NCBI RefSeq assembly: GCF_017948455.1
Contig: NZ_JAFFSU010000008.1
Coordinates: 248,001-312,000 of the forward strand
From: Streptomyces sp. GESEQ-4
GTDB taxonomy: Bacteria > Actinomycetota > Actinomycetes > Streptomycetales > Streptomycetaceae
Direction of reading: 5' to 3'
DNA: 64,000 nucleotides
This document shows positions 1 through 64,000 of the stretch, piece by piece; the first letter of the stretch is position 1; each line of letters opens with the position of its first letter. The position numbers and the translations under genes were made by a program. The notes beneath the pieces were generated by a model, which saw only the letters and a list, made by a program, of their open reading frames with translations, made no database searches and was not told where the DNA came from.

Positions 1-450
1 GCGCATGAGCAGCGACAGCGACACCAGGTTCGCGACCAGACCGATCAGGCCGAACACGATCATCGGGCCGCCCTCGGTGCCGGCCGGCGTGAAGAACCGC
101 TGGATCGCCTCGAACAGCACATAGCCGCCGACCCCGAGCAGCAGCAGACAGTTGGCGAGGGCGGCGAGGATCTCGGCGCGGGCGTACCCGAAGGTGCGCT
201 TGCCGGTGGCCGGGCGGCCCGAGAAGTGGATCGCGAGAAGGGCCATGCCGAGGCCCAGCGCGTCCGTCGCCATGTGCGCCGCGTCGGCGACGAGGGCGAG
301 CGAGTCGGCGACGATGCCGCCGACGATCTCGACCACCATGACGCCGAGCGTGATCGACAGCGCGACGCGCAGTCGGCCGCGGTACGCGGCGGTCGCCGTA
401 CCGCCGGCGGATGCGCCGTGCGCATGCCCGTGATCGTGCCCAGCCCCCAT
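1..450 (-). CDS. Cation diffusion facilitator (CzcD-like) metal efflux protein, partial
   Basis: The minus strand encodes the first 150 residues of a CDF-family metal/proton antiporter; the gene runs off the left edge, so the C-terminal domain is not seen. The N-terminus is histidine-rich (MGAGHDHGHAHG), as in CzcD/ZitB-type zinc exporters. The first two membrane helices follow, with the family's metal-site pattern H59-xxx-D63 after D49 in the second helix, then two more hydrophobic stretches. The ATG at 450 is preceded by a CAGGAGGG ribosome-binding site on the minus strand. Known family role: export of Zn2+, Co2+ or Cd2+ from the cytoplasm. The exact metal cannot be read from the sequence. 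Confidence 0.9.
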   Translation of the reverse strand, partial: MGAGHDHGHAHGASAGGTATAAYRGRLRVALSITLGVMVVEIVGGIVADSLALVADAAHMATDALGLGMALLAIHFSGRPATGKRTFGYARAEILAALANCLLLLGVGGYVLFEAIQRFFTPAGTEGGPMIVFGLIGLVANLVSLSLLMR

Positions 451-856
451 GGCGGCAGCCCTCCTGTGTTCCGTCCGGGATCACAGTGAACTACGGGCGG
501 GGGGTATCGGGCAACGCGGCACTGAACACCGTTGTCATATGCTCTGACCTGCGCAAACGAAGTGCAGGTCAGTCGGTCGGCGATCGGTTTGAGCCATGCG
601 TGGCCGTCCGCCGTTCCCTGTCGCGAATATCCGTTCTGCGACCGCGATTTTGTGTCCCGGGCATGCGATCCGCGATGATGATCACGGCAAAGGCGAAGGC
701 AGATCGTGTCGACCGGACCATGAACGGTCGGTGAACACGACCTTCCCATCATCCGATAGCCTCTGCCGACATGCCGCCCGCCTGGTGCAGCCAAGGGCGC
801 CCCCACCATGTACGTGACCGGCGCGGAGCGTCGGCAGCCCCAGGGAGTGAGTTCGG
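451..856. other. 406-bp divergent intergenic region with a 9-bp inverted repeat
   Basis: This region separates the minus-strand efflux gene from the plus-strand CDP-alcohol operon, so both promoters should lie here. It holds a perfect 9-bp inverted repeat (CTGACCTGC at 544-552, GCAGGTCAG at 564-572, 11-nt spacer), which could be an operator or an RNA hairpin. The longer reading frames through the region have no start signal or recognisable product. I could not assign convincing -35/-10 boxes. Confidence 0.45.
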
Positions 857-2644
857 TTGTCGACCGCCATCCTCACCGGTCAGCCGGTCCCCGGATCGTC
901 GATCGAGGGTGATCTGCGGTCGCTCGGCTTCGAGGTGCGGACCGCGTCCGACGCCGCCGACGCGTCGACGCTGCTCGCCGAGGTCCCCGGTGACCAGCGG
1001 GTCGCCGTCGTCGACACCCGCTTCGTCGGCCATCTGCACGCCCTGCGCCTCGGCCTCACCGACCCGCGCTTCCCGCTCGCCGCGATCCCGGGTGCCGTGA
1101 CCGCCCAGCCCGGCGCCCGTCAGGCGCTGACCCGGGCGATGGCCCACGAGAACGCCGCCCGCGGCGCGCTGCTGGTGGACAGCCTCGCCGACCGCGTCGC
1201 CGCCGCCCTCGACGCCGACGTGCACCGCCCGGACCTCGGCAGCCTCGTCGCCGCCGTTCCGGCCGACCCGCAGGCCCGCAACGAGGCGCGGCAGGCCGTC
1301 GCCGCCGTCGACGACGAGGCCGTACGCCTGAAGTCGGCCGTGAAGGCCCGCGACGGCTTCTTCACGACCTTCTGCATCAGCCCGTACTCGCGCTATCTGG
1401 CCCGCTGGTGCGCCCGCCGCGGCCTCACCCCGAACCAGGTCACCACCGCCTCCCTGCTCACCGCGCTCATCGCGGCCGGCTGCGCGGCCACCGGCACCCG
1501 GGGCGGATTCATAGCCGCCGGCCTGCTGCTCCTCTTCTCCTTCGTCCTGGACTGCGCCGACGGACAGCTCGCCCGCTACTCCCTGCAGTACTCGACGCTC
1601 GGCGCCTGGCTGGACGCCACCTTCGACCGGGCCAAGGAGTACGCCTACTACGCGGGCCTCGCCCTCGGCGCGGCCCGCGGCGGCGACGACGTATGGGCCC
1701 TGGCGCTGGGCGCGATGGTCCTCCAGACCTGCCGGCACGTCGTCGACTTCTCCTTCAACGAGGCGAACCACGACGCCACCGCCAACACCAGCCCCACCGC
1801 GGCCCTTTCGGGCAAGCTCGACAGCGTCGGCTGGACGGTCTGGGTACGCCGGATGATCGTCCTGCCGATCGGCGAACGCTGGGCGATGATCGCGGTCCTG
1901 ACGGCGGTCACCACGCCGCGCATCACCTTCTACGCGCTGCTCATCGGGTGCGCCTTCGCGGCGACGTACACCACGGCGGGCCGCGTGCTGCGCTCGCTGA
2001 CGCGCAAGGCTCGGCGCACGGACCGGGCGGCGCAGGCGCTCGCGGACCTCGCGGACTCCGGTCCGCTCACCGAACTGATCCTTCGCGCGGGGCGTGGCAC
2101 TTATCCCCGTGGTGGTTATTACGCCGCTTTTGCCGGCGGTCTCCTGGTGGTGATCTCCGCCGCACTTTGGGGCGCCGGATGGCAGACCGTTCTGTGCGCC
2201 GTCGCCTACGTCGTCCTGTCCGCCGTCGCCGTCCAGAACCCGCTCAAAGGCACTCTGGACTGGCTGGTTCCGCCTGTCTTCCGCGCCGCTGAATACGGGA
2301 CCGTCCTCATCCTGGCGGCTGAATCAAAGGTGAACGGAGCGCTTCCCGCGGCTTTCGGCCTGGTGGCCGCTGTCGCCTACCATCACTACGACACGGTCTA
2401 TCGCATCCGCGGCGACGCGGGCGCCCCGCCGAAGTGGCTGGTGCGGGCGGTCGGGGGGCACGAGGGCCGGACGCTGGTGGTCGTCGTGCTGGCCGCGCTG
2501 CTCACCGGCGCGCAGTTCGAGGTCGCGCTCACGGTCCTCGCCGGGGCCGTCGCCCTGGTGGTGCTCGTCGAGAGCATCCGCTTCTGGGTGGCCTCCCATT
2601 TGGGCGGCGCACCCGCCGTACACGACGAAGGAGAACCCGCATGA
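857..2644 (+). CDS. CDP-alcohol phosphatidyltransferase with extra N- and C-terminal domains
   Basis: The 595-residue integral membrane protein carries a complete CDP-alcohol phosphotransferase motif: D232, D235-G236, A239-R240, G249, D253 and D257 (Dx2DGx2ARx8Gx3Dx3D). Enzymes of this family move a phosphoalcohol from a CDP-activated donor to an acceptor alcohol within the membrane. The family core is about 200 residues. Here it is preceded by a soluble domain of about 165 residues that I do not recognise, and followed by about 250 residues with several hydrophobic helices. It starts at a TTG, 6 nt after GGGAGTGA. It is the first gene of a seven-gene cluster, and its ATGA stop overlaps the nucleotidyltransferase. 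Donor and acceptor are unknown. Confidence 0.85.
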   Translation: MSTAILTGQPVPGSSIEGDLRSLGFEVRTASDAADASTLLAEVPGDQRVAVVDTRFVGHLHALRLGLTDPRFPLAAIPGAVTAQPGARQALTRAMAHENAARGALLVDSLADRVAAALDADVHRPDLGSLVAAVPADPQARNEARQAVAAVDDEAVRLKSAVKARDGFFTTFCISPYSRYLARWCARRGLTPNQVTTASLLTALIAAGCAATGTRGGFIAAGLLLLFSFVLDCADGQLARYSLQYSTLGAWLDATFDRAKEYAYYAGLALGAARGGDDVWALALGAMVLQTCRHVVDFSFNEANHDATANTSPTAALSGKLDSVGWTVWVRRMIVLPIGERWAMIAVLTAVTTPRITFYALLIGCAFAATYTTAGRVLRSLTRKARRTDRAAQALADLADSGPLTELILRAGRGTYPRGGYYAAFAGGLLVVISAALWGAGWQTVLCAVAYVVLSAVAVQNPLKGTLDWLVPPVFRAAEYGTVLILAAESKVNGALPAAFGLVAAVAYHHYDTVYRIRGDAGAPPKWLVRAVGGHEGRTLVVVVLAALLTGAQFEVALTVLAGAVALVVLVESIRFWVASHLGGAPAVHDEGEPA

Positions 2645-3393
2645 TCGGCCTCGTGCTGGCGGCAGGCGCCGGACGGCGTCTGCGCCCCTACACCGACACC
2701 TTGCCGAAGGCACTGGTGCCGGTGGGGCCCGCGGGCATCGAGGGCGAACCGACCGTGCTGGACCTCACCCTCGCCAACTTCGCCGAGATCGGCCTCACCG
2801 AGGCCGCGGTCATCGTCGGCTACCGCAAGGAGGCCGTGTACGAGCGCAGGGCCGCCCTCGAAGCGAAGTACGGCCTCACGCTCACGCTCATCGACAACGA
2901 CAAGGCCGAGGAGTGGAACAACGCCTACTCCCTGTGGTGCGGCCGTGACGCCCTCAAGGACGGCGTGATCCTCGCCAACGGCGACACCGTCCACCCGGTC
3001 TCCGTCGAGAAGACGCTGCTCGCCGCCCGCGACGACTTCAAGCAGATCATTCTGGCCGTCGATACGGTCAAACCCCTCGGGGACGAGGAGATGAAGGTCG
3101 TCGTCGATCCCGACCTGGGCGTCCAGCGGATCACCAAGCTGATGGACCCGGCCGAGGCGACCGGCGAGTACATCGGCGTCACCCTCATCGAGGGCGAGGC
3201 CGTCCCCGAGCTGGTCGACGCGCTGAAGACCGTGTGGCAGGCCGACCCGCAGCAGTTCTACGAGCACGCCTACCAGGAGCTGATCAACGTCGGCTTCACC
3301 ATCGATGCCGCACCGATCGGCGACGTCAATTGGGTCGAGATCGACAACCACGCCGATCTCGCCCGGGGACGGGAGATCGCGTGCCGCTACTGA
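2641..3393 (+). CDS. Sugar/alcohol-phosphate nucleotidyltransferase (phosphocholine/inositol-phosphate cytidylyltransferase-like)
   Basis: The 250-residue protein opens with the nucleotidyltransferase signature VLAAGAGRRLRP (residues 5-16), then a conserved PK pair near residue 23 and a metal-binding NGD segment in the middle. The family transfers a nucleotidyl group from an NTP to a sugar- or polyol-phosphate. A single-domain LicC-like protein next to CDP-alcohol phosphotransferases suggests that it makes a CDP-activated alcohol for one of them; that is inference. The ATG at 2641 overlaps the upstream stop, so translation is probably coupled. A longer in-frame extension upstream exists but overlaps the previous gene and lacks the family sequence. 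Confidence 0.8.
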   Translation: MIGLVLAAGAGRRLRPYTDTLPKALVPVGPAGIEGEPTVLDLTLANFAEIGLTEAAVIVGYRKEAVYERRAALEAKYGLTLTLIDNDKAEEWNNAYSLWCGRDALKDGVILANGDTVHPVSVEKTLLAARDDFKQIILAVDTVKPLGDEEMKVVVDPDLGVQRITKLMDPAEATGEYIGVTLIEGEAVPELVDALKTVWQADPQQFYEHAYQELINVGFTIDAAPIGDVNWVEIDNHADLARGREIACRY

Positions 3394-4442
3394 CCAGGCT
3401 CATCCCCTCCCCGGTCGTCGTCGACATCCGTCCGGGTGCCCTCGACGACCTGGGCGACGTGCTCGCCGACGAGCGCATCTCGCACTCCGGCAAGCTCGCC
3501 GTCGCGGTCAGCGGCGGCTCCGGCGCCAAGCTGCGCGAGCGCATCGCCCCCTCGCTGCCGGGCGCCACCTGGTACGAGGTGGACGGCGGCACCCTCGACG
3601 ACGCGATCCGGCTGGCCGCCGAGATGAAGGCCGGCCGCTATGACGCGGTCGTCGGGCTCGGCGGCGGCAAGATCATCGACTGTGCCAAGTTCGCCGCGGC
3701 GCGGGTCGGCCTGCCGCTGGTCGCCGTACCGACCAACCTCGCGCACGACGGCCTCTGCTCGCCGGTCGCGACCCTCGACAACGACGCGGGCCGCGGTTCG
3801 TACGGTGTGCCCAACCCGATCGCCGTCGTCATCGACCTGGATGTGATCCGCGAGGCACCGGCCCGGTTCGTGCGCGCCGGCATCGGCGACGCGATCTCCA
3901 ACATCTCGGCGATCGCCGACTGGGAACTCGCGGTCCGCGTCAAGGGCGAGAAGATCGACGGCCTCGCCGCGGCCATGGCCCGCCAGGCCGGCGAGGCCGT
4001 GCTCAGACACCCCGGCGGCATCGGGGACAACGACTTCCTCCAGGTGCTCGCCGAGGCGCTGGTGCTCAGCGGCATCGCCATGTCCGTGTCGGGCGACTCC
4101 CGCCCGTCCTCCGGGGCCTGCCACGAGATCAACCACGCCTTCGACCTGCTCCACCCGCGCCGCGCCGCCGCCCACGGCGAGCAGTGCGGGCTCGGCGCCG
4201 CCTTCGCGATGTGGCTGCGCGGAGCCCACGAGGAGTCGGTCCACATGGCCGGGGTGCTGCGCCGGCACGGACTGCCGGTGCTGCCGGAGGAGATCGGCTT
4301 CACGACCGAGGAGTTCATCGAGGTCGTGGAGTTCGCCCCCCAGACCCGGCCCGGCCGCTACACGATCCTCGAACACCTCGACCTCACCACCGACCAGATC
4401 AAGGACACCTACGCCGACTATGTCAAGGCCATCGGTAGCTGA
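3381..4442 (+). CDS. sn-glycerol-1-phosphate dehydrogenase-like (iron-containing alcohol dehydrogenase fold)
   Basis: The 353-residue cytosolic oxidoreductase belongs to the glycerol dehydrogenase/dehydroquinate synthase fold. It has the dinucleotide-binding VVGLGGGKIID and metal-ligand regions typical of AraM/EgsA: an aspartate in TNLAHDG and histidines in CHEINHAFD and AAHGEQCG. AraM/EgsA enzymes reduce dihydroxyacetone phosphate to sn-glycerol-1-phosphate, the archaeal-type enantiomer. Other polyol or phosphonate substrates of the superfamily cannot be excluded. The GTG start lies inside the preceding gene (13-nt overlap), and the end overlaps the second CDP-alcohol transferase by 23 nt. 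These overlaps indicate one operon and suggest the product feeds the neighbouring nucleotidyltransferase or phosphotransferases. Confidence 0.8.
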   Translation: MPLLTRLIPSPVVVDIRPGALDDLGDVLADERISHSGKLAVAVSGGSGAKLRERIAPSLPGATWYEVDGGTLDDAIRLAAEMKAGRYDAVVGLGGGKIIDCAKFAAARVGLPLVAVPTNLAHDGLCSPVATLDNDAGRGSYGVPNPIAVVIDLDVIREAPARFVRAGIGDAISNISAIADWELAVRVKGEKIDGLAAAMARQAGEAVLRHPGGIGDNDFLQVLAEALVLSGIAMSVSGDSRPSSGACHEINHAFDLLHPRRAAAHGEQCGLGAAFAMWLRGAHEESVHMAGVLRRHGLPVLPEEIGFTTEEFIEVVEFAPQTRPGRYTILEHLDLTTDQIKDTYADYVKAIGS

Positions 4443-5199
4443 ACTCCGCCCGGTCGTGCACCCCGCCGGGGTCAAGGACCGGCGCAGCGGTGAGCACTGG
4501 GCGGGACGCCTCTACATGCGCGAGGTGTCCCTGCGGATCACGCGTTCCCTGGTGACCACCAAGGTCACGCCCAACCAGCTCACGTACCTGATGACCCTCT
4601 GCGGCGTGCTCGCGGCCCCCGCCCTGCTGGTGCCGGGGATCGCGGGCGCCGTGCTCGGCGTGCTGATGGTCCAGCTCTATCTGCTGCTCGACTGCGTCGA
4701 CGGCGAAGTCGCGCGCTGGAAGCAGCAGTTCTCGCTCGGCGGGGTCTACCTGGACCGGGTCGGCGCCTATCTGTGCGATGCCGCGGTGCTCGTCGGCTTC
4801 GGCCTGCGCGCCGCCGACCTGTGGGGCTCCGGGCGCGTCGACTGGCTGTGGGCGTTCCTCGGCACCCTGGCCGCCCTCGGCGCGATCCTGATCAAGGCCG
4901 AGACCGACCTCGTCGGCGTCGCCCGCCACCAGGGCGGACTGCCGCCGGTCAAGGAGGCGGCGTCCGAGCCCCGTTCCTCCGGCATGGCGCTGGCCCGCAG
5001 AGCGGCCGCGGCGCTGAACTTCCACCGGCTGGTGCTCGGCATCGAGGCGTCCCTGCTGATCCTGGTCCTGGCCGTCCTGGACACGATGCGCGGCGACCTG
5101 TTCTTCTCCCGGCTCGGCGTCGCGGTGCTGGCCGGTATCGCGCTGGTGCAGACCCTGCTGCACCTGGTCTCCATCCTCGCGTCGAGCAGGCTCCGGTGA
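4420..5199 (+). CDS. CDP-alcohol phosphatidyltransferase, non-canonical active site
   Basis: This 259-residue membrane protein is a second CDP-alcohol phosphotransferase. D91, D94-G95, A98-R99, G108 and D112 match the family motif, but the last position, usually aspartate, is A116. The codons read GAC CGG GTC GGC GCC, so this is not a reading error at the protein level. In the family the fourth aspartate is proposed to activate the acceptor hydroxyl. The protein may therefore belong to a divergent subfamily with another base (D120 is near) or be impaired. About five hydrophobic helices follow the motif. ATG 4420 lies within the end of the dehydrogenase gene, and the stop overlaps the GT2 start. 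Confidence 0.85.
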   Translation: MSRPSVAELRPVVHPAGVKDRRSGEHWAGRLYMREVSLRITRSLVTTKVTPNQLTYLMTLCGVLAAPALLVPGIAGAVLGVLMVQLYLLLDCVDGEVARWKQQFSLGGVYLDRVGAYLCDAAVLVGFGLRAADLWGSGRVDWLWAFLGTLAALGAILIKAETDLVGVARHQGGLPPVKEAASEPRSSGMALARRAAAALNFHRLVLGIEASLLILVLAVLDTMRGDLFFSRLGVAVLAGIALVQTLLHLVSILASSRLR

Positions 5200-6080
5200 G
5201 CCCCGGGATGAAGGTCGGGGCGGTCATCATCACCATGGGCAACCGCCCCGAGGAGCTCAGGGCCCTGCTCGACTCGGTCGCCAAGCAGGACGGCGACCCG
5301 GTCGAGGCGGTCGTCGTCGGCAACGGCTCACCCGTCCCCGACGTCCCCGACGGCGTCCGCACGATCGAGCTGCCCGAGAACCTCGGCATCCCCGGCGGCC
5401 GCAACGTCGGCATCGAGGCTTTCGGGCCCAGTGGCCGGGATGTCGACATATTGCTCTTCCTCGACGACGACGGCCTGCTCGCCCACCACGACACCGCCGA
5501 GCTGTGCCGCCGGGCCTTCGCGGCCGACCCCAAGCTCGGCATCATCAGCTTCCGCATCGCCGACCCGGACACCGGCGAGACCCAGCGCCGTCATGTGCCC
5601 AGGCTGCGTGCCTCCGACCCGCTGCGCTCCTCCCGGGTCACCACGTTCCTCGGCGGCGCCAACGCCGTACGCACCCAGGTTCTCGCCGAAGTCGGCGGGC
5701 TCCCGGACGAATTCTTCTACGCACACGAGGAAACCGACCTCGCATGGCGGGCCCTCGACGCGGGCTGGATGATCGACTACCGGTCCGACATGGTGCTGTA
5801 CCACCCGACGACCGCGCCCTCGCGGCACGCGGTCTATCACCGCATGGTCGCCCGCAACCGCGTCTGGCTCGCCCGCCGCAACCTTCCCGCCCCCCTGGTC
5901 CCCGTCTACCTGGGCGTCTGGATGCTGCTCACCCTGCTGCGCCGCCCCACGCGGCCCGCGCTCCGGGCGTGGTTCGGCGGATTCCGGGAAGGCTGGACGA
6001 CCGGGTGCGGGCCCCGCAGGCCCATGAAGTGGCGTACGGTGTGGCGGCTGACTCGACTGGGCCGACCCCCCGTCATCTGA
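5196..6080 (+). CDS. Family 2 glycosyltransferase
   Basis: The 294-residue protein has a GT-A fold: a nucleotide-binding start (VIITMGNRPEEL), the metal-binding DDD in LLFLDDDGLL, and the acceptor/base region EETDLAWRALDAGW. The family transfers a sugar from an NDP-sugar, usually with inversion. The rhamnosyltransferase-like PGGRNVG segment is also present. A hydrophobic patch near the C-terminus (VYLGVWMLLTLL) may anchor it to the membrane. GTG 5196 overlaps the upstream stop; ATG 5208 is an in-frame alternative. As the only glycosyltransferase of this cluster it probably decorates the lipid or polymer made by the CDP-alcohol enzymes. Sugar and acceptor are unknown. Confidence 0.85.
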   Translation: MSPGMKVGAVIITMGNRPEELRALLDSVAKQDGDPVEAVVVGNGSPVPDVPDGVRTIELPENLGIPGGRNVGIEAFGPSGRDVDILLFLDDDGLLAHHDTAELCRRAFAADPKLGIISFRIADPDTGETQRRHVPRLRASDPLRSSRVTTFLGGANAVRTQVLAEVGGLPDEFFYAHEETDLAWRALDAGWMIDYRSDMVLYHPTTAPSRHAVYHRMVARNRVWLARRNLPAPLVPVYLGVWMLLTLLRRPTRPALRAWFGGFREGWTTGCGPRRPMKWRTVWRLTRLGRPPVI

Positions 6081-6102
6081 CAAGCTCGGTCCTGAGAGCA
6101 CC

Positions 6103-6121
6103 CGGCCGTCACCCACGGCCG
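6103..6121. promoter_or_regulatory. Short GC hairpin between the GT2 and ABC genes
   Basis: CGGCCG is repeated around a 7-nt loop (6103-6108 and 6116-6121) in the 97-bp gap before the ABC permease. It could be a weak terminator or an mRNA-processing hairpin. Six base pairs of self-complementary sequence is weak evidence in GC-rich DNA. Confidence 0.25.
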
Positions 6122-6177
6122 CCGGCTCATGCCCTGCCCGCACAGGCTGCGCATCTCGAAGACGAAAGTTTCTTTTG

Positions 6178-7107
6178 GTGAGTGAGACAACGCACGACGG
6201 TGGAGTCGCGGTGAGCGCGGCTCCGTCGCCCGACGAGCGACTGACCGCGGCCCAGCTCGCCGCGAAGTACGGACTGTCCGTGAGCGGCGCCCGCCCCTCA
6301 CTCGTGGAATACGTCCGCCAGCTCTGGGACCGGCGTCACTTCATTCTCGCCTTCTCCCGGGCGAAGCTGACCGCTCAGTACAGCCAGGCGAAGCTCGGCC
6401 AGCTCTGGCAGGTGGTCACGCCGCTGCTGAACGCGGCCGTGTACTTCTTCATCTTCGGCGTCATCCTCGAGGCCGACCGGGGCATGTCCCGCGAGGTGTA
6501 CATCCCGTTCCTGGTCACCGGCGTCTTCGTGTTCAGCTTCACCCAGAGCTCGGTGCTGGCGGGCGTCCGCGCGATCTCCGGCAACCTCGGCCTGGTCCGC
6601 GCCCTGCACTTCCCGCGCGCCTCGCTGCCGGTGTCCTTCGCGCTCCAGCAGCTCCAGCAGCTGCTCTACTCGATGATCGTGCTGTTCGCCATCACCATGA
6701 TCTTCGGCAGCTTCCCGGACCTGTCCTGGGCCCTGATCGTCCCGGCGCTCGCCCTGCAGTTCCTCTTCAACACCGGCCTCGCGCTGATCATGGCCCGGGC
6801 CGGCTCCAAGACCCCGGACCTCGCGCAGCTGATGCCGTTCGTGATGCGTACATGGATGTACGCGTCCGGCGTGATGTACTCCATCCCGATCATGCTGGCC
6901 GACAAGCCCCAGTGGATCGCCAACGTCCTGCAGTGGAACCCGGCCGCCATCTACATGGACCTGATGCGCTTCGCGCTCATCGACGGCTACGGCTCCGAGA
7001 ACCTCCCGGAGCATGTGTGGGCGGCCGCGCTCGGCTGGTCCGTGCTGCTCGCCGTCGGCGGCTTCGTCTACTTCTGGAAGGCGGAGGAGAGGTACGGCCG
7101 TGGCTGA
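6178..7107 (+). CDS. ABC-2 type transporter permease (TagG/Wzm-like)
   Basis: The 309-residue protein has a cytosolic N-terminus of about 60 residues and six predicted membrane helices of the ABC-2 exporter fold (for example LLNAAVYFFIFGVIL and SVLLAVGGFVYFW). The conserved NLGLVRALHFPRASLPV loop is typical of polysaccharide/teichoic-acid exporters. With the ATPase downstream it should form a flippase that moves a lipid-linked glycan or polyol-phosphate polymer to the outer face of the membrane. GTG 6178 is preferred; TTG 6175 directly before it is possible. Its stop overlaps the ATPase start, as usual for such pairs. Confidence 0.88.
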   Translation: MSETTHDGGVAVSAAPSPDERLTAAQLAAKYGLSVSGARPSLVEYVRQLWDRRHFILAFSRAKLTAQYSQAKLGQLWQVVTPLLNAAVYFFIFGVILEADRGMSREVYIPFLVTGVFVFSFTQSSVLAGVRAISGNLGLVRALHFPRASLPVSFALQQLQQLLYSMIVLFAITMIFGSFPDLSWALIVPALALQFLFNTGLALIMARAGSKTPDLAQLMPFVMRTWMYASGVMYSIPIMLADKPQWIANVLQWNPAAIYMDLMRFALIDGYGSENLPEHVWAAALGWSVLLAVGGFVYFWKAEERYGRG

Positions 7108-7879
7108 GCAACCGAGGGACGAACGGATCCCCACCGTCATCGCCGACGACCTGCACATCGTCTACCGCGTCAACGGTGCCAAGGCCGGCAAGGGCAGCGC
7201 CACGGCGGCGCTCAGTCGCATGCTCAAGCGCGGCGAGGAACGCGGAGTGCGCAAGGTGCACGCCGTGCGAGGCGTGTCCTTCGTCGCCTACCGCGGCGAG
7301 GCCGTCGGCCTGATCGGCTCCAACGGCTCCGGCAAGTCGACGCTGCTGCGCGCCATCGCCGGTCTGCTCCCCGCCGAGAGCGGCAAGGTCTACACCGACG
7401 GCCAGCCCTCGCTGCTCGGGGTGAACGCGGCTCTGATGAACGACCTCACCGGCGAACGGAACGTCATATTGGGCGGGCTCGCCATGGGCATGTCCCGCGA
7501 GGAGATCAAGGAGCGCTACGAGGAGATCGTCGAGTTCTCCGGCATCAACGAGAAGGGTGACTTCATCACCCTGCCCATGCGCACCTACTCCTCCGGCATG
7601 GCGGCCCGGCTGCGTTTCTCCATCGCCGCCGCCAAGGACCACGACGTCCTGATGATCGACGAGGCGCTGGCCACCGGTGACCGCAAGTTCCAGAAGCGCT
7701 CCGAGGAACGCATCCGCGAACTGCGCAAGAGCGCGGGCACGGTGTTCCTGGTCAGTCACAACAACAAGTCGATCCGGGACACCTGCAACCGCGTCCTGTG
7801 GCTGGAACGCGGCGAGCTGCGCATGGACGGACCTACTGAAGAGGTCATCAAGGAGTACGAGAAGTTCACGGGCAAGTAG
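7100..7879 (+). CDS. ABC transporter ATP-binding protein (TagH/Wzt-like)
   Basis: The 259-residue ATPase pairs with the upstream permease. It has Walker A GSNGSGKST, the signature YSSGMAARL and Walker B VLMIDEAL followed by the H-loop VSHNN. An N-terminal extension of about 50 residues before the nucleotide-binding domain is common in teichoic-acid/O-antigen exporters. The C-terminus ends soon after the ATPase core, so the carbohydrate-binding domain of Wzt proteins is absent; substrate choice must lie elsewhere. The GTG start overlaps the permease stop by 8 nt. It is the last gene of the cluster and is followed by a terminator-like hairpin. Confidence 0.9.
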   Translation: MAEQPRDERIPTVIADDLHIVYRVNGAKAGKGSATAALSRMLKRGEERGVRKVHAVRGVSFVAYRGEAVGLIGSNGSGKSTLLRAIAGLLPAESGKVYTDGQPSLLGVNAALMNDLTGERNVILGGLAMGMSREEIKERYEEIVEFSGINEKGDFITLPMRTYSSGMAARLRFSIAAAKDHDVLMIDEALATGDRKFQKRSEERIRELRKSAGTVFLVSHNNKSIRDTCNRVLWLERGELRMDGPTEEVIKEYEKFTGK

Positions 7880-7920
7880 TCCACCCGGATCCGGGCGAAA
7901 GGCCCACCACGCTTCGCAGG

Positions 7921-7947
7921 GCCCCGCAGGAACCCTTCCGGCGGGGC
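7921..7947 (+). terminator. Intrinsic terminator-like hairpin after the ABC genes
   Basis: GCCCCGC (7921-7927) pairs with GCGGGGC (7941-7947), and four further pairs form inside one mismatch around a 3-nt CCC loop. It lies about 40 bp after the ATPase stop. No strong U-tract follows, which is common in actinobacterial terminators. It separates the CDP-alcohol cluster from the hopanoid operon. Confidence 0.55.
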
Positions 7948-8046
7948 TCCGCGTCTGCAAAGGAAACGTCAACTTCGGTCGACTCTAGGAATCTTGGTGC
8001 CAATCGGTGTGTTCTTGTGATGCGCAGGACACCCCGACGGACCATG

Positions 8047-8064
8047 TTGCGTTGTACAACGTAA
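8047..8064. promoter_or_regulatory. Palindromic operator candidate upstream of the hopanoid operon
   Basis: A perfect 12-bp palindrome CGTTGTACAACG (8050-8061) sits in an 18-bp near-perfect one (TTG.CGTTGTACAACG.AA type, one mismatched pair) about 200 bp before hpnC. Such symmetry in otherwise GC-rich DNA suggests a dimeric repressor site. It differs from the operator before the XRE-cupin gene at the operon's end. The 387-bp gap it sits in (7880-8266) also holds the terminator above and a possible 21-codon leader. Confidence 0.5.
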
Positions 8065-8204
8065 GCTGTACCGGTCCCGATAAGCGGCAAGTGGGGCGAT
8101 AATACGCGACACCCCCACGCCGGGGCGGCCGCGCTGAGGACCGGGTGGCGTGTCCGAAATAGTGCGTATTGGGTCGACGGTGTAGAACGGGAGATGTGAC
8201 GGCA

Positions 8205-8270
8205 ATGGCTACGGAAACTCCCCAGGTCGACGCAGCATGTGCCGTCCCCGCCCCGGGCAGTGAACGGTGA
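8205..8270 (+). CDS. Possible 21-residue leader peptide overlapping hpnC
   Basis: ATG 8205 opens a 21-residue frame (starts MATETPQVD, ends PAPGSER) whose TGA overlaps the GTG of hpnC in a GTGA junction. This is the same coupling used between hpnC and hpnD. A GGGAG lies 10 nt upstream. It could set the translation rate of the hopanoid operon. There is no family evidence, and a frame of this size can arise by chance. Confidence 0.3.
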   Translation: MATETPQVDAACAVPAPGSER

Positions 8271-9169
8271 CGGGAACCGGCACCGCGCCGACCGGTGATC
8301 CGGAGCGCGGCACCCTCGACAAGGCCACGGACGAGAACTTCCCCGTGGCCCCGTTCTTCCTGCCCAGGGCCTGGCGCGACGACCTCATGGCCGTGTACGG
8401 CTTCGCCCGCCTCGTCGACGACATCGGCGACGGCGATCTCGCCCCCGGCGGCGCCGACGCCCGGCTGCTCGGCGTGTCCCCCGCCCAGGCCGAGGACCGG
8501 CTGCTGATGCTGGACGCCTTCGAGGCCGACCTTCACCGCGTGTTCGATTCGACGCCGCGTCACCCGCTGCTGCGCCGCCTCCAGTCGACCGTCCGGCGCC
8601 GCGCGCTGAGGCCGGAGCCCTTTCTCGGCCTGATCGCCGCCAACCGCCAGGACCAGCTCGTCTCCCGCTACGAGACCTACGACGACCTCGTTGCGTACTG
8701 CGAACTGTCCGCCAACCCCGTCGGCCGTCTCGTCCTCGCCGTCACCGGCACCGAGACCCCCGAGCGGGTCAGGCGCTCCGACGCGATCTGCACGGCCCTG
8801 CAGATCGTCGAGCATCTCCAGGACGTCGCCGAGGACCTCGGCCGCGACCGCATCTATCTGCCCGCCGCCGACATGAAGCGCTTTCATGTCCAGGAGGCGG
8901 ATCTCGCCGCGAAAACCGCGGGCGCATCGGTGCGCGCCCTGGTTGCATATGAAGCGCAACGCGCCCGCGACCTCCTGAATGAAGGCGCCCCCCTGGTGGG
9001 TAGCGTCCACGGCAGGCTGAAGCTGTTGCTCGCAGGGTTCGTGGCGGGGGGAAGGGCGGCAATCCATGCGATCGCCGCCGCCGAATACGACGTACTTCCC
9101 GGCCCGCCCAAGCCCGGCAGGATCCAGTTGCTGCGTGAGGCGGGCCTGACTCTGCGAGGAGAGGGGTGA
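8267..9169 (+). CDS. hpnC: Hydroxysqualene synthase HpnC
   Basis: The 300-residue protein is of the squalene/phytoene synthase family with both aspartate-rich motifs: DDIGD at residues 51-55 and DVAEDLGRDR near residue 195. In the HpnCDE route, HpnD joins two farnesyl diphosphates to presqualene diphosphate, HpnC converts it to hydroxysqualene, and HpnE reduces this to squalene. It is called HpnC rather than HpnD from its position as first of the two paralogues and the NFPVAPFFLP start. GTG 8267 is the start and the stop overlaps hpnD by 4 nt. It heads an operon of at least ten co-directional hopanoid genes. Confidence 0.92.
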   Translation: MTGTGTAPTGDPERGTLDKATDENFPVAPFFLPRAWRDDLMAVYGFARLVDDIGDGDLAPGGADARLLGVSPAQAEDRLLMLDAFEADLHRVFDSTPRHPLLRRLQSTVRRRALRPEPFLGLIAANRQDQLVSRYETYDDLVAYCELSANPVGRLVLAVTGTETPERVRRSDAICTALQIVEHLQDVAEDLGRDRIYLPAADMKRFHVQEADLAAKTAGASVRALVAYEAQRARDLLNEGAPLVGSVHGRLKLLLAGFVAGGRAAIHAIAAAEYDVLPGPPKPGRIQLLREAGLTLRGEG

Positions 9170-10116
9170 TCCGGACCGTGGACTCTCCCACACACGTGTC
9201 CGCACCGGTACTCGCCGCCTACAGCTACTGCGAGGCCGTCACCGGACAGCAGGCCCGTAACTTCGCCTACGGCATCAGGCTGCTGCCCACGCACAAGCGG
9301 CGCGCGATGTCGGCGCTGTACGCGTTCTCGCGCCGTGTCGACGACATCGGCGACGGCGCGCTGGCACCCGACGTCAAGGTCGCCAGACTCGAGGACACCC
9401 GGGCGCTGCTGACCCGGATCCGCCAGGACGCGGTCGACGAGGACGACACCGACCCGGTGGCGGTCGCCCTGACCCATGCCGCCGAGCAGTTCCCCATCCC
9501 GCTGGGCGGCCTGGACGAACTCATCGACGGCGTGCTGATGGACGTACGCGGCGAGACCTATGAGACCTGGGACGACCTGAAGGTGTACTGCCGCTGTGTG
9601 GCGGGTGCCATCGGGCGGCTCTCGCTCGGGGTGTTCGGTACGGAGCGGGGGGCGCGTGGCGCCGAGCGCGCGCCGGAGTATGCCGACACGCTAGGGCTCG
9701 CGCTTCAGCTCACCAACATCCTGCGGGACGTCCGCGAGGACGCCGAGGGCGGGCGCACCTATCTACCCGCCGACGACCTGGCCAAGTTCGGCTGCTCGGC
9801 CGGGTTCAGCGGGGCGAAACCGCCGGAGGGCGCCGACTTCGCGGGTCTCGTGCACTTCGAAGTGCGTCGGGCCCGCGCCCTTTTCGCCGAGGGCTACCGG
9901 CTGCTCCCCATGCTCGACCGGCGCAGCGGCGCCTGCGTCGCCGCCATGGCCGGCATCTACCGCCGCCTCCTCGACCGCATCGAGCGCGATCCGGAGGCGG
10001 TGCTGCGTGGCCGGGTCTCGCTGCCCGGGCGCGAGAAGGCGTACGTCGCCGTGCGCGGCCTGTCCGGCCTGGACGCGCGGCATGTGACCCGGCGGACCGT
10101 CAGGAGGCGCGCCTGA
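9166..10116 (+). CDS. hpnD: Presqualene diphosphate synthase HpnD
   Basis: The 316-residue squalene/phytoene synthase paralogue has DDIGD at residues 59-63 and DVREDAEGGRTYLP in the second metal-binding helix. It carries the SFARRIL-like region of the family as NFAYGIRLLP. It should condense two farnesyl diphosphates to presqualene diphosphate in the cytosol or at the membrane. The GTG start overlaps the hpnC stop; GTG 9178 is an in-frame alternative. A 136-bp gap follows before hpnE. Confidence 0.92.
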   Translation: MIRTVDSPTHVSAPVLAAYSYCEAVTGQQARNFAYGIRLLPTHKRRAMSALYAFSRRVDDIGDGALAPDVKVARLEDTRALLTRIRQDAVDEDDTDPVAVALTHAAEQFPIPLGGLDELIDGVLMDVRGETYETWDDLKVYCRCVAGAIGRLSLGVFGTERGARGAERAPEYADTLGLALQLTNILRDVREDAEGGRTYLPADDLAKFGCSAGFSGAKPPEGADFAGLVHFEVRRARALFAEGYRLLPMLDRRSGACVAAMAGIYRRLLDRIERDPEAVLRGRVSLPGREKAYVAVRGLSGLDARHVTRRTVRRRA

Positions 10117-10252
10117 TGGACAAAAGGGTCCAAGGTGATGCCGTCGGCGAAAAGCGGCGGGCAACCCTCCGGTGCCGCCCGGCGTCCCTGACTGCGACGG
10201 CCTGCCGTGCACCGTTCAAGCATCGCGGCGGCCGCGCAGGGGGGAGTGCACG

Positions 10253-11668
10253 ATGACCGAGGAGCCGCTCGCGGACATGCCGGGGCCACGCTCCGGGCGG
10301 GACGCCGTCGTGGTCGGTGGTGGGCTCGCCGGGATCACCGCCGCGCTCGCGCTGGCCGACGCCGGAGTGCGCGTCACCCTGCTCGAAGGCCGGCCGCGTC
10401 TGGGCGGGCTCGCCTTCTCCTTCCAGCGCGGCGAGTTGACGGTCGACAACGGACAGCATGTGTATCTGCGCTGCTGCACCGCCTACCGCTGGTTCCTCGA
10501 CCGCATCGAGGGAGCGGCGCTTGCGCCGTTGCAGGATCGTCTCGACGTGCCCGTACTCGATGTCGCCAGGCCCGAGGGGCGGCGGCTCGGCAGGCTGCGG
10601 CGCGACGCGCTGCCCGTGCCCCTGCATCTGGGGCGCAGCCTGGCCACGTATCCGCATCTCTCGCTCGCCGAACGCGCCAAGGTCGGGCGGGCCGCGCTCG
10701 CGCTCAAGGGGCTGGACCTCGCCGATCCGACCCTGGACACGCAGGACTTCGGCAGCTGGCTGACCGCGCACGGTCAGTCGGCGCGTGCCGTCGAGGCCCT
10801 GTGGGACCTGGTCGGGGTCGCCACCCTCAACGCGGTCGCGGGCGACGCCTCGCTGGGGCTCGCCGCGATGGTGTTCAAGACCGGTCTGCTGTCCGACCCG
10901 GGCGCGGCCGACATCGGCTGGGCGCGCGTCCCGCTGGGGGAACTGCATGACCGACTGGCCCGCAAGGCGCTCGACTCCGCGGGCGTGCGTACCGAGGTCC
11001 GTACACGAGTCACCTCCATCTCTACTGACGACAACGGGCGCCTGAGCGTTCAGGTTCCCGGCGAAACGCTTCAGGCCGACGCCGTCGTCCTCGCCGTACC
11101 CCACCGCGAAGCGCACGATCTGCTGCCCGCCGGAGCCCTCGACGCACCGGAACGGCTGCTGGAGATCGGCACCGCGCCGATCCTCAACGTCCATGTCGTG
11201 TACGACCGGAAGGTGCTCCACAAGCCCTTCTTCGCGGCCCTCGGCACCCCGGTGCAGTGGGTCTTCGACCGGACCGACGCCTCCGGGCTGAAGCACGGTC
11301 AGTACCTGGCGCTGTCGCAGTCGGCGGCGCAGGACGAGATCGACGCACCGGTCGCCGAACTGCGCGGGCGCTATGTGCCCGAACTGGAACGACTGTTGCC
11401 GGGCACCCGCGGCGCCGAGGTGACGGACTTCTTCGTGACCAGGGAGCGCACGGCCACGTTCGCTCCCACCCCCGGCGTCGGACGGCTGCGGCCCGGCGCC
11501 CGTACCAAGGCCCCCGGCCTCTACTTGGCCGGAGCGTGGACCGCCACGGGGTGGCCCGCGACCATGGAGAGTGCGGTCCGCAGTGGTGTGAGTGCGGCGG
11601 ACGCCGTGCTGAGCGCCCTGGGGCGGCCCCGCCCCCGCCACCTCTTCGAAGTCGAGGAGGCGGCCTGA
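10253..11668 (+). CDS. hpnE: Hydroxysqualene dehydroxylase HpnE (FAD-dependent)
   Basis: The 471-residue flavoprotein is of the phytoene desaturase/amine oxidase type. It has the dinucleotide-binding VVVGGGLAGITAALAL near residue 20, an acidic residue ending the second strand (LLEGRPRLGG), and the C-terminal FAD-binding YLAGAWTATGWPATMESA. HpnE reduces hydroxysqualene to squalene, the substrate of the cyclase. ATG 10253 follows the strong GGGGGGAG by about 6 nt; a longer in-frame extension upstream lacks family sequence. Its stop overlaps the polyprenyl synthase ATG (TGATG). Confidence 0.92.
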   Translation: MTEEPLADMPGPRSGRDAVVVGGGLAGITAALALADAGVRVTLLEGRPRLGGLAFSFQRGELTVDNGQHVYLRCCTAYRWFLDRIEGAALAPLQDRLDVPVLDVARPEGRRLGRLRRDALPVPLHLGRSLATYPHLSLAERAKVGRAALALKGLDLADPTLDTQDFGSWLTAHGQSARAVEALWDLVGVATLNAVAGDASLGLAAMVFKTGLLSDPGAADIGWARVPLGELHDRLARKALDSAGVRTEVRTRVTSISTDDNGRLSVQVPGETLQADAVVLAVPHREAHDLLPAGALDAPERLLEIGTAPILNVHVVYDRKVLHKPFFAALGTPVQWVFDRTDASGLKHGQYLALSQSAAQDEIDAPVAELRGRYVPELERLLPGTRGAEVTDFFVTRERTATFAPTPGVGRLRPGARTKAPGLYLAGAWTATGWPATMESAVRSGVSAADAVLSALGRPRPRHLFEVEEAA

Positions 11669-12801
11669 TGCTCCATGAGCGCGCGGCAGGTCCCCGCACC
11701 CCCGGTACCGCAACAAGAGGAGAGACTGTGCCCACTGTGCCCCCGGCCTCGATGGCCGCTCGAAGGACCGCGGTGGACGTGACCGCGCTCCTGGAGCGTG
11801 GCCGGTCCCTGGCCACACCGGTACTGCGGGCGGCGATCGACCGCCTGGCCCCTCCCATGGACACTGTTTCCGCCTACCACTTCGGCTGGATCGACGCCCA
11901 GGGCAATCCCGCCGACGGCGATGGCGGCAAGGCCGTACGTCCCGCCCTTGCCGTGCTCTCCGCCGAGGTCACCGGCGCCGGGCCCGAGGCAGGCATTCCC
12001 GGAGCGGTCGCCGTCGAACTGGTCCACAACTTCTCCCTGCTGCACGACGACCTGATGGACGGCGACGAACAGCGCCGGCACCGCGACACCGTCTGGAAGG
12101 TGCACGGCCCCGCCCAGGCGATCCTGGTCGGCGACGCCCTGTTCGCCCTGGCCAACGAGGTCCTGCTGGAGCTCGGTACCGTCGAGGCGGGCCGCGCCAC
12201 CCGCCGCCTTACCAGCGCGACCCGCGCCCTCATCGACGGCCAGGCGCAGGACATCTCCTACGAGCACCGCGACCGCGTCAGCGTCGAGGAGTGCCTGGAG
12301 ATGGAGGGCAACAAGACCGGCGCCCTGCTCGCCTGCGCCAGCTCCATCGGCGCGGTGCTCGGCGGCGCGGACGACCGCACCGCCGACACCCTGGAGAAGT
12401 ACGGCTACCACCTGGGCCTCGCCTTCCAGGCCGTCGACGACCTGCTCGGCATCTGGGGCGACCCGGTCTCCACCGGCAAGCAGACCTGGAGCGATCTGCG
12501 CCAGCGCAAGAAGTCCCTGCCGGTCGTCGCCGCGCTCGCGGCGAGCGGACCGGCCTCCGAGCGGCTCGGCGAGCTCCTCGCCGCCGACGCCAAGAGCAGC
12601 GATTTCGAGAACTTCTCGGAGGAGGAGTTCGCGGCCCGTGCCGCTCTCATCGAGGAGGCGGGCGGGCGGGAGTGGACCGCCGAGGAGGCCCGCCGCCAGC
12701 ACACCATCGCCATCGAAGCCCTCGACGCCATCGAGATGCCCGACCGGGTGCGGGCACAGTTCGCGGCGCTCGCCGACTTCGTCGTCGTACGGAAGAGATG
12801 A
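11668..12801 (+). CDS. Polyprenyl diphosphate synthase (farnesyl/geranylgeranyl type)
   Basis: The 377-residue trans-prenyltransferase has the first aspartate-rich motif DDLMD at residues 127-131 and the second as DDLLGIWGD. It makes the prenyl diphosphate chain by adding isopentenyl diphosphate units. In this context farnesyl diphosphate for HpnD is the expected product, but chain length was not deduced. ATG 11668 overlaps the hpnE stop and has GAGGAGG upstream. GTG 11728, in frame and behind AAGAGGAG, is an equally good start and would remove a low-complexity leader of 20 residues. GGKAVRP replaces the usual GGKRxRP. Confidence 0.9.
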   Translation: MLHERAAGPRTPGTATRGETVPTVPPASMAARRTAVDVTALLERGRSLATPVLRAAIDRLAPPMDTVSAYHFGWIDAQGNPADGDGGKAVRPALAVLSAEVTGAGPEAGIPGAVAVELVHNFSLLHDDLMDGDEQRRHRDTVWKVHGPAQAILVGDALFALANEVLLELGTVEAGRATRRLTSATRALIDGQAQDISYEHRDRVSVEECLEMEGNKTGALLACASSIGAVLGGADDRTADTLEKYGYHLGLAFQAVDDLLGIWGDPVSTGKQTWSDLRQRKKSLPVVAALAASGPASERLGELLAADAKSSDFENFSEEEFAARAALIEEAGGREWTAEEARRQHTIAIEALDAIEMPDRVRAQFAALADFVVVRKR

Positions 12802-12837
12802 TCATTATCGGTCGAACAGCCCTCGCGTAGTCGCCGG

Positions 12838-12864
12838 CCGGTGCTACGGACGCACGAGCACCGG
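12838..12864 (+). promoter_or_regulatory. Intercistronic hairpin before shc
   Basis: CCGGTGCT (12838-12845) and AGCACCGG (12857-12864) form an 8-bp stem with an 11-nt loop in the 116-bp gap between the prenyl synthase and shc. This is one of the larger gaps in the operon. It may act as a partial terminator or an mRNA-stability element. No poly-U follows. Confidence 0.35.
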
Positions 12865-12917
12865 TCGACGGCGGACCCACAGCAGCACGACTCGTACGAC
12901 TGCACGAAGGGGAAGCC

Positions 12918-14909
12918 ATGACAGCGACGACCGACGGAAGCACCGGGGCACTGCGGCCCCGCGCAGCCTCGGCCAGCGAAACACAGACTCACACCCCCGT
13001 GGCGGCCGGGACGCACGAGGCCGCCGTACACGCCATGGGGCGTGCCACCGAGTTCCTGCTCTCCCGGCAGGACACCCAGGGCTGGTGGAAGGGCGACCTC
13101 GAGACGAACGTCACGATGGACGCCGAGGACCTGCTGCTGCGCCAGTTCCTGGGGATCCGCGACGAGGCCACCACCCGTGCCGCCGCCCTGTTCATCCGCG
13201 GCGAGCAGCGCGAGGACGGCACCTGGGCCACCTTCTACGGCGGACCCGGCGAACTCTCCACCACCATCGAGGCGTACGTCGCCCTGCGGCTGGCCGGCGA
13301 CGCGCCTGACGCGCCGCACATGGCGAAGGCCTCGGCCTGGATCCGCGAGCGGGGCGGTATCGCGGCCGCCCGGGTCTTCACCCGCATCTGGCTGGCGCTG
13401 TTCGGCTGGTGGAAATGGGAGGACCTGCCCGAACTCCCGCCGGAACTCATCTACTTCCCGAAGTGGTTCCCGCTCAACATCTACGACTTCGGCTGCTGGG
13501 CCCGGCAGACCATCGTCCCGCTGACGATCGTCTCCGCGAAGCGCCCGGTGCGGCCAGCGCCCTTCCCGCTCGACGAACTGCACACCGACCCGCGCAACCC
13601 GAATCCCGTCAAGCCGCCGGCCCCCGCGGCGAGTTGGGACGGCGCCTTCGAACGGCTCGACAAGGCGCTGCACCAGTACCGCAAGGTCGCCCCGCGCGCT
13701 CTGCGCCGGGCGGCGATGAACTCCGCCGCCCGCTGGATCATCGAGCGGCAGGAGAACGACGGCTGCTGGGGCGGCATCCAGCCGCCCGCCGTGTACTCGG
13801 TCATCGCCCTGTACCTGCTCGGCTACGACCTCGAACACCCCGTGATGCGCGAGGGGCTGGCGTCGCTGGACCGTTTCACCGTCTGGCGCGAGGACGGGGC
13901 GCGGATGATCGAGGCCTGCCAGTCCCCGGTGTGGGACACCTGCCTCGCGGCCATCGCGCTCGCCGACGCGGGGGTCCCCGCCGACCACCCGCAGTTGGTG
14001 AAGGCCGCCGACTGGATGCTCGGCGAGCAGATCGTGCGGCCCGGCGACTGGTCGGTCCGCAGACCCCAACTGCCGCCCGGTGGCTGGGCGTTCGAGTTCC
14101 ACAACGACAACTACCCCGACATCGACGACACCGCCGAGGTCGTCCTCGCGCTGCGCCGGATCCGGCACCACGACCCGGAGCGGGTGGAGAAGGCGATCGG
14201 GCGCGGGGTGCGCTGGAACCTCGGGATGCAGTCGAAGAACGGCGCCTGGGGGGCCTTCGACGTCGACAACACCAGCATGTTCCCCAACAAGCTGCCGTTC
14301 TGCGACTTCGGCGAGGTCATCGACCCGCCGTCCGCGGACGTCACCGCCCACGTGGTGGAGATGCTGGCGGTCGAGGGCTACGCCCATGACCCGCGCACCC
14401 GGCGCGGCATCGAGTGGCTGCTCGCCGAACAGGAGCCGGACGGCTCGTGGTTCGGGCGCTGGGGCGTCAACTACATCTACGGTACGGGGTCCGTGCTACC
14501 CGCGCTGACCGCCGCCGGACTGCCCGGCTCGCACCCGGCGATCCGCCGGGCCGTCGGCTGGCTGGAGTCCGTACAGAACGACGACGGCGGCTGGGGCGAG
14601 GACCTGCGCTCCTACTACGACGTGAAGAAGTGGAGCGGCAAGGGCGCCTCCACCGCCTCGCAGACGGCATGGGCGCTGCTGGCCCTGCTCGCGGCCGGCG
14701 AGAAGGACTCCAAGGCCGTCGAGCGCGCCATCGAGTGGCTCGCGAGCACACAGCGCGAGGACGGCTCCTGGGACGAGCCGTACTTCACGGGGACCGGCTT
14801 CCCGTGGGACTTCTCGATCAACTACCACCTCTACCGGCAGGTCTTCCCGCTCACCGCGCTCGGCCGGTACGTCCACGGAGAACCGTTCTCCAAGGCCGAG
14901 GCGGGCTGA
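12918..14909 (+). CDS. shc: Squalene-hopene cyclase
   Basis: The 663-residue class II triterpene cyclase has the catalytic DxDD as D401-I402-D403-D404, with the central aspartate protonating squalene. Several QW repeats are visible (for example QDTQGWW, QREDGTW, QENDGCWGG, QNDDGGWGE and QREDGSW). It cyclises squalene to hopene/hopanol at the cytoplasmic membrane, and the length is normal for the family (630-680). ATG 12918 follows GAAGGGGAAG. The stop overlaps hpnG (TGATG). Confidence 0.97.
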   Translation: MTATTDGSTGALRPRAASASETQTHTPVAAGTHEAAVHAMGRATEFLLSRQDTQGWWKGDLETNVTMDAEDLLLRQFLGIRDEATTRAAALFIRGEQREDGTWATFYGGPGELSTTIEAYVALRLAGDAPDAPHMAKASAWIRERGGIAAARVFTRIWLALFGWWKWEDLPELPPELIYFPKWFPLNIYDFGCWARQTIVPLTIVSAKRPVRPAPFPLDELHTDPRNPNPVKPPAPAASWDGAFERLDKALHQYRKVAPRALRRAAMNSAARWIIERQENDGCWGGIQPPAVYSVIALYLLGYDLEHPVMREGLASLDRFTVWREDGARMIEACQSPVWDTCLAAIALADAGVPADHPQLVKAADWMLGEQIVRPGDWSVRRPQLPPGGWAFEFHNDNYPDIDDTAEVVLALRRIRHHDPERVEKAIGRGVRWNLGMQSKNGAWGAFDVDNTSMFPNKLPFCDFGEVIDPPSADVTAHVVEMLAVEGYAHDPRTRRGIEWLLAEQEPDGSWFGRWGVNYIYGTGSVLPALTAAGLPGSHPAIRRAVGWLESVQNDDGGWGEDLRSYYDVKKWSGKGASTASQTAWALLALLAAGEKDSKAVERAIEWLASTQREDGSWDEPYFTGTGFPWDFSINYHLYRQVFPLTALGRYVHGEPFSKAEAG

Positions 14910-15550
14910 TGAGCACCCAGCCCGTCTCCGTCCCGCTGCTGATCGCCTGCGCGCTCGGCATCGAGCACTTCGCCCTGCGCCTGGGCGATCGTGGCGGCGC
15001 GGGCGGGCCGGTCACCGTCCTGCGTACCGGTATGGGGCCCAAGGCGGCGGAGCGATCCGTCTCCCGGGTGCTGGCCGACCCGGCGTTCGGCGAGGCGGCC
15101 GTGGTCGCGACCGGTTTCTGTGCGGGGCTCGCCCCGGGCATGCACCCCGGCGACCTGGTCGTCGCCGAGGAGACCCGGGACCCGGACGGAACCGTTCCGT
15201 GCGTCGGGACCGACCTACTCGTCAAGGAGCTGGTGCGTGCCGCACCCGGCCGCACCGTCCACACCGGGCCGCTCACCGGCTCCGACCATGTCGTACGCGG
15301 TCAGGAGCGGTCCGATCTCCTCGCGACCGGCGCGATCGCGGTCGACATGGAGTCCGCGGCCACGCTCCTGAGCGCCGTACGCACGGGCCCACGCCCGGTT
15401 GCGGCCGTCCGGGTGGTCGTGGACGCTCCAGAACATGAACTCGTCCGGATCGGCACATTGCGCGGAGGAATATCAGCGTTCCGCGTATTGCGTTCCGTTC
15501 TTCCTGCTTTCTACGAATGGCACCGTTCCTTGCTGCTCCCCCGGAGGTGA
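14909..15550 (+). CDS. hpnG: Phosphorylase HpnG (adenosylhopane nucleoside phosphorylase)
   Basis: The 213-residue protein shows the PNP/UDP family core: an N-terminal LLIACALGIEHFAL strand, a glycine-rich TGFCAGLAPGMHPGDLVVAEE segment (split: TGFCAGLAPG and GDLVVAEE) and the ribose-binding AVDMESAA. HpnG cleaves adenine from adenosylhopane to give (phospho)ribosylhopane during C35 hopanoid side-chain formation. It overlaps the shc stop, and HpnH begins 6 nt after its stop. Confidence 0.85.
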   Translation: MSTQPVSVPLLIACALGIEHFALRLGDRGGAGGPVTVLRTGMGPKAAERSVSRVLADPAFGEAAVVATGFCAGLAPGMHPGDLVVAEETRDPDGTVPCVGTDLLVKELVRAAPGRTVHTGPLTGSDHVVRGQERSDLLATGAIAVDMESAATLLSAVRTGPRPVAAVRVVVDAPEHELVRIGTLRGGISAFRVLRSVLPAFYEWHRSLLLPRR

Positions 15551-15555
15551 GCCAG

Positions 15556-16578
15556 ATGGCCATGCCGCTGCGCCAGTCCATCAAGGTCGCTACGTACTTG
15601 GCTGAACAGAAGCTCCGCAGGCGGGACAAGTTTCCGCTCATCGTCGAGTTGGAACCGCTCTACGCCTGCAATCTCAAGTGCGAGGGCTGCGGCAAGATCC
15701 AGCACCCGGCGGGCGTGCTCAAGCAGCGCATGCCGGTTGCCCAGGCTGTGGGAGCGGTGCTCGAGTCCGGTGCCCCCATGGTGTCGATCGCCGGCGGGGA
15801 ACCCCTGATGCACCCCAAGATCGATGAGATCGTGCGCCAGTTGGTGGCGAGGAAGAAGTACGTCTTCCTGTGCACCAACGCCATGCTGCTGCGCAAGAAG
15901 ATGGACAAGTTCAAGCCCTCCCCGTACTTCGCCTTCGCGGTGCACATCGACGGGCTGCGTGAGCGGCACGACGAGTCCGTGGCGAAGGAGGGGGTGTTCG
16001 ACGAGGCCGTGGAGGCGATCAAGGAGGCCAAGAAGCGCGGCTTCCGGGTCACCACCAACTCGACCTTCTTCAACACCGACACCCCGCAGACCGTCATCGA
16101 GGTGCTCAACTACCTCAACGACGACCTCAAGGTCGACGAGATGATGATCTCGCCCGCCTACGCCTACGAGAAGGCCCCCGACCAGGAGCACTTCCTGGGC
16201 GTGGAGCAGACCCGTGAGCTGTTCAAGAAGGCCTTCGCCGGCGGCAACCGGCGCAAGTGGCGGCTCAACCACTCCCCGCTCTTCCTGGACTTCCTGGAAG
16301 GCAAGGTCGACTTCCCGTGCACCGCCTGGGCGATCCCGAACTACTCCCTCTTCGGCTGGCAGCGCCCCTGCTACCTGATGAGCGACGGGTACGTGACCAC
16401 GTACCGGGAGCTGATCGAGGACACCGACTGGGACAAGTACGGCCGCGGCAAGGACCCGCGCTGCGCCAACTGCATGGCGCACTGCGGCTACGAGCCGACC
16501 GCCGTCATGGCCACCATGGGCTCCCTCAAGGAGTCCCTGCGGGCGATGCGCGAGACCGTCGCCGGAAACCGCGAGTGA
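15556..16578 (+). CDS. hpnH: Adenosyl-hopene transferase HpnH (radical SAM)
   Basis: The 340-residue radical SAM enzyme carries the 4Fe-4S motif CNLKCEGC (C38, C42, C45) and the SAM-binding GGEP (ISAGGEP-like IAGGEP). A C-terminal cysteine group, [10 protein letters not shown], is present, as in HpnH proteins. HpnH joins the 5'-deoxyadenosyl group to the hopene side chain, giving adenosylhopane. ATG 15556 sits 6 nt after GGAGGTGA, a near-perfect ribosome-binding site that overlaps the hpnG stop; a start 39 nt earlier would overlap hpnG. Confidence 0.95.
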
Positions 16579-16582
16579 CACC

Positions 16583-17740
16583 ATGACCGCCATTTCCTTG
16601 GGCGTCCCCGAGGTACCGGTCCGGCCGATCGCGGAGCGCCGTGTCTCACGGCGGATCCAGGTCGGGCCGGTGGCGGTCGGGGGCGGGGCCCCGGTGTCGG
16701 TGCAGTCGATGACGACGACGCGTACGTCGGACATCGGCGCCACGCTCCAGCAGATCGCCGAGCTCACGGCGTCCGGCTGCCAGATCGTGCGCGTCGCCTG
16801 TCCCACGCAGGACGACGCGGACGCCCTCGCCACCATCGCCCGCAAGTCGCAGATCCCGGTGATCGCGGACATCCACTTCCAGCCGAAGTACGTCTTCGCC
16901 GCGATCGAGGCCGGCTGCGCGGCCGTACGCGTCAATCCCGGCAACATCAAGCAGTTCGACGACAAGGTGAAGGAGATCGCGCGGGCCGCCAAGGATCACG
17001 GCACGCCGATCCGTATCGGCGTGAACGCGGGCTCTCTCGACCGGCGGCTGCTGGAGAAGTACGGCAAGGCGACGCCGGAGGCGCTGGTGGAGAGCGCCTT
17101 GTGGGAGGCGTCGCTGTTCGAGGAGCACGGCTTCAGGGACATCAAGATCTCGGTGAAGCACAACGACCCGGTGGTGATGGTCAACGCCTACCGACTGCTG
17201 GCCGAACAGTGCGACTATCCACTGCACTTGGGTGTCACCGAGGCCGGTCCCGCCTTCCAGGGGACGATCAAGTCTGCCGTGGCCTTCGGGGCGCTGCTGT
17301 CGCGGGGGATCGGTGACACCATCCGCGTGTCCCTGAGCGCTCCGCCCGCCGAGGAGGTCAAGGTCGGCATCCAGATCCTGGAGTCGCTGGGACTCAGGCA
17401 GCGGCGGCTGGAGATCGTGTCGTGTCCGTCCTGCGGGCGCGCCCAGGTCGACGTGTACAAGCTGGCCGACGAGGTCACGGCAGGTCTGGAGGGCATGGAA
17501 GTGCCCCTGCGAGTGGCCGTGATGGGGTGTGTGGTCAACGGTCCCGGTGAGGCGCGGGAGGCGGACCTGGGGGTCGCCTCCGGCAACGGCAAGGGGCAGA
17601 TCTTCGTCAAGGGCGAGGTCATCAAGACCGTGCCCGAGTCGAAGATCGTGGAGACCCTCATCGACGAGGCGATGAAGATCGCCGAACAGATGGAGCAGGA
17701 CGGCGTCGCGTCGGGGGAGCCGGCCGTCACCGTGAGCTGA
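16583..17740 (+). CDS. ispG: 4-hydroxy-3-methylbut-2-en-1-yl diphosphate synthase (flavodoxin)
   Basis: The 385-residue GcpE/IspG enzyme has TIM-barrel N-terminal sequences ([30 protein letters not shown]) and the C-terminal 4Fe-4S ligands C281, C284 and C316 (SCPSCGR and [10 protein letters not shown]). It converts methylerythritol cyclodiphosphate to HMBPP, the penultimate MEP-pathway step. Streptomyces normally keeps another ispG elsewhere, so this copy probably supplies the hopanoid operon; that is inference. It starts 5 nt after the hpnH stop. Confidence 0.97.
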
Positions 17741-17769
17741 ACAGCACGGACCGAAGGGGGCCCGCGAAC

Positions 17770-19662
17770 GTGACGATTCTGGAGAGCATCCGGGAACCAC
17801 GCGACCTGAAGGCACTGTCCGAGGCGCAACTTGGCGAACTGTCCGACGAGATCAGGGAGTTCCTGGTGCACGCCGTGGCCAGGACCGGCGGTCATCTTGG
17901 GCCCAATCTGGGGGTGGTGGAACTCTCCGTCGCCCTCCACCGGGTCTTCGAGTCGCCGGTCGACCGCATCGTGTGGGACACCGGCCACCAGAGCTACGTA
18001 CACAAGTTGCTGACAGGGCGTCAGGATTTTTCCAAGCTGCGCGGCAAGGGGGGCCTCTCCGGCTACCCGTCGCGTGAGGAGTCCGAGCACGACATCGTCG
18101 AGAACAGCCACGCCTCCACCGCGCTCGGCTGGGCCGACGGGCTCGCCAAGGCCCGCCAGGTGCTGGGGGAGAAGGGGCATGTCGTCGCGGTGATCGGCGA
18201 CGGCGCGCTGACCGGCGGCATGGCCTGGGAGGCGCTGAACAACATCGCGGCCGCCAAGAACAGGCCGCTGATCATCGTCGTCAACGACAACGAGCGGTCG
18301 TACGCCCCCACCATCGGCGGCCTTGCCAACCACCTCGCCACCTTGCGCACCACCGACAGCTACGAACAGGTCCTGGCCTGGGGCAAGGACGTACTGCAGC
18401 GCACGCCGATCGTCGGCAACACCGTCTACGAGGCACTGCACGGCGCGAAGAAGGGCTTCAAGGACGCGTTCGCGCCGCAGGGCCTGTTCGAGGACCTGGG
18501 CCTGAAGTACGTCGGCCCGATCGACGGGCACGACATCGGCGCCGTCGAGTCCGCGCTGCGGCGCGCGAAACGCTTCCACGGGCCGGTGCTGGTGCACTGC
18601 CTCACCGAGAAGGGGCGCGGTTACGAACCCGCTCTCGCGCACGAGGAGGACCACTTCCACACCGTAGGTGTGATGGACCCGCTCACTTGCGAGCCGCTCG
18701 CGCCGTCCAACGGGCCGTCCTGGACCTCCGTGTTCGGCGAGGAGATCGTCAGGATCGGGGAGGAGCGGGAGGACGTCGTGGCGATCACGGCGGCCATGCT
18801 GCACCCGGTCGGGCTCGGCAAGTTCGCCGCGCGGTTCCCGGACCGGGTCTGGGACGTCGGCATCGCCGAGCAGCACGCGGCGGTGAGCGCGGCCGGGCTC
18901 GCGACCGGTGGACTGCACCCCGTCGTCGCCGTCTACGCCACCTTCCTCAACCGCGCCTTCGACCAGCTCCTGATGGACGTCGCCCTGCACCGCTGCGGCG
19001 TCACCTTCGTCCTGGACCGGGCCGGTGTGACGGGTGCCGACGGCGCCTCCCACAACGGCATGTGGGACATGTCGATCCTCCAGGTCGTGCCGGGCCTCAG
19101 GATCGCCGCGCCGCGCGACGCCGACCAGCTGCGGGCCCAGCTGCGCGAGGCGGTCGCGGTGGACGACGCGCCGACCCTCGTACGGTTCCCGAAGGAGTCG
19201 GTGGGGCCGTGCGTTCCCGCGCTCGACCGGGTCGGCGGCATCGACGTACTGCACCGAGGCGAATCGCCGGAGGTCCTGCTGGTCGCCGTCGGCGTCATGG
19301 CGCCCGTCTGCGTCCAGGCCGCCGAGCTGCTTCAGGCGCGCGGCATCGGCTGCACCGTCGTCGACCCGCGCTGGGTCAAGCCCGTCGACCCGGCGCTCCC
19401 CGGCCTCGCCGCCGAGCACCGCCTGGTCGCCGTCGTCGAGGACAACAGCCGCGCGTCCGGGGTCGGAGCGGCGGTCGCGCTGGCGCTCGGTGACGCCGAT
19501 GTCGACCTGCCCGTACGGCGGTTCGGCATCCCGGAGCAGTTCCTCGCGCACGCCAAGCGCGGCGAGGTGCTCGCCGACATCGGCCTCACGCCCGTCGAGG
19601 TCGCCGGACGGATCAGCGCGAGCCTGGCCGTCAAAGAGTCAGCCAAGGAGAAACCCGAATGA
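17770..19662 (+). CDS. dxs: 1-deoxy-D-xylulose-5-phosphate synthase
   Basis: The 630-residue thiamine-diphosphate enzyme has the [16 protein letters not shown] ThDP-binding motif near residue 145, the GHDI region, and the transketolase pyrimidine domain [15 protein letters not shown]. It makes DXP from pyruvate and glyceraldehyde-3-phosphate, the entry step of the MEP pathway. With ispG it gives the operon control over precursor flow. GTG 17770 follows GAAGGGGG. The stop overlaps hpnO by 4 nt. Confidence 0.97.
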
Positions 19663-21044
19663 CCACGGAGTTCGACCTCGGCGCACTGCTGGCCGAGCGC
19701 GGAGCCGAGCGCTACGAGCTGCACACCAAGTACCTCAACCACCAGCTCCCGCGCATGCTGCACACCATCGGCTTCGACAAGGTCTACGAGCGGGCCGAGG
19801 GCGCGTACTTCTGGGACGCGGACGGCGACGACTACCTCGACATGCTCGCCGGGTTCGGGGTGATGGGCCTGGGCCGCCATCACCCCGTCGTCCGCAAGGC
19901 GCTGCACGATGTGCTCGACGCACAGCTCGCCGACCTCACCCGCTTCGACTGCCAGCCGCTGCCGGGGCTGCTGGCCGAGCGGCTGCTCGCGCACAGCCCG
20001 CATCTGGACCGGGTGTTCTTCGGCAACAGCGGCACCGAGGCGGTCGAGACCGCGCTGAAGTTCGCCCGCCGCGCCACCGGAAAACCCCGCGTCCTGTACT
20101 GCGAGCACTCCTTCCACGGCCTGACCACCGGCTCCCTGTCCGTCAACGGCGAGGACGGCTTCCGTGACGGCTTCGCCCCGCTGCTGCCCGACACGGCCGT
20201 ACCGCTCGGTGATCTCGTCGCGCTGGCACGGGAGTTGAAGAAAGGCGACGTCGCCGCGCTGATCGTCGAGCCGATCCAGGGCAAGGGCGTCCTCGAGCCC
20301 CCGCCGGGCTATCTGCGCGCCGCCCAGGATCTGCTGCACAAGCACAAGGCGCTGCTGATCGCGGACGAGGTGCAGACCGGGCTCGGCCGGACCGGGGACT
20401 TCTACGCCTACCAGCACGAGGACGGCGTCGAACCGGACCTGGTCTGCGTCGCGAAGGCGCTCTCCGGCGGGTATGTGCCGGTGGGCGCCACGCTCGGCAA
20501 GGACTGGATCTTCAAGAAGGTCTACTCGTCGATCGACCGTGTGCTGGTGCACTCGGCGAGCTTCGGGTCCAACGCCCAGGCCATGGCGGCGGGCCTGGCC
20601 GTCCTGTCCGTCATGGAGAACGAGCAGATCGTCGCGAACGCCCGGGCCACCGGCGACCTGCTCAGGTCCCGGCTCGCGGCCCTGGTCGACAAGTACGAGC
20701 TGCTCGCCGACGTACGCGGCCGGGGCCTGATGATCGGCATCGAGTTCGGCAGGCCCAGCTCGCTGAAGCTGCGCAGCCGCTGGACCATGCTGCAGGCCGC
20801 CCGCAAGGGCCTGTTCGCGCAGATGGTGGTCGTGCCGCTGCTCCAGCGGCACCGGATCCTCACCCAGGTCTCCGGCGACCACCTTGAGGTGATCAAGCTG
20901 ATCCCGCCGCTGATCGTCGGCGAGCGGGAGGTGGACCGCTTCGTCGAGGCCTTCACGGCCGTGATGGACGACGCCCACAGCGGGGGCGGTCTGATGTGGG
21001 ACTTCGGCAAGACGCTGGTCAAGCAGGCGGTGGCCAACCGGTAG
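19659..21044 (+). CDS. hpnO: Hopanoid-associated aminotransferase HpnO (class III)
   Basis: The 461-residue PLP enzyme is of the ornithine/acetylornithine aminotransferase family. It has [16 protein letters not shown], the [13 protein letters not shown] aspartate region and the PLP lysine K266 in VAKALSGGY. HpnO produces aminobacteriohopanetriol from the hopanoid aldehyde intermediate. Length and neighbours agree with SCO6769-type proteins. It is the last enzyme of the operon; a 73-bp gap with an operator follows. Confidence 0.9.
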
Positions 21045-21070
21045 GAGTTCGGCGCCTTGCCCTGTGGATT

Positions 21071-21105
21071 TTGTCTGTGAGGCAAGAAATTTGCCTGACA
21101 GACAA
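21071..21105. promoter_or_regulatory. Tandem operator for the XRE-cupin regulator
   Basis: Two 15-bp arms, 21071-21085 and 21091-21105, are inverted copies with one mismatch, separated by GAAAT. Each arm is itself a quasi-palindrome of the form TTG-n-CT-nnn-AG-n-CAA, and their centres are 20 bp (two helical turns) apart. This fits two regulator dimers on one face of the DNA. It lies 12 bp before the XRE-cupin gene, so autoregulation is likely. Confidence 0.65.
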
Positions 21106-21117
21106 GCCTCCGGCTGA

Positions 21118-21720
21118 ATGGAGGGCATGAGCTCTCCCGACCTGCCCGCCGTGGCGCCGCAGCTGAGAGCCCTGCGGCGCCGTGCCGCCCTCACCCTGGA
21201 GGCCGCGGCGGGCGCCGCCGGGCTGTCGCCCGCCCATCTCTCCCGGCTGGAGACCGGACAGCGCCAGCCCTCACTGCCGATGCTGCTCGCTCTGGCCCGC
21301 ATCTACGGTACGACCGTCTCGGAACTGCTCGGCGAAACGGTCGCCGACCGGGACGCCGTCGTACGCGCCGCGGACATGGAACCGACCGCGGCTGGCGGCT
21401 GGACGTACCGCCAGGCCGGGGCGCCCGGCCGCGGTATGCAGGCCCTGCGCCTGCACGTGCCGTACGGCTCGCAGGGCGACATCGTGCGGGTGCACCCCGG
21501 TGAGGAGTGGCTCTATGTGCTTCAGGGGCGGCTGCGGTTGCGCCTCGGGGACACCACGCATCTGCTCGGGCCCGGCGACAGCGCGCACTTCGACTCGCTG
21601 ACCCCGCATCGGATCGCCGCGGAGGACCGCGACGGGCTGGAGCTGCTGTTCGTCCACACCCTGCTGCAGAGCCCGACGGCCGCACTGTGCCTGGGCCCCG
21701 ACCCCGGAGTCATGCCATGA
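21118..21720 (+). CDS. XRE-family regulator with cupin sensor domain
   Basis: The 200-residue protein has an N-terminal helix-turn-helix (about residues 15-70: LRRRAALTLEAAAGAAGLSP, then HLSRLETGQRQPS) and a C-terminal cupin barrel (about 105-185; HPGEEWLYVLQGRLRL, LGPGDSAHFDS). Such proteins are ligand-responsive repressors; the effector is unknown. ATG 21118 is used; ATG 21127 is possible, but its only purine-rich site (GGAGGG) ends one base before it. It follows the hopanoid enzymes and is translationally coupled to the next small gene, so it is a candidate regulator of the operon. Confidence 0.88.
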   Translation: MEGMSSPDLPAVAPQLRALRRRAALTLEAAAGAAGLSPAHLSRLETGQRQPSLPMLLALARIYGTTVSELLGETVADRDAVVRAADMEPTAAGGWTYRQAGAPGRGMQALRLHVPYGSQGDIVRVHPGEEWLYVLQGRLRLRLGDTTHLLGPGDSAHFDSLTPHRIAAEDRDGLELLFVHTLLQSPTAALCLGPDPGVMP

Positions 21721-21839
21721 GCGACATGGAGGAGAAGTTCCCGCGCGCCCTGTGTGTGCGACTGATCATCTACCTCGTGGTGGGACACGTGTTCGCGGGC
21801 TTCGTCTACCTGCTCTTCGAGCTGGGGGCGAAGCAGTAG
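21717..21839 (+). CDS. Small single-pass membrane protein of hopanoid locus
   Basis: The 40-residue protein has a charged N-terminus (MSDMEEKFPRALCVR), one hydrophobic helix (about residues 16-35: LIIYLVVGHVFAGFVYLLF) and a short ELGAKQ tail. ATG 21717 overlaps the regulator stop (ATGA). A small hydrophobic protein at this place is a conserved feature of Streptomyces hopanoid loci (SCO6771-like). Its function is unknown; interaction with the regulator or a hopanoid enzyme is only a guess. Confidence 0.8.
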   Translation: MSDMEEKFPRALCVRLIIYLVVGHVFAGFVYLLFELGAKQ

Positions 21840-21848
21840 CCGGAGGCT

Positions 21849-22646
21849 CTAGCCGAGGAGGCGCTCGCGCAGCCGCTCGCGGGTCTCGGGGGTGACCGCG
21901 AGGCCCTGTTCCAGGTAGGCGTCGACGCCGCCCCAGGTGGACTCGATGGTCTCGAAGGCCGCGGTGAGGTATTCGGCGCGGGCGTCGAAGAGGGGATTGA
22001 GCAGTTCCATGACCTCGGGGGAGTAGGTGGAGGCCGAGCTGCCGCTGCGGTGGACCTTGTAGCGGCGGTGCTTGGCGTTCGACTCCAGGTAGTCCGCCAC
22101 GATCGCCTCGCGCTCGACGCCCACGGCGAGCAGCGTCACGGCTATGGAGAGGCCGGCGCGGTCCTTGCCGGCCGCGCAGTGCATCAGGGCGGGGACGCTG
22201 TCCTCGGCGAGCGCGTGCAGCACGCGGGAGTGCTCGGCGGTGCGCTCCTTGATGATCGTGCGGTACGAGGTGATCATCCGGTGCGCGGCCTTGCCGTCGG
22301 CGAGGATCGAGCGCAGCTGGTCGATGTCGCCGTCGCGGACCATCTTCCAGAACTCGGCGCCGTCCGCCGGGTCGCTCAGCGGAAGGTTCACATTCCGCAC
22401 GCCGGGCAGCTCGACGTCCGGGCCCTCCAGCTTCTGGTCGGCCGCGTTGCGGAAGTCGAAGATCGTGTGCACGCCGAGCGAGCCGAGAAACGCCGCGTCC
22501 TCCTCGGTCGCGTGCGCGAGATGCCCGCTGCGGTACAGCACGCCCTGTCGCACCCGTCGTCCGTCCACAGTCGGCAGTCCGCCCACGTCACGGAAGTTGC
22601 GCACGCGGGCCAGCTCCGGCTCGGTCGACGGGATCTGCTGCGTCAC
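21849..22646 (-). CDS. Tyrosine/serine protein phosphatase (PTP-like)
   Basis: The 265-residue protein carries the phosphatase P-loop CAAGKDR in HCAAGKDRAGL, where cysteine is the nucleophile and arginine binds phosphate. It also has the NFRDVGG start typical of the PtpB/DSPc-like family of Actinobacteria and Firmicutes. It probably removes phosphate from proteins or phosphoinositide-like lipids in the cytosol; the substrate is unknown. GTG 22646 is preceded on the minus strand by GGGAGGGGAG. It is convergent with the hopanoid operon (9-bp gap) and divergent from the galactosidase. The frame stays open far upstream, antisense to the galactosidase; only this part is protein-like. Confidence 0.9.
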   Translation of the reverse strand: MTQQIPSTEPELARVRNFRDVGGLPTVDGRRVRQGVLYRSGHLAHATEEDAAFLGSLGVHTIFDFRNAADQKLEGPDVELPGVRNVNLPLSDPADGAEFWKMVRDGDIDQLRSILADGKAAHRMITSYRTIIKERTAEHSRVLHALAEDSVPALMHCAAGKDRAGLSIAVTLLAVGVEREAIVADYLESNAKHRRYKVHRSGSSASTYSPEVMELLNPLFDARAEYLTAAFETIESTWGGVDAYLEQGLAVTPETRERLRERLLG

Positions 22647-22817
22647 GGGGGCTCCCCTCCCAGTCGGCTTCGTCGGCGCGGCTCGTCGACGGGCACGCCC
22701 TCGACGATACGACATGGATTCCTGGGGCAATGAGTTGTCCACAGGCGTTGTCCCGGGGTTCACGGACATAGATGATGTTGGTACTTGAGTGCACCTGTTC
22801 GGAACTGTGGAGACGTG

Positions 22818-24887
22818 ATGCTGGAAATTTCCGAGAATGGCCGTACGTGGCTCCTGACCGGGCCGACCAGCGGTTACGCCATCCATCTCACCGACGACCA
22901 CGAGCTGCTGCACCTGCACTGGGGCCCGCGGATCACGCTCGCCGACGCCGAGGCCCTCGCCGTCCGTCCGCTGCCGGACTACCGGCCCTTCGAGGCCCCG
23001 CTCGACGGACACGAGGAGTACCCCGTCGAGGGCGGCCCCCGCTTCGCCCGGCCCGCCCTCTCCGTACGCACCGAAGAGCGGCGCGGCACCGAGTGGCACT
23101 TCGAGGCGTACGAAGCCGAGGGCGACGCGCTGTGGCTGCGGTTCCGCGACGGCGGCCTGGCCGTCACGCTGCACTACCGGATGCGCGACGACGTCGTGGA
23201 GCGCTGGGTGACCCTCGGCAACGAAGGGCCGGAGGTCGAGCTGCTGCGGGCCGACTCCGCGACCTGGACCCTGCCCGAGCGCGACGGCTGGCGGCTCTCC
23301 CAGCTGCACGGCCGCTGGGCCGCGGAGTCCCGGCTCGTGCGCTCCGACCTCACCTACGGTGAGAAGGTCATCGGCAGCCGCCGCGGACATACCGGACATC
23401 AGCATCTGCCCTGGGTGGCGCTGGACACCGACGCGACCGAGGAGCGCGGCGAGGTCTACGGCTGTGCGCTCGGCTGGTCCGGGTCCTGGCGGATCGCCGT
23501 GGCCCAACTCGCCGACGCGCGCGTGCAGATCACCGGCGGCGCCGGACACGACGACTCGGGCCTGCTGCGACTGGCGGCGGGCGAGTCGTTCACGACCCCC
23601 GTCTTCGCCGGCCTGTGGAGCGACGGCGGCTACGGCGGGGCGAGCCGCGCCTGGCACGCGTACCAGCGGACGTATGTCATTCCGGACGCGAGCGAGGACC
23701 GGCCGGTGCTCTTCAACTCCTGGGAGGCCACCGAGTTCGAGATCTCCGAGGAGCAGCAGCGGGCTCTGGCGCGGCGGGCCGCGGACATGGGCGTGGAGCT
23801 GTTCGTGGTCGACGACGGCTGGTTCGGGGCGCGGACCAGCGACCGGGCCGGGCTCGGCGACTGGACACCCAACCCCGACCGCTTCCCCGGCGGGCTCAAG
23901 CCGCTCGCGGACCACGTGCACGGTCTCGGTATGCAATTCGGTATCTGGGTCGAGCCCGAAATGGTCAATCCGGACAGCGATCTGTATCGCGCCCACCCTG
24001 AATGGGTGCAGCATCAAATCGGGCGCAAGCGGACGGAATTCCGCAATCAGCTCGTACTGAACCTCGCCCGCGAGGACGTTCAGGAGTACCTCTGGGAGCG
24101 GCTCGACACGCTCCTCTCCAGTGCCCCGATCGACTATGTGAAGTGGGACTTCAACCGCTGCTTCACCGACGCGGGCTGGCCGGGAGAGGCGTATCCGCAG
24201 CGGTTGTGGGTCGACCATGTGCGTGCGCTGTACGGCCTGTTGGACCGGCTGCGGGACGCGCACCCCGGCGTCGCCTTCGAGTCCTGCTCGGGCGGCGGCG
24301 GCCGGATCGACCTCGGGATCATGAGCCGTACGGATCAGGTGTGGACCTCGGACAACACCGACCCGCTCGACCGGCTCGCCATCCAGCACGGCTTCAGCCA
24401 GGTCCACCCCGCGCGCGTGATGGCGGCCTGGGTCACCGACAGCCCGAACGCCATGCTCAACGGTCGGGTCAGTTCGCTGCGCTTCCGGTTCGTGAGCGCC
24501 ATGGCCGGGGTGCTCGGGGTCGGCGGTGACCTCACCGAGTGGACGGACGACGAGCTGGCCGAGGCCCGGAAGTGGGTGGGTCTGTACAAGGAGATCCGGC
24601 CCCTCGTGCAGCGCGGCGACCTCTACCGGCTGCGGCCCCCGCAGGGCGGGCTGAGTGCGGTGCAGTACGTGCTCGGCGACGAGGCCGTCGTCCTCGCCTG
24701 GCTCGAGGCGCAGCGTTACGGCGAGCCCGTTCCGGCGCTGCGGCTGCGCGGCTTGGACCCGACAGCGTCGTATGAATGCCGCGAAACGGGCGAAGTTCAC
24801 CGGGGTGCGGTTTTGCTGCATCACGGGCTGCGTGCGGGGCTGCGTGGTGACCTCGATGCGACAGTTCTCCGCCTGCGTCGCATCTGA
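22818..24887 (+). CDS. Alpha-galactosidase, glycoside hydrolase family 36
   Basis: The 689-residue enzyme has a GH36 beta-sandwich N-terminus and a (beta/alpha)8 barrel containing VVDDGWFG, the nucleophile aspartate in YVKWDFNR, CSGGGGRID, and the acid/base aspartate in TSDNTDPLDR. It cleaves terminal alpha-1,6-galactosides such as melibiose or raffinose. No signal peptide is visible, so it acts in the cytosol on imported sugars. ATG 22818 has GGAGA upstream; a TTG 33 nt earlier is possible. It stands alone, with no transporter in the window. Confidence 0.93.
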   Translation: MLEISENGRTWLLTGPTSGYAIHLTDDHELLHLHWGPRITLADAEALAVRPLPDYRPFEAPLDGHEEYPVEGGPRFARPALSVRTEERRGTEWHFEAYEAEGDALWLRFRDGGLAVTLHYRMRDDVVERWVTLGNEGPEVELLRADSATWTLPERDGWRLSQLHGRWAAESRLVRSDLTYGEKVIGSRRGHTGHQHLPWVALDTDATEERGEVYGCALGWSGSWRIAVAQLADARVQITGGAGHDDSGLLRLAAGESFTTPVFAGLWSDGGYGGASRAWHAYQRTYVIPDASEDRPVLFNSWEATEFEISEEQQRALARRAADMGVELFVVDDGWFGARTSDRAGLGDWTPNPDRFPGGLKPLADHVHGLGMQFGIWVEPEMVNPDSDLYRAHPEWVQHQIGRKRTEFRNQLVLNLAREDVQEYLWERLDTLLSSAPIDYVKWDFNRCFTDAGWPGEAYPQRLWVDHVRALYGLLDRLRDAHPGVAFESCSGGGGRIDLGIMSRTDQVWTSDNTDPLDRLAIQHGFSQVHPARVMAAWVTDSPNAMLNGRVSSLRFRFVSAMAGVLGVGGDLTEWTDDELAEARKWVGLYKEIRPLVQRGDLYRLRPPQGGLSAVQYVLGDEAVVLAWLEAQRYGEPVPALRLRGLDPTASYECRETGEVHRGAVLLHHGLRAGLRGDLDATVLRLRRI

Positions 24888-25127
24888 GTGATCTGTCCGA
24901 ATTAGGATCTTCATTCCAACTCGGTCTGGAATAAAGCCTCCTGGGGTGAAGCTGCGTGAGCAGCGTCATATTCGTGACCGAGCGTTGTCCGTCATGTTCA
25001 CGTAATTCACGTGTTTTTCCAGGGGATTGAATCCGTCGACAGGGACGGAATTCACGGAGGGTGACTGGGTTTTCTCACAAGGGATCAAGAGAAACGCACG
25101 ACCGTGGAACCTCTTGCTTGTCCCTTT

Positions 25128-25336
25128 GCGTCTTGGTCGCTTACGTTCGCCACCAATCCGGACGGACGCCCAATCCTGCCGCCGCCCGGAGACCGCTCAA
25201 CTCACCCGTGAACGGCAGGAGCGGGGGACCCACAGGTACAACCGCCTGTTCCGGTCTCCGGAACGGCTAGGGGTTAAGTCGCCACCGCGCGGCCGGACAT
25301 CTCCAGTCCGCACCCGACAGCTCACCTCGTAGGCGC
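25128..25336 (+). promoter_or_regulatory. ydaO/yuaA-type c-di-AMP riboswitch
   Basis: The leader of the M23 peptidase gene contains the conserved ydaO elements: GGTCGCTTACGTTCGCCACC at the 5' side, CCCAATCCTGCCG, GGGGGACCCACAGGTA, GGGGTTAAGTCGCC and the 3' CCCGACAGCTCACCTCGTAGG. The aptamer binds cyclic di-AMP and usually turns expression off. In Streptomyces it precedes genes for cell-wall hydrolases (rpfA and LysM/M23 genes). Coordinates are approximate. The remaining part of the 465-bp gap (24888-25127) should hold the promoter; it contains a repeated TTCACGT near 24999 but no box I would assign. Confidence 0.85.
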
Positions 25337-25352
25337 CGGAGAGGAATTCGTC

Positions 25353-26324
25353 ATGCCCGCGAAGGGTAAGCACCGCCGTCCCAAGAGCCAGCGCTTCACT
25401 CGCTCGATCGCCGTCGCCGGAACCGGTGGCGCCGCGCTCGCCCTCCCGCTCCTGGGGGCCACCGGAGCGCATGCCGCTCCCGCAAAGTCGGTTTCGGAAA
25501 AGGCCGTTCAGTCCGTTCCGAAGACCGAAAAGAAGGCCGCAGAGAAGACCGCCGCCGCGAAGACTTCGGGTGTGCGGACCTATTCGGTGCGGGCCGGTGA
25601 CTACCTCTCCAAGATCGCCGACGAGCAGAATGTCAGCGGTGGCTGGCAGAAGCTCTATGCGGACAACCGTGAGGCCGTCGGCTCCGACCCGGCGCTGATC
25701 CACCCCGGTCTGAAGCTCTCGATCGGCAAGAAGGCCACGACTGGTTCCGCCAAGTCGTCGTCCTCTTCGTCGGATTCGCCTTCTCCGTCCTCTTCTTCGC
25801 CGAAGTCGTCCGGTTCTTCTGATTCGTCCGCTTCTGGTGCGTCTGCTTCCGGTTCGTCGAAGTCGTCCTCGAACACGGCGACCACCCAGTCCTCCGACAC
25901 CACGAGCACGGCCGGCGGCTTCGCCCTCCCCGTGGCCGGTGCCAGTATCGGTACCCCGTACCGCATGTCGGGCAGCATGTGGTCCAGCGGCTACCACACC
26001 GGCGTCGACTTCGCCGCCCCGACCGGCACTCCGCTCAAGGCCGTCGGCGCGGGCACGGTCGTCTCCGCGGGCTGGGCCGGCGCGTACGGCAACGAGGTCG
26101 TCATCAAGCTGGCCGACGGCCACTACGCGCAGTACGCCCACCTGTCCTCGCTCTCCGTCTCCAGCGGCCAGAGCGTGACCGCGGGCCAGCAGATAGGCCT
26201 CTCCGGCTCGACCGGCAACTCGACCGGGCCGCACCTGCACTTCGAGATCCGCACGACCCCGAATTACGGCTCGGACGTCGACCCCGTCGCCTACCTCCGC
26301 TCGAAGGGCGTCTCCATCGGCTGA
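25353..26324 (+). CDS. Secreted LysM / M23 peptidase (cell-wall hydrolase)
   Basis: The 323-residue protein has a signal peptide with a long basic n-region, cleaved near AHA-AP (residue 41). A LysM domain follows (about 72-125; YSVRAGDYLSKIADEQ), then a serine-rich linker (about 130-190), then the lysostaphin-type M23 domain. The zinc motifs of the last are HTGVD and HLHFE. It should bind peptidoglycan and cut peptide cross-bridges outside the cell. The ribosome-binding site GGAGAGG lies between the riboswitch and ATG 25353, so riboswitch folding can control expression. A strong terminator follows. It is relevant to growth or spore germination by analogy with other ydaO-controlled Streptomyces genes. 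Confidence 0.93.
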   Translation: MPAKGKHRRPKSQRFTRSIAVAGTGGAALALPLLGATGAHAAPAKSVSEKAVQSVPKTEKKAAEKTAAAKTSGVRTYSVRAGDYLSKIADEQNVSGGWQKLYADNREAVGSDPALIHPGLKLSIGKKATTGSAKSSSSSSDSPSPSSSSPKSSGSSDSSASGASASGSSKSSSNTATTQSSDTTSTAGGFALPVAGASIGTPYRMSGSMWSSGYHTGVDFAAPTGTPLKAVGAGTVVSAGWAGAYGNEVVIKLADGHYAQYAHLSSLSVSSGQSVTAGQQIGLSGSTGNSTGPHLHFEIRTTPNYGSDVDPVAYLRSKGVSIG

Positions 26325-26352
26325 CACCCGGCGCATGAAGCGGCCCCCACGC

Positions 26353-26394
26353 CACCGAAGGCCGGATCCCGATCCCCGGGTCCGGCCTTCGGTG
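26353..26394 (+). terminator. Intrinsic terminator after the M23 gene
   Basis: A perfect 14-bp stem (26353-26366 with 26381-26394, CACCGAAGGCCGGA arm) surrounds a 14-nt loop that can itself pair CCC/GGG. It sits 29 bp after the stop codon. There is no U-run, as usual for this group. Confidence 0.8.
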
Positions 26395-26433
26395 TCGGCC
26401 GTGCGGGAATCCCGGTCGGGACGTATTCCTGAG

Positions 26434-26462
26434 TTGGCGAACACTTTAGGAGTGGCTTATCT
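26434..26462 (+). promoter_or_regulatory. Possible sigma-70-type promoter for the SGNH hydrolase
   Basis: TTGGCG (26434-26439) and TTATCT (26457-26462) are separated by 17 bp, 65 bp upstream of the GTG. The -35 is good and the -10 moderate. It lies directly after the terminator of the previous gene, where a promoter is expected. Confidence 0.4.
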
Positions 26463-26526
26463 CACCGTCCGTCAACCCTTTCCTACGGTCGCGTAGCTCA
26501 CATCGGAAGGTGAATCATAGGCCGAT

Positions 26527-27345
26527 GTGGCAGACGATTCGAAGAATGACATCAGATCAGTGATCGGGTCGTACGTGGCGGTGGGGGACAGCTTCACCGA
26601 GGGCGTCGGCGACCCCGGCCCCGACGGGGCGTTCGTCGGCTGGGCCGACCGATTCGCGGTACTGCTCGCGGACCGGCGGCCGGAGGGCGACTTCGAGTAC
26701 ACCAACCTTGCCGTGCGCGGCAAACTCCTCGACCAGATCGTGGCCGACCAACTCACGCGGGCCGTCGAACTCGCCCCGGACCTGGTCTCGTTCTGCGCGG
26801 GCGGCAACGACATCCTCCGGCCCGGAACCGACCCCGACGAGGTCGCCGAGCGCTTCGAGCGGGCGATCGTCCAACTCACCTCGGCCGTCGGCACCGTCAT
26901 GGTGACGACCGGCTTCGACACCCGGGGCGTCCCGGTGCTGAAGCATCTGCGCGGCAAGATCGCCACGTACAACGGACATGTCCGGGCCATCGCCGACCGG
27001 TACGGCTGCCCGGTGCTCGACCTGTGGTCCCTGAAGGCCATTCAGGACCGGCGGGCCTGGGACGGCGACCGGCTCCACCTTTCGGCCGAGGGGCACACGC
27101 GCGTGGCGCTGCGCGCGGGCCAGGTCCTCGGCCTGGAGATCCCGGCCGACCCCGAGCAACCCTGGCCCCCGCTGCCGCCGCGCGGCACCCTCGAGGTGCG
27201 GCGGGACGACGTCCACTGGGCGCGCGAGTATCTGGTGCCGTGGATCGGGCGGCGGTTGCGCGGGGAGTCGTCGGGTGACCATGTGACGGCGAAGGGCACG
27301 CTGTCGCCGGACGACATCAAGGAGCGGATCGCGTCCGTGGCTTGA
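26527..27345 (+). CDS. SGNH/GDSL-type esterase
   Basis: The 272-residue hydrolase has block I VAVGDSFTEG (serine nucleophile), block III GGNDI and block V DGDRLHLS with the Asp-x-x-His pair. There is no signal peptide, so it is cytosolic. Family members remove acyl or acetyl groups from lipids or sugars; the substrate is unknown. GTG 26527 is preceded by GGAAGGTGA at a rather long 13 nt. It ends 35 bp from the convergent TetR gene. Confidence 0.88.
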   Translation: MADDSKNDIRSVIGSYVAVGDSFTEGVGDPGPDGAFVGWADRFAVLLADRRPEGDFEYTNLAVRGKLLDQIVADQLTRAVELAPDLVSFCAGGNDILRPGTDPDEVAERFERAIVQLTSAVGTVMVTTGFDTRGVPVLKHLRGKIATYNGHVRAIADRYGCPVLDLWSLKAIQDRRAWDGDRLHLSAEGHTRVALRAGQVLGLEIPADPEQPWPPLPPRGTLEVRRDDVHWAREYLVPWIGRRLRGESSGDHVTAKGTLSPDDIKERIASVA

Positions 27346-27380
27346 GCCTGTGCTTCAGCGGGGGTGGTGGGCGGCCCGGC

Positions 27381-28001
27381 TCACCGCCCCGACGCCGTGA
27401 ACGCCTCCCGCTCCAGCCCCAGTTCGCGGGCGAGGGCGTCGTCCACCCATTCCTGCGCACGCGCGCGTGACACCGCGCCGGTGTAGGCGGTCATCTGTAC
27501 GGCGAGTCCGTCGAGGAGGGCGGTGAGGCGCAGGGCCGCGCCGGTGGGATCCGGGCAGCGGAACTCGCCCGCGGCCACTCCTTCGGCGATGACCTCGGCG
27601 ATCGCGGCCTTCCACTCCCTGTCGAGGTCCCGGGTGACGTCTCGCAGGGCGGGCTCGCGCAGCGCCGCCGCCCAGCCCTCGATCCACAGCCGCCAGCCCT
27701 TGGCCTGGCCCGTGGGCGCGTACCAGCGCACGGCGGTCCGAAGCCGGCGCAGCGCAGTCGTACGGCGGCCGAGCAGCCGGCGCAGCTGCGCGAGGTCCGC
27801 CTCGGCGGCGTGGGTGAAGGCCGCGGCGACGAGCTTCTCCTTGGTGGAGAAGTGATAGAGCACCAGCGCGTTGCTCACACCCAGCGCCGTGGCCACGTCG
27901 GCGATCCGGACGGCCGCCACTCCCCGTGCCTCGATCTGCTCGATGGCGGCCTTCAGCAGCTCCTCGCGCCGCTCCGCCACGCTCAATCGCACCCTCGCCA
28001 C
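27381..28001 (-). CDS. TetR-family transcriptional regulator
   Basis: The 206-residue protein has an N-terminal TetR helix-turn-helix (about residues 10-55; IADVATALGVSNALVLYHF) and an all-helical ligand-binding C-terminus of the BetI-like kind. It lies 36 bp downstream of the dehydrogenase gene on the same strand. A TetR-type palindrome stands before that dehydrogenase, so repression of this small operon by its own product is likely; the ligand is unknown. Confidence 0.9.
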   Translation of the reverse strand: MARVRLSVAERREELLKAAIEQIEARGVAAVRIADVATALGVSNALVLYHFSTKEKLVAAAFTHAAEADLAQLRRLLGRRTTALRRLRTAVRWYAPTGQAKGWRLWIEGWAAALREPALRDVTRDLDREWKAAIAEVIAEGVAAGEFRCPDPTGAALRLTALLDGLAVQMTAYTGAVSRARAQEWVDDALARELGLEREAFTASGR

Positions 28002-28037
28002 GCGCTCACCCTACCCAGAACATGTCAACGGCCCTCG

Positions 28038-29216
28038 TCACCGGTACCACCCGAACCGTGCGGCGATCACCGGCAGCCGGTCAGCGACGATGGCGTGCGC
28101 GGCGGCCCGCGGCGTCGTCCCGTCCGTCTCAGCCCGGGCCAGCATCAGGTCCACCAGGGCGCGCATCGAACGGCGTGTGTACGCGAACGCCTCGTCCGCG
28201 TCCGCGCCGATGTCGCCGAACAGCGTCCACCACCACCAGGCGTTCGTCCCCGAGTTGACGACCACGTCCGGCAGCACGACGACGCCGCGCGCGGCCAGCA
28301 GCTCCTCCGCCTCGGGGAGTACGGGCATATTGGCCGCCTCGACGATCCAGCGGGCGGTGATCCGCTCCTGGTTCGCGGCGTCGATCGCGTACGAGACCGC
28401 CGCGGGCACCAGCACCTCCGCGCCGACGGACAGCCAGGCGTCGCCCGGCAGTTCCCGGTCACCGGGGCGCAGCACGCCGCGGTCGACGGTCCCGTACGCG
28501 TCCCGTGCGGCGAGCAGCGCCTCGACGTCGAGCCCCTGCGGATTGGCGATCGTGCCCTTGATGTCGGCGACAGCCACCACGGTGAGCCCCGCGCGCGTGA
28601 GGAAGCGCGCCGTCGCCCCACCCATGGTGCCCAGGCCCTGCACGGCGACCTGCGTTCCGGCGTACGGCACGCTCGCCCGGTCCAGCGCGGCGAGCGCCGA
28701 CTCGGCGACCCCGCAGCCGCCGACGAGTTCGTCGAGCCCGATGCCGTCCACGTCGACGGCGAACGCGTCGGCGAGTCGGCGCCGGGCCGCGGCCTCGTCG
28801 TCCAGCAGCGGATACACGGCCTGGATCGACGACACGAGCCCCGCCTCCGCGGCCGCCCGGTCCACCAGGTCCTGGGTGAGCCCGAGATCCTCGCCCGTGG
28901 TCCAGACAGTCTCGATGTGCGGCCGCATGGCGCGCAGGTAGCGCACCAGCAGCTCGTACGCGTCCGGGTCCTGCGGATCGCAGTCGATGCCGCCCTTGGC
29001 GCCGCCGAGGGTGACGTACCGGCCCTCGGGGTCGTAGTGCAGCGCCTCCTTCATGGTCATGCCGCGCGCGAGTCCGGCGACCTCGTCGAGGGTGCAGCCC
29101 GCCCGCATCCGCAGACCCCCACTGGACACGCCGCGCACCAGCCGGTCGACGACCAGGAAGCCCTGCCGCCCGGTGACGTGGTCGGTCCACACGAGCGACA
29201 TCAGGGGGGTGGTCAT
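28038..29216 (-). CDS. Glu/Leu/Phe/Val dehydrogenase family protein
   Basis: The 392-residue enzyme has the N-terminal amino-acid-binding domain with GGLRM and the catalytic lysine region GGAKGGI. A Rossmann domain (VAVQGLGTMGGATARFL) follows for NAD(P). The family deaminates amino acids to 2-oxo acids. The substrate cannot be told from the sequence: a Streptomyces valine dehydrogenase is usually shorter, and glutamate dehydrogenase longer. A WWWWT stretch near residue 325 is unusual. ATG 29216 is used. It is the first gene of a two-gene operon with the TetR regulator. Confidence 0.85.
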   Translation of the reverse strand: MTTPLMSLVWTDHVTGRQGFLVVDRLVRGVSSGGLRMRAGCTLDEVAGLARGMTMKEALHYDPEGRYVTLGGAKGGIDCDPQDPDAYELLVRYLRAMRPHIETVWTTGEDLGLTQDLVDRAAAEAGLVSSIQAVYPLLDDEAAARRRLADAFAVDVDGIGLDELVGGCGVAESALAALDRASVPYAGTQVAVQGLGTMGGATARFLTRAGLTVVAVADIKGTIANPQGLDVEALLAARDAYGTVDRGVLRPGDRELPGDAWLSVGAEVLVPAAVSYAIDAANQERITARWIVEAANMPVLPEAEELLAARGVVVLPDVVVNSGTNAWWWWTLFGDIGADADEAFAYTRRSMRALVDLMLARAETDGTTPRAAAHAIVADRLPVIAARFGWYR

Positions 29217-29238
29217 GCGGGCTCCTCGAGGCGAGCGT

Positions 29239-29258
29239 TACTGAATGATCAGTCAGTA
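29239..29258. promoter_or_regulatory. TetR-type palindromic operator
   Basis: A 20-bp palindrome TACTGA-n-TGATCA-n-TCAGTA, symmetrical except for the two n positions, stands 23 bp before the dehydrogenase start and 100 bp before the divergent MOSC gene. This form is typical of TetR-family sites. The TetR gene two genes away is the natural candidate; both directions could be controlled. Confidence 0.65.
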
Positions 29259-29358
29259 TCGGGAGGGACGTCCGGTCGTGTCAACGAGAAACCGGTTGAC
29301 GGGCCGCAGGGCAGCGCGTCATATCGTCGACGGACGTCGGAGAGAGCGGGACGAAGGT

Positions 29359-30186
29359 ATGGCTCATGTCGTCGAACTGACCTACTACCCCATCAAGGGG
29401 TGCGCCGGGACCTCGCCGGGCGAGGCGCTCGTGACGCCCGCCGGTCTCGCCCACGACCGCGGCTTCATGGTCGTCAGCGAGGCGGGAGTGTTCCGGACGC
29501 AGCGGCGGGATCCGCGGCTCGCGCTCATCCGGCCGGAGGTCGGCGCGGGCGGGGAGCTGCTGGTGCTGCGGGCGCCGGGGTACGAGGCCGTGCAGGTCGA
29601 CGTGGACGCGTCCGGGGCTCGGCGGCCGGTCGACCTGTTCGGGAATCCGTACCAGGGCATCGACCAGGGGGACACGGCCGCCGCCTGGCTGTCGGACGTG
29701 CTCCAGGCCCCCAGCAGACTCGTGCGCGTGCCGCCCGAGCACGACCGGGTGACCGACGGCCGGACACCGGGCACCTCCGGCTACGCCGACAGCTGCGCAC
29801 TGCACATGCTCTCCCGCTCCACCCTGGACCTCCTCAACGCCAAGGTGGCGGAGCGCGGCGGCAGCCCGCTGCCGATGGACCGCTTCCGCCCGAACGTCGT
29901 CGTCGGCGGCTGGGACGAACCGCACACCGAGGACCGCGCCCACCGCATCACCCTCGGCGACGCCGAACTGGGCTACGCGAAGCTCGCCATCCGCTGCGCC
30001 GTCACCCTGGTCGACCAGGAGACCGGGACCAGGGACGGCCCGGAACCGCTGCGCACACTCGCCGGCTACCGTCGGGCGGCCGAGGGCGGAGTCGCGTTCG
30101 GCGCGAAGTTCGCGGTCCTGCGACCCGGCAAGGTGACGGTCGGGGACGAGGTGGACGTGCAGGTCTGGGGCGACTCGGAGCTCTAG
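29359..30186 (+). CDS. MOSC domain protein (molybdenum cofactor sulfurase C-terminal type)
   Basis: The 275-residue protein has an N-terminal MOSC_N beta-barrel (about residues 3-110; LTYYPIKGCAG, LAHDRGFMVV) and a C-terminal MOSC domain with MDRFRPNVVV and the conserved cysteine in IRCAVTLVDQETG. MOSC proteins carry sulfur for molybdenum cofactor or take part in amidoxime-reducing (mARC-like) systems. No ferredoxin domain is present. ATG 29359 follows ACGAAGGT. It is divergent from the dehydrogenase across the palindromic operator. Confidence 0.88.
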   Translation: MAHVVELTYYPIKGCAGTSPGEALVTPAGLAHDRGFMVVSEAGVFRTQRRDPRLALIRPEVGAGGELLVLRAPGYEAVQVDVDASGARRPVDLFGNPYQGIDQGDTAAAWLSDVLQAPSRLVRVPPEHDRVTDGRTPGTSGYADSCALHMLSRSTLDLLNAKVAERGGSPLPMDRFRPNVVVGGWDEPHTEDRAHRITLGDAELGYAKLAIRCAVTLVDQETGTRDGPEPLRTLAGYRRAAEGGVAFGAKFAVLRPGKVTVGDEVDVQVWGDSEL

Positions 30187-30295
30187 TTCCGCGCGGGCGG
30201 AGACGGATGGGACATCCCCCTGTGACCGGGGCGACCCGGGAGTGTCAGAGGGGCGACCCATAATGGAAGCCTCAGCGATTCCCCCTGGAGGTACC

Positions 30296-31549
30296 GTGAC
30301 CGGATTCCGTTCCCTGAGCTCCGGGCTCCGCGCACTGCAGCCCGCGGCCTTCGGCGCGGACCCCAGTGGTGAGCGTCTGGCCCGTATCCGCAGATCGCCT
30401 CACTTCAAGGACGGGGTCTTCCTGAATCCCGGCGGCGAGGCTCGGACCCGGCCCTCCGGCTCGTCCGTGGAGCTCGCGAAGGGTTTCTTCGACAAGGACA
30501 CCCGCCCCCGCCGCGCCCCACAGGGCACCGTTCCGGTGCACGCCACCACCCTCGCCGACATCTCCCGGCCGCCCGCCACCGGACTGCGGCTGACCTGGAT
30601 GGGGCACTCCAGCGTGCTCGCGGAGATAGACGGTCGGCGCGTGCTGTTCGACCCCGTCTGGGGCGACCGCTGCTCCCCGTTCGCCTTCGCCGGCCCCAAG
30701 CGACTGCACCCGGTACCCATGCCGCTGGCCGCGCTCGGCCCGGTCGACGTCGTCGTCATCTCGCACGACCACTACGACCACCTGGACATGCCCTCGATCA
30801 AGACGCTGGCGGGCACGGACACCCTGTTCGCCGTGCCGCTCGGTGTCGGCGCCCACCTCGAACACTGGGGTGTCTCCGCGGACCGGCTGCGCGAGCTGGA
30901 CTGGCACGAGGAGACCAAGGTCGGCGGCCTCACCCTGACCGCCACCCCGGCCCGCCACTTCTGCGGCCGCGGACTGCGCAACACCCAGCACACCCTCTGG
31001 GCCTCCTGGTCGGTCGCGGGCGAGAACCACCGCATCTACCACAGCGGAGACACCGGCTACTTCGAGGGCTTCAAGGACATCGGCGCCGACTACGGCCCCT
31101 TCGACGCCACGATGATCCAGATCGGGGCCTACTCCGAGTACTGGCCCGACATCCACATGACCCCCGAAGAGGGCATGCGGGCCCATCTGGACCTCCAGGG
31201 CGGGTCACCCGCCGGGGTGATGATGCCGATCCACTGGGCCACCTTCAATCTGGCGATGCACCCGTGGGCGGAACCCGGCGAGGGCACCGTCGCCGCCGCC
31301 CGTGCGGAGGGCGCCCGCGTGGCCCTGCCGCGTCCCGGCGAGCCCTTCGAGCCCACGGCCGAGACCGTGCCGTCCGAGCCCTGGTGGCGTGCGGTGGCCG
31401 CGGCCCCGGCCGGCGGATGGCCGGACGCAGACGTTCCCACCGGCGCATCGACGAAGACCGCGACCGAAGGCCCGGCGGATACGGCCGGTGACGTTCCGGG
31501 CAGTGCTGCCGAGGGCAGCGGCGAGGCCGCGGCCGTACCGGCGGGCTGA
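30296..31549 (+). CDS. MBL-fold metallo-hydrolase (NAPE-PLD-like)
   Basis: The 417-residue protein has the metallo-beta-lactamase motif SHDHYDHLD, further metal ligands in the HSGDTGY region and PIHWATFNLA, and an N-terminal WMGHSSV strand. It resembles UlaG/NAPE-PLD-type hydrolases that act on phosphodiester lipids or lactones; the true substrate is unknown. The last 60 residues are an Ala/Gly/Thr-rich tail of low complexity. GTG 30296 follows GGAGGT closely; ATG 30263, behind GAGGGG, is an in-frame alternative. A strong terminator follows. Confidence 0.85.
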   Translation: MTGFRSLSSGLRALQPAAFGADPSGERLARIRRSPHFKDGVFLNPGGEARTRPSGSSVELAKGFFDKDTRPRRAPQGTVPVHATTLADISRPPATGLRLTWMGHSSVLAEIDGRRVLFDPVWGDRCSPFAFAGPKRLHPVPMPLAALGPVDVVVISHDHYDHLDMPSIKTLAGTDTLFAVPLGVGAHLEHWGVSADRLRELDWHEETKVGGLTLTATPARHFCGRGLRNTQHTLWASWSVAGENHRIYHSGDTGYFEGFKDIGADYGPFDATMIQIGAYSEYWPDIHMTPEEGMRAHLDLQGGSPAGVMMPIHWATFNLAMHPWAEPGEGTVAAARAEGARVALPRPGEPFEPTAETVPSEPWWRAVAAAPAGGWPDADVPTGASTKTATEGPADTAGDVPGSAAEGSGEAAAVPAG

Positions 31550-31569
31550 TCGCAGGGAGGGAAACGGTG

Positions 31570-31614
31570 GACGGCCAGGGCCGGGGGAGCGATGCGCCCC
31601 CGGCCCTGGCCGTC
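31570..31614 (+). terminator. Strong intrinsic terminator after the MBL gene
   Basis: A perfect 18-bp stem (31570-31587 with 31597-31614) with a 9-nt loop, starting 20 bp after the stop codon. It is the most stable hairpin I noticed in the window. Confidence 0.88.
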
Positions 31615-32005
31615 TGTTCATGACCGCTTCTGACCAGCTGTGATCGCTGTCTTCTCGTTTCCGATCCGGGACCTGAGGCGTTAATCGGTCTGTCGTACGA
31701 AGCCTCATACCAGAGCGGGACGCTGCCCGTGGGAGTTTGTCAACTGCCCACCGCACCTGATGCACAGGCGACTACTGTGAGTGTCCGCTGGGCGACGCAG
31801 GGCCGAAGTCATCGGTTCTCTCGACCGGCATCGCGATGCCGTGGACGGATCAGGGAGCGGGGTCTGGCAGGTGGAGCTGCGAGGCGGCGGAGGGAGTCGA
31901 CGCCATGGGGTCACCCCTGACGTGACCGGCAGGGCCCGCGAAACCGGTGGCGGCCACGCGAAACCCCCTGGCAACCAGGCCCGACGGACCAGCACAAGGA
32001 CACCG
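31615..32005. other. 391-bp leader of the conservon operon
   Basis: After the terminator, the region to the CvnA start holds no recognised gene. The CvnA frame remains open upstream to 31781, but that part lacks family sequence and the best ribosome-binding site (AAGGA, 31996-32000) serves ATG 32006. TTGTCA at 31737 resembles a -35 box, but I found no well-spaced -10. Confidence 0.4.
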
Positions 32006-34315
32006 ATGTCTCAGCTCCGCGCACCGGCAGCACGCGCAGACCGCCGCGAGGGCGGCAGGCACGGGCGGCCGCCCGCCCGCCCCGTACCGGCGCTGCCCGA
32101 GACGCAGATACGGCCTCAACTCCTGCGTCTCGCCGTGCTCCCGCCGGTCGCGGTCGCCCTCAGCGCCAGCGCCGCTGTGCTGTTCACCGTGCGCTCCACC
32201 GGGGCGCAGCCCAGCCTCACCCTGTGGGGCGTGCTCGCCGGCGCGGTCTCGGTGACCTGCGTCGGGATCGCCATCGCCGCCGTGGCCGCCGACCGTGCCG
32301 CCAAGTCCGTGAGCGACCGGGTCGGCGCGCTGCGGCGGAGCAGCGCGCGCGGCGAGGCCGATCTGAAGGCCCTCGTCGAAGCGCTGCGGCGCGGCGAAGG
32401 ACCGCCCCAGCGCAAGCCGCGCAGCGGACCCCCCGATGACGCCGACGACTTCGAACTGCTCGCCGCCGACCTGGCCCACGCACACGACGCCGCCGTCACC
32501 GCCGTCGTCCAGGCCGCACAGCTGTCCAGTCAGGCGGGCAGCGAGCAGAAGCTGGAGGTCTTCCTGAACCTCGCCCGGCGCCTCCAGTCGCTGGTGCACC
32601 GCGAGATCTCCATCCTCGACGAGCTGGAGAACGAGATCGAGGATCCCGACCTGCTCAAGGGCCTCTTTCACGTAGACCACCTCGCCACCCGCATCCGGCG
32701 CCACGCGGAGAACCTCGCCGTACTCGGCGGCGCCGTGTCGCGCAGGCAGTGGAGCAACCCGGTCTCCATGACCGAGGTGCTGCGCTCGGCCATCGCCGAG
32801 GTCGAGCAGTACTCGCGCGTCAAGCTCGTGCCGCCGATCGACGGCACCCTGCGCGGGCACGCCGTCGCCGACGTGATCCATCTGCTCGCCGAACTCGTGG
32901 AGAACGCCACGGTGTTCTCCGCCCCGCACACCCAAGTCCTGCTGCGCGCCAACCTGGTCACCTCCGGGCTCGCGGTCGAGGTCGAGGACCGCGGACTCGG
33001 CATGCCCGTCGGTGAGCAGAGCAAGATGAACGCCCTGCTCGCCGACCCCGACCAGGTCAATGTGGCCAGCCTGCTCGCCGACGGCCGCATCGGGCTGTTC
33101 GTCGTCTCCCAGCTCGCCCGGCGGCACGGCATCAACGTCCGCCTGCAGAACAACATTTACGGCGGTGTCCAGGCCGTACTCGTCGTGCCGCAGGGGTTGT
33201 TGGGTACGCATCCGGGCGCGCCGGGAGTCGTACGGCCGTCGCAGGAAACCGGTGGTGGTGGGGGAGCGGCCGTTCCGGCACAGCAGCATCCGCGGCCGGT
33301 GTCGGCACCGGCACCGGCACGCGACGCGGGGCAGCAGCGGATCGTGCCCTCGGCGCCGACCGTCGTGCCGCCCCGGCAGGCTCCTCGGGCCGCCGCCCCG
33401 ATGCCGGACGGCGGCCCGCCGATGCCGTTGCCCGTGCGTGTCCACGAGGAGCGGCCCACTCCGGCCGAGGCACTGCCGGGCATCCGGCCCGAGGACCGTC
33501 CGCTCGTCGCCGAAAACACGGCCGCACCGCCCCTGCCGCGCACCGGCACCGTCCGCGGCACCATGGGCAAGCCCCAACTGCCCCGGCGCCGGGCCCAGGA
33601 ACACATCGCCCCCCAACTCCGCGACGGACCGGCCCCACGCCAGCAGGACACGGACCACCTCGTCGGCCACGACCCCGGCCTCATGGCGGCCTTCCAACGC
33701 GGCATCGGGCTCGCGGAGGCACAGCAGCACAGGGAGCCGGGCTACATGGAGTCGGGCCACATGGAGTCGCGCGACATGGATTCGGGCCGCATGGAGCCGG
33801 GCCACATGGAGTTGCGCGACGTGGGTTCGGGCCACGTCGAGTCGGGCCACTTGGAGTCGGCCCGCATGGAGTCGGGCCACGTGCAGTCGCGCTACACGGA
33901 CTCGGGCCGCATGGAGCCGGCGCACACGGACTCGGACCACAGAGACGTCCCGAACAGCAGCGCCTCCCTCTACATGGACTCGCCGCACATGGACTCACCA
34001 CACAGGGAGTCCCGGCGCACGGACGCCACGTCCCTGGAGACTCCGGGCACGGTGTTCGGACACAGGGATACCGGGCCACACACGGTGTCCGGCCACATGG
34101 AGTCGGCACACATGGAACCGGTACGCACCGAGCCGACGCGCCTCGCGTCGGCCCGACCCGATGCGTCCCACGCAGATGCCGAACCCATGACCAGGGCCCA
34201 CTCCATGGACGTACCGCCCATGGATCCGCCCCACACAACGGAAGCGCGCCGCGTGCCGCCCCGCTCGGACCAGCACACCACCACCCGGCACGACGGGAGC
34301 GCACCAGCCGGATGA
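32006..34315 (+). CDS. cvnA: CvnA: nitrate/sulfonate-sensor-like histidine kinase of a conservon
   Basis: The 769-residue membrane sensor has two helices near the N-terminus (about residues 40-60 and 72-92), then a cytosolic dimerisation region and a GHKL ATPase domain. The N box is ELVENATVFSAPHTQV and the G box EDRGLGMP. After about residue 400 follow a proline-rich linker and, from about 579, a run of pentapeptide repeats. CvnA kinases act with the roadblock protein CvnB, CvnC and the small GTPase CvnD in a membrane complex that resembles eukaryotic G-protein coupling. The signal is unknown. ATG 32006 has AAGGA 5 nt upstream. The stop overlaps the next frame (ATGA). Confidence 0.92.
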   Translation: MSQLRAPAARADRREGGRHGRPPARPVPALPETQIRPQLLRLAVLPPVAVALSASAAVLFTVRSTGAQPSLTLWGVLAGAVSVTCVGIAIAAVAADRAAKSVSDRVGALRRSSARGEADLKALVEALRRGEGPPQRKPRSGPPDDADDFELLAADLAHAHDAAVTAVVQAAQLSSQAGSEQKLEVFLNLARRLQSLVHREISILDELENEIEDPDLLKGLFHVDHLATRIRRHAENLAVLGGAVSRRQWSNPVSMTEVLRSAIAEVEQYSRVKLVPPIDGTLRGHAVADVIHLLAELVENATVFSAPHTQVLLRANLVTSGLAVEVEDRGLGMPVGEQSKMNALLADPDQVNVASLLADGRIGLFVVSQLARRHGINVRLQNNIYGGVQAVLVVPQGLLGTHPGAPGVVRPSQETGGGGGAAVPAQQHPRPVSAPAPARDAGQQRIVPSAPTVVPPRQAPRAAAPMPDGGPPMPLPVRVHEERPTPAEALPGIRPEDRPLVAENTAAPPLPRTGTVRGTMGKPQLPRRRAQEHIAPQLRDGPAPRQQDTDHLVGHDPGLMAAFQRGIGLAEAQQHREPGYMESGHMESRDMDSGRMEPGHMELRDVGSGHVESGHLESARMESGHVQSRYTDSGRMEPAHTDSDHRDVPNSSASLYMDSPHMDSPHRESRRTDATSLETPGTVFGHRDTGPHTVSGHMESAHMEPVRTEPTRLASARPDASHADAEPMTRAHSMDVPPMDPPHTTEARRVPPRSDQHTTTRHDGSAPAG
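33740..33934 (+). repeat. Thirteen tandem 15-bp repeats encoding pentapeptides in CvnA
   Basis: From 33740 the sequence repeats every 15 bp for 13 units, giving pentapeptides of consensus G/R-H/D/R-M/V-E/D-S/P (GYMES, GHMES, RDMDS, GRMEP, GHMEL and so on). More divergent units continue to about 34200 (LYMDS, PHMDS, PHRES; GHMES, AHMEP). Third positions and second residues vary, so the repeat is old or under selection rather than a recent slippage product. Confidence 0.85.
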
Positions 34316-34413
34316 CCACCACCGCAGACACCCCCCTGCCCAACGCCACCCCCACCCCCACCCCAACCCCCAGCGCTCCCGCAGACCTTCGTACCTCAAG
34401 GAGTCGATCCACC

Positions 34414-34848
34414 ATGGCGAGCGAAGCGCCGACCGGCCAGGTATCCGATCTCGACTGGCTGATGAGCGGCCTCGTGCAGCGCGTACCGCACACCAGCAGC
34501 GCGGTACTCCTGTCCTGTGACGGGCTTGTGAAGTCGGTCCACGGCCTCGACCCGGACAGCGCCGACCACATGGCCGCCCTGGCCTCCGGCCTCTACTCCC
34601 TCGGCCGCAGCGCAGGCGTCCGCTTCGGCGACGGCGGAGACGTGCGCCAGGTCGTCGTCGAACTCGACTCGACCCTGCTGTTCGTGACCACCGCCGGATC
34701 CGGCACGTGCCTCGCCGTGCTGGCCGGCCGTGAGGCCGACGCGGCGGTGCTCGGTTACGAGATGGCGATGCTGGTCAAGAGCGTCCGCCCTTACCTGATG
34801 ACCGCGCCCCGTCAGCACGCCGTCGAATCCACGGCGTTGAGGCCTTGA
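34414..34848 (+). CDS. cvnB: CvnB: roadblock/LC7 domain protein
   Basis: The 144-residue roadblock/LC7-fold protein begins MASEAPTGQVSDLDWLMSGL and covers the whole domain (LLSCDGLVKSVHGLD, LFVTTAGSGTCLAVLA). In conservons it is thought to modulate the CvnD GTPase. ATG 34414 follows AAGGAG by 10 nt and fits the usual CvnB length. The frame is open from ATG 34312, which overlaps the CvnA stop, but that would add a low-complexity Thr/Pro leader of 34 residues. Confidence 0.9.
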   Translation: MASEAPTGQVSDLDWLMSGLVQRVPHTSSAVLLSCDGLVKSVHGLDPDSADHMAALASGLYSLGRSAGVRFGDGGDVRQVVVELDSTLLFVTTAGSGTCLAVLAGREADAAVLGYEMAMLVKSVRPYLMTAPRQHAVESTALRP

Positions 34849-34850
34849 CC

Positions 34851-35222
34851 GTGGCGGCGGCCGGCGACGGGCCCTGGCTCGACGACGCGGCCGGTCGGCT
34901 GGTGCGCCCCTTCACGGTCAGCAACGGCCGCACCCGGCCCACTGTCGCGCTCGACCTCCTGTCGCAGGTGAGGGCCACCGGGGCCACCCCCCTCGGCTAC
35001 CTCGGCCCCGAGCACGCGCAGGCCCTCGACCTGTGCCGCGCGCCCGTTTCGGTCGCCGAGGTCGCCGCCCATCTGAAGCTGCCGGCGGTGGTCACCAAGG
35101 TGCTGCTGTCCGACCTCGTCGACTGCGGGGCCCTGACCACCAAGCCACCCGAGTTCCACCACAACCCCACTGACCGGGCCCTTCTGGAGGCAGTGCTCGA
35201 TGGACTACGACGACAGCTCTGA
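34851..35222 (+). CDS. cvnC: CvnC: DUF742 protein
   Basis: The 123-residue DUF742 protein has the WLDDAAGRLVRPFTVSNGR start and a winged-helix-like C-terminus (VSVAEVAAHLKLPAVVTKVL). In the conservon complex it links CvnB and CvnD. GTG 34851 lies 8 nt after GAGG. A TTG at 34845 overlaps the CvnB stop, but is only 2 nt from that site. Its end overlaps CvnD by 23 nt. Confidence 0.9.
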   Translation: MAAAGDGPWLDDAAGRLVRPFTVSNGRTRPTVALDLLSQVRATGATPLGYLGPEHAQALDLCRAPVSVAEVAAHLKLPAVVTKVLLSDLVDCGALTTKPPEFHHNPTDRALLEAVLDGLRRQL

Positions 35223-35817
35223 CTACGACGAGGGCGCCGACGCCTTCCCCACCGCGCTCAAGATCCTGGTGGCGGGAGGGTTCGGGGTCGGCAAGACGAC
35301 CTTCGTCGGCGCCGTCAGCGAGATCGCGCCGCTCAGCACGGAGGAGTTGCTCACCACGGTCAGCGCCGCGACCGACAACCTCGAAGGGATCGAGAACAAG
35401 GTCGAGACGACGGTGGCCATGGACTTCGGCCGCATCACCCTCGACCCGGAACATGTGTTGTACCTGTTCGGCACACCGGGACAGGAGCGGTTCTGGTTCA
35501 TGTGGGACGAGCTCTCCGAGGGCGCCCTCGGAGCGATCATCCTCGCCGACACCCGCCGACTGGAGGACTGCTTCGCCGCCGTCGACTTCTTCGAGCAGCG
35601 CGGCATGGGCTTCATCGTCGCGATCAACGAGTTCGACGGCTCCCACCGCTACGACCCCCAGGAGGTACGCGCGGCCATCGACCTCGACCCGGAGATCCCC
35701 GTCGTGCGCTGCGACGCCCGGATCTCCAGCTCCGGCGTCCAGACCCTGCTGACCCTCGTACGCCACCTCATCGCCCACGCCCCGGCCCCCGCGCCGAGCC
35801 ATGGCGCCCACATGTGA
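35200..35817 (+). CDS. cvnD: CvnD: conservon small GTPase
   Basis: The 205-residue Ras-like ATP/GTP-binding protein has the P-loop GGFGVGKTT (about residues 26-34), switch-II FGTPGQERFW and the NKxD equivalent INEFD. It is a cytosolic or membrane-associated switch, controlled by the CvnA-C proteins. It starts with an acidic stretch, MDYDDSSDYDEGAD. The length is normal for the family. Confidence 0.93.
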   Translation: MDYDDSSDYDEGADAFPTALKILVAGGFGVGKTTFVGAVSEIAPLSTEELLTTVSAATDNLEGIENKVETTVAMDFGRITLDPEHVLYLFGTPGQERFWFMWDELSEGALGAIILADTRRLEDCFAAVDFFEQRGMGFIVAINEFDGSHRYDPQEVRAAIDLDPEIPVVRCDARISSSGVQTLLTLVRHLIAHAPAPAPSHGAHM

Positions 35818-35876
35818 TCCCCGCACACCCCACGGAGCCCGCCTATGAGCCATCCCCACAGCGACGGAGTGCGCCG

Positions 35877-36455
35877 ATGAGCTACGACCCGCCGCGCCCG
35901 GCCGGTCGTCTGCTGCTCACGCCCGAGGACAAGGAGGCCCCCGCCCGGGCTGACCGGCTGCGTCGGCTGGGCCTGGGGGAGCGGACGGAGCCTGCCCTCG
36001 ACGCGTTCGCGGACGGTCTCGCCGAGCTGACCGCGGCGCCGTACGCCATGGTCAACTTCATCGACGAGAACCGGCAGTTCTTCGCGGGCCTGCATCTTCC
36101 CGCCATCGATCCGTTCGTGAAGGGCGACGGCACCACTGTGGAGTTCGGCCGCTCCCTCCCGCGCGACCATGGGTTCTGCCCCCATGTGGTGGTCCGCCGC
36201 AAGGCGCTCGTCCTGGAGGACGTCTGCGACTATCCGCGGTTCGCCGGCAACCCCGTCGTCGACGAGTTCGGCATCCGCTCCTATCTCGGCGCACCGCTCA
36301 TCGACCGCACGGGCATGGTGCTAGGCACCATCTGCGTCATCGACGTGGCACCGCGGCCCTGGGGGAGACCCGGCCTGGAGACCATCAAGTCGGCGGCGGC
36401 GGGTCTCGTCGCCCGGCTCGAGCGGCGGGAGGCCGACGGGCTTCCGGTGCTCTGA
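35877..36455 (+). CDS. GAF-domain protein associated with the conservon
   Basis: The 192-residue protein is almost entirely a GAF domain (about residues 35-185; AMVNFIDENRQFFAGL, SYLGAPLIDRTGMVLGTICVID), a small-molecule or redox sensor fold. No output domain is present, so it probably works by protein contact. ATG 35877 has GGAGTG 6 nt upstream. It follows cvnD by 59 bp in the same direction and is likely a fifth member of the conservon. Ligand unknown. Confidence 0.85.
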   Translation: MSYDPPRPAGRLLLTPEDKEAPARADRLRRLGLGERTEPALDAFADGLAELTAAPYAMVNFIDENRQFFAGLHLPAIDPFVKGDGTTVEFGRSLPRDHGFCPHVVVRRKALVLEDVCDYPRFAGNPVVDEFGIRSYLGAPLIDRTGMVLGTICVIDVAPRPWGRPGLETIKSAAAGLVARLERREADGLPVL

Positions 36456-36650
36456 CGGGTGCTCTGACGCCAGGTGTCCCGCCTGGTCGCCGCGCGGGTG
36501 TGAAGCGGAGCTGGGGCGCGGCTTAAGAAATCCTCGATGGACCGGGGACGGTGTCGTACGGCAGATTGCTGGGCGATTCCACCCCTCTCCCCGGATGCGG
36601 GCGCCTTCGGCATGCCCGGACCCGGGGTCGCACCGTCAGGAGCCGTAGCG

Positions 36651-37679
36651 TTGAAGGCGCTGGTCAAGGAAAAGGCGGAGCCCGGGCTGTGGCTCGCGGA
36701 AGTCCCCGAGCCCGCCGTGGGACCGGGCGACGTACTGATCAAGGTGCTGCGCACCGGCATCTGCGGCACCGACCTGCACATCCGGTCCTGGGACGGCTGG
36801 GCGCGGCAGGCGATCCGCACCCCGCTGGTCGTCGGGCACGAGTTCGTCGGCGAGGTCGTCGAGACCGGCCGGGACGTCACCGACATCGCGGCAGGCGACC
36901 GGGTCAGCGGCGAGGGCCACCTGGTGTGCGGGAAGTGCCGCAACTGCCTGGCCGGGCGGCGGCATCTGTGCCGGGCCACGATCGGTCTCGGCGTCGGACG
37001 GAACGGGGCGTTCGCCGAGTACGTGGCGCTGCCCGCCGCCAATGTATGGGTGCACCGTGTGCCCGTGGACCTCGATGTCGCCGCGATCTTCGACCCGTTC
37101 GGCAACGCCGTGCACACCGCCCTGTCCTTCCCGTTGGTCGGCGAGGACGTCCTGATCACGGGCGCCGGCCCGATCGGTCTGATGGCCGCGGCGGTGGCCC
37201 GGCACGCCGGCGCGCGGAACGTCATGATCACGGACGTCAGCGAGGAACGCCTCGAACTGGCCCGCAAGATCGGAGTCAGCCTCGCGCTCGATGTCTCCGA
37301 CACGACGATCGCCGACGGCCAGCGCCGACTCGGGCTGCGCGAGGGCTTCGACATCGGCCTGGAGATGTCCGGTCGTCCCGAGGCGATGCGCGGCATGATC
37401 GCGAACATGACGCACGGCGGGCGGATCGCGATGCTCGGCCTGCCGTCCCAGGAGTTCCCGGTCGACTGGGCCCGGATCGTCACCTCGATGATCACCGTCA
37501 AGGGCATCTACGGCCGCGAGATGTTCGAGACCTGGTACGCGATGTCGGTGCTGCTGGAAGGCGGCCTCGACCTCGCGCCCGTCATCACCGGCCGCTACGG
37601 CTACCGCGACTTCGAGGCGGCGTTCGCCGATGCGGCGAGCGGCCGCGGCGGCAAGGTCATCCTCGACTGGACCTCGTAA
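36651..37679 (+). CDS. tdh: L-threonine 3-dehydrogenase
   Basis: The 342-residue zinc-dependent medium-chain dehydrogenase has [17 protein letters not shown] (catalytic zinc site), the structural-zinc cysteines in [15 protein letters not shown], and the NAD-binding [13 protein letters not shown]. It oxidises threonine to 2-amino-3-oxobutyrate, which Kbl then cleaves. The length equals that of E. coli Tdh. TTG 36651 is chosen: AGGAG lies 8 nt upstream, and the sequence before it is not family-like. Kbl follows after 28 bp. Confidence 0.94.
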
Positions 37680-37707
37680 CTCCCTTACAGCTTCAGGAGC
37701 TTCAGCC

Positions 37708-38910
37708 ATGTTCGACTCCGTGCGCGACGACCTCCGCGCCACCCTCGACGAGATCCGTGCCGCCGGGCTGCACAAGCCCGAGCGGGTGATCGGCACCCCG
37801 CAGTCGGCGACCGTGCACGTCAGCGCGGGCGGCCGCCCCGGGGAGGTGCTCAACTTCTGCGCCAACAACTACCTCGGCCTCGCCGACCACCCGGAGGTCG
37901 TGGCCGCCGCTCACGCGGCTCTGGACCGCTGGGGCTACGGCATGGCCTCCGTGCGCTTCATCTGCGGCACGCAGGAGGTGCACAAGGAGCTGGAGGCACG
38001 GCTGTCGGCGTTCCTCGGCCAGGAGGACACGATCCTGTACTCCTCCTGCTTCGACGCCAACGGCGGCGTGTTCGAGACGCTGCTCGGCGCGGAGGACGCG
38101 GTGATCTCCGACGCCCTCAACCATGCCTCGATCATCGACGGCATCCGCCTGTCCAAGGCCCGCCGCTTCCGCTACGCCAACCGCGATCTGGCCGACCTGG
38201 AACGCCAGTTGAAGGAGGCGCAGTCCGCCCGGCGCAGGCTGATCGTCACCGACGGCGTCTTCTCCATGGACGGCTATGTGGCCCCGCTGCGCGAGATCTG
38301 CGACCTGGCCGACCGCTACGACGCGATGGTCATGGTCGACGACTCGCACGCCGTCGGCTTCGTCGGCCCGACCGGCCGAGGCACTCCCGAGCTGCACGGC
38401 GTCATGGACCGCGTCGACATCATCACCGGCACCCTCGGCAAGGCGCTCGGCGGCGCCTCCGGCGGCTACGTCGCCGCACGCGCCGAGATCGTCGCCCTGC
38501 TGCGGCAGCGCTCACGGCCGTACCTCTTCTCGAACACGCTTGCCCCGGTGATCGCGGCGGCCTCACTGAAGGTGCTCGACCTGCTGGAGGCAGCGGACGA
38601 CCTCCGGGTCCGGCTCACCGAGAACACCGCGCTGTTCCGCCGCCGGATGACCGAGGAGGGCTTCGACATCCTCACCGGCGACCATGCGATCGCCCCCGTC
38701 ATGATCGGTGACGCCTCCGTCGCCGGGCGGCTGGCGGAGCTGCTGCTGGAGCGCGGGGTGTATGTGATCGGCTTCTCCTACCCGGTCGTACCGCAGGGGC
38801 AGGCCCGTATCCGTGTCCAGCTGTCCGCCGCGCACTCGACGGCGGATGTGAACCGTGCGGTCGACGCCTTCGTCGCGGCGCGCGCGGACCTGGGAGAATC
38901 GGACGCATGA
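37708..38910 (+). CDS. kbl: Glycine C-acetyltransferase (2-amino-3-ketobutyrate CoA ligase)
   Basis: The 400-residue PLP enzyme is of the alpha-oxoamine synthase family. It has [14 protein letters not shown] at the substrate site, [10 protein letters not shown], and the PLP lysine in [13 protein letters not shown]. It uses CoA to split 2-amino-3-oxobutyrate to glycine and acetyl-CoA. ATG 37708 has CAGGAG 8 nt upstream. The stop overlaps the LysR gene (ATGA), making tdh-kbl-lysR a transcription unit. Confidence 0.96.
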
Positions 38911-39809
38911 TCGAGGCGCGGCGGCTCCACATCCTCCGTGCGGTGGCCGACCACCGCACGGTGACGGCGGCTGCCGCCGCGCTCTATCTCACCCCCTCCG
39001 CCGTCTCCCAGCAGCTGACGGCGCTGGAGCAGGAGACGGGCCACCGGCTGGTGGAGCGCGGCGCGAAGGGCGTACGGCTCACTCCGGCCGGCGAGATCCT
39101 GCTCAGCCACACCAACGTGGTCCTCGCCCAGCTGGAGCGCGCCGAGGCGGAACTGGCCGCGTACAGCTCGGGAGCCGCCGGCACGGTGACCGTCGCCTCC
39201 TTCGCGACCGGCATCGTCCTGGTCGTCGCGCCCGCGGTGGCCCGCCTCGCCATGACGGCGCCCGGCATCCGCATCCGCGTGCAGGACGCCGAGGGCGACG
39301 CCAGCCTGCCGATGGTGCTGGACCGGCAGGTCGATGTCGCGGTCGCCGTCGAGTACCGCGGAGCGCCGCCCGCCGACGACCCGCGGCTGGCCCATGTGCC
39401 GCTGTACGCCGAGCCGTTCGACGCGGTGGTCCCGGTCAGCCACCGGCTGGCGGACGCCGAGGAGGTGCCGCTGGCGGAGCTGGCGAAGGACCCGTGGATC
39501 GGCCCGTACCCCGGCAACCCATGCCACGACGTCGTTGTCCTCGCCTGCGAGAGCGCGGGATTCCAGCCCCGCCTGGAGCACTCCTCGGACGACTTCCGCG
39601 CCGTCGTCGCCCTCGCCTCGGCCGACGCGGGCGTGGCGCTCGTACCCCGTTCCGCACTGCACGGCATGGACCTCACGGGCGTGGTGGTCCGCCCGGTCGA
39701 CGGGGTCGCGCCCACCCGCCGGGTCTTCGCGGCCGTACGGCGGGGAGCGGAGGAGCATCCGCTGATCCGTCCGGTGCTGGACGCGTTGGGAGCGGTGGCC
39801 CAGGGCTGA
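38907..39809 (+). CDS. LysR-family transcriptional regulator
   Basis: The 300-residue protein has an N-terminal LysR helix-turn-helix (about residues 3-60; [18 protein letters not shown]) and a periplasmic-binding-like effector domain (about 90-295). It is coupled to kbl. LysR genes normally lie divergent to their target, so regulation of tdh-kbl is plausible but not shown. The effector is unknown. Confidence 0.92.
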
Positions 39810-39821
39810 GGGCCCACCGGG

Positions 39822-39860
39822 TTCTCATGTATGGGCTTCTCATATATGGGATAGCATCCC
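39822..39860 (+). promoter_or_regulatory. Repeats and possible leaderless promoter for the XRE-cupin gene
   Basis: TTCTCATGTATGGG (39822-39835) recurs with one change at 39837-39850. It runs into an inverted repeat GGGAT-AGC-ATCCC (39848-39860). TAGCAT at 39852-39857 would be a -10 box exactly 7 nt before ATG 39865, so the transcript may start at the ATG. No ribosome-binding site is visible, which supports a leaderless mRNA. No good -35 is seen; the direct repeats may bind an activator or the gene's own product. Confidence 0.5.
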
Positions 39861-39864
39861 GAAT

Positions 39865-40443
39865 ATGAAACAGGTCGAAGCCGCGCCCGACCCCGTGGAC
39901 GTCCGCCTCGGTGCCCGCCTCGCCGAGCTGCGGTCCGAACGGGGCTGGTCCCTAGGGGAGTTGGCGGAGCGCAGCGGAGTGAGCCGGTCGACGCTGTCGC
40001 GCGCCGAGCGCGCCGAGATCAGCCCCACCGCATCCCTCCTCAACCGCCTCTGCGCCGTCTACGGGCGGACCATGTCCCAGCTGCTCAGCGAGGTCGAGCA
40101 GGAGCCCGCGCTGCTGGTGCGGGCGGCCGAGCAGCAGGTGTGGGAGGACCGGTCCTCCGGCTTCGTACGGCGTTCCGTGTCCCCGCCGCACGCCGGGCTG
40201 CGCGGCGAACTCGTCGAGGGGCGGCTCGCCGCGGGCGCCGACATCGCGTACGACCGGCCGCCCGTGCCGGGACTGGAGCAGCACATCTGGGTGCTGGAGG
40301 GGGCCTTGGAGGTGACCGCGCAGGACGTGGAGCACCGGCTCGATACGGGTGACTGCCTGCGGCTGCGGGTGTGGGGGCCGACGCGGTTCCGGTGCGCCGA
40401 CGCCGAGGAGGTCCGGTATGTGCTGGCGGTGGTGCTGCCGTGA
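39865..40443 (+). CDS. XRE-family regulator with cupin domain
   Basis: The 192-residue protein has an N-terminal helix-turn-helix (about residues 17-72; SLGELAERSGVSRSTLSRAE) and a C-terminal cupin (about 110-190; HIWVLEGALEV, LDTGDCLRLRVWGP). This architecture matches ligand-sensing repressors. It is coupled to the acetyltransferase downstream (GTGA overlap), its likely target. It is only distantly like the hopanoid-locus XRE-cupin protein. Confidence 0.9.
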   Translation: MKQVEAAPDPVDVRLGARLAELRSERGWSLGELAERSGVSRSTLSRAERAEISPTASLLNRLCAVYGRTMSQLLSEVEQEPALLVRAAEQQVWEDRSSGFVRRSVSPPHAGLRGELVEGRLAAGADIAYDRPPVPGLEQHIWVLEGALEVTAQDVEHRLDTGDCLRLRVWGPTRFRCADAEEVRYVLAVVLP

Positions 40444-40976
40444 CCGTCATGCGCTGGGACGCGGATCAACTGCTCGCGGCGATCGAGGAGTTGGCCGACC
40501 TGCTCACCGACACCGTGCACTCAGGCGCCTCCATCGGCTTCCTCGCGCCGCTCGACCGCGCGGCGGCCGTGGCGTGGTGGACGGAGTGGGCCGCCAACGT
40601 CGCCGCCGGGCGACTCGCGGTGTGGGTCGCGCGTGAGGAGGGCGGCCGGGTGGTCGGCACCGTCAGCCTGGCCTTCCCCGACAAGCCCAACAGCCGTCAC
40701 CGCGCCGAACTGGTCAAGCTGATGGTGCACCGGGACGCGCGGGGGCAGGGCCTGGGCCGTACGCTCCTGGGCACCGCGGAAAGGGCGGCAGCCGAAGCGG
40801 GCATCACCCTCCTCCACCTCGACACCGAGACAGACAGCCTCGCCGAACGCCTCTACCGCTCGGCCGGCTGGACCCGGCTCGGCGCGATACCCGACTACGC
40901 GGCGAGCCCGGCCGGGGTGCTGCGGCCGACGACCATCTACTTCAAGCAGGTCGGAGCGGGCACTCTCACCTGCTGA
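40440..40976 (+). CDS. GNAT-family N-acetyltransferase
   Basis: The 178-residue enzyme has the acetyl-CoA-binding motif A VHRDARGQGLGRTLL (about residues 101-115) and the C-terminal AERLYRSAGWTRLGAIPDY. It transfers an acetyl group to an amine; by family resemblance an antibiotic or amino acid is possible, but the substrate is unknown. GTG 40440 overlaps the regulator stop; ATG 40449 is in frame. Confidence 0.88.
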   Translation: MTVMRWDADQLLAAIEELADLLTDTVHSGASIGFLAPLDRAAAVAWWTEWAANVAAGRLAVWVAREEGGRVVGTVSLAFPDKPNSRHRAELVKLMVHRDARGQGLGRTLLGTAERAAAEAGITLLHLDTETDSLAERLYRSAGWTRLGAIPDYAASPAGVLRPTTIYFKQVGAGTLTC

Positions 40977-40997
40977 ATGTCAGTGGGAGCCGCTACC

Positions 40998-41366
40998 GTG
41001 CGTTCCATGCCGGATGCCGAAGACGTACGACGGATCTCCCTGTCCTTGCCGGACACGACGGAGAAGATCGCCTGGAGCATGCCCACGTTCCGGGTCGCGG
41101 GGAAGATGTTCGCCACGCTGCCCGAGGAGGAGACCTCCATCGCCGTGCGCTGCCCCAAGGAGGAGCGCGACGAACTGGTCCTGGCCGAGCCGGAGAAGTT
41201 CTGGATCGCCGAGCACGAGGCGATGTTCGCCTGGGTCCGGGTCCGGCTCGCCGCGCTGGAGGACGAGGGGGAGTTGCGGGACATCCTCGCCGACTCCTGG
41301 CGCCAGGCTGCGCCGACCCGACTGCTTGAGGCTTACCCGGAGTTGGGGCCGCCGGCGGTGGACTAA
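40998..41366 (+). CDS. MmcQ/YjbR-like protein
   Basis: The 122-residue protein shows the YjbR fold: PDAEDVRRISLSLPDTTEK at the start, a KMFATL strand and WVRVRL near the C-terminus. YjbR proteins have a double-wing DNA-binding-like fold but no proven activity. The start is uncertain: GTG 40998 has GGGAG upstream, while ATG 41007 and ATG 40977 are in frame. It is convergent with the transketolase genes. Confidence 0.8.
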   Translation: MRSMPDAEDVRRISLSLPDTTEKIAWSMPTFRVAGKMFATLPEEETSIAVRCPKEERDELVLAEPEKFWIAEHEAMFAWVRVRLAALEDEGELRDILADSWRQAAPTRLLEAYPELGPPAVD

Positions 41367-41389
41367 GTGCTCTGCGGGAAGTGCGGCGC

Positions 41390-41481
41390 TCTGTCGTCAG
41401 TCGTCTGCGGGTCCGTCGTGGCTGGTCGCGCCCGCGCGGCGGAGCCGCATATCGACACAGCCCCGCGCCCCTTTGGGGCGC
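41390..41481. repeat. Dispersed Streptomyces-type intergenic element with two hairpins
   Basis: Between two convergent genes lies sequence that I recognise as a common Streptomyces intergenic repeat: a GTCGTGGCTGGTCGCGCCC segment, hairpin GCGGC-GGA-GCCGC (41436-41448), then GCGCCCC-TTT-GGGGCGC (41465-41481). The second hairpin is symmetric and can end transcription from both sides. Recognition of the family is from memory; the hairpins are seen directly. Confidence 0.6.
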
Positions 41482-41513
41482 TGCCGAACCGCAGCCGACT
41501 TCGCCAAGTCCGC

Positions 41514-42413
41514 TTAGAGGCCCATGAACCCCGTGATCCGCTTCCGCAGCGACCCGGCGTCCAGTCCGTGCGCGGCGACATGTTCCTCGAGACTGCCGTA
41601 GCGCCGCAGCTCACGGCGGCCGACGCCCAGGCCCAGGACACGGTGGGGTACGTCGGCGAGCGCGTCGTTCGCGGCGGCGGTCGACGTGCCCGCGAGGTAG
41701 GGCTCGACGAGGACGACATCGGTACCGGCGGCCTCCGTGGCCCGGCGCAGCGAGTCCGTGTCGAAGGGCCGTACGGTCGTCGCGTACAGGACGGTCAGGT
41801 CGAGGCCCTCGGTGGCGTCCAGCACGGCGTCGAGCATCGGCCCCACGGCGACGACGACACCGGAGCGGCCCTCGCGGACGGTGACGAAGCGTGCCCCGTC
41901 GACCGGGCGTCCGGCCGCGTTCGACTGGACGGACAGCCGGACGTACACCTTGTCGTCACCGGCGCCGACCGCATGCCGCAGCAGTGTCTCGGCCTCGTCG
42001 GGATGCCCCGGCACATGGACGGTCCACCCGTCGAGGGTGTCGAGGAGCGCCACATCGCCGGGCGCCATGTGCGTGTACCCACCGGCCGGCCAGTCGAAGG
42101 ACGCGGCGGCGCTCACCAGCACCGCACCGACGTCCTGATGCCCGAGGTCCAGCTTCACCTGCTCGAAGGGTCGTTCCACGAGAAAGCTGGCGAAGGTGTG
42201 CACGATCGGCCGCATCCCGGTGAGCGCCAGGCCCGCGCCCGCCCCGACCAGGAGCTGCTCGCGGATACCGACGTCGATCACCCGGTCGGGATGCCTGCGC
42301 CGCACCTCCGCGAAACTGGCCGAGCCGATCACGGCGAGAACGACCGCGACGCGCGGATCCTCGTCGAGCAGCCGCGAGGCGACGGGAGCGAAACGGTCAC
42401 GCATGGTGTCCAT
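41514..42413 (-). CDS. Transketolase C-terminal subunit (pyrimidine-binding half)
   Basis: The 299-residue protein covers the transketolase pyrimidine domain (VIDVGIREQLLVGAGAGLAL, with the catalytic glutamate in REQ) and the C-terminal regulatory domain. In split transketolases it pairs with the N-terminal half encoded just upstream. Together they transfer two-carbon ketol units; a DXP-synthase-like or specialised reaction is also possible for such two-subunit enzymes. ATG 42413 is used; 85 bp separate it from the N-terminal subunit. Its end faces the YjbR gene. Confidence 0.88.
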   Translation of the reverse strand: MDTMRDRFAPVASRLLDEDPRVAVVLAVIGSASFAEVRRRHPDRVIDVGIREQLLVGAGAGLALTGMRPIVHTFASFLVERPFEQVKLDLGHQDVGAVLVSAAASFDWPAGGYTHMAPGDVALLDTLDGWTVHVPGHPDEAETLLRHAVGAGDDKVYVRLSVQSNAAGRPVDGARFVTVREGRSGVVVAVGPMLDAVLDATEGLDLTVLYATTVRPFDTDSLRRATEAAGTDVVLVEPYLAGTSTAAANDALADVPHRVLGLGVGRRELRRYGSLEEHVAAHGLDAGSLRKRITGFMGL

Positions 42414-42498
42414 GGAGTTCGAGCCCTTCTGTTGAGTCCGGAGTGGGGCGTGAGTTCGGCGGGGGCGTGCGTTCGGAGCGGGCGTGTGCGGGTGGCGC

Positions 42499-43206
42499 TC
42501 AGGCGTACGCCGGCTCGACGCGGGCCACGACCACGTGCGGGCGACCCGGGTGCGGGGTGGTGCAGGCGGTGTACAGCGCCTCGTGGTCGCGTCCGTCGAC
42601 CGTGACCGCCGACCAACCCGCGACCTCGAAACGGGCGGCGATCCCGCCGGGCCGCGCGTAGGTGGCGGACGCGTTGTCGATGACGACGGTGTGGAGCCGC
42701 TCCAGACCGGCCGGTCCGGCGAAGGCGATCGCCTCGTGATTGCTGCCCTCGTCCAGCTCGGCGTCGCCGACAAGCGTCCAGACCCGCGGCTCGTCGAGCC
42801 CCTGCGCGCGCAGCCCCAGCGCTGTACCGACGGCGATCGGCAGCCCGTGCCCCAGCGAACCGCTGCCGATCTCCGCCCCCGGCACGAGCACCCGGTCGGG
42901 GTGATGGCCGAGCGGGGAGTCGTACGAGCCGAAGCCCGGCAGCCAGTCCACGGGCACGAAGCCCTTCGCGGCCAGGACCGCGTAGTACGCCATTGGCCCG
43001 TGCCCCTTGGACAGCAGGAACCGGTCCCTCTCCGGGTCCTCCATCAGCTCCGGGCGCACCCGCAGCACCCGGTCGTAGAGCACCCACAGCGCATCCAGTG
43101 TGGACGTCGCCGCAGGTCCGTGCTTCTCGTCGCCCGACATCAGGCTCATGAGCCGGGGCAGGTCCGCGTAGCCGTACGTACGCCTGTCTTCCTCGGTGGT
43201 CGTCAT
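42499..43206 (-). CDS. Transketolase N-terminal subunit (ThDP-binding half)
   Basis: The 235-residue subunit has the transketolase diphosphate-binding elements: SKGHGPMAYYAVLA, the GSLGHGLPIAVG loop, and GDAELDEGSNHEA ending with a shortened ND equivalent. It binds thiamine diphosphate and magnesium with the C-terminal subunit. ATG 43206 is only 7 nt from a good -10 box, so it is probably translated from a leaderless mRNA. It heads a two-gene operon. Confidence 0.9.
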   Translation of the reverse strand: MTTTEEDRRTYGYADLPRLMSLMSGDEKHGPAATSTLDALWVLYDRVLRVRPELMEDPERDRFLLSKGHGPMAYYAVLAAKGFVPVDWLPGFGSYDSPLGHHPDRVLVPGAEIGSGSLGHGLPIAVGTALGLRAQGLDEPRVWTLVGDAELDEGSNHEAIAFAGPAGLERLHTVVIDNASATYARPGGIAARFEVAGWSAVTVDGRDHEALYTACTTPHPGRPHVVVARVEPAYA

Positions 43207-43213
43207 GCCGACG

Positions 43214-43244
43214 ATCGTGCAACCTCGACCAAACTTGAGGTCAA
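43214..43244 (-). promoter_or_regulatory. MerR-type promoter and operator of the split transketolase
   Basis: On the minus strand TTGACC (43244-43239) and CACGAT (43219-43214) are separated by 19 bp. The long spacer is filled by the dyad ACCTCaAgtttggTcGAGGT (43241-43222). A 19-bp spacer with a centred ACCTC/GAGGT dyad is the hallmark of promoters twisted open by MerR-family activators (SoxR-like). The -10 lies 7 nt from the ATG, so the mRNA should be leaderless. No MerR gene is in the window. Confidence 0.65.
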
Positions 43245-43355
43245 ATGCGGCCCTGTGCGAGGCGCCCCGGATAAACGAGTGCGCGACCATCTGTCCAAGT
43301 GCGGTATTGTTTCCATGCGCGTTCGGCCACGGGAAATCCCAGGTCAGACGGGCAC

Positions 43356-43429
<74 letters not shown>

Positions 43430-43436
43430 CGGTGTG

Positions 43437-43474
43437 AAGGGTCTTCGCAGGCGAGAGCCTGTGGGGGCCCTTTT
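43437..43474 (+). terminator. Terminator of tRNA-Pro
   Basis: AAGGG-t-C..GCAGGC pairs with GCCTGT..G-g-CCCTT around a GAGA loop and is followed by TTTTC. This hairpin with a short T-run stands 8 bp after the tRNA. Confidence 0.7.
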
Positions 43475-43587
43475 CGTGTGGGTCGTTTCCGGCGTCGGGG
43501 CTGAGCATGCCGCTCATCGGCACCTTTACTCGGAGGCCGGCGAAGGTGCCGCTACGCGCTGCTGACCAACCTCGCCCCGGTCTCTGC

Positions 43588-43615
43588 CTGGTCGGCCTGC
43601 AGGGCGCCCGACCAG
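43588..43615 (-). terminator. Hairpin downstream of the SDR gene
   Basis: CTGGTCGG (43588-43595) and CCGACCAG (43608-43615) form an 8-bp stem with a 12-nt loop, 64 bp beyond the SDR stop on its strand. A second inverted repeat, GGCACCTT/AAGGTGCC, lies at 43519-43550. Both may end transcription between the SDR gene and the tRNA. Confidence 0.4.
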
Positions 43616-43678
43616 ACCCTGGTACCTGGATCCATCCACCCTCATCTGCGAAGTACGGGACGAGTCGGAGAATCCGGT

Positions 43679-44386
43679 TCAGCGGTGGGCGTCTTGGCCG
43701 ACGGGGCGGATGAGGATCTCGTTGACGTCGACGGTGGCCGGTTGGGTTACGGCATAAAGGACCGCGCGGGCGATGTCGCCGGGTTCGAGTTTCGGGTCGT
43801 GGGCGCGTTCGGACGGGATGCCGCCGGTGTCGACCAGGCCGGGCTGGACAAGGGTGACGCGGACGCCGGTGCCGACGCACTCGGCGCGGATGTTCTGGGC
43901 GAGGCCGTTGACCGCCCATTTCGTGGCGGAGTAGAGGTTGCCCGGTCGTACCCCCCGGCCGGCGGCCGATCCGGTGAATACGAGGTGACCGCCGGAGGCG
44001 ACCAGGGCGGGCAGCGCGGCACGTGCCGTCAGAGCAGGTCCGTAGACGTTGGCGAGCACCATGTCCCGCCACTGGTCGGGCGGTGCGCCCCGGGTGCCGA
44101 GGAAGCTCGTGACCACACTGGAGCCGGCGTTGGCGAAGGCAACGTCCAGTCGGCCCCAGGTGTCCTGGACCTGGCGGACGAGTCCGCTGACCTGGTCCCA
44201 GTCGGTGACGTCGCAGGCAACCGGCAGGACTCTGTCGGGGCCGCCCAGCTGTGCGGCAAGTTCGGTCACGGAGTGGTGGGTTCGCGCGGCGAGGACCACG
44301 CGGTATCCGGAGTCGGCTGCCAGTCGGGCGGTGGCGGCCCCGATGCCTCGGGAGGCTCCGGTGATCAGGAAGACGGGATCGTTCAT
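43679..44386 (-). CDS. Short-chain dehydrogenase/reductase
   Basis: The 235-residue SDR has the NAD(P)-binding TGASRGIG (about residues 8-15), NAG in FANAGSS, the catalytic serine in FTGSAAG and YSATK. The substrate is unknown. ATG 44386 is chosen: TAATCT lies 7 nt upstream, giving a leaderless mRNA. An earlier in-frame ATG (44407) would lie within the promoter. Its control region carries a DasR-like site. It is downstream of a truncated cyclodeaminase on the same strand. Confidence 0.9.
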   Translation of the reverse strand: MNDPVFLITGASRGIGAATARLAADSGYRVVLAARTHHSVTELAAQLGGPDRVLPVACDVTDWDQVSGLVRQVQDTWGRLDVAFANAGSSVVTSFLGTRGAPPDQWRDMVLANVYGPALTARAALPALVASGGHLVFTGSAAGRGVRPGNLYSATKWAVNGLAQNIRAECVGTGVRVTLVQPGLVDTGGIPSERAHDPKLEPGDIARAVLYAVTQPATVDVNEILIRPVGQDAHR

Positions 44387-44393
44387 GCACGTC

Positions 44394-44430
44394 AGATTAC
44401 TCATCACGGACGCAACCGGTCTAGACCACT
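44394..44430 (-). promoter_or_regulatory. Leaderless promoter with DasR-like (dre) operator for the SDR gene
   Basis: On the minus strand TAGACC (44423-44418) and TAATCT (44399-44394) are 18 bp apart, and the -10 is 7 nt from the ATG. The -35 overlaps the perfect palindrome GGTCTAGACC (44418-44427). The flanks extend it to ACCGGTCTAGACCACT (44415-44430), close to the dre site ACTGGTCTAGACCACT bound by the GlcNAc-responsive GntR regulator DasR as I remember it. Binding here would block the -35. Confidence 0.55.
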
Positions 44431-44492
44431 GTGCTAAGTTTTGCCACCTGCCAGCGAAGGGGAAATCCGTGGACTTCGCGGCCCCGAAGTCG

Positions 44493-44846
44493 TCACGGAG
44501 TCGTCTGGTCCAACAGCAGCAGGGTGGAGTGGTGACGCGGCAGCCCGTGCTCCGTGTTCCCCGGCCAGTAGGTGCCGATCTTCACCCCGGCGTGCGTCGC
44601 GGACGCGGATGGCTTGAGCGTGAACTGGTTGCGCGGATCCGATCCGTGCACGGCCAGACTGGGAAAGACCGTGCCGTCCACCGTGGCGGCGAAGGCGGCC
44701 TGGGCCGCTTCCAGAGCCAGCTCCTCGTCCACGAGCGCGGCGGTCTGTTCCTCGGTGATGTGCAGCAGGCCGCGCGCGGTCGGTGGGCGGGCCGGGCCGG
44801 AGGAGGCAGCGGACACTGGGTCGGCGGTCGATCCGGTGGCAGTCAT
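44493..44846 (-). pseudogene. Truncated ornithine cyclodeaminase/mu-crystallin family gene
   Basis: The 117 residues match only the N-terminal part of the ornithine cyclodeaminase family (HITEEQTAALVDEELALEAA, then the substrate-lysine region TLKPSAS and KIGTYWPGN). After LLLLDQTT the frame stops within two codons (about 44495). A normal member has 310-350 residues including an NAD-binding Rossmann domain, which is missing. The start ATG 44846 with AAAGGG upstream is intact, so a short product may be made, but not a working enzyme. It follows the YheO-type regulator by 9 bp, as in intact amino-acid catabolic operons. Confidence 0.75.
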
Positions 44847-44855
44847 CAGGGCCCT

Positions 44856-45455
44856 TTACTTGGTGTAGTTGTAGACGGTCGCTCGGGACACGCCGAGCAG
44901 GTCGGCGATGGTCTGCGCTGCGTCGCGCGAGTCGAAGTAGCCGTCTTGGTGGAGCTGTCGCACCAGCGCCTTCTTGTCCTCCCGGCTCAGCGACCGGGGG
45001 GTGGCGGCGCGCTCCGCGGCCAGTGCCTCCACCGCCTGGCGCAGCTCGCGCGCGTTGCGGGCCCGCAGCGTCTCCAGAGGCTGGTCAGGGTGCTCGGTGT
45101 CCGTGGCCACCAGGTTCGACAACGCCAGCGTCATCGGTGACAGGACGGACACGTCGAGGTTCAGGCAGAGAGCCGCGATGTATTCGCCCGCGGTGTTCTT
45201 GATGCCGATGGATGTGCTCTTCACCGGGCGGCCATCGGGAAACTGGTTGGGGTAGTTCTGGATGACGCTCGGGTAGTCGGGGTCCTCGATGCGGGCGAGG
45301 CCCAACTCCGTGACGGAGTCCCCGATCTTGCGGCCCGAGAGGTTGTTCTCGATCGCCCGGATCGCATGCTGCGGATCGCGCAGATCATGCAGAACCACCT
45401 CGCACAGACCCGGGAACATGCGGCCCAGCACGACCGCGATCTTCAGGACCCTCAC
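44856..45455 (-). CDS. YheO-type PAS/helix-turn-helix regulator
   Basis: The 199-residue protein has a YheO-like PAS domain (about residues 3-110; CEVVLHDLRDPQHAI, NNLSGRKIGDSVTELGL) and a C-terminal helix-turn-helix ending in AQTIADLLGVSRATVYNYTK. Such regulators often control adjacent cyclodeaminase/dehydratase genes. The start is uncertain: GTG 45455 is within the first helix of the PAS domain and has no good ribosome-binding site, while the frame stays open upstream without family sequence. The N-terminus may be slightly eroded, like its neighbour. Confidence 0.75.
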   Translation of the reverse strand: MRVLKIAVVLGRMFPGLCEVVLHDLRDPQHAIRAIENNLSGRKIGDSVTELGLARIEDPDYPSVIQNYPNQFPDGRPVKSTSIGIKNTAGEYIAALCLNLDVSVLSPMTLALSNLVATDTEHPDQPLETLRARNARELRQAVEALAAERAATPRSLSREDKKALVRQLHQDGYFDSRDAAQTIADLLGVSRATVYNYTK

Positions 45456-46145
45456 GCCCTTGTCCAGTTCGTGCGCGCCGTGGGTTCGTTGAAGTGGCGC
45501 GGGCGGGCTACTTCGCCGATGTCTGGCCGCGGTTCGCCAACGCATACGTGTGAAGGATTTCGGGCCACTGAGGCGGCTGGGGCGCCCTGCGCCCGTAACC
45601 ACCGCCCCGAGCTTACCGACAAATTGCGCCGAATCGGCCCCGAGTGCGGCCCAGTTGGTACTGCGTCCACGCCTCCGGATTGCCGGTCCAGGCACCCCGG
45701 AGGCATCCCGTCATCACAGGTCAGAGGGCATGACCTCGTCGGCGAGGCGGGCGTAGTAGGTGAACGAGATGTGGATCAAACTTCAAAGGTTAAGCACAAA
45801 TTACACACGTACCCCTCTCCGGACGGGGTTCGATGGTCTAGATTGACCTTGCTTCACATGCGGGACACGAGCCGACAAATGACGATCTATAGGTCTGCCG
45901 CTATGGACCCGAGAGGGACTTTGGGTGCGGGGAGCATCCGGGGGTTCCGCGGGGCGGATTGATCACGTAGCGCGGCAGTGACCGGAATGTCATGCGCGGG
46001 GCTGGAGCCGCCCGCGAGGAGGGAACAGCGCGGCGGGGGGCGGGGGGCCTCCCGAGGGGAGGAAGCATGCGGGAGGCGGGGGCCTCCCGGGGGGAGGGAC
46101 GGTGTTTGGCGACCACGTCGTATCACTGGGGACCGGGGGGGTTCT
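45456..46145. other. 690-bp region before the exopolysaccharide locus
   Basis: No gene is supported here. An AT-rich stretch at 45775-45815 is followed by TGGTCTAGA-TTGACC (45834-45848), partly like the DasR-type site near the SDR gene. A G-rich leader with repeats (46021-46100) then reaches the first gene of the locus. Both the regulator's and the locus's promoters should lie here, but I could not fix their boxes. Reading frames through it (for example 45992-46204) are composed of repeat-derived Gly/Arg codons. Confidence 0.5.
46042..46098 (+). repeat. G-rich leader repeats with alternative hairpins
   Basis: GGGGGCCTCCC followed by GGGAGG occurs twice (46043-46062 and 46079-46097). CCTCCC at 46048-46053 can pair with GGGAGG at 46057-46062 or 46071-46076. 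CCTCCC at 46083-46088 can pair with 46071-46076 or 46092-46097. The pairings exclude one another. Runs of four to six G on the mRNA strand could also form a G-quadruplex. It ends 48 bp before the start of the initiating transferase. Confidence 0.6.
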
Positions 46146-47624
46146 GTGCGACAGGGGGGATTGATCGACCCGTTTTCGTCGGCGCGGGGAGGTCTGGCGA
46201 GTGAGGCCATCAGCCAGCCGGCGACCGAATGGGAACAGCGCTACCGCCGGGCCGTGATCACCAGCGACACGGTGGCCACCGCCCTGGTGGTAGCGGCGAT
46301 AGGCAACTTCTTCGGGGTCCGGGACGCGGCCGACTGGCACGAGAAATGGGGGATTCTCGCCTTCGGCACGGAGCTGCTGGTGCTGGGAGCGTTGGCGGTG
46401 AGCCGGTCGTGGGCTCCGGCCGTGCTCGGCCAGGGTGCCGAGGAATTCCGCCGGCTCGGACGCGCGCTGTTCGCGGCGACCGTCGTACTGGCACTCGGCG
46501 GGATAGCCCTCACCTCACGCAACATCAAGCTCTGGATCTTCGTCGCGATCCCCGCGATCGCGCTCGTCACCATGACCGCCCGGTATCTGCTCCGTATACG
46601 GCTGCACAGACAGCGGAACGAAGGACGGTGCCTGAGACCGGTGCTCGCTGCCGGGAGCCCGGACACCGTGCGCGACCTCATCAATCGAACCCGCAAATTC
46701 CCGCACCTCGGCTGGCGGGTGGAGGCGGTGTGCACGACGGACGGTCGCGGGCTCGACGGTGACCACGTGGACGGAGTGCGGGTCGTCGGCCGACTGGCGG
46801 ACGTCGCCAAGCACGTCCGCCACGACGGCTACCGGGTCGTCGCGGTCACACCGGACCCGTACTGGACACCGCACCGGCTGCAGCGGCTGGCCTGGAACCT
46901 CGAGGGCAGCGACGCCGAGATGATCGTGGCCCCCGTGCTGATGGAGGTGGCAGGACCGCGGCTGCATGTCGACGCGGTGCTCGGAATACCGCTGCTGCGG
47001 GTCAGCATGCCGACCTTCACCGGGGGGCGGCGGGCGGTCAAGGAGGTCGCCGACCGGATGGGCGCGGCGGTGCTGCTGGTGCTGTTCGCGCCGCTGATGG
47101 TGCTGGTCGGACTGCTCGTGGTGGCGGACAGCCGGGGCGGGGTGTTCTACCGCCAGCGCAGGGTCGGCAAGGACGGCCGCGAGTTCACGATGTTCAAGTT
47201 CCGCACCATGGTCGCCGGGGCGCACGGAGCCCGTGCCGCGCTGGCCGACCTCAACGAGGGTGCGGGGCTGCTGTTCAAGCTTCGCCGGGATCCGCGGGTG
47301 ACCCGGGTGGGGGCGGTGCTGCGCCGGTACTCGATCGACGAGCTCCCGCAGCTCTTCAACGTGCTCTCCGGGTCGATGTCGCTCGTCGGTCCGCGGCCTC
47401 CGCTGCCGGAGGAGTGCGCCGCGTACGGCCCGGACATCCGGCGGCGGCTGCTGGTCAAGCCCGGGCTCACCGGCCTGTGGCAGATCAGCGGACGCAGCGA
47501 CCTGCCGTGGGAGGAGGCGGTCCGCCTCGACCTGCGGTACGTGGAGGACTGGTCGCTCGCCCTCGACGCGGTGATCTTGTGGAAGACGCTACGCGCGGTG
47601 CTTCACGGGCAGGGGGCCTACTGA
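46146..47624 (+). CDS. Exopolysaccharide-initiating sugar-phosphate transferase (polyprenol-phosphate hexose-1-P transferase)
   Basis: The 492-residue protein has about four N-terminal membrane helices, a CoA-binding-like middle domain and the C-terminal bacterial sugar transferase domain. The latter includes a reentrant helix (AAVLLVLFAPLMVLVGLLVV), FYRQRRVGKDGREFTMFKFR, the catalytic DE in SIDELPQLFNVL and SLVGPRPPLPEE. It loads the first sugar-1-phosphate onto undecaprenyl phosphate (WbaP/WcaJ type). GTG 46146 follows a G-rich site; upstream in-frame codons fall within the leader repeats. It is the first gene of the locus. Confidence 0.92.
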   Translation: MRQGGLIDPFSSARGGLASEAISQPATEWEQRYRRAVITSDTVATALVVAAIGNFFGVRDAADWHEKWGILAFGTELLVLGALAVSRSWAPAVLGQGAEEFRRLGRALFAATVVLALGGIALTSRNIKLWIFVAIPAIALVTMTARYLLRIRLHRQRNEGRCLRPVLAAGSPDTVRDLINRTRKFPHLGWRVEAVCTTDGRGLDGDHVDGVRVVGRLADVAKHVRHDGYRVVAVTPDPYWTPHRLQRLAWNLEGSDAEMIVAPVLMEVAGPRLHVDAVLGIPLLRVSMPTFTGGRRAVKEVADRMGAAVLLVLFAPLMVLVGLLVVADSRGGVFYRQRRVGKDGREFTMFKFRTMVAGAHGARAALADLNEGAGLLFKLRRDPRVTRVGAVLRRYSIDELPQLFNVLSGSMSLVGPRPPLPEECAAYGPDIRRRLLVKPGLTGLWQISGRSDLPWEEAVRLDLRYVEDWSLALDAVILWKTLRAVLHGQGAY

Positions 47625-47697
47625 TGCGCGAGGGGTGTCGTTCGGTGCGTGCGCGGACCGCAGGCCACATGGGCCTGCGTGGGGGGAAGGACGAATC

Positions 47698-49014
47698 ATG
47701 AAGGTCAGCGTTTTCGGGCTCGGCTACGTGGGCTGTGTGTCGGCCGCGTGCCTGGCCAGCATGGGTCACGAGGTCATCGGCGTGGACGTGAACCAGGTGA
47801 AGGTCGACCTGGTCAACGACGGCAAGGCCCCGGTGGTCGAGGAGCGGATCGGCGAGCTCATCGCCGAGGTCGTGCGGACCGGTGCCTTAAGAGCCACCGA
47901 CGACGTCCGCGAGGCGATCATGGGCAGCGAGGTGTCGCTGGTCTGCGTGGGCACGCCTTCGGAGCCCAACGGCAGCCTGTGCACGACGTACTTGGAGCGG
48001 GTCACCGAGGAGATCGGTGCCGCGCTGGCCGAGCGGGGCGGGCGGCACACCGTCGTGTTCCGCAGCACCATGCTCCCGGGCACCTGCCTGAACCTGCTGG
48101 TACCGATCCTGGAGAAGTACGTCGGCGGCACCGCCGGGGTGGACATCGGGGTCGCCGTCAACCCGGAGTTCCTGCGCGAGGGCACGAGCGTGAAGGACTT
48201 CTTCGACCCGCCCAAGACCGTCATCGGCGAACTCGACCCGGCCAGCGGCGACGCGGTGCTGGCCCTGTACGACGGCCTGCCCGGCGAGGTGTTCCGGGTG
48301 CCGGTCCCGACCGCCGAGGCGATCAAGTACGCGGACAACGCGTTCCACGGCCTCAAGATCGGCTTCGCGAACGAGCTGGGCGCGGTGTGCCAGGCGCTCG
48401 GAGTGGACTCGCACCAGGTGATGGACGTGTTCCTGGCCGACCGCAAGCTGAACATCAGCCCCGCCTACCTGCGGCCCGGCTTCGCCTTCGGTGGCTCCTG
48501 CCTGCCCAAGGACCTGCGCAGCCTGGTTTACGCGGCGCAGCGGGCCGACATCTCGGTGCCCATCCTCGCCCACGTGCTGCCCTCCAACTCCGCCCACCTG
48601 CAGCGCGCGGTGGAGCTGGTCGAGCGCACGGGCAAGCGCCGAATAGGCATGTTCGGGCTGTCCTTCAAACCCGGCACCGACGACCTCCGCGAGAGCCCGC
48701 TCGTCGAGCTGGCGGAGAGACTCTTCGGCAAGGGGTACGACCTCAAGATCTACGACGCCAACGTGAGCCTCTCCCGGCTGATGGGCGCGAACCGCGAGTA
48801 CATCGAGACCCGGCTGCCGCACCTCGCGCAGCTGCTCGCGGACTCCGTCGACGAGGTGCTCGAGCACGCCGAGGTGTGCCTGGTCGGAACCAGGGATACG
48901 GCGGTGCTGTCGGCGCTGCCCCATGGCGACGGCCCGGTGATCGTCGACCTCATCCACCTTCCCGACGCCGAAGCGCGGCGGGCCGAACCGGGGTACGTGG
49001 GCCTTGCTTGGTAA
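47698..49014 (+). CDS. Nucleotide-sugar 6-dehydrogenase (GDP-mannose/UDP-glucose, AlgD-like)
   Basis: The 438-residue enzyme has the NAD-binding FGLGYVGCVSAACLA, the middle-domain KYADNAFHGLKI with catalytic lysine, and the catalytic cysteine in FAFGGSCLPKDLR. RPGFAFGGSCLPKD and the length (AlgD has 436 residues) favour a GDP-mannose dehydrogenase, but a UDP-hexose substrate is possible. It makes a uronic-acid donor by two NAD-dependent oxidations. Codon 64 (47887-47889) is TTA, followed by the rare AGA. TTA needs the BldA tRNA, so translation may be developmental. ATG 47698 has GGGGGAAGG upstream. Confidence 0.9.
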   Translation: MKVSVFGLGYVGCVSAACLASMGHEVIGVDVNQVKVDLVNDGKAPVVEERIGELIAEVVRTGALRATDDVREAIMGSEVSLVCVGTPSEPNGSLCTTYLERVTEEIGAALAERGGRHTVVFRSTMLPGTCLNLLVPILEKYVGGTAGVDIGVAVNPEFLREGTSVKDFFDPPKTVIGELDPASGDAVLALYDGLPGEVFRVPVPTAEAIKYADNAFHGLKIGFANELGAVCQALGVDSHQVMDVFLADRKLNISPAYLRPGFAFGGSCLPKDLRSLVYAAQRADISVPILAHVLPSNSAHLQRAVELVERTGKRRIGMFGLSFKPGTDDLRESPLVELAERLFGKGYDLKIYDANVSLSRLMGANREYIETRLPHLAQLLADSVDEVLEHAEVCLVGTRDTAVLSALPHGDGPVIVDLIHLPDAEARRAEPGYVGLAW

Positions 49015-50284
49015 CACATCGTTCGATGACACAGCCCGCGGCGACGGGTCGAAGCGACGCGCGTTGATCCTGGTGGAGAACCTGTCGGTGCCGTTCGACC
49101 GGCGGGTGTGGCAGGAGTGCACGACACTGCGCGACGCGGGCTGGGAAGTGCACGTCATCTGTCCCCGCGGGGAGAAGCGCGACACGGAGCCGGAGGCCGT
49201 GATCGACGGGGTGCGGATCCACCGCTACCCGTTGCGCGCGGCCACCGGAGGACCGGCCGGCTACCTCAAGGAGTACGGAACGGCGCTCTGGCACACGGCC
49301 CGGCTGGCCCGCAAGGTCGGCCCGGTCGACGTGGTCCACGCCTGCAACCCGCCGGACCTGCTGTTCCTGCCCGCGCTGTGGCTGAAGCGGCGCGGCGCGC
49401 GGTTCGTCTTCGACCAGCACGACCTGGTACCCGAGTTGTACCTCTCCCGGTTCGACCGCGGCGAAGACCTGCTCTACCGCGCCGTGTGCGCGCTGGAACG
49501 GCGGACCTACCGGGCCGCGGACATCGTCCTCGCCACGAACGAGAGCTACCGGGACGTCGCGATACGCCGCGGCGGCCGGCGTCCTGAGGACGTGTTCGTG
49601 GTGCGCAGCGCGCCCGCGATCGAGCGGTTCCAACCGGTGCCGCCCGAACCGGAGTTGAAGCGCGGCAAGCCTCATCTGCTGTGCTACCTCGGCGTCATGG
49701 GCCCTCAGGACGGCGTCGACTACGCCCTGCGGGCCCTCGCGAAACTGCGCGACGAGCTCGGGCGGACCGACTGGCACGCGGTGTTCGTCGGCTCCGGCGA
49801 CGCCTTCGACGCGATGGTGGAGCTGTCCCGGCAGCTCGGGCTCTCCGAACAGGTGCAGTTCACCGGGCGCATACCGGACGCCGACCTGGTGCGCTACCTG
49901 TCCACCGCGGACGTGTGCCTTTCCCCCGACCCGCGCAATCCGCTCAACGACGTGTCGACCATGAACAAGGTCCTGGAGTACATGGCGATGGGCCGGCCGA
50001 TCGTCTCCTTCGACCTGAAGGAGGCGCGCGTCTCCGCCGATGACGCCGCCGTCTACGCGTCCGCCAACGACGAGGCCGAGTTCGCCAAGCTCATCACGCT
50101 GCTCCTGGACGACCCGGAGAAGCGGGCCCGGATGGGCGAGATCGGCCAGGAGCGGATCAGCGGGCCGCTCTCCTGGCGGAACTCGCAGGCGTCGCTGCTC
50201 GCCGCCTACGCCGCTGCCTGCCGTGACCACGCTCCGGTGTCGGCGGGCAACCCGGTCCGGACGGGGAGGAGGCCGCGCCGATGA
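49004..50284 (+). CDS. Family 4 glycosyltransferase
   Basis: The 426-residue GT-B enzyme has an N-terminal acceptor domain (LVENLSVPFDRRVWQE, DVVHACNPPDLLFLPAL) and a C-terminal donor domain (LGVMGPQDGVDYALRALA). The donor site follows in NDVSTMNKVLEYMAMGRPIVSFD, with the family's E-x7-E replaced by a KVLEYMA variant. It retains the sugar configuration. Donor and acceptor are unknown. TTG 49004 overlaps the dehydrogenase stop; no better start is in frame, so the first dozen residues are uncertain. The stop overlaps the copolymerase gene. Confidence 0.9.
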   Translation: MLGNTSFDDTARGDGSKRRALILVENLSVPFDRRVWQECTTLRDAGWEVHVICPRGEKRDTEPEAVIDGVRIHRYPLRAATGGPAGYLKEYGTALWHTARLARKVGPVDVVHACNPPDLLFLPALWLKRRGARFVFDQHDLVPELYLSRFDRGEDLLYRAVCALERRTYRAADIVLATNESYRDVAIRRGGRRPEDVFVVRSAPAIERFQPVPPEPELKRGKPHLLCYLGVMGPQDGVDYALRALAKLRDELGRTDWHAVFVGSGDAFDAMVELSRQLGLSEQVQFTGRIPDADLVRYLSTADVCLSPDPRNPLNDVSTMNKVLEYMAMGRPIVSFDLKEARVSADDAAVYASANDEAEFAKLITLLLDDPEKRARMGEIGQERISGPLSWRNSQASLLAAYAAACRDHAPVSAGNPVRTGRRPRR

Positions 50285-51648
50285 GCGATGACACAGTTCG
50301 CCTGGTCACGGTCGGGCGGATCTTCCGACGGCGCTGGCGGCTCCTCGCCGTCCTCGCCGTGGTGGGCGCGCTCGTCGGCTACGGCACCTCCTTGCTGATT
50401 CCGCCGAAATACACGACGTCGGCATCGGTGCTGCTGCCGGGGGCGTGGGAGGAGCGCGAGCTGCTGACGCAGACAGAGATCGCGACCAGTTCGGCGGTGG
50501 TCGACCGCGCGGCCGCCAAGCTCGACTGGAGTGGCGTCAGCGGCAGGGAGCTGCGAGAACGAGTGAGCGCCAAGGCCGGCGACGGGAACATCGTCAAGAT
50601 CTCGGGTACGGCCGACACTCCGGAGCGCGCACAGCGGCTCTCGGACGAGGTGGCCAAGCAGTTCGTCGCATTCGTCGCGCGGATCGCGGGGGACAGCACC
50701 GCGGCGGGGCCCGAGGCACTGCGGAAGCAGGTGGAGCAGACCAACCGCCGCATCACCGAACTGGCCAATGCGACCGATCCGGGGCAGACCGTGGAGAGCG
50801 TGCAGGCCCGCACCCAGCTCGAGCAACTGCGCACCTCGCTGGAGGAGGCCATGACCAAGCTGGCCGAGGCCGACCCGGCGGCCGCCAAGGCCAGCCTGGT
50901 CGTCATGGGGCCGGCGGTCCGGCCGACCGGTGAGGCCCCGCCGACGAGGACGCAGCTGACGGTCGCCGGGGCGGTGCTGTTCTTCCTGCTCGCGGTCATC
51001 GGCCATCTCGCGGCCGCACGGGCCAGCCGCCGACTGCGCACCGAACCGGAGATCGCCGCCGCGCTGGGCTCGGCGCTGCTGGGCACCGTCGACGTGCCTG
51101 GTGAACGGTCCGCGGACCGGCCGGAAGACCGTGGCCCGCGGGCCTTGATCCGCCGGCTGCTGGGCGTCGACACCCGGTGGGACATACCGACCCCGCGGAG
51201 ATCCGGCGACGAGGCCAGCAGGCGGATCCGCTACCGGCGGGTGTGCGCTCGCCTCCGGGAAAGGCTGCCGGCCCCCCGGCGGTTGCTGGTGGTCGTACCG
51301 GACGGCGACGAGATCGCCCGCCGGGCCGCCGGGCAGCTCGTCACCGAAGCCGGGAGCGATCCGCTGCTTCGGGTGGTGGAGGTGTCGGTGTCCCAGCCGT
51401 TGGTGCCGGACCGCGTCAGGGAGAACGGTGCCCTGGTGGTGCTCAGCGCGGGCAGTTGGACCGCGGCGGAGCTCACCGGCATAGCCGAGGCGTGTACGGA
51501 CGGCAAGCATCAGGTCGTCGGCTTCGTCGTCGCCGGCACCGTCGTCGCCGGCACGGTCCAGGCCCGTCCGACGCCGTCTGCCGGCCGGACGCCGGATGAC
51601 GCCACTCTGGCGTTCGCGGTTCGCGGCCCCGCGCCGGGAGGTTCGTAG
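50281..51648 (+). CDS. Wzz-like polysaccharide copolymerase with degenerate ATPase domain
   Basis: The 455-residue protein has a first membrane helix at about residues 20-42, an extracytoplasmic domain with coiled-coil character (about 150-205) and a second helix at about 222-242. A cytosolic domain follows. It resembles the chain-length regulators of Wzy-dependent pathways. The cytosolic part looks like a BY-kinase fold but lacks Walker A (LLVVVPDGDEIARRAAG) and a tyrosine cluster, so it is probably not a kinase. ATG 50281 overlaps the GT4 stop (ATGA). Confidence 0.82.
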   Translation: MSDDTVRLVTVGRIFRRRWRLLAVLAVVGALVGYGTSLLIPPKYTTSASVLLPGAWEERELLTQTEIATSSAVVDRAAAKLDWSGVSGRELRERVSAKAGDGNIVKISGTADTPERAQRLSDEVAKQFVAFVARIAGDSTAAGPEALRKQVEQTNRRITELANATDPGQTVESVQARTQLEQLRTSLEEAMTKLAEADPAAAKASLVVMGPAVRPTGEAPPTRTQLTVAGAVLFFLLAVIGHLAAARASRRLRTEPEIAAALGSALLGTVDVPGERSADRPEDRGPRALIRRLLGVDTRWDIPTPRRSGDEASRRIRYRRVCARLRERLPAPRRLLVVVPDGDEIARRAAGQLVTEAGSDPLLRVVEVSVSQPLVPDRVRENGALVVLSAGSWTAAELTGIAEACTDGKHQVVGFVVAGTVVAGTVQARPTPSAGRTPDDATLAFAVRGPAPGGS

Positions 51649-51650
51649 TG

Positions 51651-53168
51651 ATGACGAGCACAACGTCCGAGTCGTCGGCAACCGCTCCGCTGTTCGACCT
51701 ACAGGGCCTGGTGGTGGCGGTGCGCAGGCGCCGCCGCCTCTGGTGCTCCCTGGCGCTGCTGGGGCTGCTGCTCGGCGCGGCGGTGGCGGTGCTGCTGCCG
51801 GCGCCGCCGACCGCGGTGACCACGGTGCTGGTCGCGCATCAGGACGACCAGCCGAACGACCCCGGAACGCTGATCCGCACCGACGTCGAGCTGCTGCAGA
51901 CCACGCGGGTCGCCGACCAGGCCCTCAAGTCCCTCAACGACTCGGAACGCCCGGTCGACTTCATGCGGGACTACCGTGGTACCGGCTTGACCAACAACCT
52001 CTTGCAGATCAACGTGACGGGTGACAGCGACGCTCAGGCGGTGGCCCGGGCCAAGGCGCTGGCCGACGCGTTCATCGCGGACCATCTGACGCGGATACGG
52101 GAAGCGGCGAACGCCGAGGCCGAGGCCCTGCTCGACCGGCGCGACCGCTTGCGGGACGAGCTCGCCAAGGTCAACGAGGAAATCGGAGACCAGCCTCAGG
52201 AAGGCGACCCGTCAGCGTCGGCTGACCTCGAGTCGCTCTTCGACCGCCGGGCCAAGCTCACCTCGCAGATCGGCGACTACGACGAGCGCGCCGAGGAGGC
52301 GCGCATCGGCACGCCCCAGCTCATCGCCCGTACGCAGATCGTGGACGGCCCACGCACGGTGCGGCATTCCCTGCCCAAGGCCGTTGCCACCAACGCCGCG
52401 ATCGGCCTGGTCGTCGGGCTCGCCCTCGGGCTCGCCCTTGCCGCGGTCCGCACGGTCGTGGCCGACCGCCCCGTGCTGCGCCGGGACATCGCGGCGAACC
52501 TGGGCGCCTCGGTCATCGCCGAGCTGCCCCGCCGGTCGGGCAGGCTGTGGCAGCGCCGACGGACGCGGGTGACACGCGAACGGCTCACCGCGCACCTGGC
52601 CCGTACCGTGCGCGGCTCCGCGGCAGCGGAACCGGTGTCGCTGCTGGAACTGGGCTGTGCGCGCAGCGCGAGCGTGATCGCCCTGCACCTCGGCCGGGCC
52701 CTGGCGGCGGAGGGGCCGGCGGTCATCATCGACGGTCTGCCCGGCCCGCAGCTCGCGGAGCGCCGCCAGAAACCGGGAGACCCCACCGTGGTCAGCGGCG
52801 AGCGTGCCGCGGCCGTGCCGCATCAGCAACTCCGGATCGGCGTCGGCTCGGTGGCGCCCGGCACCGCGTGGACCGACCTCCGGTACCTCGGTACCCGGAC
52901 CGTGCTGGTCGTACGGGCCGGACACGGCAGCGCCGCATGGCTGCACACCGTGGCGCGGCAGCTCGCGGACCAGCGCATCCCGGTGCTCGGCGTGGTGCTG
53001 ATCGACCCCGATCCGCGGGACCGGACCGACGGCACGCTGTGGGACGGGCCGTACACCGCGCTGCGCGGCCGCGGCGAGACACCGGCCCGGCAGAACGGCA
53101 CGGGCCGGACGGAGCGGCTGCCGGTGTGGGCCGCAAAGGGCCCGGACAACGACCAGGAAGCGCGGTAG
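51651..53168 (+). CDS. Second Wzz-like polysaccharide copolymerase
   Basis: The 505-residue paralogue has a first helix at about residues 30-52, a long periplasmic-type coiled coil (about 140-215), a second helix at about 240-262, and a cytosolic domain. In the latter the Walker A position reads LLELGCARSASVIALHLG instead of GxxGxGKS. It again lacks a tyrosine tail. The two proteins may form a hetero-oligomer that sets chain length. ATG 51651 is used; GTG 51648 directly before it overlaps the previous stop. GGGAGG serves either. Confidence 0.82.
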   Translation: MTSTTSESSATAPLFDLQGLVVAVRRRRRLWCSLALLGLLLGAAVAVLLPAPPTAVTTVLVAHQDDQPNDPGTLIRTDVELLQTTRVADQALKSLNDSERPVDFMRDYRGTGLTNNLLQINVTGDSDAQAVARAKALADAFIADHLTRIREAANAEAEALLDRRDRLRDELAKVNEEIGDQPQEGDPSASADLESLFDRRAKLTSQIGDYDERAEEARIGTPQLIARTQIVDGPRTVRHSLPKAVATNAAIGLVVGLALGLALAAVRTVVADRPVLRRDIAANLGASVIAELPRRSGRLWQRRRTRVTRERLTAHLARTVRGSAAAEPVSLLELGCARSASVIALHLGRALAAEGPAVIIDGLPGPQLAERRQKPGDPTVVSGERAAAVPHQQLRIGVGSVAPGTAWTDLRYLGTRTVLVVRAGHGSAAWLHTVARQLADQRIPVLGVVLIDPDPRDRTDGTLWDGPYTALRGRGETPARQNGTGRTERLPVWAAKGPDNDQEAR

Positions 53169-53171
53169 GAC

Positions 53172-55106
53172 ATGTGTGGCATCGCAGGCACTTACCGATG
53201 GCCGGACGGGAAGGTCGTGACCGACCGGCTCACCGAGACCCTCACCCACCGCGGTCCGGACGGGGCGGGCCGCTACGGCCACCCCGTCGGTGACGGTGAA
53301 GTACAGCTCGGGCACCGTCGGCTGGCCATCATCGACCTGTCCGAGACTGGCGCCCAGCCGATGGTCTCGGACGGCCTCGCCCTGACCTACAACGGCGAGC
53401 TGTACAACGCGCCCGAGCTGCGCGCCGAACTGACAGCCGCCGGGGTGCGCTTCCGCGGCACCTCCGACACCGAGGTGCTCCTGGAGGCCTGGCGGCACTG
53501 GGGCACCGACTGCCTGCCCAGGCTGCGCGGCATGTTCGCGTTCGGGATCTTCGACGAGCGCACCGGTGAACTGGTGCTGGCCCGCGACCAGTTGGGCATC
53601 AAGCCGCTGTTCCTGCTCCGGCGCGGCGCGGGTCTGGTCTTCGCCTCCGAGCTCAAGGCGCTCGCGGCCGTGACCGGCGGGTCGCTGGAGGTGGACCACG
53701 CGGCGCTGGTGGCCTCGCTGCTGTACTACTGGGTGCCGGACTCACGGTGCGCGTTCCGCGAGGCGGAGAAGCTGCCGCCGGGGAGCTGGATGAGGTTCCG
53801 GCCCGACGGCCGGGTGGAGCGCGGCCGGTTCTGGAACCTGAAGGACGTCGCCGCCGAGGGCCGGGAGCGGGCCCTGGCCGGCGAACAGCCGGACCTGGCC
53901 GCCATCGTCGAGGAGTCGACCCGGCGGCACCTGCTCTCCGACGTCCCCGTGGCGACCTTTCTCTCCGGCGGCCTCGACTCCAGCTACCTGACCGCGCTGG
54001 CCGCCCGCCACCAGCCCGGGATCTCCGCCTACACGATCGGGTTCCGCGCCGAGGACGCCAAGTTCGAGGCAATGCCGGACGATCTGCGCTACGCGCGTCA
54101 GGTGGCCGAGCGGTTCGGCGTCGACCTGCACGAGATCGAGATCGCCCCGAACGTACTCGATCTGCTGCCGCAGATGACGTACCACCTGGACGAGCCGATC
54201 GGCGACCCCGCCGCGATCAACACGTTCCTGATCTGCTCGGCCGCCCGGGAGGCCGGGGTCAAGGTGATGCTCTCGGGGATGGGCGCCGACGAGCTGTTCG
54301 CCGGGTACCGCAAGCACCTGGCCAACCTGCTGGCGCTGCGCTACCAGCGCGTCCCGCGGCCCCTGCGCCGCGGACTGTCCGCGGCCGTGGACCGGCTGCC
54401 GGTCGCCTCGGCCCGCCGCGGGTACCGGTCGGTGCGGTTCGCGAAGCGGTTCCTCTCCTTCGCCGATCTGCCGGAGGAGACCGCGTTCCGGCGCAGCTAC
54501 ACCATGTACGACCAGGAGGAGCTGCTCGGCCTGCTCGATCCCGACCTGGCCGGGACGGTCGACGACGTCCTGACCGAACATGCGGACACCTACGAGGACA
54601 ACGACCTCGACGACTTCGTCAACCGCATGTGCCTGACCGACGCCCGGATGTTCCTGCCGGGTCTGAACCTCGCCTACACGGACCGCTCCAGCATGGCCGC
54701 CTCGACCGAGGTACGGGTGCCGTACGTGGACGTCGAGGTGGTCAAGGCGGCGTTCGCCGTGCCCGGCGACCGCAAGATCGTCGGACGGCAGGGCAAGGTC
54801 GTGCTCAAGGAGGCGGCCGGCTCGATCCTGCCCCGGGAGATCGTGTACCGGCCCAAGGGCCTGTTCAGTGCCCCGCTGCGGGCCTGGATGAGCCGGGATC
54901 TGGCACCGCTGGTGCGCGAGGTGGTCAACGACGGCCTGCTGGTCAATTCCGGGTTCCTGCGCCGCGACGCGCTGGCGCGGATGGTCGCCGAGGACGCCGC
55001 CGGGCAGCGGGACTTCTCCAAGCATCTGTGGCATGTGCTGACGCTGGAGTACTGGTATCGCGACGCGACGTCCGGGTCCGGCCAGAGCGCTCGCTCGACG
55101 GCGTAG
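53172..55106 (+). CDS. Asparagine synthetase-like glutamine amidotransferase (AsnB family)
   Basis: The 644-residue protein has the class II glutaminase domain with the N-terminal nucleophile Cys2 (MCGIAGTY) and YNGELYN. The synthetase domain has the ATP pyrophosphatase loop LSGGLDSSYLTAL (about residue 260). True asparagine synthetases share this layout, but copies in polysaccharide loci (WbpS-like) amidate uronic acids. Given the adjacent nucleotide-sugar dehydrogenase, formation of a uronamide is the likelier role; this is inference. It starts 3 nt after the copolymerase stop. Confidence 0.9.
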   Translation: MCGIAGTYRWPDGKVVTDRLTETLTHRGPDGAGRYGHPVGDGEVQLGHRRLAIIDLSETGAQPMVSDGLALTYNGELYNAPELRAELTAAGVRFRGTSDTEVLLEAWRHWGTDCLPRLRGMFAFGIFDERTGELVLARDQLGIKPLFLLRRGAGLVFASELKALAAVTGGSLEVDHAALVASLLYYWVPDSRCAFREAEKLPPGSWMRFRPDGRVERGRFWNLKDVAAEGRERALAGEQPDLAAIVEESTRRHLLSDVPVATFLSGGLDSSYLTALAARHQPGISAYTIGFRAEDAKFEAMPDDLRYARQVAERFGVDLHEIEIAPNVLDLLPQMTYHLDEPIGDPAAINTFLICSAAREAGVKVMLSGMGADELFAGYRKHLANLLALRYQRVPRPLRRGLSAAVDRLPVASARRGYRSVRFAKRFLSFADLPEETAFRRSYTMYDQEELLGLLDPDLAGTVDDVLTEHADTYEDNDLDDFVNRMCLTDARMFLPGLNLAYTDRSSMAASTEVRVPYVDVEVVKAAFAVPGDRKIVGRQGKVVLKEAAGSILPREIVYRPKGLFSAPLRAWMSRDLAPLVREVVNDGLLVNSGFLRRDALARMVAEDAAGQRDFSKHLWHVLTLEYWYRDATSGSGQSARSTA

Positions 55107-55134
55107 AAGACGCGTAGAAACAAGGGGACTTCGG

Positions 55135-57306
55135 GTGAAACAGGTTGTGCAGAACTACAAGAGCGGCGAGCTGGCGGTGCTCGACGTTCCGGCGCCGGGG
55201 TGCAAGCCGGGCGGTGTGCTGGTCCGCAGCGCCTACTCGCTGATCTCCACCGGCACCGAGCTCATGAAGGTGTCCGAGGCCGGCATGTCGATGCTGGGCA
55301 AGGCCCGCTCCCGGCCCGACCAGGTGGCCAAGGTCATGCAGAGCGTGGCCACCAACGGGGTGCCCGCCACCTACCGCAAGGTGATGGGCAAGCTGGACTC
55401 CTACACACCGCTGGGCTACTCGCTGTGCGGGGTGGTCGAGCAGGTCGGCGCCGGCATCGACGACGTGAAGGTCGGCGACCTCGTGGCCTGCGCCGGCAAC
55501 GAGCACGCGCTGCACGCCGAGCTGAACTGGGTGCCGAAGAACCTCTACGCCCCGGTGCCGGACGGACTCGCGCCCCGGCACGCGGCCTTCGGCACCGTCG
55601 GGTCGATCGCGATGCAGGGCGTCCGCCAGGGCGAGTCACAGCTCGGCGAAGTGGCCCTGGTCATCGGCCTCGGGCTGATCGGGCAGCTGGTGGTACAGCT
55701 CCTCACCGCCTCGGGAGTCCGCGTCGTCGGCGCCGACCCCGACCCGGTGCGCTGCGAACTGGCCGAGCGTCTGGGTGCCGCGGCCTGCGGCGACCCCGCG
55801 TCGGCCGCCGTGGAAGCCGCTGTCGCCGAGCTCACCGACGGCCACGGCGTGGACCAGGTGTACCTGGCCGCCGGCGGCGGCAGCAATCAGCCCGTGGAGC
55901 TGGCCGCCCGGCTCTGCCGGGACCGCGGCCGGGTGATCGACATCGGCAAGTGCCGTCTGGACCTGCCGTGGAACGCGTACTACGAGAAGGAGCTCGACGT
56001 CCGCTTCTCCCGCAGTTACGGCCCCGGTCGCTACGACCCGGAGTACGAACTGGAGGGCCGGGACTACCCGATCGGCTACGTGCGCTGGACCGAGCGCCGC
56101 AATCTGGCGTGCTTCCTCGACCTCGTCGCCCGTGGCCGCGTCGATGTGGAGCCTCTGATCTCCCACGTCGCCGACTTCGATGACGCCGTGGAGACGTACC
56201 AGCGCCTGAAGGACGGCGAGTTGAAGGCCGTGGCCGTGCTGTTCCAGTACCCCGACCAAGCGGTGGAAGCCGAGGCTCCGGCGGTGGCCGTGCCCACGGT
56301 GAGCGTGAAGCGGAGTCCGGCCCGGGCCGCCAAGACGCCGGTGCGGCTCGCGTTCGTAGGCGCGGGCAACTACGCGACGTCGATGCTGCTGCCGCACCTG
56401 GCACAGCGCGACGGCGTCGAGTTGTCGACCGTCGTCACCACGACGGCGCTGTCCGCGGCCAACGCGCAACGGAAGTTCGGCTTCGCCGAGGCGACCACCG
56501 ATCTCGACGCCGTACTCGGCGACAAGTCCATCGACGCGGTGTTCGTCGTCACCCGGCACAGCTCGCACGCCGAACTGACCCGGAAGGCGCTGCTGGCCGG
56601 CAAGACCGTCTTCGTGGAGAAGCCCCTGGCCCTCAGCGAGGACGAACTGGCCGGCGTACTCGCGGCGGTGGAGGAGTCCGGCAACGACCGGCTGCAGGTG
56701 GGCTTCAACCGCCGGTTCGCGCCGCTGCTGCAGGAGGCCAGAGAGCGGTTCGGCGCCCGGACCGGTCCGGCGAACCTCCGCTACCTCGTCAACGCGGGCC
56801 GGCTGCAGCACGGCAGTTGGTACCTCCAACAGGGCAGCGAGGGCTCGCGGTTCGCCGGTGAGGGCGGACACTTCATCGACACGGCGAGCTGGCTGCTCGA
56901 CGCCGACCCGGTCTCGGTGTACGCGGTCGCCCCGTCCGGCAACGAGGACCTCCAGGTCGTACTCCGCTACCCGGACGGGTCCACCGCCACCATCAGCTAC
57001 GTCACCACCGGACCGGCCAGTCTGCCCAAGGAAACCCTCGACCTCGTCGCGGACGGGAAGGCGCTGCGCCTCGACGACTTCGTCCGTGCCTCGGTGTACG
57101 GCCGCAAGAAGTGGGTCAGTTCGCGGCTGCCCAAGGCCCGGGACAAGGGCCAGAACGCCGAACTGGCCGCGTTCATCAAGGCGGTGCGGACCGGCGGGCC
57201 GATGCCGGTGCCGCTTCAGTCGCTGGTCGCCACCACGGCGGCCACCCTCGCCGTGCAGGCGGGCCTCGCGGGCGGTGCGCCGGTGACGCTGGCGGGGCCG
57301 CGATGA
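55135..57306 (+). CDS. Fused MDR-type and Gfo/Idh/MocA oxidoreductase
   Basis: The 723-residue protein fuses two dehydrogenases. Residues about 1-370 form a zinc-type medium-chain fold without clear zinc cysteines (YSLISTGTE, VIGLGLIGQLVVQLL). Residues about 400-715 form a Gfo/Idh/MocA domain (VRLAFVGAGNYATSMLLPHL, catalytic lysine in VEKPLALS). Such bi-domain enzymes are frequent in exopolysaccharide loci next to heparinase-like genes, where they probably oxidise and reduce a sugar donor or unit. The exact reaction is unknown. GTG 55135 has AAGGGG upstream. The stop overlaps the next gene. Confidence 0.88.
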   Translation: MKQVVQNYKSGELAVLDVPAPGCKPGGVLVRSAYSLISTGTELMKVSEAGMSMLGKARSRPDQVAKVMQSVATNGVPATYRKVMGKLDSYTPLGYSLCGVVEQVGAGIDDVKVGDLVACAGNEHALHAELNWVPKNLYAPVPDGLAPRHAAFGTVGSIAMQGVRQGESQLGEVALVIGLGLIGQLVVQLLTASGVRVVGADPDPVRCELAERLGAAACGDPASAAVEAAVAELTDGHGVDQVYLAAGGGSNQPVELAARLCRDRGRVIDIGKCRLDLPWNAYYEKELDVRFSRSYGPGRYDPEYELEGRDYPIGYVRWTERRNLACFLDLVARGRVDVEPLISHVADFDDAVETYQRLKDGELKAVAVLFQYPDQAVEAEAPAVAVPTVSVKRSPARAAKTPVRLAFVGAGNYATSMLLPHLAQRDGVELSTVVTTTALSAANAQRKFGFAEATTDLDAVLGDKSIDAVFVVTRHSSHAELTRKALLAGKTVFVEKPLALSEDELAGVLAAVEESGNDRLQVGFNRRFAPLLQEARERFGARTGPANLRYLVNAGRLQHGSWYLQQGSEGSRFAGEGGHFIDTASWLLDADPVSVYAVAPSGNEDLQVVLRYPDGSTATISYVTTGPASLPKETLDLVADGKALRLDDFVRASVYGRKKWVSSRLPKARDKGQNAELAAFIKAVRTGGPMPVPLQSLVATTAATLAVQAGLAGGAPVTLAGPR

Positions 57307-59246
57307 GCATGAGTGCGGGCTGGTATCTGCGGCGCCTTTCCCGGATGGGGCCGCGGGAGGTCGCGGGCCGGGCGGGCGACGCGGTGCGCAGACGCCGGTG
57401 GCGGTCGGCGCGGCCCGACTCCCCGAGCGTGACCGGCGCCCGGTTCACCGCGGTCCTGCCCGAGGGGACGATCGCCGCGGTGCCACCGGACGCCGCGAAA
57501 CGGCTCATCGCCGAGGCGGACCGGCTGATGGACGGGCACGCCGAGTACTTCGGGGTGGTCCGCGACGACCTGGACGACCCGGACTGGTGGCGCGACCCGA
57601 AGACCGGGCGCCGGGCTCCGGAGGGCTACGCCTTCGACGTGCCGTACCGGAACGAAGACGCCGTCGGGGACATCAAGCAGATCTGGGAGCTGTCCCGGCA
57701 CCAGTACCTCACCCAGCTCGCCGCCGCCTACGCGGTCACCGGGAACGAGCGGTACGCCGAGCGGGTCGCCCAGCACCTGCGGTCGTGGTGGACGGCCAAC
57801 CCACCGCTGCGCGGCGTGCACTGGATCAGCGGCATCGAGCTGGGCATCCGGCTGCTGTCCTGGGTGTGGGTCCGCCGGCTGCTCGACGGCTGGCCGGGCG
57901 CGACCGACCTGTTCGAGGACAACCCGGTGGCGCTGAACCAGATCTGGCACCACCAGCGCTGGCTGGCCGCCTTCCCCAGCCGGGGCTCTTCGGCGAACAA
58001 CCACGTCATCGCCGAGGCCGCCGGCCAGTTCGCCGCGTCCTGCGCCTTCGACTGGTTCCCCTCGTCGGAGAGTTGGCGGGCGGGGGCGCTGCGCTCACTG
58101 GAGCGGCACCTGCGCGGCAACACCTACGTCTCCGGCCTCAACCGCGAGCTGGCCACCGAATACCACGGACTCGTACTGGAGTTGGGCCTGGCCGCCGTGG
58201 CCGAGGCGGATGCCGCGGGCGTCCCGGTCCCCGCGACCGTACGCCTCGTACTGCTGCGGATGACCGACGCGCTCGCGGCCGTCGTGGACAACCGGCTGCG
58301 GCCGCCGCGCCAGGGGGACGCGGACGACGGGCACGGTCTGGTCGTGGACGGCGCGGGCACCGACCGCTGGGCCTCACTGCTGGCCACCGGGGACACCGTG
58401 TTCGGACGGCTCGACTGGTGGCCGGCCGTGACCGGCACCGATGTGCGCACCCCGCTGCTGGCCGCGCTCATCAAGCCCAGTGAACGGTCCGTGAGCCGTC
58501 CGGTGAACCGACCGTCCCACTTCGCCGACGCGGGGCTCACCATCCTGCGCGGTCCGGAGGAGATCTGGTGCCGCTGCGACGGCGGCCCGCACGGCTTCCT
58601 GTCCATCGCCGCGCACGCCCACGCGGACGCGCTGTCCGTGGAGGTGCGGCACGACGGGGTCGACGTACTCGCCGACCCGGGGACGTACTGCTACCACGGG
58701 CAACCCGAATGGCGGCAGTACTTCCGCTCGACCCTCGGCCACAACACCCTGCAACTGGACGGCGGTGACCAGTCCGTCTCCGGCGGCCCGTTCCTGTGGA
58801 CCCGGCATGCCGAGACCCGCGTCCTGACCGCCGACACCTCCGGCGACGGCGTGGCCCGCTGGTGTGCCGAACACGACGGTTACGAGGGCTCCGTGCACCG
58901 CCGAAGCGTGGAACTGACGGCGGAGACCCAGGAATTGACGGTGGTCGACGAGGTGCGCGGCTCGGGCCGGAAGGTACGCCTCGCGTTCCACCTCGGCCCG
59001 GCGATCACCGCGGACCTGCTGGGGAACCGGGCCGTGCTCACCTGGACCCGGGACGGCGAGGAGCGCTCCGCGGTGCTCGACCTGCCCGGGCAGCTGTCCT
59101 GGCAGGCGCACCGCGGCGAGACCGATCCGCCGCTGGGCTGGTACTCCGCGGGATTCGGGCGCAAGGAACCCGCCACCACGCTGGTCGGCACCGGCTTCGC
59201 CGACGGCGCGGAAGGTTTCACCACCGTGCTCAGGTTCCGGGGCTAG
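57303..59246 (+). CDS. Heparinase II/III-family protein (polysaccharide lyase-like)
   Basis: The 647-residue protein has an (alpha/alpha) toroid N-terminal half (SRHQYLTQLAAAYAVTGNERY, SSANNHVIAEAAGQFA with a conserved Asn-His pair) and a C-terminal beta-sandwich. The latter carries HAHADALSVEV and DPGTYCYHG, matching the catalytic His/Tyr region. Lyases of this fold cut uronic-acid polymers by beta-elimination. No signal peptide is seen, so it may act inside or be exported another way. ATG 57303 overlaps the upstream stop (ATGA). It is a likely editor or release enzyme of the polymer. Confidence 0.88.
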   Translation: MSMSAGWYLRRLSRMGPREVAGRAGDAVRRRRWRSARPDSPSVTGARFTAVLPEGTIAAVPPDAAKRLIAEADRLMDGHAEYFGVVRDDLDDPDWWRDPKTGRRAPEGYAFDVPYRNEDAVGDIKQIWELSRHQYLTQLAAAYAVTGNERYAERVAQHLRSWWTANPPLRGVHWISGIELGIRLLSWVWVRRLLDGWPGATDLFEDNPVALNQIWHHQRWLAAFPSRGSSANNHVIAEAAGQFAASCAFDWFPSSESWRAGALRSLERHLRGNTYVSGLNRELATEYHGLVLELGLAAVAEADAAGVPVPATVRLVLLRMTDALAAVVDNRLRPPRQGDADDGHGLVVDGAGTDRWASLLATGDTVFGRLDWWPAVTGTDVRTPLLAALIKPSERSVSRPVNRPSHFADAGLTILRGPEEIWCRCDGGPHGFLSIAAHAHADALSVEVRHDGVDVLADPGTYCYHGQPEWRQYFRSTLGHNTLQLDGGDQSVSGGPFLWTRHAETRVLTADTSGDGVARWCAEHDGYEGSVHRRSVELTAETQELTVVDEVRGSGRKVRLAFHLGPAITADLLGNRAVLTWTRDGEERSAVLDLPGQLSWQAHRGETDPPLGWYSAGFGRKEPATTLVGTGFADGAEGFTTVLRFRG

Positions 59247-59254
59247 GGGGGCAC

Positions 59255-60811
59255 GTGGGTTTCAGAAGGCGGCACTGGGCGTCGGCGGCGGCATCGTCGG
59301 CGCTGGCCCTGCTGGCGGCGACCGGCTGTACGAGCACGCCGGACGACTCGGCGAAGCCTGCCGACGCGCCGCCCACGTCCGGTGCGCCGTCCACGTCCGG
59401 TGTGCCGTCCCCGGACGTGGCCCGGGTGTGCGCCAAGCCCGCCGCCGGGCCGGCGAAGGCACCGGCGGGCGCGGTGACCGTCGACCCCGCGGTGGTCGGT
59501 GACCTGGCGGCGAAGACCAAGAGCAGCCCTCCGAACACCACGTTCTGGCTTCGGCCGGGCACGCACCGGCTCGACCCGGACCGCTATGCCCAGGTGATCC
59601 CCAAGAAGGGGAACCGCTACCTCGGCGCGCCGGGCGCGGTGCTGGACGGCCGGAAGAAGAACCAGTACGCGTTCGGCGGCGGTGCCCCCGACGTCACGAT
59701 CCGCCACCTGACCGTGCAGGGTTTCGTCGCGCCGCACGACCAGGGCGTGGTCAACCATGACTCGGCCGACGGGTGGGTGATCGAGCACGCGACGATCCAG
59801 AACAACTCCGGTGCCGGGCTGATGGCCGGTGCCCGCCAGCAGGTCCGCGCCAGCTGTCTGCGCGACAACGGCCAGTACGGCATGAACGCGTACAAGGGCG
59901 GGGGCCGTATCACCGGCCTGGTGGTCGAGGGCAACGAGATCGTGGGCAACAACACCGACGACTGGGAGCGGCGGCGGGAGGGCTGCGGCTGCACCGGAGG
60001 CATCAAGTTCTGGGCCGTCAACGGTGCGGACATCCGCGGCAATTGGGTGCACGACAACCGTGGCACAGGGTTGTGGGCGGACACCAACAACAACGACTTC
60101 CGCATCGAGAACAACGTGATCGAGGCCAACGACGGTGCCGCGCTGATGTACGAGACCAGCTACAACGCGGTCATCCGGAACAACACGATCCGGCGCAACA
60201 ACTGGGTCGAGGGCCGCAAGTACACCGCCGGCGAGGACAACTTCCCGTTCGCGACCGTCTACCTGTCCGAGTCCGGCGGCGAACCACGGATCCGAGCCCG
60301 CACGGACAAGATCGAGATGTACCGGAACGTGCTGGAGAACAACTGGAACGGGATCACCCTGTGGGAGAACGCCGACCGGTTCTGCAACAGCCCGGCCAAC
60401 ACCTCGTCCGGTGACTGCACCTTGCTGGTGAAGAAGACCGACCGCTGCGCGAAGCCGGCGATCGCCAAGCCACCGCTCTACGCCGACTGCCGGTGGAAGA
60501 CCCAGCGGGTGGACATCCACGACAACCGCTTCGTGCTGGACACGTCCGTCGTCAAGTGCACGGTGAAGTGCGACCGCATGGCGGTGCTGTCCAACTACGG
60601 CACCTATCCGGACTGGTCGCCGTACCAGGGCGAGAAGGTGGCTCAGGCGATCACCCACAAGCAGGACAACCGCTGGCACGACAACGTCTACCTCGGACCG
60701 TGGAAGTTCGTCGTCCAGGACCAGAGCCGGCTGATCGACTTCGCGCAGTGGCAGGGGAAGAGCTACCGGCAGGACGCGGGGAGCACCCTCGACGCACAGG
60801 CCGGTGGTTGA
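59255..60811 (+). CDS. Right-handed beta-helix lipoprotein
   Basis: The 518-residue protein has a signal peptide with a lipobox (LLAATGC, cysteine near residue 25) and a Pro/Ser/Thr-rich linker. A right-handed parallel beta-helix follows (about 95-440), with typical turns such as NGADIRGNWVHDNRGTGL and ENNVIEANDGAALMYE. Such helices occur in lyases, epimerases and depolymerases of uronic-acid polymers (PL6, AlgG-like). Catalytic residues were not assigned. It should be anchored outside the membrane. Several cysteines in the C-terminal part (DRFCNSPAN, GDCTLLVKK, KCTVKCDR) may form disulfides. GTG 59255 follows GGGGGG. Confidence 0.82.
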   Translation: MGFRRRHWASAAASSALALLAATGCTSTPDDSAKPADAPPTSGAPSTSGVPSPDVARVCAKPAAGPAKAPAGAVTVDPAVVGDLAAKTKSSPPNTTFWLRPGTHRLDPDRYAQVIPKKGNRYLGAPGAVLDGRKKNQYAFGGGAPDVTIRHLTVQGFVAPHDQGVVNHDSADGWVIEHATIQNNSGAGLMAGARQQVRASCLRDNGQYGMNAYKGGGRITGLVVEGNEIVGNNTDDWERRREGCGCTGGIKFWAVNGADIRGNWVHDNRGTGLWADTNNNDFRIENNVIEANDGAALMYETSYNAVIRNNTIRRNNWVEGRKYTAGEDNFPFATVYLSESGGEPRIRARTDKIEMYRNVLENNWNGITLWENADRFCNSPANTSSGDCTLLVKKTDRCAKPAIAKPPLYADCRWKTQRVDIHDNRFVLDTSVVKCTVKCDRMAVLSNYGTYPDWSPYQGEKVAQAITHKQDNRWHDNVYLGPWKFVVQDQSRLIDFAQWQGKSYRQDAGSTLDAQAGG

Positions 60812-62069
60812 GATGGCGACACAGTTCGACGCCGAACCGCGCCCTGCCGGCACGCCGAAGACCGTCGGGATCGCCTGGGGACTGCTGGCCCTCAACACGC
60901 TGGGCTCCACCGGGGCGGACACCATCGTCCCGCTGCCCCGTTCCCTCATCCAGTTGGTCACCATGGGCTCGCTGGTCGCCGCGTTCGCGCTGGCGCTCGC
61001 GGTCAATCCCCGGCTGCGCATCAGAGCCAGCGCCTTCTTGTTCCTGCTCACCCTGCTGCTGGTGCCGAGCATGATCTCCAGCGTGGACCTGGAGTCCGGG
61101 TTCGGCGCGCTGTTCCGCTGCGCCCGGCTGGCTCTCTTCATCGGCACGCTGTGGCTGCTGAGCCGCTGGTGGGACGGCGGCCTGACGTTCGTCCGGCACC
61201 ACATCCGGACGTACTTCGCGGTGCTCGCGACGGTGGCCGTCGGCGCGGTCATCTCACCGGGCGCAGCTATGCCCGAGCGCTATGGCGGGCGGCTGGTCGG
61301 CGCGTTGTGGCCGCTCACCCCGCCGCAGATCGGACAATACGCGGCGGTGATCATCGGGCTCACCGTGCTGCTCCTGCTCGGCCGCAGAACCGACCGGACC
61401 AGCGCGGCGGTGGTCATCGTGCCGTCACTCGCCCTGCTCGCCCTGACCCACACCCGGACGGCCACGATCGGTCTGCTCATCGGGCTGGCGCTGGCGATCG
61501 GCTCGCTCATCCTGACCAGCGCCGCCGCCCGCCGGTTCTTCGTCTGGACGGTGCTGTGCGCCGCGGTGGCCGCCGTGGGATTCGCCTCCGCGCTCCAGGC
61601 ATGGTTCCTGCGCGGACAGAGCAAGGAGTACTTCACCAGCCTCACCGGCCGCGCCAAGGTCTGGGACGCCCTGCTGGCCGAACCCCGCACGACCGCGGAG
61701 AAGGTGTTCGGCATGGGCCTGGGCGACAAGTCGTTCGGCGGGCTGCCGATCGACAACAGCTGGCTGGCCGTCTACCAGGAACAGGGCCTGATCGGCGTCA
61801 CCTTGGTGTCGGCGATCATCATCGTCCTCGGCGGCGTCGCGTTGCTGCGGCCACCGTCGCTGCAGAGGGCCTGCGCGATCTTCCTGATCAGCTACTGCGC
61901 GATCGCGTCGTACACCGAGGCCGGCCTCGGCGACGCCTCGCCGTATCTGCTCCATCTGGCCCTGGCCGCCTCGCTGTTGGCGGCACCTGCCACAACGGCT
62001 CCGCTCGCGATACCCGAAGTCCCGCGACGACACGTCCCGCGCTGGGCCCGTAGAACGGAGGTGGTCTGA
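60804..62069 (+). CDS. O-antigen ligase/polymerase-like membrane protein (Wzy/WaaL family)
   Basis: The 421-residue polytopic protein has about 10-11 membrane helices and a larger loop around residues 270-320 (GRAKVWDALLAEPRTTAEK, then GMGLGDKSF and NSWLAVYQEQG). This is the usual pattern of the Wzy_C/WaaL superfamily. It would polymerise or attach lipid-linked repeat units at the outer face. The GTG at 60804 overlaps the upstream stop; ATG 60813 is in frame. No Wzx flippase is seen in the window; it may lie beyond the end. Confidence 0.87.
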   Translation: MVEMATQFDAEPRPAGTPKTVGIAWGLLALNTLGSTGADTIVPLPRSLIQLVTMGSLVAAFALALAVNPRLRIRASAFLFLLTLLLVPSMISSVDLESGFGALFRCARLALFIGTLWLLSRWWDGGLTFVRHHIRTYFAVLATVAVGAVISPGAAMPERYGGRLVGALWPLTPPQIGQYAAVIIGLTVLLLLGRRTDRTSAAVVIVPSLALLALTHTRTATIGLLIGLALAIGSLILTSAAARRFFVWTVLCAAVAAVGFASALQAWFLRGQSKEYFTSLTGRAKVWDALLAEPRTTAEKVFGMGLGDKSFGGLPIDNSWLAVYQEQGLIGVTLVSAIIIVLGGVALLRPPSLQRACAIFLISYCAIASYTEAGLGDASPYLLHLALAASLLAAPATTAPLAIPEVPRRHVPRWARRTEVV

Positions 62070-62071
62070 GC

Positions 62072-63292
62072 ATGCACGTCCTCGTGGTGCACAACCGCTA
62101 CGCCTCGGCGCAGCCGAGCGGGGAGAACAAGGTCGTCGACCAGGAGGTGGAACTGCTGCGCGCGGCCGGCCACCGGGTCGACCTGTTCGAGCGGCGCAGC
62201 GACGACATCGCCGCCCGGTCCCTGCTCGGCAAGGTCGCGGTGCCGCTGCTCGTGCCGTGGAACCCCGGGGTCCGCACGGAACTCACCGCCCGGCTGCGCG
62301 CCGACCGGCCGGACGTGGTCCACGTCCACAACGTCTTCCCGCTCCTGTCGCCCGCGGTCCTGGCCGCCTGCGCCGACGCCGGAGTGCCCGCCGTCGCCAC
62401 CCTGCACAACTACACCCAGGTCTGCCCGCCCGGCACGCTGCAGCGGGACGGCCGGCCGTGCACGGAGTGCGTCGGGTCGACGCCGCTGCCGGCCGTCCGG
62501 CACGGCTGCTACCGGAACTCCCGCCTCGCGACTGTGCCGCTCGCGGTCAGCCTGTCGGTCAACCGGCGGCGGTGGTGGACCGGCGTCGAGCGGTTCTTCT
62601 GCATCTCCGCGGCACAGCGCGACGTCCTGGTGTCGGCCGGCATGCCGGCCGAACGCCTTGCGGTGAAGCACAACTTCGTGCCCGACCCGGACGACCGCCG
62701 GTCGGGCGAGGGCGAGCATCTGCTCTATCTCGGCCGGCTCGCGGAGGCCAAGGGCATACGCCTGCTCATGGCCGCGTGGGACGAGGTCGCGGCGAGCGGC
62801 GGGGTGGGCGTACCGCTCGTGATCGCCGGCACGGGGCCACTGGAGCGAGAGGTGACCGCCTGGGCGGCGGGCCGGGACGACGTGCGCTACGTCGGCCTGC
62901 TGGACCCGGCGGAGTGCCGGAAGGCCGTCGCGCGGTCCGTCGCCGTGGTGGCTCCCTCGACCTGGCTGGAGGCGTTCGGCCTGGTGGTCGTGGAGGCGAT
63001 GGCGGCGGGGGTGCCGACCGTCGCCGCCGGTCACGGCGCCTTCGTCGAACTGGTCGAGGACGGGGTGACCGGGCTGCTGCACCGGCCGGGGGAGTCGGCC
63101 TCGCTCGCGGACCGCATACGCCGGATCGCGGCCGAGCCGGCCCGGAACCGGGAGATGGGCGAGGCGGCCCGGCGCCGCTACGAGCGGGACTTCAGCCCGG
63201 CCGTCGGGCTGGAGCGCCTGCTGGAGGAGTACCGCACCGCGATCGCGGGTCGGTCGGAATCAATGGGGGACGGAATCAATGGGGGGCAGTAG
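62072..63292 (+). CDS. Family 4 glycosyltransferase
   Basis: The 406-residue GT-B enzyme has MHVLVVHNRYASAQPSGENK and DVVHVHNVFPLLSP in the acceptor domain, and LLYLGRLAEAKGIRLLM and PSTWLEAFGLVVVEAMAAGV in the donor domain. The last holds the E-x7-E pair. A cysteine-rich loop, CPPGTLQRDGRPCTECVG, is characteristic of one GT4 subgroup. Sugar and linkage are unknown. It starts 2 nt after the ligase stop and ends directly at the methyltransferase. Confidence 0.92.
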   Translation: MHVLVVHNRYASAQPSGENKVVDQEVELLRAAGHRVDLFERRSDDIAARSLLGKVAVPLLVPWNPGVRTELTARLRADRPDVVHVHNVFPLLSPAVLAACADAGVPAVATLHNYTQVCPPGTLQRDGRPCTECVGSTPLPAVRHGCYRNSRLATVPLAVSLSVNRRRWWTGVERFFCISAAQRDVLVSAGMPAERLAVKHNFVPDPDDRRSGEGEHLLYLGRLAEAKGIRLLMAAWDEVAASGGVGVPLVIAGTGPLEREVTAWAAGRDDVRYVGLLDPAECRKAVARSVAVVAPSTWLEAFGLVVVEAMAAGVPTVAAGHGAFVELVEDGVTGLLHRPGESASLADRIRRIAAEPARNREMGEAARRRYERDFSPAVGLERLLEEYRTAIAGRSESMGDGINGGQ

Positions 63293-64000
63293 ATGACACG
63301 ATGCCGACTGTGCGGCTCGGAGGCGCTGGCGAGCGTCGTCGATCTCGGGGCGACGCCGCCATGTGAGAGCTTTCTCGCCGCGGACCAACTGGACCAGGCG
63401 GAACCGGCGTACCCGCTGCACCTGCGGGTCTGCACCGACTGCTGGCTGGCGCAGATCCCGCCGCTGATCACGCCGGAGGAGACGTTCAAGGAGTACGCGT
63501 ACTTCTCCTCGTACTCGACCTCCTGGGTGGAGCACGCGCGTACGTTCGTCGCCGACGCCGTACAGCGGGTGGGACTCGACACCGAGGGCTCCGACGCCTT
63601 CGTCGTCGAGGTCGCGAGCAACGACGGATACCTGCTGAAGCACGTGGTGGACCGGGGGATCCGCTGCCTGGGCGTCGAGCCGTCGGTGAACGTCGGCGCC
63701 GTGGCGCGTGAGGCGGGCGTACCCACGCTCACGGAGTTCCTGAGCCCTCAGACCGGCTCGGCCGTGCGCGCCGAGCACGGTCCGGCGAACCTGGTCGTGG
63801 CGAACAACGTGTACGCGCACATCCCCGACGTGGTCGGATTCACCCAGGGGCTGCGCGCCCTGGTCGCCGACGACGGCTGGGTCTCCATCGAGGTGCAGCA
63901 CCTGCTGACCCTGATCGAGGACAACCAGTACGACACGATCTACCACGAGCACTTCCAGTACTACACGGTCGCGTCCGCGATCCGGGCCCTGGCGAGCGGC
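63293..64000 (+). CDS. SAM-dependent sugar C-methyltransferase, partial
   Basis: The first 236 residues are seen; the gene runs off the right edge. The N-terminus holds a zinc-binding set of cysteines (CRLCG and CTDCWLAQIP), followed by the SAM site (VVEVASNDGYLL) and NNVYAHIPD. HEHFQYYT near the end matches the catalytic region of NDP-hexose C-methyltransferases (TylC3/Methyltransf_13-14 type). It probably adds a methyl group to a 4-keto sugar. ATG 63293 overlaps the region just after the GT4 stop. Confidence 0.85.
   Translation, partial: MTRCRLCGSEALASVVDLGATPPCESFLAADQLDQAEPAYPLHLRVCTDCWLAQIPPLITPEETFKEYAYFSSYSTSWVEHARTFVADAVQRVGLDTEGSDAFVVEVASNDGYLLKHVVDRGIRCLGVEPSVNVGAVAREAGVPTLTEFLSPQTGSAVRAEHGPANLVVANNVYAHIPDVVGFTQGLRALVADDGWVSIEVQHLLTLIEDNQYDTIYHEHFQYYTVASAIRALASG

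Follow-up and report, generated by a model that had tools for sequence, protein, structure and literature searches.

A copy-number-variable pentapeptide tail on a conservon kinase of Streptomyces, with a candidate role in ion or proton response

Sensing by CvnA kinases, the sensor-kinase-like proteins of conservons, is described as largely unexplored in the accessible text of PMC13343842, where CvnF proteins are proposed as inputs of the CvnA kinases that have no sensor domain, and CvnF8 is reported to bind CvnA8 and to raise its activity. The cvnA gene of Streptomyces sp. GESEQ-4 raises the question of input in a different form, since its product ends in a long run of five-residue repeats rich in His, Met and acidic residues. 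Is this tail a tolerated product of replication slippage, or is it kept for some chemical property? Here we describe the locus within the window (the whole stretch of 64,000 nucleotides that was analysed), follow the repeat through related genomes and weigh the explanations for it.

The conservon and the repeat tail of its kinase

The locus is a conservon, i.e. an actinobacterial G protein system, with the genes for the kinase, a Roadblock protein, a DUF742 protein and a small GTPase in a row (Table 1). The kinase was originally predicted to be the CvnA of a conservon, and this identification is confirmed by the HATPase_c domain (residues 289-395, E = 1.2e-7) and the Roadblock, DUF742, GTPase and GAF genes that follow, an order which points to a CvnF-type accessory gene in the conservon. 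All 68 loci with full flanks have relatives of cvnB, cvnC and cvnD, and 67 of the 68 have a relative of the GAF gene. Two hydrophobic stretches, modelled by AlphaFold2 as helices at residues 35-65 and 71-128, are joined by a very short loop, indicating that CvnA has no extracytoplasmic sensor domain; from this topology, both the kinase part and the tail are expected to be cytoplasmic. With a GAF gene after cvnD and a CvnA of this kind, the conservon is one that carries a CvnF-type accessory. It shares its gene order and the short inter-helix loop with CvnF-type conservons; according to the available portion of PMC8510531, a GAF gene belongs to conservons 7 and 8, and extracellular sensor domains are missing from CvnA7-13. 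The same genome holds a second GAF-linked conservon (L160). An in-frame GTG at 31781 is an alternative start that would give cvnA 75 extra residues, and cvnB could be extended to an in-frame ATG at 34312.

Table 1. Features of the cvnA locus, in positions of the window
Feature	Position	Strand	Basis or remark
cvnA, sensor-kinase-like protein, 769 aa	32006..34315	+	HATPase_c; aligned orthologues share the start
Two hydrophobic stretches of CvnA, about residues 39-62 and 70-99, very short loop	32120..32302	+	hydropathy; model
Variable Pro/Ala/Gly-rich linker of CvnA	33209..33571	+	orthologue comparison
Conserved C-terminal box of CvnA (LPRRRAQEHIAPQLR ... HDPGLMAAFQRGIGLAEA), predicted helix at 557-575	33572..33730	+	invariant columns; model
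Main 15-bp tandem array, 15 pentads, consensus H-M-E-S-G	33728..33952	+	Tandem Repeats Finder; translation
Second, shorter pentad run (YMDSP HMDSP HRESR)	33972..34008	+	Tandem Repeats Finder
Third pentad run (SGHMES AHMEP)	34077..34116	+	Tandem Repeats Finder
cvnA gene end GGGAGCGCACCAGCCGGATGA (DGSAPAG, stop), overlaps ATG in the cvnB frame	34295..34315	+	orthologue ends; low synonymous change
cvnB, Roadblock/LC7	34414..34848	+	Pfam; AAGGAG upstream of start
cvnC, DUF742	34845..35222	+	Pfam
cvnD, small GTPase	35200..35817	+	Pfam ATP_bind_1
GAF-domain gene, cvnF position	35877..36455	+	Pfam GAF, E 1.9e-16

Beyond the linker, CvnA has a conserved box with 17 invariant columns from P523 to A570 (35 orthologues), and downstream of it a tail of about 197 residues whose net charge, His excluded, is -14. 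This tail holds an in-frame 15-bp minisatellite, flanked by the box on one side and by a conserved gene end on the other. Tandem Repeats Finder delimits the main array at 33728-33941 (period 15, 14.3 copies, 72% matches, 0% indels), and its score of 204 is the top of the list for the window. In the CvnA frame the pentads read HREPG, YMESG, HMESR, DMDSG, RMEPG, HMELR, DVGSG, HVESG, HLESA, RMESG, HVQSR, YTDSG, RMEPA, HTDSD and HRDVP. Fifteen pentads thus follow one another without a slip, so that the perfect phasing claimed in the original prediction holds and the 13 units noted there are right within two; the further, weaker repeats which it mentioned are found as the two short runs. Its span of 33740-34240 begins about 12 bases late and takes in the weaker runs. 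His, Met and acidic residues had also been said to recur at fixed places, which is true of the acidic position (13/15) but less so of His (8/15) and Met (7/15) in this strain, and the consensus is hence soft, with Ser or Pro in 13/15. The tail has six His pairs at a lag of five residues vs 1.6 in composition shuffles (p = 0.005). Among the units of the main array nonsynonymous differences exceed synonymous ones (pN = 0.30 and pS = 0.10), whereas the two short runs show the opposite.

Nearly all of residues 577-766 are modelled below 50 pLDDT and without secondary structure by AlphaFold2, and the tail is accordingly predicted to be disordered; the model, built from 35 sequences, is poor overall (mean pLDDT 54, pTM 0.32, and values of 50-70 over much of the kinase) and is therefore weak evidence for disorder. 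In the box, pLDDT is 84 for residues 561-570 and only 38-47 for 521-550. A predicted helix beside an unstable tail would be a plausible place for regulation. Pentapeptide-repeat proteins of the Pfam family form a beta-helix. The CvnA tail shares their five-residue period and nothing else: HATPase_c is the only match in the whole protein at E 0.001 in the Pfam scan, and no secondary structure is predicted for the tail, which we do not assign to that family.

Most of the loci whose ends were compared terminate cvnA with DGSAPAG or a close form, followed by a stop that overlaps an ATG open into cvnB. Because of this overlap the gene end is probably a cvnB start signal, which is likelier than a conserved protein terminus, and we kept it out of the repeat system. 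The last 30 codons show little synonymous change (pS = 0.229 vs 0.437 in the tail), and the outgroup genes L023 and L024 end instead in AAGGAG directly before cvnB.

The repeat tail is probably a new variant among conservon kinases, and no description of it was found in the accessible text of the open-access papers PMC13343842, PMC8510531 and PMC5859096.

Distribution and turnover of the repeat in Streptomyces

The orthologues were taken from 135 loci (L009-L143) on a best-80 list and two 30-locus lists, a sample that favours close relatives. A motif search found a CvnA frame in 124 of these and none in the other 11 (L031-L038, L061, L076 and L110). The box string is missing in nine of the 124 (L022, L028, L050, L068, L078, L099, L100, L109 and L112); L100 carries HDPHLMAAF, and TMEP/SMES-like units occur in the run at the end of L112. 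After removal of cut and identical sequences, 97 distinct and complete CvnA proteins with the box string remained, all assigned to Streptomyces from a genus code or the title of the record, except L098 ('Actinobacteria bacterium'). A cvnA orthologue occurs in 108 of 246 Streptomyces genomes, and the 97 tails draw on part of these.

The five-residue spacing of His is a property of the set and not of a single strain. Summed over the 97 tails there are 468 His pairs at lag 5 (about 99.5 expected in shuffles), 380 at lag 10 and 309 at lag 15, vs 45 at lag 4 and 51 at lag 6; since the tails share ancestry, the summed lag-5 count does not represent independent trials. Taken individually, 49 of the 97 tails are enriched at lag 5 with p of 0.01 or less. 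Counting as phased every His with another His five residues away, and setting the mark at four or more, we found the trait in 56 of the 97 distinct orthologues. Comparison of CvnA C-termini across strains for repeat number, as suggested with the original prediction, hence reveals a variable copy number, and the absence from all close orthologues, which it had linked to neutral slippage, is not observed.

On a kinase-gene tree the trait requires 14 changes (31.4 with shuffled labels), with at least eight gains or losses forced by strongly supported branches. Sister tails may differ sharply in phased His, for instance L015 with 17 and L087 with 2, or L075 with 5 and L080 with 23. Among 42 disjoint close pairs, the length of an indel is divisible by five residues in 32 of 75 cases for the tail and in 14 of 111 for the linker, the outcome expected from 15-bp slippage. 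Sequence comparison thus shows that array copies are gained, lost and mutated fast across a large Streptomyces clade.

Several lineages have few repeats or none. The deepest orthologues (L021, L023, L024, L026, L027, L029 and L030) have no phased-His array, and the deep orthologue L025 has a different repeat. The paralogue L160, with a kinase part 62% identical to that of CvnA, possesses the box but ends 13 residues past HDPGLMAMFRRGIDLA without repeats, while the tails of L103, L115, L092 and L107 are short and contain hardly any His or Met. Elsewhere the tail position is occupied by other repeat types (PEQYVQEQHA, LTDMG and RPEPYGS). Even among tails with at least six units, Met directly follows His in just 39% of the phased units.

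A mobile or genome-wide repeat as the source of the array is not supported. In its own genome the unit, with up to two mismatches, gave 49 forward and 25 reverse matches (21 and 33 for a reversed-pattern control), successive at 15 bases only at cvnA and scattered otherwise. A three-unit pattern gave 16 matches in 8 of 246 Streptomyces genomes, 14 of them by position in cvnA tails (7 genomes) and two elsewhere (L153 and L148); this pattern is strict and misses the main array of this strain itself.

Constraint on the tail and the case for slippage alone

One explanation, which we regard as possible though doubtful, is nearly neutral slippage. On this view the kinase could do without its disordered tail, which would tolerate gains and losses of 15-bp copies, and most of the His, Met and acid content of the tail would come down from slowly decaying ancestral units. 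The sharp differences between sisters, the lineages with few or no repeats and the other repeat types at the same position all agree with it. So does the weak constraint on the tail as a whole, indicated by its pN/pS of 0.708, close to that of the linker (0.697), with 0.163 for the kinase and 0.306 for the box (pooled from 252 overlapping pairs with kinase dS under 0.35). The pooled pN/pS within arrays is 0.78, and the nonsynonymous excess among the units of this strain's main array is three-fold.

The replacement of single residues tells against slippage alone. In the 42 disjoint close pairs, with the first part of the linker as the control region, the fraction replaced in the tail is lowest for His (0.239), Asp (0.263), Glu (0.272) and Met (0.298), followed by Pro (0.330), Thr (0.355), Gly (0.380), Ala (0.382) and Gln (0.403), and highest for Ser (0.426), Arg (0.435), Leu (0.438) and Val (0.484). 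The linker has lower fractions for Gly (0.250), Pro (0.251), Arg (0.320), Leu (0.327), Gln (0.342), Ala (0.363) and Val (0.368), and higher ones for Glu (0.485), Ser (0.505), Thr (0.508), Asp (0.516), His (0.528) and Met (0.632). Pooled replacements of H, M, D and E vs A, S, G, T, R, V and L amount to 501/1903 vs 1407/3503 in the tail and to 258/498 vs 1425/4097 in the linker, and the former group is the slower one in 32 of 37 usable pairs for the tail and in 2 of 23 for the linker. The contrast persists in aligned blocks of 70% or more identity, to judge from the fractions in the tail (H 0.16, M 0.18, D 0.09 and E 0.17 vs A 0.25 and S 0.31) and in the linker (H 0.22, M 0.38, D 0.30 and E 0.39 vs P 0.10 and G 0.12).

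A neutral simulation that includes slippage, passed through the same aligner as the data, gave observed/simulated ratios in the tail of 0.52 for His, 0.51 for Met, 0.49 for Asp and 0.52 for Glu, compared with 0.67-0.81 for the other residues; with position-specific composition the ranges are 0.46-0.51 and 0.57-0.83. In the linker H, M, D and E lie at 0.74-0.78 and the others at 0.50-0.84, so that these four are not favoured there, yet A, S and T show even less constraint. Taken together, H, M, D and E of the tail have a relative constraint of 0.64 (95% 0.58-0.71, bootstrapped pairs), which stays at 0.64-0.66 across four settings, while the absolute constraint varies with the simulated distance (at a shorter distance 1.11 for other residues and 0.84 for phased His, with a ratio of 0.66). 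The most strongly kept class is the acids two residues after His (0.37). For His itself, being in phase brings no advantage (0.55 for phased His, 0.46 for other His), and we infer that the slow replacement of H, M, D and E probably reflects selection for content rather than for exact register. The same comparison gives no support to a register-specific role of the repeats; the weak overall constraint and the several orthologues with few or no His and Met in the tail were also counted against it.

Codon changes point the same way. Among transitions of the same type in the tail, replacement of the acids is disfavoured (GAC-GAT 16 vs GAC-AAC 2; GAG-GAA 15 vs GAG-AAG 1), as is that of His (CAC-CAT 27 vs CAC-TAC 14), unlike that of Ala (GCC-GCT 8 vs GCC-GTC 8 and GCC-ACC 27). 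The GC content of the tail is 0.58 at second and 0.87 at third codon positions, indicating that codons with A or T are retained in GC-rich surroundings, which supports selection on content, though it is not independent of the replacement data. All of this evidence against neutral slippage depends on the alignment of repeats or on a simple mutation model. In distant random pairs of tails, His and the acids are slightly better matched than G, T, S and R but not better than P or A, and Met shows no excess, hence part of the signal may stem from alignment. A control with rotated tails was invalid, for rotated tails still align to homologues.

Candidate functions of the tail

The repeat may do a chemical job, as its His, Met and acidic residues change more slowly than the others and its copy number fast. 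Our leading reading, to which we give a probability of roughly 0.36, is a disordered, slippage-driven and length-tolerant cytoplasmic polyampholyte tail that responds to ions or protons and tunes the kinase. Slippage in 15-bp steps would drive its length, and selection would keep its His, Met and carboxylate content. The dense side chains of these residues could take up transition-metal ions or protons, and the uptake would alter the charge or compaction of the tail beside the conserved box, thereby tuning the kinase itself or how readily it reaches CvnB or the GAF protein, with repeat number setting the capacity. A metal or proton response is thus the leading candidate function. The slow replacement of H, M, D and E was counted in favour of the metal or scaffold reading of the original prediction, which as a whole is partly supported. 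Among the observations counted against an ion-responsive tail are that only 8 of the 15 pentads of this strain's main array keep His, and that the accessible text of PMC13343842 already gives a CvnA without a sensor domain an input, the CvnF protein.

By analogy, the mode of action of the tail would be that of the GHHPH region in histidine-rich glycoprotein or that of SilE, with kinship to neither. Histidine-rich glycoprotein has tandem GHHPH-like motifs, and metal (Zn) and pH sensing is ascribed to this region in the accessible portion of PMC5372734; its 45- and 90-bp deletions there lower nickel binding, as stated in the available text of PMC9822902. CvnA tails likewise possess tandem His-bearing pentapeptides with copy-number variation, and the length variants of the glycoprotein are multiples of 15 bp (45 and 90 bp; PMC9822902, same portion). 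It is, however, a mammalian plasma protein with more His and no Met in its unit, and we claim analogy, not homology. SilE, according to the parts of PMC5008109 at hand, is rich in His and Met in repeated motifs and disordered until these bind silver, upon which it gains helix, and so resembles the CvnA tail as predicted. It differs in being periplasmic with the motifs MxxHxxxxxHxxMxx and HxxMxxxHxxMxx, whereas the CvnA tail belongs to a kinase, is presumably cytoplasmic and has adjacent His and Met at a period of five. The tail was hence not placed in the SilE/PcoE group of metal sponges, with its MxxH and HxxM motifs and periplasmic position.

A multivalent docking tail, in which short repeated motifs would bind a cytoplasmic partner (CvnB, CvnC, CvnD, the GAF protein or some other) with an avidity set by repeat number, seems unlikely to us. 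The tail adjoins a box with a predicted helix, the operon neighbours are kept in 67-68 of 68 loci, and the acids two residues after His form the most constrained class, all of which suits docking. Docking would nevertheless lead one to expect that register and sequence are kept, and His in phase has no advantage over other His; Met often fails to follow His, and the paralogous CvnA has the box without the repeats. Somewhat less likely still is a plain acidic disordered spacer, kept for its hydrophilic character and its net charge, in which His and Met would be carried along. The negative charge of the tail, its predicted lack of secondary structure and the retention of Asp and Glu at the level of His fit such a spacer, but the constraint on His and Met is as strong as that on the acids, which charge alone would not predict. 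It is very improbable that the array is a DNA- or RNA-level element (an operator array, RNA structure or overlapping gene) located by chance in cvnA: the ATG overlap and the low synonymous change at the gene end make DNA-level signals nearby probable, yet unit sequences differ both inside a species and from one species to another, the RNA of the array folds unremarkably (z = -0.39), which gives no support to an RNA structure, and an overlapping gene is not supported either, since the CvnA frame has the lowest tail pN/pS of the six (0.65 vs 0.77-1.15) and each alternative frame is fully open in only 7 to 23 of the 48 tails with at least six phased His.

The CvnA tail provides a bacterial example of a His pentapeptide array with variable copy number. 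If slippage is all that shaped it, the locus shows how much unstable minisatellite a signalling kinase tolerates. Because it retains His, Met and acids under free variation of length and copy number, the tail is also a further concrete candidate for an input of CvnA, and one that can be deleted. An extension of the ion- or proton-responsive reading, which we hold to be rather improbable, is that the tail serves as an evolvable rheostat, in which the copy number, varying among species, sets the sensitivity of the G-protein pathway to cytoplasmic metal or acid. In that case a kinase without a sensor domain, in a bacterial Ras-like G-protein pathway, would gain a second input beside its GAF partner.

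The conserved C-terminal box of CvnA

Sequence comparison shows that a C-terminal box, lying directly before the pentad array of the conservon kinase CvnA, is common to the CvnA orthologues and to a GAF-linked paralogue encoded in the same genome (L160); the ends of three further CvnA paralogues of this genome (L161-L163) are degenerate forms of its first half. The box is a possible docking or autoregulatory helix, and we found no mention of it in the part of the conservon literature that was covered. One orthologue, that of genome G005 (L031, G005:C1:6713934-6715159), matches as two pieces in different frames, which is a frameshift or a sequencing error.

Features of the window
Feature	Position	Description
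C-terminal box of CvnA	33572-33730	LPRRRAQEHIAPQLR...HDPGLMAAFQRG
ATG overlapping cvnA stop	34312-34414	open into cvnB frame
Tandem repeat	42433-42486	17 bp x 3.1
Tandem repeat	59366-59410	18 bp x 2.5
Tandem repeat	63255-63285	16 bp x 1.9

The cvnA/cvnB junction

Initiation at the ATG overlapping the cvnA stop is predicted to give CvnB a Thr/Pro-rich N-terminal extension at most of the loci listed; this ATG is lost in the orthologous locus L017.

Repeats within and outside cvnA

At least three HM[DE] pentads were also found at each of two places outside cvnA (L153 and L148), in short open frames that may not be coding. Among the orthologues, the tails of L025, L049, L018 and L014 carry other tandem repeats after the box, at the position of the pentad array, with the units PEQYVQEQHA, LTDMG, RPEPYGS and TPAHG. 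Because different tandem repeats occupy this place across orthologues, the CvnA site after the box itself seems to be prone to repeat birth.
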